Assembly: GCA_020851775.1 (NCBI GenBank)
Contig: JADZCB010000343.1
Span: 1 to 35,632, forward strand
DNA: 35,632 bases
Source of the DNA: Gammaproteobacteria bacterium
GTDB taxonomy: Bacteria; Pseudomonadota; Gammaproteobacteria; Ga0077536
Direction of reading: 5' to 3'
In this document: positions 1 to 35,632 of the stretch, one piece after another
Position numbering within the stretch: position 1 is the stretch's first letter
Layout: every line of letters starts with the position of its first letter
Notes under the pieces: model-generated
Told to the model about the DNA's origin: nothing
The model's input: the letters and a program-made list of their open reading frames with translations, nothing else
The model's database searches: none
Position numbers and translations under genes: made by a program

Positions 1-809
1 ACTGCCCAATCGAGCCTGTGCATCAACCCGTAGAGCAGGCCGGCGCGATAGGCATCCCCGCATCCGGTCGGATCGACGATCCGCTTCGGCTTCGCGGCCG
101 GAATTTCGAGCGCGCCATGTGCGCGATGGATGATCGACCCTTCACCGCCGCGCGTGACGATCAGCGCGTCGACGTGCTGTGCGATTTCGGCCGGCGTCCA
201 GCCGGTGCGTTCCTGCATCAACTGCGCCTCGTAGTCGTTCACCGTGACCCACGTGGCATCCATGATGAAATGCTTCAGTTCTTCGCCGTCGAACATCGGC
301 ATGCCCTGCCCCGGATCGAAGACGAACGGGATATTGGCCGCCCGGAACTGACGTGCGTGCTCGAGCATGCCGTCGCGGCCGTCGGGTGCAACGATGCCGA
401 TGGTGACGCCGTCGGCATCATCGACCGCATTGACGTGGGAATGCTCCATCGCGCCGGGGTGGAAGGCGGTGATCTGGTTGTCGTCGAGATCGGTCGTGAT
501 GAACGCCTGCGCGGTCAGCGTGTCGTCGACGACCCTCACATGTCTGCGCTCGATGCGGTGACTATCCATCCATTCCGCGTACGGCGCGAAATCGCCGCCG
601 ACCGTGCCCATCGGCAGCGGCTGGCCGCCGAGCAGCTTCAGGTTGTACGCGATATTACCGGCACAGCCACCGAACTCCCGACGGAGTTTCGGCACGAGAA
701 AGGACACGTTCAGGATATGAATCTTGTCCGGCAGGATGTGATGCTTGAACCGGTCTTGGAAAACCATGATGTTGTCGAAAGCGAAAGAGCCGCAGATCAG
801 GGCCGCCAT
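1..809 (-). CDS. PfkB-family carbohydrate kinase / adenosine kinase-like (partial, runs off left edge)
   Basis: Minus strand from ATG at 809 reads MAALICGSFAFDNIMVFQDRFKHHILPDKIHILNVSFLVPKLRREFGGCAGNIAYNLKLLGG... and ends ...VDPTGCGDAYRAGLLYGLMHRLDWA at the edge. N-terminal GGxxxN and C-terminal DxTGxGD PfkB signatures. Not in the ORF track because it lacks a stop inside the window. Confidence 0.9.
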   Translation of the reverse strand, partial: MAALICGSFAFDNIMVFQDRFKHHILPDKIHILNVSFLVPKLRREFGGCAGNIAYNLKLLGGQPLPMGTVGGDFAPYAEWMDSHRIERRHVRVVDDTLTAQAFITTDLDDNQITAFHPGAMEHSHVNAVDDADGVTIGIVAPDGRDGMLEHARQFRAANIPFVFDPGQGMPMFDGEELKHFIMDATWVTVNDYEAQLMQERTGWTPAEIAQHVDALIVTRGGEGSIIHRAHGALEIPAAKPKRIVDPTGCGDAYRAGLLYGLMHRLDWA

Positions 810-920
810 GGCGTCATGTTCCGTCTGAAGTTGTGAAGGCGGTCATGGTGCCCCAGCCACGCCCGCCACGCCAGCCACAGCGGGTACCCGGCTGGTCAAG
901 CGCGCACGCGTTCAGGCACC

Positions 921-1580
921 ATGCGCCGCGTGAAACTGCCGTGGACGATGTTCGATGGCCGGGTGCTGATGGCGATGGGCGTGTACGCCGTCCTCGTCGG
1001 CAGCGAGCCGTTTGTCGAACGCTTGATCACACGCGTGTGTCATGACAATCCGCCCGCGCTGTGGCTGCTGGAACATCTCGGCATCCCGCTGCTGCGCGCA
1101 GCCTGCGTGGTGATCTTCGTCTGTCTGGCCTATCCGTCGCTGTTCGGACTGCGCGACGCCCCTGCGCTCTCGACACTCCTCAGCGCGCATGCGGGCGCCA
1201 TGAGCACGCTGCTCGGCATCGCCTTTCTGGTCGCCCTGCTCGCCCCCGTCGTGCCCGTGCTGTACCGCCATCCCGAACTGGTGCTGCCGCTGCAGGGCAT
1301 GCTCGCGACGGCTCTGATCTTCGACTGGCTGACGGAATGGCTGCACATGAGCTCGGTCTCACCGTGGCCGGGCCTGGATGTCATGCTGCTCGCATGTGCT
1401 GTCGCATGGACGATGCACTGGCTCGCGCACCGCCTCGGGCATCTGCTCGGCACCGCGGCCGACCGTGCGACCGGCCGCGCCGGTTACGACATGCTGGCCG
1501 TGCACATGATGACGATGGTCGCGCAACTGCCCGTGATCCTCATCTACGGCACCGGCCTCGCGGCGCGCATCGCGATTTGA
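921..1580 (+). CDS. hypothetical polytopic membrane protein
   Basis: 219-aa ORF with several hydrophobic segments; no family recognised. Confidence 0.6.
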   Translation: MRRVKLPWTMFDGRVLMAMGVYAVLVGSEPFVERLITRVCHDNPPALWLLEHLGIPLLRAACVVIFVCLAYPSLFGLRDAPALSTLLSAHAGAMSTLLGIAFLVALLAPVVPVLYRHPELVLPLQGMLATALIFDWLTEWLHMSSVSPWPGLDVMLLACAVAWTMHWLAHRLGHLLGTAADRATGRAGYDMLAVHMMTMVAQLPVILIYGTGLAARIAI

Positions 1581-1679
1581 GGCGCGCCGAGCTGCGGGAT
1601 CGTCTTGTGCCTGATCACGACCGAATCTGGATTCTCTTCCTCGGCCTAAATAGCCTGCGCGCTCAAAGAAATCTGGGGA

Positions 1680-1804
1680 GCCACAGAGAACACCGAGAAC
1701 ACAGAGGGGAAGAAGAATAGGGCTTTTCACGCTCGAGCATGTTGCCGAGGCCCGTGTAGCGAAGGCTTACTCTCTATTCCCCGGTGTTCTCGGTGTTCGG
1801 TGGC
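1680..1804. repeat. Imperfect inverted repeat built from a 9-bp period unit (CACMGAGAA)
   Basis: Left arm GCCACAGAGAACACCGAGAACACAGAGGGG; right arm is its near reverse complement (GCCACCGAACACCGAGAACACCGGGG). Exact 15-bp core GAACACCGAGAACAC at 1688-1702 and its complement at 1784-1798. Confidence 0.8.
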
Positions 1805-1840
1805 TGCATTCAGTGCGTTTGAACGGGCACGGGCGAGAGG

Positions 1841-4711
1841 CTACCGCTTGGAATTCTTCGCCCGCACCTTCGGTTTCGCCGGCGGCGCGAGCAACGGCGC
1901 GAGGAAGCGGCCGGTATAGGAGGCCGGGTTCGCGGCGAGGTCCTCCGGCGTACCGACGCCGACGATCGTGCCGCCGCCATCCCCCCCTTCGGGGCCGAGA
2001 TCGATCACCCAGTCCGCGGTCTTGATGACGTCGAGATTGTGCTCGATGACGACGATCGTGTTGCCGTGGTCACGCAGGCGGTGCAGCACCTTCAGCAATT
2101 GCTCAATGTCGTGGAAATGCAGGCCCGTCGTCGGCTCGTCGAGGATGTAGAGCGTCTTGCCGGTGTCACGTTTCGACAGTTCGCGCGCGAGCTTCACGCG
2201 CTGCGCTTCGCCGCCGGACAGCGTCGTCGCATTCTGCCCGAGTCGCACATAGGAAAGCCCGACATCCATCAGCGTCTGCAACTTCGGCGCGATCATCGGC
2301 ACGGCGGCGAAGAAGCCGTGTGCCTCCTCGACGGTCATCTCCAGCACTTCGCTGATGCTCCTGCCCTTGTAGCGGATTTCGAGCGTCTCGCGGTTGTAGC
2401 GCTTGCCCTTGCAGACGTCGCACGTCACGTAGACATCCGGCAGGAAGTGCATCTCGACCTTGATGACACCGTCCCCTTCGCAGGCTTCGCAGCGACCGCC
2501 CTTGACGTTGAAACTGAAGCGGCCGGGTTGGTAGCCGCGCGTGCGCGCCTCGGGTACTGCGGCGAACAAATCGCGGATCGGCGTGAAGAGCTGCGTATAG
2601 GTCGCCGGGTTCGAGCGCGGCGTGCGGCCGATCGGACTCTGATCGATGTCGACGACCTTGTCGAATGAGTCGAGACCCGCGACGCGCGTGAACGGTGCAG
2701 GCTCGAGACTCGCGCCGTTCAATTCACGCGCGGCGAGATGGTAGAGCGTGTCGTTGACGAGCGTCGACTTGCCCGAGCCCGACACGCCCGTCACGCAGAC
2801 CATCAGGCCGACCGGAATCTCGACGTCGATCCCGTGCAGATTGTTGCCGCAGGCACCGTAGATCCCGAGCAGCTTCGAGCGATCGACAGGTGTGCGCCGC
2901 GCCGGCACTTCGATCATGCGCCGGCGCGACAGGTACTGGCCGGTCAGCGATTCCGCGCAACGCGCGACGTCGTCCGGGCTGCCCTGCACGACGACGCAGC
3001 CGCCGTGCACACCCGCACCCGGCCCCATGTCGACGACGTGATCGGCGAGCCGGATCGCGTCTTCGTCGTGTTCGACGACGATCACGGTGTTGCCGAGATC
3101 CCGCAGATGTTGCAGCGTCTCGAGCAGCCGTGCGTTGTCGCGCTGATGCAGACCAATGGACGGTTCGTCGAGGATGTACATGACGCCGACGAGACCCGCA
3201 CCGATCTGACTCGCGAGCCGAATGCGCTGCGCCTCGCCGCCGGACAGCGTCTCGGCGCTGCGATCGAGCGTCAGGTAGTCAAGTCCGACATTGACGAGAA
3301 ACTGCAGTCGCAGGCGCACTTCCTTGACGATCTTCGCCGCGATCTCACCGCGCTGACCGGGCAGTTCGAGTTCGGCGAAAAAGCGCTGACAGACGCCGAT
3401 CGGCAGACGCGTGATCTCGGGCAGCGCACGGTCGGCGATGAAGACGTGACGCGCGGCCCGGTTCAGCCGCATGCCTTTGCACTCTGGACAGGGTCTGGTG
3501 CCGAGAAAGCGCGCCAGTTCCTCACGTACCGTCTGTGACTCGGTCTCGCGGTAACGCCGCTCCATGTTCGGCAACACACCCTCGAACGGGTGCCGGCGGG
3601 TGTAACTCCGGCCACCCGAGGTCAGATACGTGAACGCGATCTCCTCTTTGCCGCTGCCATGCAGAACGGCTTTCTGAATCGCGGGCGACAGCGCGTCGAA
3701 CGGCGTGTCGACCGCGAACCCGTAATGCTTCGCGAGCGCCTTGATCAGCTCGAAATAATAGGCGTTGCGACGGTCCCAGCCATGAATCGCGCCGGCCGGC
3801 AGGGACAGCGAGGGGCGGGTCAGCACGCGCTCGGGATCGAAGAACTGCATCACGCCGAGGCCGTCACACGTGCCACACGCACCGCTCGGATTGTTGAACG
3901 AGAACAATCGCGGTTCGAGTTCGTTGATGCTGTAACCGCAGCGCGGGCAGGCGAAACGCGATGAGAACAGCAATTCGGCGCGCGTCGGCTCGTCGATGAA
4001 CTGCGCCTTCGCGACGCCTTCGCCGAGCTTCAGCGCCGTCTCGAAGGACTCGGCGAGCCTGAGCTTCAGATCGCCCCCGATCTTGACGCGATCGACGACG
4101 ACGTCGATGTCGTGCTTGCGGTTGAGTTCGAGCTTCGGCGGATCGTCGAGCATGACGACGTTGCCGTCGACGACCGCGCGCAGATAGCCCTGGCGTGCGA
4201 GCTGCTCGAATACGCCCTGGTGCTCGCCCTTGCGGCTCTTGATCACGGGCGCGACGATCATCAGCCGCGTCCCGTCCGGCAATTCGAGCAATTGGTCGAC
4301 CATCTGCGAGATTGTCTGTGCTTCGAGCGGCTCGTCGTGATCCGGGCACCGCGGTTCGCCGACGCGCGCATACATCAGACGCAGGTAGTCGTAGATTTCG
4401 GTGATCGTGCCGACGGTCGAGCGCGGATTGTGCGAGGTCGATTTCTGCTCGATCGAGATCGCCGGCGACAGTCCTTCGATGTGGTCGATGTCCGGTTTTT
4501 CCATCATCGACAGGAACTGGCGCGCGTAGGCCGACAGGGATTCGACGTAACGGCGCTGGCCTTCGGCATAGATCGTGTCGAAGGCGAGCGAGGACTTGCC
4601 CGATCCCGACAGACCCGTGATGACGATCAGCCGGTCGCGTGGCAGATCGAGATCGATGTTCTTCAGGTTATGGGTTCGCGCTCCCCGCAGGTGGATGTGG
4701 TCCATCGGCAC
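1841..4711 (-). CDS. uvrA: Excinuclease ABC subunit A
   Basis: 956 aa; two ABC ATPase modules ([18 protein letters not shown]), LSGGEAQR signatures, zinc-binding CxxC motifs; full-length UvrA pattern. Confidence 0.98.
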
Positions 4712-4812
4712 GCGGCTTCGTCTCGCTGGCTAGCCTGAGCGGCAAACGGGTAATATACGGGCATTCCAATCCGCCCGACAAAACCGTTTCCTCCGTGCCC
4801 ACGCCCGACCGC

Positions 4813-5982
4813 ATGACCCGCGACGAGGTGCGGACCGCCCTCGCGCTGTCCGCCGTTTTCTTCATGCGCATGATGGGCCTGTTCATGGTGCTGCCGGTGC
4901 TCGCGCTGTATGTCGAGCATCTCGAAGCGGCGACGCCGCTGTTGATCGGCTGCGCACTCGGTATCTACGGCCTGACCCAGGCGAGCCTGCAGATTCCGTT
5001 CGGCAAATGGTCCGATCGTGTAGGACGACGCCCGGTCATCACCGTCGGCCTCGTGGTTTTTTCGCTCGGCGGTCTCGTCGCTGCCGCGTCGAGCCATATC
5101 TATGCGGTGATTCTCGGCCGCGCGCTGCAGGGTGCCGGCGCGGTGTCCGGTGCGACGCTCGCGCTGGCCGCGGATCTGACGCGCCCGTCCCAGCGCACGA
5201 AGACGATGGCGATCATCGGGATCAGCATCGGTGCGGCCTTCACGACCGCGTTTCTGATCGGCCCGCTGATCGACGCCTGGTTCGGGCTGCGCGGCGTGTT
5301 CGTCGGCGGCGCCGTGCTCGGGCTCGCTGCGCTCGTCCTGCTATGGACGGTCGTCCCGACGCCGACCGGCAGCGCGGCGCCCACGGAGGTGCACGTCTCC
5401 GACGGTCGCGACACGACGCGCGAACTGCGCCACTTGCAGACCGGCGTGTTCTTTCTGCATCTGGTGCTGGCGGCGAGTTTCGTGTCGATTCCGGTGCTGC
5501 TGTCGCGCGATCTCGGGCTACCGTCGGACAGACATTTTCAGGTCTACCTGCCGGTGCTGCTGATTTCGGTGTTGTGCATCTGGCCGCTGTTGCGTTCGAG
5601 CCGCGAGCACATGGATCGGCGCCTCTTCGCGTTCGCGATCGCGTTGCTCGGTCTCGGCGAGGCGCTGCTGTGGGCCCTGCCGGCACGGCTTTACCCGATG
5701 GCCGTGGCGCTCACGATATTCTTCACCGGCTTCAACTATCTCGAGTCGCTGCTGCCGAGCTGGATCTCGCGCGCGGCACCGAACGCGCGGAAGGGCTCGG
5801 CGCTCGGTGCCTATGCGACAGGCCAGTTTCTCGGCACTTTCGTCGGCGGTCTCGTCGGTGGCGCGTTGGCCGGGTACGTCGGCACGCGTGGCGTTTTTGC
5901 CGCCGCCGCGCTGGTCTGTGGCGCGTGGCTCGCGTTCAGCCTGCGCCAGACGGCACTCCGATCGGACGCCGCCGCCGCTTGA
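4813..5982 (+). CDS. MFS transporter
   Basis: Track ORF starts at 4639, inside uvrA; likely start ATG 4813 or GTG 4795 in the same frame. MFS motif GKWSDRVGRRPVI; multiple TM segments. Confidence 0.9.
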   Translation: MTRDEVRTALALSAVFFMRMMGLFMVLPVLALYVEHLEAATPLLIGCALGIYGLTQASLQIPFGKWSDRVGRRPVITVGLVVFSLGGLVAAASSHIYAVILGRALQGAGAVSGATLALAADLTRPSQRTKTMAIIGISIGAAFTTAFLIGPLIDAWFGLRGVFVGGAVLGLAALVLLWTVVPTPTGSAAPTEVHVSDGRDTTRELRHLQTGVFFLHLVLAASFVSIPVLLSRDLGLPSDRHFQVYLPVLLISVLCIWPLLRSSREHMDRRLFAFAIALLGLGEALLWALPARLYPMAVALTIFFTGFNYLESLLPSWISRAAPNARKGSALGAYATGQFLGTFVGGLVGGALAGYVGTRGVFAAAALVCGAWLAFSLRQTALRSDAAAA

Positions 5983-6072
5983 GCCGCGTCTTCGCCCCGA
6001 CGCCGCCCGGGACGAGACGCGTTAGAATCGCGACATTCCAGAACCACCCTGCTCACTGACGGAGATTTCCCC

Positions 6073-6570
6073 ATGGCTCGCGGACTGAACAAGGTCATGC
6101 TGATCGGCAATCTGGGCGCGGACCCGGAAGTCCGGTACACCACCGGCAACAGCGCGGTCACCAACATCCGGCTCGCGACGGCCGAATCCTGGCGCGACAA
6201 GGAGTCCGGTGAACAACAGGAGCGTACCGAGTGGCACCGCGTGGTGTTCTTCGGCCGGCTCGCCGAAATCGCCGGCGAATATCTGAAGAAGGGCAGCCAG
6301 GTCTACGTCGAAGGTTCGATCCGCACTCGCAAATGGACGGACAAGGAAGGCCAGGAACGCTATACGACCGAAATCGTTGCCAATGAAATGCAGATGCTCG
6401 GCGGGCGGGGTGGCAGTGGCGGCGCTGCGCCCGACTTCGACGGCGGTGGCAGCAGCGGCGGCGCGCGCAGCGGCGGGCCGCGCGGCAGTGGCAGCGGTGG
6501 CGGCCGACCGGGTGGCGCGCGTGACCAGGCACCGCCGCCGGATGATTTCGACGACGACATCCCGTTTTAG
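6073..6570 (+). CDS. ssb: Single-stranded DNA-binding protein
   Basis: [25 protein letters not shown]-fold N-terminus, Gly-rich linker, acidic DDDIPF tail. Confidence 0.98.
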
Positions 6571-6587
6571 GGCCTACCGAGCGTAAT

Positions 6588-6622
6588 TCCGCTCCAGTGG
6601 AAGCTGAAGCGACTGGGCGACG
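6588..6622 (+). repeat. 35-nt hairpin element, copy 1
   Basis: TCCGC-T-CCAGT-(13-nt loop with AGCT)-ACTGG-GCG-ACG; same-length homologue at 32394-32428; begins 17 nt after the ssb stop. Confidence 0.6.
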
Positions 6623-6670
6623 GCGCCGGACGGCACATGGCGACACGCCCCGCGACACGAGGAGACCGAC

Positions 6671-7060
6671 GTGAGCATTCCAGTCGAACTGTCCGGCCTC
6701 GCAGACGCCATCGCGCAGTATCGGTTCGCGTACCTGATGACGACCAACGCGGCAGGCGCCCCGCACGCGGTCACGGTGTCACCCGTGCTGCAAGGAGGCG
6801 AACTCGTCGTGCACGGGACAGGCCGTCGCACGCGGGAGCATGCGTCGCAGCGTCCGGCCGTCGGCCTCGTCTGGCCGCCACGGTCGGCAACGGAGTATTC
6901 GTTGATCGTCGACGGCATCGCCTCCGTCGGCGACGACGGGCTGCGCATCACCCCGACGCGCGCGGTGCTGCATCGGCCGGGCCCCAGCCGGACCGATGCG
7001 CCCGGCCCTTGCACGTCCGACTGCGTCGAAGTCGACGTGGGAGCGCGGAAGCCAACATAG
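6671..7060 (+). CDS. Pyridoxamine 5'-phosphate oxidase-like FMN split-barrel family protein
   Basis: 129 aa; ...YRFAYLMTTNAAGAPHAVTVSPVLQGGELVVHG... typical split-barrel N-terminus; SD GAGGAG upstream. Confidence 0.7.
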   Translation: MSIPVELSGLADAIAQYRFAYLMTTNAAGAPHAVTVSPVLQGGELVVHGTGRRTREHASQRPAVGLVWPPRSATEYSLIVDGIASVGDDGLRITPTRAVLHRPGPSRTDAPGPCTSDCVEVDVGARKPT

Positions 7061-7069
7061 AACGGCCGC

Positions 7070-7093
7070 AGCGGCGATCGTGATGCCGCCGCT
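7070..7093. terminator. Candidate stem-loop between convergent genes
   Basis: AGCGGCG / CGCCGCT 7-bp stem with 10-nt loop at the convergent junction; no T-tract. Confidence 0.3.
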
Positions 7094-9105
7094 CAGGCCC
7101 GATAACGCGCCAGCTCGTTGCGCACCTTGTCGGCGAGATCGGCCAGTTCAGCCGCCGCCTGGGCAGTGGTCGACGATGCCCCGCGACTCTGTTCGGCCAT
7201 CAGCGCGATACGCTCGACCGCTTGCGCGATCGACTCGGCGGCGACTGCCTGCTCGCGGGTGGCGGCCGAAATTTCCCCGATCCGCTCCCGTGTGATGCCC
7301 GCCCCCGCCGTGATGGCGCCGAGATTCACGGTCACGCCCTGCGCGAGTTCCACACCGTCGTTCATCCGGGCGGTACTGTGCGACAGTACATCGACGGCCG
7401 AGCCGACGTCGCCCTGGATCTTCGTGATCACGCCCGCGATTTCGCCCGTTGCCGTGCTCGTGCGTTCGGCCAGCTTGCGCACTTCGTCGGCGACGACTGC
7501 GAAGCCGCGGCCTTGTTCGCCGGCACGCGCTGCCTCGATCGCGGCATTGAGCGCCAGCAGGTTCGTCTGCTCGGCAATGTCCTTGATCACGCCGATGATG
7601 GTACCGATCTCGTTCGAGCGCCGGGCGAGGCCGTGAATCATGCCGGCGGCCTGATCCAGAGCACCGGCAATCCGTTCCATCTCGGTCGACGTCTGCCGTG
7701 CGGACGCCTCGCCACACGTCGAAAGCTCGCTCGCGGCGACCGAACTCGCTTCCGCCTCGGCCGTGTTGTCCGCAACCTGACGGATACTCACCGCGATCTC
7801 CTCGACCGCTGCCGACGTCGCAATCGTGATCTCGTTCTGTTCGCTCGCGGCCGTCACCAGCGCGCTCGATGCGTGTGACAGCGTCGCCGCCGAATCGGCG
7901 ATGCGCCGGCCATTCTCGGAGGCGTCCCGGATCACGTCGCGGAACGAGCGCGTGATGCGGTTGAAGACGTCGACGACCTGGGCGAACTCGTCGCGCCCGG
8001 CCGGCTGTACTTCGACCGAAAGATCACCGGCGGCCACCTTCGCAGCCGCATCGTTCAACGCCTGCACACTGCCGCGAATCGAGCGGCACATGGCCGTGAA
8101 CAGGAATGCCATGGCGAGAAGCGTCGTCACCACGGCGGCAGCGAGCCCGCCGAGTTGCCGTTGCATGCGCGCGATACGCGCTTCCAGTGCGGCGTCGAGC
8201 CGCTCGATGGCCTGTTCCCACAATGCGTATCCCGCATCGACCGGTGCCGAGGCGCGGGTGAAGAAATCGGCACCAGTCATCGAGTAGGCGCTTTCCAGCA
8301 CCTCGTGTTGCACGAGTCCGCGTGTCCGTGCAATCGCATCATCGAGTTTTTTCGTCCCGGCGGTCAGCATCTCGGCCGTGGCGGGATCCGCTTTCCCGAT
8401 CTGCTTCAGGTTGCGCGCCAGCGTGCGCGCGAGCGAGCGCGCCTGCTGTTCGTGATATCCCATGCGCAGACGATCATCGTCGCTCGCGGCTTTCGCGCCG
8501 AGCAGGCCGGCGCCCCGACCGCGCATCGCGGCGAGATTCTCGATGCCCTGGGGAAGCTGGCTCACGGCAATGTCGGCGAGATAGTACAGATGCAGTTCGC
8601 GTTCGAGCACGAGCGCCGACCCGTCCGCCACTTCGACGATCAGCGCGACGAGTTCCTCGATCAGCGTGGTGTGTCGGGCAAAGCTCTGCGCACGTTCGAG
8701 ATCGGCCGCGTCGGCCGTCAGTGCCGTCAGATCCGCCTCGATGCCGGCCCAGCGCGGCGTGGTGCCGAAGATCGCACCATAGGTGATGTCGAGTGCATCG
8801 ACCGTCACCAGCATCCGCTGCAAGTCCGCCCGAACCGTCGCCAACCGCGGCTTCGCGTGTTCATCGCCGCCGAGGAGCGCATTCACCATGCCCCGGTGCC
8901 GTTGTGTGAGATCGAGCAGGCCGCGCAGTTCGCGCAAATAGCGCACCCCGTTGCGTTCGCCGGCGGCCGTGCGGATTTCGCGCTGGAGATCGAGCGTCGT
9001 CATGCCCGCGAACAGCAGCAGGGCCGTTGCAGCCGTCGCCCCCATCAGCAGGAACTTGGCGCGGAAGCCGATGCGGCTCAAGGAATTCTGGATGAGCGAC
9101 AGCAC
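7093..9105 (-). CDS. Methyl-accepting chemotaxis protein
   Basis: 670 aa; TM - large periplasmic domain - TM, HAMP, and hallmark [44 protein letters not shown]. Confidence 0.97.
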
Positions 9106-9137
9106 GACAACCTCACGCGAACCGGGGATTATCGTTC

Positions 9138-9164
9138 ACATCGGCCGTCTGCATCGTTTCTTGA
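9138..9164 (-). promoter_or_regulatory. Putative sigma-28 (FliA) promoter of the MCP gene
   Basis: Minus strand TCAAGAAA-N11-GCCGATGT ending 33 nt before the MCP ATG; -10 matches 6/8 of GCCGATAA with the expected 11-nt spacer. Confidence 0.55.
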
Positions 9165-9185
9165 GTGAGCACGTGCAGCGTTTCC

Positions 9186-11381
9186 TCAGGCATCGACGCC
9201 GCGGCGCAGATCCTCGACGAGTGCAGTACTCGGCCTGTTGCTGCGTGTCGCACCCTCGGTGGTCTCGCCGAGCCACGGCCACAGATCGCGCCGCAATTCA
9301 TCCGGCAGCACGTTCTCCAGGTATTCGAGTGCCGTGCCGCGCAGCGTGCGATCGTCGCTGGCGACCGCGCGCAACGCGAGCCGCAGCGCTTGACGATCGA
9401 GAACGAGACCGAGCAGCGTGAAGACGTGCTCCATGCTGATGTTCATGCGCGGATTGTCGACGTCGGCAAGATCACCGGCATCGCCGCGCAGTTCGACCTC
9501 ATAGTCGAGCTCGCGTGCCAACCAGGCACGCTCGTCGACAGCAAGTTCACGTTCGATCACGGCAAACACGCGCGCGCCGTCGATATCGATGTCCGCATCG
9601 CGTGCCCGCATGCGGGCAAGCGCACGGGCACTGCTATAGCGGACGTTGAACTCGTCATCGTCGAGCCCGCTCATCAGCGCCTCGACAGCGCGCGGATTGT
9701 GCGTGACTTCGAGCACGCTCGGGATGCGCTGACGTGCGACGAGCGGAAGATCGGGGTCGAGCAACGCGTCGGCGAGCGTACCGATCAATCGCGGCACCAT
9801 CCAGCGCAGTTCCATGCGCACGTCGCTGGCCAGGGCGTCGTGTCCGAGCAGCGGCAGCAGACACGGTGCGAGACGCGTATCCATGAAACTGCCGGTGAGA
9901 CAGCGGCGGATGGCTCTCTCGTCGCCGGATGTCAGCGCCGTCACCGCCGCGGCGAGCGGGACTCCCGCGGGATCGGGCGTGATACCGGCAGCGTCACCGT
10001 GCTCCGCGAGCGGCGGCGCGTCACCCGCGCTGCGCTGCTGCTTCATCTGCCGGATCCGCGCGGCGAGCAGTTCGCGTTCGCTCGCCGCCGTCAGTTCAGC
10101 GAGCGTGTGCCGCGTCGTCGCGTCGACGACTTCATCCGCGGCCAGCGAAATCGCCCCGTCGCGCAGGCTGGCTGCCAACTGCTCGACATAGCCACGATGC
10201 AGGCGCAGCGTCACGGCGAGCGCGAGCAGCGCGACGACGACCGCGACGATCACGACTGCCGCCGAATTCAGGCCCGGCACCACCGCGAGCAGCGCGAGCA
10301 GAATGCCGCTGCCGACGACGTCGCCGAGACGATCGGATGCGACGTCGATGATCGCCTTGGTCGGTCGCTTGGTCAGCGGCGGCAACGGCGTGTACAACAG
10401 CTCGAAGGCCGATCGGAACAGCGAATTGACCGTCACCATCTGCGCCGCCCGGATCGCGGTCGTCGCCCACAGCCGGCCGACGCCGGCGCCGAGCAGCCCG
10501 GCGAACACCGTCACTACGGGCATCAGCGCGAGTACCGGGCCGATACCGAAACGTTTCAACAGCCGCGGCCCGAGCAGCCACTGCACGAGGAAGGTCGCGA
10601 GACCGACGAACGCGTAGAACTGGCCGAAGAAGCCGACGAGGTCCTCGCTTTTCACGTAACGCATGCTCGCCTGCGCCTTCATCGCATAATCGAGCAGCGC
10701 CGCGAGCACGGCGACCAGCACCATCAGCGCGCCCATGCCCTGCAGGTAGCGTTGCTGACGCAGCAATTGCAGACCCGGCAGCAGTCCCAGATCCGTCGCG
10801 ACGCCGACCGTGCGACGGCCTTCGCCGATCGCGCGCACGCCGATGCCGCACAGTGCGTGCAACAGGCCGAGGACGAGGAGCATCGCGCGCACGTCCATCG
10901 CCTCCGCGACGCGGCCCGCGAGGACACCGCCGAGCAGACCACCGAGCGTCGCCGCGGCCCCGATGCGTGCGATCGTCTGTTTCGCGGTATAGGGATCGAA
11001 GCGTTCGTTGACGACGGACCAGAAACCGCTGATCAGCACGGCCCCGAACACGCCCATCTGCAGATAGAGCATGATTGAGATGGCCGCCGGTGCCACCGCA
11101 AAAAGAATCCAGCTCGCGAAGAACAGCAGGGCCGACAACGCGAATGCGCCAGGCATCACGCGCAGCGGCCCGAACTGCGCGAGCAGACGGGCGATGACGA
11201 CGACTGCGAGCATCGACAGCACGGCGGAAGCCATCACCATCTTGGGCAACGCGGTAACCGCGAACTGCGACAGGAACAGTGCGTCACGCGTCGCCTTGCC
11301 GGCCACCTGGTGCGCAATCATCAAGGTCGCCACACCGATCGCCCAGGAGGCGGCGGGCAGTCGCATGCGATGCGGGCTCAT
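9186..11381 (-). CDS. Npt1/Npt2 (ATP/ADP translocase-like) MFS transporter with C-terminal HEAT-like domain
   Basis: Start ATG 11381 overlaps the upstream stop (ATGA). ~12-TM N-terminal half (GKATRDALFLSQF...), soluble ~300-aa alpha-helical HEAT-like C-terminus. Confidence 0.75.
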   Translation of the reverse strand: MSPHRMRLPAASWAIGVATLMIAHQVAGKATRDALFLSQFAVTALPKMVMASAVLSMLAVVVIARLLAQFGPLRVMPGAFALSALLFFASWILFAVAPAAISIMLYLQMGVFGAVLISGFWSVVNERFDPYTAKQTIARIGAAATLGGLLGGVLAGRVAEAMDVRAMLLVLGLLHALCGIGVRAIGEGRRTVGVATDLGLLPGLQLLRQQRYLQGMGALMVLVAVLAALLDYAMKAQASMRYVKSEDLVGFFGQFYAFVGLATFLVQWLLGPRLLKRFGIGPVLALMPVVTVFAGLLGAGVGRLWATTAIRAAQMVTVNSLFRSAFELLYTPLPPLTKRPTKAIIDVASDRLGDVVGSGILLALLAVVPGLNSAAVVIVAVVVALLALAVTLRLHRGYVEQLAASLRDGAISLAADEVVDATTRHTLAELTAASERELLAARIRQMKQQRSAGDAPPLAEHGDAAGITPDPAGVPLAAAVTALTSGDERAIRRCLTGSFMDTRLAPCLLPLLGHDALASDVRMELRWMVPRLIGTLADALLDPDLPLVARQRIPSVLEVTHNPRAVEALMSGLDDDEFNVRYSSARALARMRARDADIDIDGARVFAVIERELAVDERAWLARELDYEVELRGDAGDLADVDNPRMNISMEHVFTLLGLVLDRQALRLALRAVASDDRTLRGTALEYLENVLPDELRRDLWPWLGETTEGATRSNRPSTALVEDLRRGVDA

Positions 11382-12637
11382 GCGCTCGTGAGCACCGCGC
11401 GATACGCGACGGCGATCCGCGTCACCGTCACGGTCCATACCACGCAGATGACCAGCGTGAGCCAGGACAGATCGACGGCGACCTCAGCGGCCGGCAGCAC
11501 TTGCAGCGCGAGCAGAATGAGCCCGGAACCGATGCCCTTGAACAGACGGTAACCGACCATGTCGATCCAGGCCTTCGCCTGGTAGGTCAGTACCGGATCG
11601 ACAGGGATGTAGAGCAGTTCCTTCGAGGCGCGGTTGATGGAGTACGACAGCCCGCGATCACCGATCTTCATCGCCCCCGCCGTCCACAGCGACGGCGACA
11701 CCCAGAACGCCGCACTGCAGGCGGTGAGCGTCAGGGGCTGCAGCAGGAGACCACCAATGGCGCCGAAGCTGCGGTGGATCAGCGGCGTGATCGCGACGTT
11801 GACCGCGATCGACACGAGACCGAGCAGGGCGAAGAACTCACTGATGAAGGCCGTGCGCGCATCGAGTTCGACGTACTCGCGCCCGGCCGTGTCAAGGAAC
11901 TGGTATTCGACGACGGGCTGTGCGAGTTGTGAACAGCACAACAGCAGTGCGATCAACACCAGATAACGATTGCGAAACATCACACGCCAGTCACCCGCCT
12001 CGCGCTGCGGCGCTTCGTGCACTTCGGCATAGAGACCGGCGCGGAACATCGCATAATTGAGTACCCAGACGACGAGCAGAAGCGTCGCGCAGGCGTAGAG
12101 CAGATCCGGCGTCGTCAGCGGCGTGTACTTCACGAGCCAGCTCGCGAGCAGCCCGCCGAGTACCCCGCCGACGAGCCCGCCGGTGCCGACGAACCAGAAG
12201 CTGCGGCGCCCCTCATCGTCGCTGCTGACCGAATCGGTCAGGCTCCAGAACTGTTCGACGAGCACGACGCTGAAGATGTCGACGAACACGTAGAAGGCGG
12301 TCGCGGTGAGGAGATCGCGCGGCGTGAACAGCGTACGGAACAACACGAGCAGCGCAGCGAAGACCAGCAGCGAGCCGAGCACGACCCGTACGCGCTCGAA
12401 CTTCGCGACGATCACGTGGTAACCCGCGATCACGACGATGAGCGTCAGTGCCGAATAGACCCACGCATACGGCAGGGATTCGGCACCACCGTATTCGATC
12501 AGCAGCGAGCGGGACGCGGCCTTGACCTGGTAGTAGGCGAGAATGATGAAGAAGAAGTTCGCGAACAGCGCGAGCGCGCGGCCCAGCGCCCGCGGGCGCC
12601 CGGGGACGGCGCCGATCGGTGCAGTGTCTGCGTGCAT
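11378..12637 (-). CDS. Npt1/Npt2-like (ATP/ADP translocase-like) MFS transporter
   Basis: 419 aa polytopic protein; motifs YYQVKAASRSLLIEYGG and NRASKELLYIPVDPVLTYQAKAWIDMVGYRLFKGIGS resemble this family; companion of the downstream gene. Confidence 0.75.
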   Translation of the reverse strand: MHADTAPIGAVPGRPRALGRALALFANFFFIILAYYQVKAASRSLLIEYGGAESLPYAWVYSALTLIVVIAGYHVIVAKFERVRVVLGSLLVFAALLVLFRTLFTPRDLLTATAFYVFVDIFSVVLVEQFWSLTDSVSSDDEGRRSFWFVGTGGLVGGVLGGLLASWLVKYTPLTTPDLLYACATLLLVVWVLNYAMFRAGLYAEVHEAPQREAGDWRVMFRNRYLVLIALLLCCSQLAQPVVEYQFLDTAGREYVELDARTAFISEFFALLGLVSIAVNVAITPLIHRSFGAIGGLLLQPLTLTACSAAFWVSPSLWTAGAMKIGDRGLSYSINRASKELLYIPVDPVLTYQAKAWIDMVGYRLFKGIGSGLILLALQVLPAAEVAVDLSWLTLVICVVWTVTVTRIAVAYRAVLTSA

Positions 12638-12709
12638 GACTTAGCGGGGCCGGGCGCGTTCCTGACGGGTTGCGGGCCGCGGAGACGCGATGGTAGAGTC
12701 CGGCCCGAT

Positions 12710-13636
12710 ATGGGGGGCTACCGTAACACATCTGGCCGCGGACTCGCCCGCAAGCTGCTTGCGGCTGCCTTGCTGTGCGGCGTTTGCACCGGGGTTTTCG
12801 CCGATGGCGACATCGCCGGCGGCGATCCGTTGCGTGAAGCCTACGATCCCGATCTCCAATACGGCCTCGAAGCCACGCTGGACCGTCTCGCGCTCGATGA
12901 CGACGCGGCGCGCGAGAAACTCTGCATCGCGCTCATCGACGTCACCGACATCCGCCATCCGCGCGTCGCCGAGGTCAACGGCGATCACATGATGTATGCG
13001 GCGAGCCTGCCGAAGATCGCCATCCTGCTCGGCGCCTTCGTCGAAATCGAGCGTGGTCGGCTGAATCTCTCGCAGGACAATCTCGATTCGATGACGCGCA
13101 TGATTCGCGTGTCCTCGAACACCGACGCGACGCGCATGCTGAATCTCGTCGGCAAACGTCGCGTGAACCGTATCCTGCAATCCGAGCGTTACCGGCTCTA
13201 CGACCCGGTCGTCAATGGCGGTCTGTGGGTCGGCAAGGAATACGCGCAGGGTGCCGCATTCGAGCGCGACCCGCTGCATCATCTCTCGCACGGCGCGACG
13301 GCGATGCAGACTGCCCGCTTCTACTATCTGCTCGAAGCCGGGGAACTCGTGAATCCGAAACTCACCCGGATCATGAAATCGATGCTGGCCGATCCCGGCA
13401 TCCGGCACAAGTTCGTCAAGGGGCTCGCCGGTATACCGGGCCTGCACCTCTACCGCAAATCCGGCACCTGGCAGCACTGGCACGCCGACAGCGCGCTGGT
13501 CGAGGGACAAGGACGCAAATACATCCTGGTCGGGCTCGCCGACGACGCCCGCGGCGGCGAGTGGCTCGCCGCGCTCGCCCCTGAAGTCCACAAGCTCGTC
13601 AATCCGACCCGGCTCGCCGCTGCGCGCACGCGCTGA
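12710..13636 (+). CDS. Exported serine hydrolase, class A beta-lactamase-like fold
   Basis: True start likely ATG 12710 (track ORF extends to 12017). Signal peptide LARKLLAAALLCGVCTGVFA; SxxK (SLPK), SxN (SSN), KSG motifs. Confidence 0.8.
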   Translation: MGGYRNTSGRGLARKLLAAALLCGVCTGVFADGDIAGGDPLREAYDPDLQYGLEATLDRLALDDDAAREKLCIALIDVTDIRHPRVAEVNGDHMMYAASLPKIAILLGAFVEIERGRLNLSQDNLDSMTRMIRVSSNTDATRMLNLVGKRRVNRILQSERYRLYDPVVNGGLWVGKEYAQGAAFERDPLHHLSHGATAMQTARFYYLLEAGELVNPKLTRIMKSMLADPGIRHKFVKGLAGIPGLHLYRKSGTWQHWHADSALVEGQGRKYILVGLADDARGGEWLAALAPEVHKLVNPTRLAAARTR

Positions 13637-13662
13637 GCGCGCAGCGTTCTGCGCCGTTTCCG

Positions 13663-15117
13663 TCATACCGTCATCAGGGTGACGGTCGGGGTGTTCAACT
13701 CCGGTTCGGCATGGAAGCCACGGACCAGAACGATGTACTGACCCGGTACCGCGAGCCCCAATCGCAGCACCACGCGACGCGCGATCACGTTCGGATTGTC
13801 GGTGCCGGCGCCGGCGTCGACGACGGGCAGTGTCCCCCACAGCAGATTCATGCGTCGGCATACGGCCGCGTCACGCGACACGGCGACAATCGGTGCGTCG
13901 GGTCGCGCGGCGCTGATCGTCGCGGCCGTCACGCCGTGCATCGACAGCACGACCACCGCGCGCGCACCGGTGTCGGCGACGAGTTGCGCCACCGCATTCG
14001 CGATTGCATCGCCGAAGGACACGTGACCGGGATCGCCGGTCGCATATGCACGTCCGCCGGCCGGACGCATGTGGTACTGGTAGGACTCGGTCTGGCGCGC
14101 GATGCGGCTCATCATCGCGACCGCCTCGATCGGAAACTCGCCGACTGCCGTTTCGCCCGACAGCATCACCGCGTCGGCGCCGCTCGCGACGGCGTTCGAC
14201 ACATCGGTGACCTCGGCGCGTGTCGGGCGCGCATTCGCGATCATCGATTCGAGCATCTGCGTCGCGACGATCACGGGCCGATCGCTGCGCCGTGCGAGAC
14301 GGATGAGCTGATGCTGGGCGAGCGGCACCTGCTCCGGCTGGAGTTCGACGCCCAGGTCACCACGCGCGACCATGATCGCGTCCGCGGCCTCGAGGATCGC
14401 GAGACTGTTGTCGAGCGCCTCAGGCTTCTCGATCTTCGCGACGATCGCGGGCCGTGCGCTGCACCCGTCGATGACCATGCGGAGCCGGGCGATATCGTCG
14501 GCCCTGCGCACGAAGGACAGCGCAATGAAATCGACCGCCTGGGCGAGCGCAAAATGTGCATCGACGATGTCCTTGTCCGTCAGCGATGGCGCCGACACCT
14601 CCACGCCGGGCAGGTTGATGCCCTTGTGATCGCCGAGCGTGCCACCGTGCACGACCACGCAATGCACCTCCGTACCGTCGATGCGGAGTACACGCAGTTC
14701 CACGGCGCCATCGTTGAGCAGCACCCGGCTGCCCGGCTCCACATCGGTGGCGAGGCCTTCGTATTGCGATGGAATGAGTCGTGCATCGCCGATGACGTCC
14801 CGCATCGTGACGACGACCTCGTGTCCGGCGCTGAGCGTCACCGGGTGCTGTGCGAAGCGTCCGGTCCTGATCTTGGGGCCACAGAGATCGGCGAGGATCG
14901 CGGTGTGACGATCCAGCGCCGCCGCATGCCCACGGATGTGCGCGATCGCCGCCGCGTGTTCGGCGTGATTGCCGTGCGACATGTTGAGCCGGAAGACGTC
15001 GACGCCCGCCGTGACCAGCGCGCGGATGCTGTCGGCGTCGCGCGTGCGCGGCCCGATGGTCGCGACGATCTTGCTGCGTCGATGTTTCAGGAGATCGAAG
15101 CTCGTTACAATCGACAT
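13663..15117 (-). CDS. pyk: Pyruvate kinase
   Basis: 484 aa; KIVATIGPRT, FRLNMSHG, DLCGPKIRTG, VARGDLGVE, ATQMLESMI motifs. Confidence 0.98.
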   Translation of the reverse strand: MSIVTSFDLLKHRRSKIVATIGPRTRDADSIRALVTAGVDVFRLNMSHGNHAEHAAAIAHIRGHAAALDRHTAILADLCGPKIRTGRFAQHPVTLSAGHEVVVTMRDVIGDARLIPSQYEGLATDVEPGSRVLLNDGAVELRVLRIDGTEVHCVVVHGGTLGDHKGINLPGVEVSAPSLTDKDIVDAHFALAQAVDFIALSFVRRADDIARLRMVIDGCSARPAIVAKIEKPEALDNSLAILEAADAIMVARGDLGVELQPEQVPLAQHQLIRLARRSDRPVIVATQMLESMIANARPTRAEVTDVSNAVASGADAVMLSGETAVGEFPIEAVAMMSRIARQTESYQYHMRPAGGRAYATGDPGHVSFGDAIANAVAQLVADTGARAVVVLSMHGVTAATISAARPDAPIVAVSRDAAVCRRMNLLWGTLPVVDAGAGTDNPNVIARRVVLRLGLAVPGQYIVLVRGFHAEPELNTPTVTLMTV

Positions 15118-15212
15118 CGCGACTCCTGTCGTCGGGCGGGTTCACGCCAGCGGATGGCTTCGACAGCGGCGTCCGTCCGGAAACCTTGAGACGCCAGCCG
15201 TCGCGGAGCAGT

Positions 15213-16526
15213 ATGAGCCAGTTCGACCTCCTCGCCACCCGGCGCTTCCTGCCGCTGTTCATCGCGCAGTTCCTCGGTGCGCTGAACGACAACATCTTCC
15301 GGTTCGCGCTCGTCATCTTCATCACGTTCACGCTCGCGGAGCGTTCGCCGCTGCCGGCCGGCATGCTCGTCGTCGCGAGCGGCGGGATTTTCATTCTCCC
15401 GTTCTTCCTGTTCTCGGCGTGCGCCGGCCAACTCGCGGACAAGTTCGAAAAAGCCCGGCTGATCCGTCTCATCAAGTTCGCCGAAATTGCAATCATGGCA
15501 CTCGGTGCGATCGGGTTCTGGCTCCAGCATGCGGGCTTCCTGCTCGGCGTGCTGTTCCTGATGGGCACGCATTCGGCGTTCTTCGGACCGCTGAAGTACG
15601 GCATCCTGCCGCAACATTTGCTGGAGGACGAACTGACCGGCGGCAATGCGCTGATCCAGATGGCGACCTACATCGCCATCCTGCTCGGCGCGATGATCGG
15701 CGGCTTCGTCGCCAGCCTGCATGGACACGGCGCGCTGCCGATCGTCGTGTGTGTCACCGCCGTCGCCAGCGTCGGCTGGCTGGCGGCACTCCGCATCCCC
15801 GACGCGCCATCACCGGTACCCGATCTCGCGATCGACTGGCGGCTCGGTCATGCGACGTGGCGCCTGCTGCGCGCCGCTGCGGATCGCGCGACGCTGGTGC
15901 TGACGCTGCTGATTTCCTGGTTCTGGTTCGAGGGCGCGACCTTTCTGAGCATGGTGCCCACGTTCGGCAAGGAAACGCTCGGCGGCAACGAACAGGCGGT
16001 GACCCTGCTCAATGCCGCATTCACGGTCGGGATCGGGCTCGGCTCACTCGCCTGCGAGTCGCTGTCGCGACGACGGATCGAAATCGGATTGTCGCCGTGG
16101 GCCGCACTCGGGCTGTCGGTGTTCGCGCTCGATCTCTATCTGCAGCCGACTGTCGCCGCGGTTCCCGGTGGACTCACGCTCGCGAACTTCTTCGCGACAC
16201 CGGCCGCGGTGCGCGTGTTCGTCGACCTCGTCGGTATCGGTGCCTGCGGCGCACTTTATATCGTGCCGTTGAACGCGGCACTGCAGGCCGGCGCCGCCGT
16301 CGAGCGGCGCTCGCGCGTGATTGCGGCGCTGAACGTGATGAATGCGCTGTTCATGGTCGGCTCGGCGCTCTTCACCCTGGCGCTGTTCGCGCTCGGACTC
16401 ACGATTCCGCAGGTATTCGCGCTGGTCGCCGCGCTGAACGTGGTCGCCGTCGTCGGTGCGCTCAGTGCCTTGCCGGCGCTGCGCGGACGCGCAGTCGCCG
16501 TGTGGAGGCGTGCGCCTTCCGCGTAG
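15213..16526 (+). CDS. MFS transporter, LplT/Aas-N-terminal-like
   Basis: MSQFDLLATRRFLPLFIAQFLGALNDNIFRFALVIFITF...; start ATG 15213 preceded by CGGAG. Confidence 0.85.
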   Translation: MSQFDLLATRRFLPLFIAQFLGALNDNIFRFALVIFITFTLAERSPLPAGMLVVASGGIFILPFFLFSACAGQLADKFEKARLIRLIKFAEIAIMALGAIGFWLQHAGFLLGVLFLMGTHSAFFGPLKYGILPQHLLEDELTGGNALIQMATYIAILLGAMIGGFVASLHGHGALPIVVCVTAVASVGWLAALRIPDAPSPVPDLAIDWRLGHATWRLLRAAADRATLVLTLLISWFWFEGATFLSMVPTFGKETLGGNEQAVTLLNAAFTVGIGLGSLACESLSRRRIEIGLSPWAALGLSVFALDLYLQPTVAAVPGGLTLANFFATPAAVRVFVDLVGIGACGALYIVPLNAALQAGAAVERRSRVIAALNVMNALFMVGSALFTLALFALGLTIPQVFALVAALNVVAVVGALSALPALRGRAVAVWRRAPSA

Positions 16527-16566
16527 CCCGGGCTCGGCGTGTCGTCAGCTTGACGAAGATCCCGGG

Positions 16567-18996
16567 TTACGAAGTTGCGCGCCCCGGCCCCCGAGGCTTG
16601 CGCTTGCGCCGTGGCCGCTTGAACGCCAATGCGACGACGTCGCGGAAATGCGCGACGAAGTGGACCTTGATGCCTTTCCGGATGTACGCGGGCAGTTCCT
16701 CGTAATCGCCGCGGTTGGCTTCCGGCAGCAGGACTTCCCTGATACCCACACGCTTCGCGGCAATCAGCTTTTCGCGCACGCCGCCGATCGGCAGCACCCG
16801 ACCGGTCAGCGTCAACTCGCCGGTCATCGCGAGCGGGTGCGCGAGCTCCTCGTTACGGGCGAGTGACAGGAGGGCCGTCGCCATCGTGATCCCGGCGCTG
16901 GGCCCGTCCTTCGGCGTCGCGCCTTCGGGCACGTGCAGGTGCACGAACGCTTCGTCGAAAAAGGCCGGATCGCCGTCATAATCGGCGAGGTGCGAGGACA
17001 CGTAGCTGTAGGCGATCTCCGCCGATTCCCGCATGACTTCGCCGAGCTGACCGGTCAGCTTGAACCCGCGGTTCTTCGTATGCACCCGCGTCGCTTCGAT
17101 ATCGAGGGTCGCGCCACCCATCGCGGTCCATGCGAGCCCACTGACGACGCCGACCCCGCGCTGCATCTGCTCGGGCCGGAAGACCGGCTTGCCGAGAAAT
17201 TCATGCAGATTCGACGGCTCGATTTTCACGATCGACGCGCGATCACGCAGCACCTTCAATGCCGCCTTGCGCGCGATGCGGTTCAACTGCTTCTCCAGGT
17301 TGCGCACGCCGGCTTCCCGCGCATAGCCCTCGATGACCACGCGCAGCGCAGCGTCGGCGACGACGAGTTGCGCCGATGACAAGCCGGCTTTCCGGCGCTG
17401 CTTCGGCAGCAGATGGCGCTTCGCGATCGCGAGCTTCTCCTCGGCCACGTAGCCTGCGAGCCGGATCACTTCCATGCGATCGAGCAACGGCCGCGGGATC
17501 GTGTCGAGCTGGTTGGCCGTGCATACGAACAGCACGCGCGACAGGTCGAAACGCACGTCGAGATAATGATCGAGAAAGCCGACGTTCTGCTCGGGATCGA
17601 GCACTTCGAGCAGTGCCGAGGCCGGATCACCCTGGTAGGACGATCCGATCTTGTCGATCTCATCGAGGAGAATCACGGGGTTCGCGCTTTGCGCCTCGCG
17701 GAGCGCCTGGACGAACTTGCCGGGCATCGCACCGATGTAGGTGCGTCGATGGCCTTTGATCTCCGCTTCGTCCCGCATGCCGCCGACGCTGAAGCGATAG
17801 AACTTGCGCCCGAGGGCATCCGCGATCGAACGCCCGATCGACGTCTTGCCGACACCCGGCGGTCCGACCAGCAGCATGATCGAGCCCGAGATCTCACCGG
17901 TCAACGCGCCGACGCCGAGGAATTCGATGATGCGATCCTTCACGTCAGCGAGGCCTTCGTGATCGCGATCGAGCTGGCGGCGTGCGGCGTCGATGTCGAG
18001 ATCGTCGGTCGTATACCGGCCCCACGGCAGCGATGTCAGCGTGTCGAGATAGTTGCGGGTGCCGGCGTACTCCGGCGAGCCGGTCTCGAGCATCGAGAAC
18101 TTCTGGAACTCCTCGTCGATCCGCGCCTGCACGTCGGCGGGGACCACCGCCCCCTCGAGCCGCGCGCGGAAGCGTTCGCTTTCGACGGTCTTGTCATCCT
18201 TCTGGATACCGAGTTCCTTCTGGATTTCCTTCAGCTGCTCGCGCAGGAAGAACTCGCGCTGGCGTTCGCTGACACGCTCCTCGACCTTCTGCCGGATCTC
18301 GCTCTGCAGTCCGGCGACTTCGACTTCGCGCTTGATCAAGAACATCACTTTTTCGAGCCGGTGCAGAAGCGAAGCCGTCTCGAGCACTTCCTGCAGTTCG
18401 GCACCGCTCGCGCTGGTCAGCGCCGCCGCAAAATCGCCGAGCGGCGCTGCATCGTCGGGACTGAAGCGATCGAGATAGGCGCGGACGTTTTCCTTGTAGA
18501 GCGGGTTGTGTGGCAACAGCTCCTTGATCTTGCCGATGATCGCGAGCGCGTAGGCCCGGATCTCCTTTGGGTTCTCCTCGGCGATCACCGGGTATTCGAC
18601 CTGCGCGACATACGGCGCCCGGAGCGACAGCCAGTTCAAGATCCGGAAGCGCTGCAGTCCCTCGGCAATGAACTGGATGCGCCCTTCACCGCGCACCGGA
18701 TTGTGCATGCGCACGATGGTGCCGACTGCCGCAAACTGCTCGGCGTCCGGCATCTCCTTGCCACCGCTCGGTGCGTAGACGAGACCGACCATCTGATGCG
18801 GCGTCTTGCCGATACGCTCGACGGTTTCGAGCCAGAGATTTTCCGGCAGCACCAGCGGCATGGTCTGGGCGGGAAAGAACGGCCGCGCCGGCAGCGGCAG
18901 CAGCAACACTTTGCCGGGCAGGCTGTCCTTCAGGAGTGCCGGGACACTCGCCGCGGCGTCGGCACCGGTGGCGGCGGAATCGCGCTTGCTGTTCAT
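16567..18996 (-). CDS. lon: ATP-dependent protease La
   Basis: Lon substrate-binding domain, AAA+ (GPPGVGKTSIGRSIADALGRKFYRFSVGGMRDEAEIKGHRRTYIGAMPGK), Ser-Lys protease (KDGPSAGITMATAL). Start MNSKRD at 18996 with SD GGGGA; track ATG at 19035 lies upstream of the putative TSS. Confidence 0.97.
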   Translation of the reverse strand: MNSKRDSAATGADAAASVPALLKDSLPGKVLLLPLPARPFFPAQTMPLVLPENLWLETVERIGKTPHQMVGLVYAPSGGKEMPDAEQFAAVGTIVRMHNPVRGEGRIQFIAEGLQRFRILNWLSLRAPYVAQVEYPVIAEENPKEIRAYALAIIGKIKELLPHNPLYKENVRAYLDRFSPDDAAPLGDFAAALTSASGAELQEVLETASLLHRLEKVMFLIKREVEVAGLQSEIRQKVEERVSERQREFFLREQLKEIQKELGIQKDDKTVESERFRARLEGAVVPADVQARIDEEFQKFSMLETGSPEYAGTRNYLDTLTSLPWGRYTTDDLDIDAARRQLDRDHEGLADVKDRIIEFLGVGALTGEISGSIMLLVGPPGVGKTSIGRSIADALGRKFYRFSVGGMRDEAEIKGHRRTYIGAMPGKFVQALREAQSANPVILLDEIDKIGSSYQGDPASALLEVLDPEQNVGFLDHYLDVRFDLSRVLFVCTANQLDTIPRPLLDRMEVIRLAGYVAEEKLAIAKRHLLPKQRRKAGLSSAQLVVADAALRVVIEGYAREAGVRNLEKQLNRIARKAALKVLRDRASIVKIEPSNLHEFLGKPVFRPEQMQRGVGVVSGLAWTAMGGATLDIEATRVHTKNRGFKLTGQLGEVMRESAEIAYSYVSSHLADYDGDPAFFDEAFVHLHVPEGATPKDGPSAGITMATALLSLARNEELAHPLAMTGELTLTGRVLPIGGVREKLIAAKRVGIREVLLPEANRGDYEELPAYIRKGIKVHFVAHFRDVVALAFKRPRRKRKPRGPGRATS

Positions 18997-19038
18997 GGTT
19001 CCCCGTGAATTCTGCGCGCGAGGCGCGCGTGCCACGAG

Positions 19039-19067
19039 AGATGCGGTTCGCGCCGGCCGAATTCAAG
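19039..19067 (-). promoter_or_regulatory. Putative sigma-32 heat-shock promoter of lon
   Basis: Minus strand CTTGAA-N15-CCGCATCT (consensus CTTGAA-N13/17-CCCCATNT). Confidence 0.55.
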
Positions 19068-19097
19068 CAGGCGCCATTCCTGCCGGCGGCGGGCAGT

Positions 19098-20501
19098 TCA
19101 GCGCGCGGGTGGCTGGATGCGCACGAGGCTGCGCAGCGCGTCGATCAGATCGTCGGCGGACGCGAAGCGCTGGGCCGGCTCCTTGGCGAGCAGAATGTCG
19201 ATCACCGGCTGGAAATGGTGGACCGGCGCCGGCAGTTGCGGAATGTCCGCGTGGACGTGCTGGTAGACGAGCGCCGCGGCGCTTTCGGCACGATACGGCT
19301 TACGGCCGGTCAGCATTTCGAAGAAGATCACACCAGCACTGTAAAGATCGGACCGCTGATCGACCTTGTGGCCGAGCGCCTGCTCGGGGCTGATGTAGTT
19401 CGGGGTGCCGAGCACACTGCCCGCGCGCGTCAGCTCGCTCGTTTCGTCGAGACGCCGGGAAATGCCGAAGTCGGCGAGCGCGAGGCTGTCGTCCGAGCGG
19501 AACATGATGTTGCCTGGCTTCAGATCGCGGTGAACGATGCCGAGGGCATGGATCGCCCGCAGCCCGTAGGCGATGTGCAGCAGATAGTTCACCGCGTCGC
19601 CGACCGACACATCGTGCTCGATGCGTTGCTTCAGGTCGCCGCGGGTGAAAAACTCCATCGCGATGAAGCCGTAATGCTCCGTGAAGCCGTGTTCGAGGAA
19701 TTTCACGACGTATGGACTGTCGACGGCGGACACCAGCTCGGCTTCGCGGACGAATCGCTGCAGCACCTGCGGTTCCTTGACGCAGGCGACGTCGATCACC
19801 TTGAGCACCAGTGTCTGGCGGTCGCCCGCGCGTTCGGCGAGATACACGCGCGACGTCGCACCCTGGCCGATCAGCCGCACGAAGCGATAGCCGATCCGAC
19901 GCCCGTCCGGCGTGCGCGCGTCCTGCGGCAGGCGCATCTCGCGGACGATGAAAGCATCCTTCTGCAGCTTCAGATTCGGCGTCGTCGCCTCGCCGTCGGC
20001 GCGGCGTGCATCGCGCTCGCGTAACGCATCGCGCACCAGCGCGGCGAGCCGCGCCTGATCGATATCGATCTTTTTGATGAAATCATGGGCGCCAGCCTTG
20101 ATCGCCCGTACCCCGATGTAATCGTCGCCGCTCGCCGTCATCAGCACGGTCGGTGGAAAGCCGTTGCAGCGGCGGTAGCGGGTGAGCCAGTCGAGACCCG
20201 TGGTGACGCCGCCGAGCTGGTAGTCGAGCAGCATCACGTCGTAGATCGACCAGTCGAAAGCCGGCGTCGGGTCGCCCTGCTGTTCCGGGTCGTATTCGGT
20301 CACTTCGATGTCGGGCCATTCGCGGGCGAGCAGGCGCCGCACCAGCGCCATGTATTCGCGCGAGTCGTCGACGATGATGACCTTCATGCCCGTGGACGCG
20401 GCCACCCCGGGCAGGATAGTCGCCGTGATCGAATGCGCTTGATCGCCCGTGGCCGACGCGGCCTCAGGCACGGGTGTCGAGATGATCGATTCTTCCATCA
20501 T
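19098..20501 (-). CDS. Response-regulator receiver fused to Hanks-type Ser/Thr protein kinase
   Basis: Receiver: IIVDDSREYM, LLDYQLGG phospho-acceptor Asp, TAS, IKKIDI. Kinase: IGQGATSRVYLAE, VLKVID, HRDLKPGNIMF, DFGISR, GTPNYISPEQ. Start likely 20501/20498, not 20693. Confidence 0.93.
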   Translation of the reverse strand: MMEESIISTPVPEAASATGDQAHSITATILPGVAASTGMKVIIVDDSREYMALVRRLLAREWPDIEVTEYDPEQQGDPTPAFDWSIYDVMLLDYQLGGVTTGLDWLTRYRRCNGFPPTVLMTASGDDYIGVRAIKAGAHDFIKKIDIDQARLAALVRDALRERDARRADGEATTPNLKLQKDAFIVREMRLPQDARTPDGRRIGYRFVRLIGQGATSRVYLAERAGDRQTLVLKVIDVACVKEPQVLQRFVREAELVSAVDSPYVVKFLEHGFTEHYGFIAMEFFTRGDLKQRIEHDVSVGDAVNYLLHIAYGLRAIHALGIVHRDLKPGNIMFRSDDSLALADFGISRRLDETSELTRAGSVLGTPNYISPEQALGHKVDQRSDLYSAGVIFFEMLTGRKPYRAESAAALVYQHVHADIPQLPAPVHHFQPVIDILLAKEPAQRFASADDLIDALRSLVRIQPPAR

Positions 20502-20505
20502 TCGA

Positions 20506-20525
20506 TAATCGGTACGTAATCGGTA
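20506..20525. repeat. Direct repeat TAATCGGTA x2, 11-bp period
   Basis: TAATCGGTA-CG-TAATCGGTA in the divergent 130-bp region, followed by a degenerate AACGGT. Confidence 0.7.
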
Positions 20526-20631
20526 AAAACGGTCCGTCGGCGCGCATAGCCGGGGTCCAACGTTCGCTATGTCGGCCGCTACGTGAAAAACATGGCATAA
20601 ACTGCTGAACCCGACCCCGAGGATCGACGTT

Positions 20632-23592
20632 TTGCGACGGACCACACACCTGCGCCGGCTCGCGCTCGGCCTCCTGTTCATCGGCGGCGGCACTCTACCC
20701 TGCGCTGCGGCGATCGCGCCGAATCCCGCGGGTCGCGCTGCAATCGAGGCGATGAAGGTGGATTCGCGCGGCCCCTTCGATCAAATCCGCTGGTTCTGCA
20801 AGGATGGCGCCGTCCTGCTGCCGACGCCCGGCGCGTGCAAACCGCATGGTGGCGGTCACCAGCATGGGCAATGGTCCGAACGGACCCGGCAACTGCGCGC
20901 CGGCGGTTACCGTATCGCGAACTTCTTCGCGGATCTGGACGTCGAGGCGCTGCTCGCGAGCGATCGCACGTACGCCCCGTTCGCGCAGATGCTCGTCGAG
21001 CGCTTTCTCGTCGAAGCGGACGACGGCTGGATTCTGCGGCAGGCGCGCTATTACCGGGGCGCCTTCCAGGAAGAAGACGAACGGCGCGGCGCGCGGACAC
21101 TGCTGCTGACCCTTGCCGCAGAGCCAGCCTGGGTCGATTTCCGCTATCTGCTGTTGCGCACGACGGCGGGGCTCGTGCCGCACGGGCCCGAAACCGCATC
21201 GATCCGCGAAGCGCGCCAGCTCGCCGCGGCGCTGTCGGATCGCGACCCGGCGTTCAAGCCGCTGCGCAACAAGATCCATGGGCGCCTCGCGCGCCACGAT
21301 GCCGCGGCCGTCGAAACGTATGCCGCGACACTGCCCGACACCCGGCGCGCGGACTATCTGCGGCTCGCGACGCAGATCCGCGTCCTGTTCGACGAGGATC
21401 TCGGGACAGGTCTCGAAGCGGCGCGGCGGCAGAGCACGAAATCGCCCGCTGCCGCTTCCGAGCTCGCCGCGCTCGCGGCGACCTGGCAGGCGGCGGCCGA
21501 CGACGACGCCCGGATCGAAATCGCCGCACGGACGCTGCAGGCATTGCGGGATCTGATCGCGGGGCCGGCGGACGCCACACTCAGGCTCGCCCTGCTCGAC
21601 ACGAGCCTGCTCGCCGAATCGACGTATTTCACGCTCGCCGCCGGCCGGCGCGACGACGCGACGGCCAGCCGCCGTATCCGCCTGGAACGTGTCGCCACCG
21701 GCCTCGACGCGTTGTACGGCACGGGACTGCTGTCGCGACGTCAGTACGACGCGATGCGCGCCGAGCTCGCGCAACTCGACACGACCGCGCCGCCACCAGC
21801 GCTGTACAAGCAGGTGCTCGACTATCTTGCCTTGGCGCCGCACTGGGCGAGCCAGAACTACCGGCTGCACTTCGGTGCGGCGATGGATAAACTCACCGAG
21901 ATCGAACCGAAGGCCGCGCTGTTCATCCAGGATCAGTTGCGCGGCAGCGCGTTGCTGTCGCACGCCGAGACCGTCGACACGCTGGTGCGCGACGCGAATG
22001 CGCTGAACGGCATCCGGAACCGGATGTTCGATGCGGATGTCGGGGGCGGGCTGCGTGCGCTGAACCCGGGGCTGGCGCAGGGGATCCTGCAGTTTGCACT
22101 CGACGGCGACGTCGAGCAGCTCGAACGTGATCACATCTACGTGCTGCCCGAGACGGTGTCCGATCTGCCGCCGGTCGCCGGCATCCTCACCGCCGGCGAA
22201 GGCAACCCGCTGTCGCACGTGCAATTGCTCGCGCGCAATCTCGGCATTCCCAACATCGCCCTCGATCAGCGTCTGCTCGCCGAACTTCGGGCCCACGAAG
22301 GCGAGCGCATCGTGCTCGCCGTGAGCCCGGGTGGCGCCGTGCACGTCACCGCCGCCGGTCCCGACACCGCAGCGTTGTTCGCGGGCGGCGCGAACACACC
22401 GACGAACGCAGCGATCACGGTCGATCTCGACAAGCTCGATCTCGACACGCGCGATTTCATCGATCTGCGGGCGCTGCGAGCGGGCGATTCCGGCCGTACG
22501 GTCGGGCCGAAGGCCGCCAAGCTCGGTGAATTGAAGGCGCATTATCCGGACGCCGTCGCCGAGGGCATCGCGATCCCCTTCGGGCGCTTCCGTGCGCTGC
22601 TCGAGCAACCGCTGGCCGGCGACACCGGCAGTGTCTTCGAATGGATGAAGCGCAGCTATGCCGAACTCGCGGCGCTGCCGGCCGATGCCGCCGGACGACG
22701 CGAGGCGACAGAGCACTTCCGCGCGCGTCTCGAACAATGGGTCGCCGCGGCCGATCCGGGCGAGGCGTTTCGCCGCGAACTGACTGCACACCTGCGCGAT
22801 ACCTTCGGTGCCGACGGCAGCTATGGCGTGTTCGTGCGCAGTGATACCAATGTCGAGGATCTGCCGGGCTTCACCGGCGCCGGCCTCAACCTGACATTGC
22901 CGAACGTCGTCGGGGAAGCGGCGATTCTCGCGGCGATTTCCAAAGTATGGGCATCGCCCTTCAGCGCGCGTTCGTTCGCCTGGCGCCAGGCGCTGATGAG
23001 CGCGCCGGAGCACGTATATCCCGCGGTCCTCTTGCTGAAGAGCGTCGACAATGACAAGTCAGGCGTGCTCGTCACGCGTGAAATCGATAGCGGCAGCCTC
23101 GACTGGCTATCGGTCGCGGTCAATGAAGGCGTCGGCGGTGCGGTCGACGGCCAGTCCGCAGAATCGCTGCGCATTCACGTCCCGAGCGGCCGCGTGCGCC
23201 TGCTCGCCCAGGCGACGACCCCCGTGCGACGTCAAATCGCCGCCGCGGGCGGGATCCGCGAACTGCCCGTCACTGGCAGCGACAGCGTGCTGAAGCCCAC
23301 CGAAATCGAGCAGCTCGTGACGTTCGCACGCGAGTTGCCGACACGTTTTCCCGCGATCGTCGATGCGGCCGGCAACGCCGCGCCGGCCGACGTCGAATTC
23401 GGCTTTCGGCAGGGCAGCCTGCATCTGTTCCAGATCAGGCCGTTCCTGGACAACGCGCGCACGCGCGGCCTGGGCTATCTGCAATCGCTCGACGCAAAAC
23501 CGACCGACGGCGCAGCGGTCCAGATCGATCTCGATGCCGCACCCGGCCCGAACGACGCCTCCGCCGCTTCTTCCGGAGCACCCTCGTCATGA
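20632..23592 (+). CDS. Exported PEP-dikinase-like protein with phospho-His swivel followed by C-terminal ATP-grasp (GWD/PWD-like order)
   Basis: TTG start with SD GAGGA; N-terminal signal peptide; swivel GEGNPLSHVQLLARNLGIPN (His codon 22216-22218); then GPKAAKLGEL, VRSDTNVEDLPGFTGAGLN, KVWASPFSARSFAWR, FGFRQGSLHLFQIRPF. Confidence 0.85.
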   Translation: MRRTTHLRRLALGLLFIGGGTLPCAAAIAPNPAGRAAIEAMKVDSRGPFDQIRWFCKDGAVLLPTPGACKPHGGGHQHGQWSERTRQLRAGGYRIANFFADLDVEALLASDRTYAPFAQMLVERFLVEADDGWILRQARYYRGAFQEEDERRGARTLLLTLAAEPAWVDFRYLLLRTTAGLVPHGPETASIREARQLAAALSDRDPAFKPLRNKIHGRLARHDAAAVETYAATLPDTRRADYLRLATQIRVLFDEDLGTGLEAARRQSTKSPAAASELAALAATWQAAADDDARIEIAARTLQALRDLIAGPADATLRLALLDTSLLAESTYFTLAAGRRDDATASRRIRLERVATGLDALYGTGLLSRRQYDAMRAELAQLDTTAPPPALYKQVLDYLALAPHWASQNYRLHFGAAMDKLTEIEPKAALFIQDQLRGSALLSHAETVDTLVRDANALNGIRNRMFDADVGGGLRALNPGLAQGILQFALDGDVEQLERDHIYVLPETVSDLPPVAGILTAGEGNPLSHVQLLARNLGIPNIALDQRLLAELRAHEGERIVLAVSPGGAVHVTAAGPDTAALFAGGANTPTNAAITVDLDKLDLDTRDFIDLRALRAGDSGRTVGPKAAKLGELKAHYPDAVAEGIAIPFGRFRALLEQPLAGDTGSVFEWMKRSYAELAALPADAAGRREATEHFRARLEQWVAAADPGEAFRRELTAHLRDTFGADGSYGVFVRSDTNVEDLPGFTGAGLNLTLPNVVGEAAILAAISKVWASPFSARSFAWRQALMSAPEHVYPAVLLLKSVDNDKSGVLVTREIDSGSLDWLSVAVNEGVGGAVDGQSAESLRIHVPSGRVRLLAQATTPVRRQIAAAGGIRELPVTGSDSVLKPTEIEQLVTFARELPTRFPAIVDAAGNAAPADVEFGFRQGSLHLFQIRPFLDNARTRGLGYLQSLDAKPTDGAAVQIDLDAAPGPNDASAASSGAPSS

Positions 23593-24872
23593 ACGTCTCG
23601 ACGATGGTCCGCGCAATGACGGTCGTCTGCCTGTCTGCGGCGGCCGCCATCGCAGCCGCCTACCCGCTCGACAGCTTCGAGGCGACCGGCATCGGCCGTC
23701 TCGAAGAAGCCCGTCGCGTGCAGGCCGGCACGATGCCGGGCGTCAAACAGCCGCGTGGGGCCCTGCTGACGCGCGAGGAAGTCGATCTGCGTCTCGAGGA
23801 TCTGCCGTCGGAAATGCGCCTGCCGACCGTTGATCCCGAGTTCACGGCGCAGGTGCGCGATGTGCTCGGTGCCCAGGTGGACGCCTATGCGGTGTCGATA
23901 CTCGATCTGAGCGATCGGGCGCAACCACGCTATGCCGAAATCAACGGCGACGTGCTGCGCAATCCCGGCAGCGTCGGCAAGTTGATGGTCGCGCTCGCAT
24001 TCTTCCAGGCGCTTGCCGATCTCTACCCCAACGACACGGCGAAGCGCTTTGACCTGCTCAAAAACACCGTCGTCACCGCCGACGAGTTCGTACTCACCGA
24101 TTCACATACCGTGCGACGCTGGGACCGCGCAGACGAACGCCTGATCCGCCGGCCGCTCGCGCCTGGTGACCGCGGCACCCTGTTCGAATTCCTGGACTGG
24201 ATGATTTCGGCGAGTTCGAATTCCGCGGCGGCGGCACTGATGAAGGAAGGCATGCTGCTGAAGCATTTCGGCACGCGCTATCCCGTGCCGGTCGACGAGG
24301 GCAAACGCTACTTCACGGTCACGCCGCGTGCCGAGCTGACGCGCGCGCTCGCCGAGTTCATCGAAACGCCGGTCACCCGCAACGGCCTCGATCTCGCCCG
24401 CTTGCGCCAGGGTTCGTTCTTCACCGCGACGGGCAAGCGCAAGGTGCAAGGCACGTCGAGTCACGCATCGACGCGCGAACTGATGAATTACATGTTCAAA
24501 CTCGAGCAGGGACGACTCGTCGACGCATTTTCGTCCCGGGAAATCAAGCGGCTGATGTACAGCACCGAGCGCCGCATTCGTTACGCGTCGTCGCCGGCCC
24601 TGTTCAATTCCGCAGTCTATTTCAAGAGCGGGTCGTGGTTCGGCTGCAAGCCGGAGCCCGGCTTCGTGTGCCGACCTTACGCCGGCAACGTGCGCAATTT
24701 CATGAATTCGGTCGCGATCGTCGAGCACCCGGCCACCCCGCGGCGCATCCATTACGTGGTGACACTGATGTCGAACGTGCTGCGGCGGAATTCGGCAGTG
24801 GACCACCAGTCACTCGCGACCCGCATTCAGCGGCTGATGGAGAAACGGCATCCTGTGTCGGCGGTGCCGTGA
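23589..24872 (+). CDS. Exported serine hydrolase, beta-lactamase-like
   Basis: ATG overlaps the previous TGA (ATGA). Signal peptide MVRAMTVVCLSAAAAIAAAYP; SVGK (SxxK), SSN (SxN), KSGS motifs. Confidence 0.8.
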   Translation: MNVSTMVRAMTVVCLSAAAAIAAAYPLDSFEATGIGRLEEARRVQAGTMPGVKQPRGALLTREEVDLRLEDLPSEMRLPTVDPEFTAQVRDVLGAQVDAYAVSILDLSDRAQPRYAEINGDVLRNPGSVGKLMVALAFFQALADLYPNDTAKRFDLLKNTVVTADEFVLTDSHTVRRWDRADERLIRRPLAPGDRGTLFEFLDWMISASSNSAAAALMKEGMLLKHFGTRYPVPVDEGKRYFTVTPRAELTRALAEFIETPVTRNGLDLARLRQGSFFTATGKRKVQGTSSHASTRELMNYMFKLEQGRLVDAFSSREIKRLMYSTERRIRYASSPALFNSAVYFKSGSWFGCKPEPGFVCRPYAGNVRNFMNSVAIVEHPATPRRIHYVVTLMSNVLRRNSAVDHQSLATRIQRLMEKRHPVSAVP

Positions 24873-24882
24873 AGAATCCAGC

Positions 24883-24900
24883 CACGGAGGGCACGGAGAA
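24883..24900 (+). repeat. Second occurrence of the 9-bp-period CACGGAGNN unit
   Basis: CACGGAGGG-CACGGAGAA just after the hydrolase stop; same unit as at 1680-1804. Confidence 0.6.
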
Positions 24901-24995
24901 GAAAACGATTGATGCGATGAAGTCCACAGCGCCTTTGCCTGTGCCGCGTTCAAGCCTCTTTCACGGCAACCAACGTCGCAACCTTCGCCGGGCGC

Positions 24996-25026
24996 ACAAA
25001 AAAGAAGGGCTGCCGGGAGGCAGCCC
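24996..25026 (-). terminator. Rho-independent terminator for the 66-aa ORF
   Basis: Minus strand GGGCTGCC-TCCC-GGCAGCCC followed by TTCTTTTTTGTG. Confidence 0.85.
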
Positions 25027-25058
25027 CAATACGCTGGTGACAGGTTGCCCTGTCTTAC

Positions 25059-25259
25059 TCACCCACGGAGTTCGTTGAAGGTACTCGCCCGCGCGAGGAG
25101 TGCCCGGCCCTTTCGGGTCATGAAACCCTCCTCACTGACGAATCCGCCGGCGATCGCGGCCTGCAGCAGACCGCGTCTCAGATGACGCGGCTCATACACG
25201 ATGCCGTCGCCGTAGCGATGGTCGAGCAGCTTCGCGATCGCCGATTCAAACTGGTTCAA
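25059..25259 (-). CDS. Small 66-aa protein of unknown function
   Basis: TTG start with SD GAGGA 7 nt upstream, dedicated terminator, AT-rich promoter region upstream; MNQFESAIAKLLDHRYGDGIVYEPRHLRRGLLQAAIAGGFVSEEGFMTRKGRALLARASTFNELRG. Confidence 0.75.
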   Translation of the reverse strand: MNQFESAIAKLLDHRYGDGIVYEPRHLRRGLLQAAIAGGFVSEEGFMTRKGRALLARASTFNELRG

Positions 25260-25325
25260 GTCCGGTCCTCTGATTCTTGAGAACGTTTCGAGCTTTTTGC
25301 TTGGTTAGCCCGAAAGATTATGGTG

Positions 25326-25355
25326 TTAGCTTAGGTAAGCTAAATAAAATGTCAA
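25326..25355 (-). promoter_or_regulatory. Putative promoter -35 (TTGACA) with 18-bp palindromic operator
   Basis: Minus strand TTGACA at 25355-25350, then palindrome TTAGCTTA-CC-TAAGCTAA (25343-25326) in an AT-rich island. Confidence 0.6.
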
Positions 25356-25447
25356 GTAAATATTTTAACTTTATGTTTTATCTTAGAAATTCTTAAACGA
25401 TTCGGATCGATTGCCCGCCCAGGGGGCATCGGGAACATTTCCGGGCA

Positions 25448-26530
25448 TCAATCAGGCTGATGCGGCCGGGCCAGATAGTCGTGGGACTGCATCTCGATCA
25501 GGCGGCTGACCGTACGGCGAAAGGCCGCCGCCAGCCGCCTCCCGGTATACAGTCCGGCCGGATCCGAGGCCGCGCTGACGAGCAGGTTCACATGTCGGTC
25601 GTACAACGCGTCCAGCAGGTTGATGAAGCGCCGCGCAGCGTCGTTCTGGTCCTCGTTCATCACCGGTACACCGCTCAACATCAGCGTATGGAAACAGCGT
25701 CCCAGTTCGATGTAGTCGAGCGTGCCCCGCGGACTGCCGCACAGGGCGTCGAATTCGCACCACATCACACCATCCGCATGCCCGAGCACCTGCAGCGGCC
25801 GGTCGTCGAGGGGGGTGCTGCCGACCACCGGCGCCTGCAGCGTGAGGGCCTCGAACTGCGCGCGCAGCGTGGCCCGGGCTCGTGCGTCGTCCGGCGTGTG
25901 ATACACGGAGGCCTGCTCCAGCGTGCGCAGACGGTAGTCCGTCGCGCCGACGAGTTCGAGCACGGTGAGCCGGTCCTTCAGCAGCGCGATCGCCGGCAGA
26001 AAGCGCTCGCGCTGCAGGCCGCCGCGGTAGAGTTCGTCCGGTGCATCGTTCGAAGTCGTCACCAGCACGGTGCCGCGATCGAACAAGGCCTCGAGCAGGC
26101 GGCCGAGCAGCATCGCATCGGTGATGTCGGTGACGTGAAATTCGTCGAGGCATAGCACCTTCACGTGCCCTGCCCACTGCTTCGCGATCACCTGCAGTGG
26201 ATCCTGCACCTGTTTCAGTTTCTTCAGTTCGGCATGCACGTCGCGCATGAAACTGTGGAAATGCTGCCGTCGCCGGATGACGGGTGGCAGGCAATCGTAG
26301 AAAAGGTCGACGAGCAGCGTCTTGCCGCGACCGACCGTTCCCCACAGATAAAGACCCTTTGGCGGTGCCGCCTCATGTGCAGCGCCGAACGACCACCAGC
26401 GGCGACGCAGCGGCGCGGCCGTCACCGCATGGTAGAGGCGATCGAGAAGTTGCGCGGCCACCTGCTGCGCGGGATCGCGTTCAAAACCCGGGCGCGTCAG
26501 CGCGCGCTCGTAGCGTTCGAGGGGAGTCAT
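25448..26530 (-). CDS. zapE: AFG1-like ATPase / cell division protein ZapE
   Basis: 360 aa; PPKGLYLWGTVGRGKTLLVDLFYDCLP, HFHSFMRDVHAEL, CLDEFHVTDITDAMLL. Confidence 0.95.
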   Translation of the reverse strand: MTPLERYERALTRPGFERDPAQQVAAQLLDRLYHAVTAAPLRRRWWSFGAAHEAAPPKGLYLWGTVGRGKTLLVDLFYDCLPPVIRRRQHFHSFMRDVHAELKKLKQVQDPLQVIAKQWAGHVKVLCLDEFHVTDITDAMLLGRLLEALFDRGTVLVTTSNDAPDELYRGGLQRERFLPAIALLKDRLTVLELVGATDYRLRTLEQASVYHTPDDARARATLRAQFEALTLQAPVVGSTPLDDRPLQVLGHADGVMWCEFDALCGSPRGTLDYIELGRCFHTLMLSGVPVMNEDQNDAARRFINLLDALYDRHVNLLVSAASDPAGLYTGRRLAAAFRRTVSRLIEMQSHDYLARPHQPD

Positions 26531-26646
26531 GCGGGGCGGGCGTTGCCGACGGCGACGCGCTGGCGGACATCAGGATTCACGACGCGCGCATGATAACGCG
26601 TGGCGCGCGCTTTTCAGCGCACCTGATCGGCAGGCATGCTGGAGCG

Positions 26647-28800
26647 ATGGCCGGTCCACGACTCGCGCTGCGCTGGAAACTGCTTGCCCTGCTCGCCGCG
26701 CTGGCGCTCGGGCCGTTGTACTTCATCGCCTGGACGGATTTGCACACGCTGAGCGGCCTGGGTTCGACCCTCGCCGGCCAGTCCGCCGAAGCGCTCGGCG
26801 CCCAGTTGCGGGCGAATCTGCGCCAGATCGCCGACAGTCACGCGGCCGCTGTCGCCCGGCAGCGCAAGCTCGTCGAACTGGTGGTGCGCTTCCAGGCCCG
26901 CGACATCGAGCAGGCGCTGAACGATCCGCGGGTTCCGTCGGTCGCGCCAATCTGGGCGAGCCGCTTCGACGGCGATACGCTGCCTGCCGGCACCACCCGC
27001 GATGAACCCGGCTACTATCGCCAGATCGATGCGCGGCATCGCGAAGCGCTCGCACTGTCGTTCGACGCGTTGTCGTTGCACCTCGCACCCGGCGTGCTCG
27101 CGGATGACGTCGCCGGCGATGCCCGCCGCCTCGCTGCGCTTGCCCGTCCCTTGCGCGAGTTGCGCGCGACAGCACCGGATTTGATCCATTGGCAATATGC
27201 GGCACTCGCGTCCGGGATGCTGGTGAGTTTCCCCGCGCACGGCGGTTATCCTGCCGGCTACGATCCCCGTCTGCGCGACTGGTACCAGCGACAGGCGACA
27301 CGACCCGCCCTCGACTGGTCACCTCCGCACACGGACGTCAGCACGCGCCTGTCCGTGATCTCGGCGACGATGCCCGTGCGCAATGCCGAGGGCCATTTCA
27401 TCGGCGTGACCGGCATCGACATCCGCGTGACGAGCCTGTTGCGCGCACTGGAAATGCCGCGGCACGTCGCCGACGCGAGCCGTGTGCTGCTGACACGGCT
27501 CGATGGCGATGACGTGCGTGTGCTCGCGCGCAACGATCGCCATGAATCCGGCGGCGACTGGCGGGAGACACGCACGCCTGAGCGCCTCGAATTCGATCGC
27601 GTGAGCGATCTCGCGGCGCTGCGTGCCGAAATGCGGGCCGGCGCCAACGGCTTGCGCACGCTCGCTGCGGACGGCGAGCGCACCCTGTGCGTCTTTCGCA
27701 AGCTCGATGACGACGGACTGTACCTCGTGTTCCTCGTCGCCTCGCAGGCGGCGACGCGCCCCGCTCAGGACGCTGCCGACTATGCGCTGACGACGACGCG
27801 GCGCCAACAGGACGCGCTGCTGCTCATCACGTGCATCGTCGCGGTCGGCGTCGCTGCGGTGTCGTTCGCCGCGGCGCGCGCGGTGACCGGGCCGGTGGAA
27901 GCGCTGGAGCGCGCGGTCAGCGCGGTGGCTGAAGGAGACTTCACGACGCGCGTCGCGATCACGACCGGGGATGAACTCGAAGCCCTCGGCGATTCCTTCA
28001 ACGCGATGATCCCGCACCTCGAAGCCCATACGCGCGTGCAGGAATCGCTGGCGCTCGCGCGCGAGGTGCAACAGCAGCTTCTGCCCGGCGCCTCGCCACG
28101 GTTCCCGGGGCTCGACGTCGCCGGTTCGATTCTCTACTGCGACGAAACCGGCGGCGACTACTACGATTTTCTCGATCTTCGCGCGACCGGTCGCCACACG
28201 CTCGGCGCCGTGATCGGCGACGTGTCCGGCCATGGTCTCGCCGCGGCGCTGCTGATGGCAACGGCCCGGGCCCTCGTGCACGGTGCGGCCGGCAGCGCTG
28301 CCGTGACGCCGGCCGCGATGATTGCCGATCTGAACCGGCTGCTCGCGGCGGACGTGCGTCCCGGCCATTTCCTGACGCTGTTCGCGCTCTTCGTCGATCT
28401 CGACGCGCGCACCTTCTGCTGGTCAAGCGCCGGGCATGGTGCCGCGTTGTGGTGGCGGGCCGAGAACGGCGGCGTCATCGAACTTGCCGGCGACGACATC
28501 CCGCTCGGCATCGACCGCGCGTGGCAGTTTCATCCTTCGCGCAGCGCGTCCTTCGAACCGGGTGACGTCGTGATGCTGACGACCGATGGACTGTGGGAAA
28601 CGCGCGCGCCCAGTGGCGAACACTACGGCAGAGCGCGACTGCACGAACTCCTGCGCGAACACCACGATGTCCCGGCTGCCGAACTCGCGCGTCTCGTCCT
28701 GCGTGCCGTCGCCCGCTTCCGCGGCAGCGCGCCCCAGCACGACGACATGACGGTCGTGATCGTCCGCGTCGAGCCGCTTGTGGCACTCCCGCCAGGATGA
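26647..28800 (+). CDS. Membrane PP2C-like SpoIIE phosphatase with extracytoplasmic Cache-like sensor and HAMP
   Basis: TM - ~350-aa sensor - TM - HAMP (ARAVTGPVEALERAVSAVAEGDFTTRV) - SpoIIE (GDVSGHGLAAALLMATARA, TTDGLWETR, HDDMTVVIVRV). Track start 26284 overlaps zapE; start 26647 or slightly upstream. Confidence 0.92.
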   Translation: MAGPRLALRWKLLALLAALALGPLYFIAWTDLHTLSGLGSTLAGQSAEALGAQLRANLRQIADSHAAAVARQRKLVELVVRFQARDIEQALNDPRVPSVAPIWASRFDGDTLPAGTTRDEPGYYRQIDARHREALALSFDALSLHLAPGVLADDVAGDARRLAALARPLRELRATAPDLIHWQYAALASGMLVSFPAHGGYPAGYDPRLRDWYQRQATRPALDWSPPHTDVSTRLSVISATMPVRNAEGHFIGVTGIDIRVTSLLRALEMPRHVADASRVLLTRLDGDDVRVLARNDRHESGGDWRETRTPERLEFDRVSDLAALRAEMRAGANGLRTLAADGERTLCVFRKLDDDGLYLVFLVASQAATRPAQDAADYALTTTRRQQDALLLITCIVAVGVAAVSFAAARAVTGPVEALERAVSAVAEGDFTTRVAITTGDELEALGDSFNAMIPHLEAHTRVQESLALAREVQQQLLPGASPRFPGLDVAGSILYCDETGGDYYDFLDLRATGRHTLGAVIGDVSGHGLAAALLMATARALVHGAAGSAAVTPAAMIADLNRLLAADVRPGHFLTLFALFVDLDARTFCWSSAGHGAALWWRAENGGVIELAGDDIPLGIDRAWQFHPSRSASFEPGDVVMLTTDGLWETRAPSGEHYGRARLHELLREHHDVPAAELARLVLRAVARFRGSAPQHDDMTVVIVRVEPLVALPPG

Positions 28801-28846
28801 CGTCCGCCGGCGACGTCCAACGACACCGAACGCTCGCGATACCCGG

Positions 28847-29938
28847 TTACCACAGCGTGAGTTGCCCGCCCGGTAGCGTCGGTGGCACGAAGCGGGCGCA
28901 CGACAGCGTGTGATCGCTGCGCTCGAGTCCGAAGCGCTCGCAGGTACGGCGGAAACGGTCCCGAATCAGTTTGGCGAAGACTCCGGTTCCGGACATCCGC
29001 GTACCGAACTGCGCGTCGGACAATGCACCACCGCGCACGTCGCGCAGCAGCGACAACACGCGACCGGCCGTCAGCGGGTAATGCGACGTCAGCCATGCCT
29101 GGAACAGCGGGGACACCTCGCGCGGCAGCCGGAGCATGACGTATCCCGCGTGGCGGGCTCCGGTCCCGGCGACGGCTTCGAGTATCGACTCGAGTTCGGC
29201 GTCGTTCAGCCCGGGAATGACCGGCGCGACCATGACACCACAGCGAATGCCGGCATCCGCGAGGGCGCGCAGCGTGGCGAGACGACGTTGCGGCGCAGGC
29301 GCGCGTGGCTCGAGCCGGCGTGCGAGCGCAACGTCGAGCGTCGTGATCGACAAGAAGACTTGCACGGCCTCTGCGGCTGCCAGCCGTTGCAGCAGATCGA
29401 TGTCGCGCTCGACGAGCGCGGACTTGGTAACGATGCTGACCGGATGGCACGTTGCGGCGAGCACCTCCAGCACGTCACGCGTGACACCGAGCTCGCGCTC
29501 GACCGGCTGATACGCGTCGGTATTCGCCCCGAGCATCAACGGCGTGCAGCGATAACCCGGGGCCGCGAGTTCGCGCGTGAGGACCGCGGCCGCGTCGGCT
29601 TTTGCAACCAGACGCGTCTCGAAATCGAGCCCCGGTGACAGGTCCAGATAGGCATGCGTCGGCCGCGCGTAACAGTAGCTGCAGCCGTGCTCGCAGCCGC
29701 GGTAAGGATTCAACGTCTGCTCGAACGGCAAATCAGGCGAGCGGTTGCGGCTGATGATCGTGCGCGGCGTCTCCCACGCGACGGTCGTGCGCAGCGGCGC
29801 CAGGGACTCGTCCGCTCCGGACCAGCCGTCATCGACCGTCGCGCGCTGCACGTCGAGATAGCGGGGATCCGGGCGCGACGCGCTGCCGCGTCCTCTGACG
29901 AACATCTGCGGCCCGTGATCGTCGCTAATCCATGTCAT
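28847..29938 (-). CDS. PA0069-family radical SAM protein (SplB-like)
   Basis: NPYRGCEHGCSYCYARPTHAYLDLSPGLDFETRL (CxxxCxxC cluster) and family-typical N-terminus RGRGSASRPDPRYLDV. Confidence 0.92.
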   Translation of the reverse strand: MTWISDDHGPQMFVRGRGSASRPDPRYLDVQRATVDDGWSGADESLAPLRTTVAWETPRTIISRNRSPDLPFEQTLNPYRGCEHGCSYCYARPTHAYLDLSPGLDFETRLVAKADAAAVLTRELAAPGYRCTPLMLGANTDAYQPVERELGVTRDVLEVLAATCHPVSIVTKSALVERDIDLLQRLAAAEAVQVFLSITTLDVALARRLEPRAPAPQRRLATLRALADAGIRCGVMVAPVIPGLNDAELESILEAVAGTGARHAGYVMLRLPREVSPLFQAWLTSHYPLTAGRVLSLLRDVRGGALSDAQFGTRMSGTGVFAKLIRDRFRRTCERFGLERSDHTLSCARFVPPTLPGGQLTLW

Positions 29939-30011
29939 CGTCCTGCCTTCGCTCAGTCGACTGGCGACAGCGTATCATTCGCGCATGCTTTCCCCTGCCA
30001 GCGCCACGCCA

Positions 30012-30034
30012 CGCGATGCGACACACGCATCGCG
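30012..30034. repeat. Perfect 9-bp inverted repeat upstream of rmuC
   Basis: CGCGATGCG-ACACA-CGCATCGCG, 12 nt before the rmuC ATG. Confidence 0.75.
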
Positions 30035-30046
30035 CAAACAGGTCGC

Positions 30047-31459
30047 ATGCCGACCGCGCTGACACCCCTGCTCGCCGCCGTGTCGTCGACGGTTGCGATC
30101 ACGGTGCTGGTCGCGGGACTCGTGCTGCTGCTCGTCCTATGGTCGTTGCGGCGGCAGGCCAGGCTGGACCGCGTGCTCGGTGATCAGCAGACACTGCTGG
30201 TCGAGCTGCGTTCGCGGCTCGATGTCATCGCGACCCATCAACACCAGACTCTCGTCGATGCGAGCCACCTGCGTGAACAGCTCGGCGCCCGTGCCGCCGC
30301 CACCCAGGGTGCCGTGACCGCCGGAATCGCCGAACAGCGCGCGGCGCTGACGGATGCGTTCGGCGGGCTGCGCGAACAGGTCGGCGCGACCCTGGCCGAA
30401 CACCGCGCGGCATTCGAGCGTCGCCAGGCCGAGACCGCGACCCGCGTCGGCGAACTGCTGCAGCACGGCTTCCTCGGCGTCCAGCAGCAGGTCGCGGACG
30501 CGCTCGCGCGCAGTGCCGCCGAACTCGGCCAGCGCGTGGACGTCCTGACACATGCTACTGACGCGCGCTTGAAGGACATCGCCGGTCAGGTCGATCGCCG
30601 CCTCGCCGACGGATTCGAGAAGACCACGGCGACCTTCGCCGACGTTCTCAAGCGTCTCGCGCTCATTGATGAGGCCCAGAAGCGGATCACGGCCCTGTCC
30701 GGTGAGGTCGTGAGTCTGCAGCAGGTGCTCGCCGACAAGCGCTCCCGCGGCGCTTTCGGTGAGATTCAACTCGCCGCGCTGGTGCGCAACGTGCTGCCCG
30801 AGGCCGCCTTCACGCTGCAGTACTCACTCCCGAACGGCCGTATTGCGGATTGCGCCCTGTTCCTGCCACCGCCGACGGGCATGCTCGCGATAGACGCCAA
30901 GTTCCCGCTCGAGGCTTGGCGGCGTCTCAGCGATCCGTCGGTCGCCGACCTCGAACGACGTCAGGCCGAACGCCAGTTCAAGCTCGACATCCGCAAGCAC
31001 ATCCGGGATATCGCGACGAAATACATCGTACCGAACGTGACGGCCGACGGCGCCATCATGTTCATCCCAGCCGAGGCGGTGTTCGCCGAGATCCAGGGCC
31101 AGCATCCCGATCTCGTCGACGAAGCACATGCGGCCCGGGTCTGGCTCGTGTCGCCGACGACGTTATGGGCAGTGCTGACGACGGCCTGCGCCGTATTGAA
31201 GGACGCGGCGACACGCGAGCAGGTCGACATCATCCGGCATCACCTCGGCCACCTCGGCAAGGATTTCGAGCGCTTCCGCGAACGCATGGACGCGCTCGCG
31301 CGCCACATCGCCCAGGCGCATGACGACGTACAGAAAGTACACGTGTCCGCACGCCGGATTGCCGATCGCTTCGGTCGCATCGAACGGGTGGATCTGGGTA
31401 ACGACGCCGTCGCCACGACGGAACCGCACGTCGAGAACCGACTCGAAGCGGGAGAATGA
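30047..31459 (+). CDS. rmuC: DNA recombination protein RmuC
   Basis: N-terminal TM, coiled coil, conserved nuclease-like core (KSRGAFGEIQLAALVRNVLPEAAF-like, LAIDAKFPLEAWRRL, YIVPNVTADGAIMFIPAEAVFAE). Track start 29654 overlaps the radical SAM gene; ATG 30047 is likely. Confidence 0.95.
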   Translation: MPTALTPLLAAVSSTVAITVLVAGLVLLLVLWSLRRQARLDRVLGDQQTLLVELRSRLDVIATHQHQTLVDASHLREQLGARAAATQGAVTAGIAEQRAALTDAFGGLREQVGATLAEHRAAFERRQAETATRVGELLQHGFLGVQQQVADALARSAAELGQRVDVLTHATDARLKDIAGQVDRRLADGFEKTTATFADVLKRLALIDEAQKRITALSGEVVSLQQVLADKRSRGAFGEIQLAALVRNVLPEAAFTLQYSLPNGRIADCALFLPPPTGMLAIDAKFPLEAWRRLSDPSVADLERRQAERQFKLDIRKHIRDIATKYIVPNVTADGAIMFIPAEAVFAEIQGQHPDLVDEAHAARVWLVSPTTLWAVLTTACAVLKDAATREQVDIIRHHLGHLGKDFERFRERMDALARHIAQAHDDVQKVHVSARRIADRFGRIERVDLGNDAVATTEPHVENRLEAGE

Positions 31460-31553
31460 CCGACACGCCGCCCGGGCCGATTTGCGGGCCGGCGCACAGT
31501 TCCGGTCGTGAACGCGCGTAGAGTGAAGTTGGACGCTACAGCGGGTGCGAGAC

Positions 31554-32378
31554 ATGGTCGACAGCGCTGACATGGAACGCTTGCAAGCCCTGATTTTCGA
31601 TGTGGACGGCACGCTTGCCGACACCGAGGAAGTGCATCGGCAGGCCTTCAATCGTGCCTTCGCCGAGTACGCCATTCCGTGGGAATGGTCGCCGGCGCTG
31701 TACGAGCGTCTGCTCGCCGTGTCGGGTGGACGCGAGCGCATCGACTTCTACATGCGCGAACTGCTCGCACTAGGTCCGGGCGAGATCCTGACGCCCGATC
31801 TGATCCGGGAACTGCATGCACGCAAGACCGAGATCTACGCCGAGATGCTGCGCGCGGGCCGGGTGCGGCTGCGACCAGGCGTCGCGCGACTGCTGCACGA
31901 GGCGCGATCGGCAGGCCTCAGGCTCGCGCTCGCCACCAGTTCTGCACGCAGCAACCTCGAAGCGCTGCTCGACATGAACCTGCGCGCAGACTGGCGTGAC
32001 TGGTTCGACGCCATCGAATCGTGCGACACGGTGGCGGCGAAGAAGCCGTCACCGGCGGTGTATCTGGCCGCGCTGCACGGTCTCAACCTGCCGCCCGGCG
32101 CCTGCATCGCGATCGAAGACACGCTGAACGGATTGAAAGCGGCGCGCGCCGCACAGCTCGTGACGGTGATTACGACACACCGCTATACCCAGGCGCATGC
32201 TTTCACCGGCGCCGCACTCGTCACCGATGGCCTGGGCGAGCCGGACGCGTCGTGCACCGTGAGCGCCGGTTTGCTCGGCGGCGAACCTTGCGTGACGGTA
32301 CCGCTGTTACGCCGGTTGCTGACAGTCGCCGGCCGCGACAGACCGCGCGTCGCGCTGACGTCCAGCGCCGTCGTATGA
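31554..32378 (+). CDS. HAD-IA hydrolase, CbbY-like
   Basis: LIFDVDGTLADTEEVHRQAFNRAF, LALATSSARSNLEALL, KKPSPAVYLAAL, IEDTLNGLKAA. Confidence 0.88.
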   Translation: MVDSADMERLQALIFDVDGTLADTEEVHRQAFNRAFAEYAIPWEWSPALYERLLAVSGGRERIDFYMRELLALGPGEILTPDLIRELHARKTEIYAEMLRAGRVRLRPGVARLLHEARSAGLRLALATSSARSNLEALLDMNLRADWRDWFDAIESCDTVAAKKPSPAVYLAALHGLNLPPGACIAIEDTLNGLKAARAAQLVTVITTHRYTQAHAFTGAALVTDGLGEPDASCTVSAGLLGGEPCVTVPLLRRLLTVAGRDRPRVALTSSAVV

Positions 32379-32393
32379 GGTGTTGAGCACAAA

Positions 32394-32428
32394 TCCGCTC
32401 CAGTCTTAGCTCTCGGGGCTGGGTGACG
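32394..32428 (+). repeat. 35-nt hairpin element, copy 2
   Basis: TCCGC-T-CCAGT-(13-nt loop with AGCT)-GCTGG-GTG-ACG; begins 15 nt after the HAD stop; pairs with copy at 6588-6622. Confidence 0.6.
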
Positions 32429-32440
32429 CTACACATCCAC

Positions 32441-33823
32441 TCATCGAATCACGAGATAGGCGGACTGGTTGCCACGCAGGACACCCAGCAGCAACGCGCC
32501 TTTGATCTGACCGACATAACTGAGAAAAGTCGGGAGATCCTCGACGGACTGGCGATTGACGGAGGTGATCACGTCACCTTCCCGCAAGCCCGCCGCCCAC
32601 GCCGGGGTACCCGTCGACACTTCGAAGACCATCACGCCGGCAACCTGGCCGTAATAGGCCGAATTCTGCGGGATTTCGCCGAGGCTGACGCCGGCCAATC
32701 GTTCGTTCTTGATGCCGGCAGGTGAGGCGCTGGCGGTGCGCGCACTGATGCTCGCCGCAATCTTCAGGCGCTTGCCGTCACGCAGGACGTCGAGCGCGAT
32801 GCGTTCGCCGACCCGCAGCAGGCCGACCTGGTTGCGCAGACCGGCGGCGTCACGGATTGGCCGGTCGTTCGCACCGGTGACGACATCGCCCGGACGCAGT
32901 CCTGCCTTCTCGGCCGGCGAACCCGGCACGATCTTGACGAGCACCGCCCCCTGCGCACTGTCGAGCCCGAAGGCCGTCGCAAGCTCGGGATCGAGATTCT
33001 GCATCTCGGCCCCCAGATAACCGCGATTGACCTCCCCGTAGCGCACGAGCTGTTCCATCATCTGGCGCGCCATGTTGACCGGGATCGCAAAGCCGATGCC
33101 GATATTGCCGCCGCTTTGCGAATAGATGGCGGTGTTGATGCCGACCAGTTCGCCACGCAGATTCACGAGCGCGCCGCCGGAATTGCCGGGATTGATCGAC
33201 GCGTCGGTCTGAATCAGATCCTCGTAGCCGGTGATGCCGAGCCCGCTGCGTGCCAGCGCGCTGATGATGCCGGACGTCACGGTCTGGCCGAGTCCGAACG
33301 GGTTGCCGATCGCGACGACGAAGTCGCCGACGCGGGCGACGTCCGAATCCGCTGCCGGCAGCGCCGTGAGATTGTTCGCCTCGATCCGGATCACCGCGAC
33401 GTCCGTTTCCGGATCGGTCCCGACGAGTTCCGCCTCGAAGCTGCGACCGTCGTTCAGGCGCACGTTGATCTGATCGGCGTTGGCAATGACGTGGTTGTTG
33501 GTGAGCACCAGCCCCCGCTTCGCATCGACGATCACACCCGACCCGAGGCTCTGCGTCTTGCGTTCGCGCGGCATGTTCGGCAGATCGAAGAAGCGACGGA
33601 AGAACGGATCACTGAACAGCGGGTGCTGCTTCAGTTCGACGTGACCGGCGGTTGCGATGTTGACGACTGCCGGCATCACCCGCTCGAGCATCGGCGCCAG
33701 TGTCGGCACCGGCGCGCCGTCTACGCTGCCGGGCAAGGCAGCCCGCGCGCCGGGCACGACGAGAGCCATGCTCAGCATCAGAATGAAAAACGCGGACGAC
33801 GAAAGACGCGACGCGTTGCGCAC
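32441..33823 (-). CDS. Do-family (DegQ/MucD-like) periplasmic serine endoprotease
   Basis: Signal peptide; trypsin-like triad in TNNHVI, DVAVIRI, GNSGGALV; two PDZ-like regions. GTG start at 33823 with SD GGAGA is likelier than 33859. Confidence 0.93.
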   Translation of the reverse strand: MRNASRLSSSAFFILMLSMALVVPGARAALPGSVDGAPVPTLAPMLERVMPAVVNIATAGHVELKQHPLFSDPFFRRFFDLPNMPRERKTQSLGSGVIVDAKRGLVLTNNHVIANADQINVRLNDGRSFEAELVGTDPETDVAVIRIEANNLTALPAADSDVARVGDFVVAIGNPFGLGQTVTSGIISALARSGLGITGYEDLIQTDASINPGNSGGALVNLRGELVGINTAIYSQSGGNIGIGFAIPVNMARQMMEQLVRYGEVNRGYLGAEMQNLDPELATAFGLDSAQGAVLVKIVPGSPAEKAGLRPGDVVTGANDRPIRDAAGLRNQVGLLRVGERIALDVLRDGKRLKIAASISARTASASPAGIKNERLAGVSLGEIPQNSAYYGQVAGVMVFEVSTGTPAWAAGLREGDVITSVNRQSVEDLPTFLSYVGQIKGALLLGVLRGNQSAYLVIR

Positions 33824-33889
33824 GATGATTTCTCCGATCAAAAGTGGGTATCCGACCAAGCGCGCCGACCCGCCGCGCGCAACCCGGTG

Positions 33890-34552
33890 TCAGATGCGGG
33901 CGGCCACCGCTTTCATCAAGGCCGCCTGTCCCTTCATCATCAGGCGCAAAGGCAGTGGCAGCGCACGTGCGCCGTGCCGCATGGCGCTGGCGGCATGGCG
34001 CGCCTCGTCGCGCTGCATCTGGCGCAGGATGGCGGCGCTGCGACGGTCGCCGCGGGGAAGTCGCGCGAGATGATCGTCGAGATGGGCGACGACCTGTCGT
34101 TCGGTCTCGTCCAGAAAGCCCATGCTCCAGGCGTCGCCACAGACCGCGAAGGCGGTGCCTATCGCATAGGCGCCGGCAAACCAGCCGGCGTCGAGCCGGC
34201 TCGGATGGCTCTCGAGTTCACGCAGGCGCGTCGCGCACCAGTCGAGATGGGCGCGCTCTTCATGACCGGCCGCCTGGAGCGTCGTACACGCCGCCGGATC
34301 GGTGGTCCAGGCCGACTGGGCCGCATACAGAGCCTGGGCGCATATTTCGCCGGTATGGTTCACGCGCATCAACGCCGCGGACCGGCGCCGCTCGGTATCC
34401 GACAACGGCGTGTCGGGCAGGTCGGCGGCGGGATTGGAGTCGTCACCTGGCGCATGCGTGTCCGGGCCGCGGGCCAGGCCATCCACCGCCATGATCAGAC
34501 GATCGAACAGTCGATACGCCCGCAGCGCAGCGGGAGCCGGCTGGGATTTCAT
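33890..34552 (-). CDS. coq7: 2-polyprenyl-3-methyl-6-methoxy-1,4-benzoquinone monooxygenase
   Basis: MRVNHTGEICAQALY, HEERAHLDWC, DEARHAASA di-iron ligands. Confidence 0.93.
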   Translation of the reverse strand: MKSQPAPAALRAYRLFDRLIMAVDGLARGPDTHAPGDDSNPAADLPDTPLSDTERRRSAALMRVNHTGEICAQALYAAQSAWTTDPAACTTLQAAGHEERAHLDWCATRLRELESHPSRLDAGWFAGAYAIGTAFAVCGDAWSMGFLDETERQVVAHLDDHLARLPRGDRRSAAILRQMQRDEARHAASAMRHGARALPLPLRLMMKGQAALMKAVAARI

Positions 34553-34604
34553 GGGCTCACCTATAAATGCGTGTCAAAACAGGCGGATAGCGGCCCTGCT
34601 TTCG

Positions 34605-34633
34605 TTGACAAGCCCGGGGGCCACCCGTAACAT
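34605..34633 (+). promoter_or_regulatory. Putative sigma-70 promoter of rplM-rpsI
   Basis: TTGACA (34605-34610) - 17 nt - TAACAT (34628-34633). Confidence 0.7.
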
Positions 34634-34660
34634 TGCGCCTCTTTTCCGGCAGGCGCAATC

Positions 34661-35089
34661 ATGAAGACGTTCTCGGCCACTCCCTCCACGATCACGCGCG
34701 ACTGGTTCGTCGTCGATGCGACCGACAAAGTGCTCGGCCGCCTCGCGGCCAATCTCGCCAGCCGACTTCGCGGCAAGCACAAGCCGATCTATACCCCACA
34801 TATGGACACCGGCGATTACATCATCGTACTGAACGTCGAGAAGCTCCGCGTCACCGGTGCGAAGCCGCAGGACAAGAAGTATTACAACCATTCCGGCTAT
34901 CCGGGTGGTATGAAGGAAATCAGCTTCGAGAAGCTGATGCAGAAGTCGCCGGCGTCCGCGCTGGAGCGCGCGGTCAAGGGCATGCTGCCGAAGGGCCCGC
35001 TGGGGCGCGCAATGTTCAAGAAACTGAAGATCTACGCTGGTCCGCATCACGAACATGCGGCGCAACAGCCGCAACCTCTGGAACTGTAA
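34661..35089 (+). CDS. rplM: 50S ribosomal protein L13
   Basis: [29 protein letters not shown]... full-length L13. Confidence 0.99.
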
Positions 35090-35093
35090 ATCA

Positions 35094-35486
35094 ATGGCAA
35101 CCGAATCCTTCTACAGCACTGGCCGCCGCAAGAGCTCGTCCGCTCGCGTGTTCATGACGCGTGGCTCGGGCAACATCCGCATCAACGGCCGCGCGCTCGA
35201 TACCTATTTCGGCCGTGAGACATCACGGATGATCGTGATGCAGCCCCTCGTGACGGCGCAGCTCGAACACAGCTTCGACATCGACGCGACGGTCATCGGC
35301 GGTGGTATTTCGGGCCAAGCCGGCGCGCTGCGCCTCGGCATCACGCGCGCACTGATGGCTTACGACGAAACGCTGCGCCGGCCGCTGCGCGTCGCTGGTT
35401 TCGTGACGCGCGACGCACGCGAAGTCGAACGCAAGAAGGTCGGTCTGCACAAGGCGCGCAAGCGCCCGCAGTACTCGAAGCGCTGA
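35094..35486 (+). CDS. rpsI: 30S ribosomal protein S9
   Basis: [33 protein letters not shown] ... [11 protein letters not shown]; start ATG 35094. Confidence 0.99.
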
Positions 35487-35499
35487 TCCGCTTGCGACT

Positions 35500-35528
35500 G
35501 CCCGGCAAGCGCCGGGCGGTCGACCGCC
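35500..35528 (+). terminator. Overlapping stem-loops downstream of rpsI
   Basis: GCCCGGC-AAGC-GCCGGGC (35500-35517) overlapping palindrome GGCGGTCGACCGCC (35515-35528); no T-tract. Confidence 0.4.
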
Positions 35529-35577
35529 GGTCGTTCAAGGATGAACGTCGGCTTCGATGGACGACAGGGAGGTTGCC

Positions 35578-35632
35578 ATGGACATCTTGGTCGAAGGTCT
35601 CGTCTGGTCGCGCTGCTGCGAAGTCACGACGC
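35578..35632 (+). CDS. Start of an unidentified CDS (partial, runs off right edge)
   Basis: Strong SD AGGGAGG then ATG: MDILVEGLVWSRCCEVTT... Confidence 0.45.
   Translation, partial: MDILVEGLVWSRCCEVTT

Follow-up and report, generated by a model that had tools for sequence, protein, structure and literature searches.

The plant glucan, water dikinases (GWD/PWD) consist of an N-terminal region, a phosphohistidine (pHis) domain and a C-terminal ATP-grasp domain, in this order. The periplasm of bacteria is taught as an ATP-free compartment. Escherichia coli has no ATP/ADP translocase and the transfer of ATP to its periplasm is an open question (PMC7432876), and no function has yet been assigned to the NTT-type nucleotide carriers found in free-living bacteria (PMC5381601). 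In rifampin phosphotransferase (RPH), the phosphate is carried by a swivel His, and Lys22, Arg117 and Thr136 are required for full activity (PMC4844700). Here we describe a locus within a gammaproteobacterial stretch of 35,632 nt (the window). We consider it reasonably probable that the dikinase of this locus forms the catalytic core of a phosphotransfer system that is fuelled by ATP and works in the periplasm.

The dikinase gene of the window (Table 1) is one open frame of 986 aa that matches its coordinates exactly. A putative and plausible ribosome-binding site, GAGG, lies 9 nt 5′ of the TTG, and scans for sigma-70 promoters and terminators gave nothing above shuffled sequences. Long antisense ORFs over the gene (e.g. 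20695-23013 on the minus strand, 772 aa) look like high-GC shadows. The predicted protein begins with a signal peptide, followed by a new helical domain of about 445 aa, the pHis swivel with H529 and the C-terminal ATP-grasp domain. The Pfam profile PPDK_N (PF01326) matched residues 623-940 (E 2.9e-21, 76.5 bits against a cut-off of 27) and was found in 11 of 11 orthologues. The PEP-utilizers mobile domain (PF00391) matched residues 506-543 with 20 bits (E 5e-4), slightly below its cut-off of 23.1, and was recovered in all 11 aligned orthologues with a best E of 3e-6. The motif GNPLSHVQLLARN, which contains H529, and the motif VRSDTNVEDLPGFTGAGLN are both present, and the Pfam scan detected no PEP TIM-barrel domain. 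Based on the PPDK_N score above the cut-off and the swivel with its catalytic His, we assign the protein to the PPDK/PPS/RPH dikinase superfamily. A canonical PEP synthase paralogue, which would run from ATP-grasp through the His domain to a C-terminal barrel, was rejected given the domain order and the lack of the barrel; the genome also has a separate ordinary PPDK_N gene (L001). A defence or phage origin was rejected as well, with no match in PADLOC or PHROGs.

Table 1. Coordinates of the dikinase, its domains and the neighbouring genes in the window
Feature	Position	Strand	Details
Exported permuted dikinase (predicted)	20632..23592	+	986 aa, TTG start
Putative Sec-type signal peptide, residues 1-27	20632..20712	+	Hydrophobic leader in orthologues; cleavage predicted after AAA
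N-terminal domain, almost wholly helical (residues 28-474)	20713..22053	+	AF2 model, conservation
Phosphohistidine swivel domain, about residues 475-590	22054..22401	+	PF00391; His529 = 22216-22218
ATP-grasp domain, about residues 612-940	22465..23451	+	PF01326; K627, R736, T755, E922, Q934, R936
TLC/NTT-family nucleotide carrier (predicted), 419 aa, polytopic	11378..12637	-	PF03219 65.5 bits, cut-off 21
NTT-HEAT fusion carrier, 750 aa	9186..11438	-	PF03219 43.9 bits (cut-off 21) and HEAT repeats
sh1, exported active-site-serine protein (Beta-lactamase2 family)	23589..24872	+	PF13354 34.9 bits
sh2, second exported Beta-lactamase2-family protein	12710..13636	+	PF13354 61 bits; SLPK, SSN, KSG
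Receiver and Ser/Thr kinase, divergent from the dikinase	19098..20693	-	PF00072, PF00069; true start probably near 20500

The catalytic residues are intact. All 72 orthologues have H529, K627 and R736. Gaps in the 72-sequence alignment aside, E922, Q934 and R936 are likewise invariant in every orthologue with a letter at the position, and T755 also belongs to the invariant residues of the family. H529 corresponds to the catalytic His of RPH. In a residue-by-residue alignment of the ATP-grasp domains, R736 corresponds to Arg117, T755 to Thr136 and E922 to Glu297 of RPH, and K627 lies within the motif GPKAAKLGEL, the counterpart of the Lys22 region. The AF2 model built from 72 sequences (pLDDT 88.9, pTM 0.87) was used instead of an earlier one from 11 sequences, which was poor (pLDDT 65). 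With this model as a query, Foldseek found RPH, PEP synthase and HpeI in the PDB. These matches span some 340 columns, a length that corresponds to the ATP-grasp part, and no PDB fold match was reported for the helical N-terminal domain, which was modelled with a pLDDT of about 90. This domain contains 52 near-invariant residues, including C56, C69 and a QHG motif (Q77-H78-G79), and is a candidate acceptor-binding domain.

The earlier note on this DNA missed two groups of genes that bear on the paradox of periplasmic ATP, namely the genes of the ATP/ADP-carrier family and two exported serine-hydrolase-like genes, sh1 and sh2. In the window, sh1 overlaps the stop of the dikinase by 4 bp (ATGA), and sh2 and both carriers lie 7-11 kb upstream of it. 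The SxxK, SSN and KSG motifs are kept in both sh1 and sh2, and neither had a sequence match in the PDB at E 0.1. The arrangement is conserved, with one or two TLC/NTT-family carriers per locus. Among 80 dikinase loci which we oriented and compared, sh1 directly follows the dikinase in most and sh2 is nearby. In the subset of 38 loci with 7 kb or more of flanking sequence on each side, 37 encode sh1, 33 encode sh2 and 25 encode a TLC/NTT carrier; the complete set occurs in 24.

Other genes were noticed around the dikinase. Thirteen compared loci encode a homologue of the divergent receiver-Ser/Thr kinase, in some cases with a membrane sensor in place of the receiver, and this protein is a possible regulator of the locus. 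The window also encodes a SpoIIE-type phosphatase (26284-28800, plus strand) that carries HAMP and dCache-like sensor domains and may be the counterpart of the Ser/Thr kinase close by. In 10 compared loci (L059:13921-16137, L069:13387-15609 and eight others), a gene near the dikinase joins a sodium:dicarboxylate symporter to a family 3 solute-binding domain.

The carriers proved to be divergent. The profile of the single-domain carrier subfamily matched an ADP,ATP carrier (PDB 9j3n) over its whole length with E 2e-32, and the NTT-HEAT carrier matched the same structure with E 6e-8. Against TIGR00769 (NTP/NDP exchange transporter) the two window carriers reached 50 and 38 bits, compared with the 387 bits needed. 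Judged by these profiles they form a distant NTT subfamily, for which nucleotide exchange is predicted. In several deltaproteobacterial loci, the protein encoded beside the dikinase combines an MFS/NTT-like part with HEAT repeats and a cyclic-nucleotide-binding domain (L110:4604-7771).

Co-occurrence was evaluated in 232 genomes of the class that were at least 90 % complete, 23 of which encode the dikinase. PF03219 was found in 22 of these 23 and in 18 of the 209 others, several of the 18 having strong canonical NTTs as in intracellular bacteria. The dikinase-linked carrier subfamily (>430 bits) was present in 20 of 23 dikinase genomes and in one of 209 others (Fisher 1e-24, a value that overstates the strength since genomes of the same family or genus are not independent). 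By coordinates, a carrier lay on the same contig within 10 kb of the dikinase in 18 of the 23. In the dikinase genome with no PF03219 match (G241), a distant NTT-like gene lies some 1.5 kb away from the dikinase. The sole carrier-positive genome lacking the dikinase (G219) has an intact carrier. Next to it, a 20-aa dikinase remnant runs into 94 aa of sh1 and a fragment of sh2 in reverse orientation (L114:8144-8698), the outcome of either locus decay or misassembly. In a sample of 299 genomes of the phylum, the carrier (>390 bits) was found in nine, all nine with the dikinase, while several dikinase genomes had no carrier linked to it, or just an NTT-HEAT or a different NTT paralogue. The carrier thus implies the dikinase more strongly than the dikinase implies the carrier.

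A dedicated nucleotide carrier in the locus would provide a testable answer to the source of periplasmic ATP. Several points count against ATP supply. The ATP/ADP exchangers that have been characterised are distant relatives of the locus carriers (TLC E about 1e-11 to 1e-18), and NAD is among the other nucleotides that members of the NTT family transport. In classical NTTs, ATP is swapped for ADP, while a dikinase yields AMP, and some dikinase genomes have no linked carrier. We give about an even chance to the full reading, in which an NTT-type carrier of free-living bacteria exports ATP and the secreted dikinase phosphorylates an envelope polymer together with the two PBP-fold enzymes.

Alternatively, the carrier could work inwards, in the salvage of nucleotides or other metabolites. 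The exported enzymes would then process environmental or periplasmic phosphorylated compounds, the NTT would import a nucleotide-like product, and the dikinase would act on environmental ATP or in reverse. Environmental ATP is scarce, which counts against such a role, and an exported ATP-dependent enzyme needs a reliable source of ATP. Some loci do encode phosphatases (a calcineurin-like metallophosphatase, a HAD-IIIB acid phosphatase), which fit a periplasmic phosphate economy and would suit salvage too. The well-studied NTTs of parasites import ATP and nucleotides (PMC5381601), but the hosts of this locus, with genomes of 1.7-6.1 Mb, are unlike reduced parasites. We regard inward salvage as rather unlikely and prefer the export of ATP to the dikinase.

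The nature of the dikinase itself was also considered. The earlier note compared it to GWD/PWD, and this interpretation held in part. The swivel does precede a C-terminal ATP-grasp domain, as in GWD, according to the Pfam coordinates; the TIM barrel is missing; and dikinase chemistry is supported by the alignment with RPH. Membership in GWD/PWD did not hold. A true bacterial glucan, water dikinase phosphorylating an alpha-glucan would account for the domain order, the LSHVxxxARN wording and a weak similarity to GWD1_pHisD, but this model gave 13.1 bits (E 0.07) against a cut-off of 27 and recovered four of 11 orthologues with a best E of 0.0075, and we rejected GWD family membership on this score. 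In the N-terminus, Pfam found neither CBM45 nor CBM20 (starch-binding modules) up to an E of 1, and the partner proteins have the beta-lactamase/PBP fold and are not amylases or phosphorylases. The closest solved relatives are RPH and PEP synthase, with HpeI as the other PDB match. All this makes a glucan, water dikinase improbable and leaves us with an enzyme of predicted RPH-like chemistry in a GWD-like order.

The earlier note also read the N-terminus as an apparent signal peptide, and this was supported. The leader LRRTTHLRRLALGLLFIGGGTLPCAAA is real, as an equivalent hydrophobic leader is present in 57 of 57 orthologues with a scorable N-terminus (loci other than the window for which hydrophobicity could be scored there). 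It has the n-, h- and c-regions of a Sec-type leader, conserved among orthologues, and the hydrophobic stretch of the orthologues sits before a conserved GPFxxIRW motif. Canonical PEP synthases (PpsA controls) scored in the same way are without such a leader. A true start further downstream, raised in the earlier note, would be at M41, the next start; it is unlikely because it would lose the family-conserved RxWIExM residues, located upstream of M41. The dikinase has only two Cys, C56 and C69, both invariant in 72 of 72 orthologues, and the pair fits a disulfide. Taken together, the dikinase is predicted to be exported by a Sec-type route. That the leader is an N-terminal anchor of a cytoplasmic catalytic part, with the NTT association reflecting something else, is highly improbable: it would agree with the single hydrophobic segment of a protein whose cleavage and localisation are predicted from sequence, but the charge bias of the orthologues (usually net positive before the leader and net negative after it) predicts the body outside, and the two invariant Cys and the signal peptides of both sh1 and sh2 also argue against it.

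In the periplasmic phosphotransfer system that we propose, the dikinase would be secreted by Sec and folded with a C56-C69 disulfide, and the TLC/NTT-type carriers of the locus would supply it with ATP, or a different nucleotide, through the inner membrane. His529 would be phosphorylated by the ATP-grasp domain, with conversion of ATP to AMP and Pi in the two-step dikinase chemistry of RPH, PPS and GWD, and the swivel would then move the phosphate on to an acceptor bound by the helical N-terminal domain. The probable acceptor is a hydroxyl on a polymer of the envelope, either peptidoglycan or a different glycan of the periplasm, and the two exported PBP/beta-lactamase-fold partners may have that polymer, or one linked to it, as their substrate. 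A cell-envelope glycan is our best guess, based on the beta-lactamase/PBP-fold neighbours and the GWD-like order.

A search of genome contigs returned 507 relatives of the dikinase, mainly from Gammaproteobacteria. The 80 listed of them belong to Gammaproteobacteria, Betaproteobacteria, Desulfobacterota and other deltaproteobacteria, Nitrospirae and one Myxococcales bin. Aberrant members were also noticed. The homologue of G454 (L122:9054-11969) is a divergent orphan with no partners nearby, which keeps the leader but not the SH and RS-ED motifs (catalytic His, Arg), and looks like a pseudoenzyme. In G044 the gene (L132:6799-9882) is split by one in-frame TAG with both halves otherwise well conserved, either a recent pseudogene or a sequencing error. 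An apparent fusion in G192 (1416-aa frame) was rejected, as the extension is really an upstream open frame.

Protein by protein, the parts of the locus are variants of known families, and the system is without a described counterpart in open-access PMC text, where we found neither an exported dikinase nor a link between NTT and dikinase. The locus suggests a previously undescribed way in which ATP might be supplied outside the inner membrane and, in hundreds of species, points to a hitherto undescribed covalent mark on the cell envelope. With a carrier and a secreted ATP-grasp dikinase in one conserved locus, the source of periplasmic ATP and the role of the NTT can be tested with a handful of genes; if the proposal is true, the orphan NTTs of free-living bacteria would gain a role.

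Compared to known systems, sh1 and sh2 share the SxxK, SxN and KSG motifs with the class A beta-lactamase/PBP-fold serine enzymes (PF13354) and differ in being paired with an exported dikinase. The carriers resemble the NTT/TLC carriers of plastids, Chlamydia and Rickettsia (PDB 9j3n, 9j3j) in the whole-length profile match and in the region round the invariant K355 (YQAKAWID, against VKGKAAID in 9j3n), but they constitute a distant subfamily of free-living bacteria with a putative substrate and are tied to the dikinase. The dikinase has the ATP-grasp and His-swivel domains of RPH, PEP synthase and PPDK with the same catalytic residues, and these are its best PDB matches both by sequence and by fold. 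Unlike them, it has the inverted order with the swivel first, no TIM barrel or rifampin-binding domain, a new N-terminal domain and a predicted export signal. From plant GWD/PWD it differs in the pHis score below the cut-off, the unrelated helical N-terminus with no CBM detected, the predicted periplasmic location and the beta-lactamase/PBP-fold partners. It shares with them the domain order, the wording of the His-containing motif and a weak pHis similarity, and the plant enzymes likewise work in a compartment, the plastid, with an NTT carrier of ATP. If our reading is true, the locus would represent a bacterial counterpart of the plastid pair of NTT and glucan dikinase.
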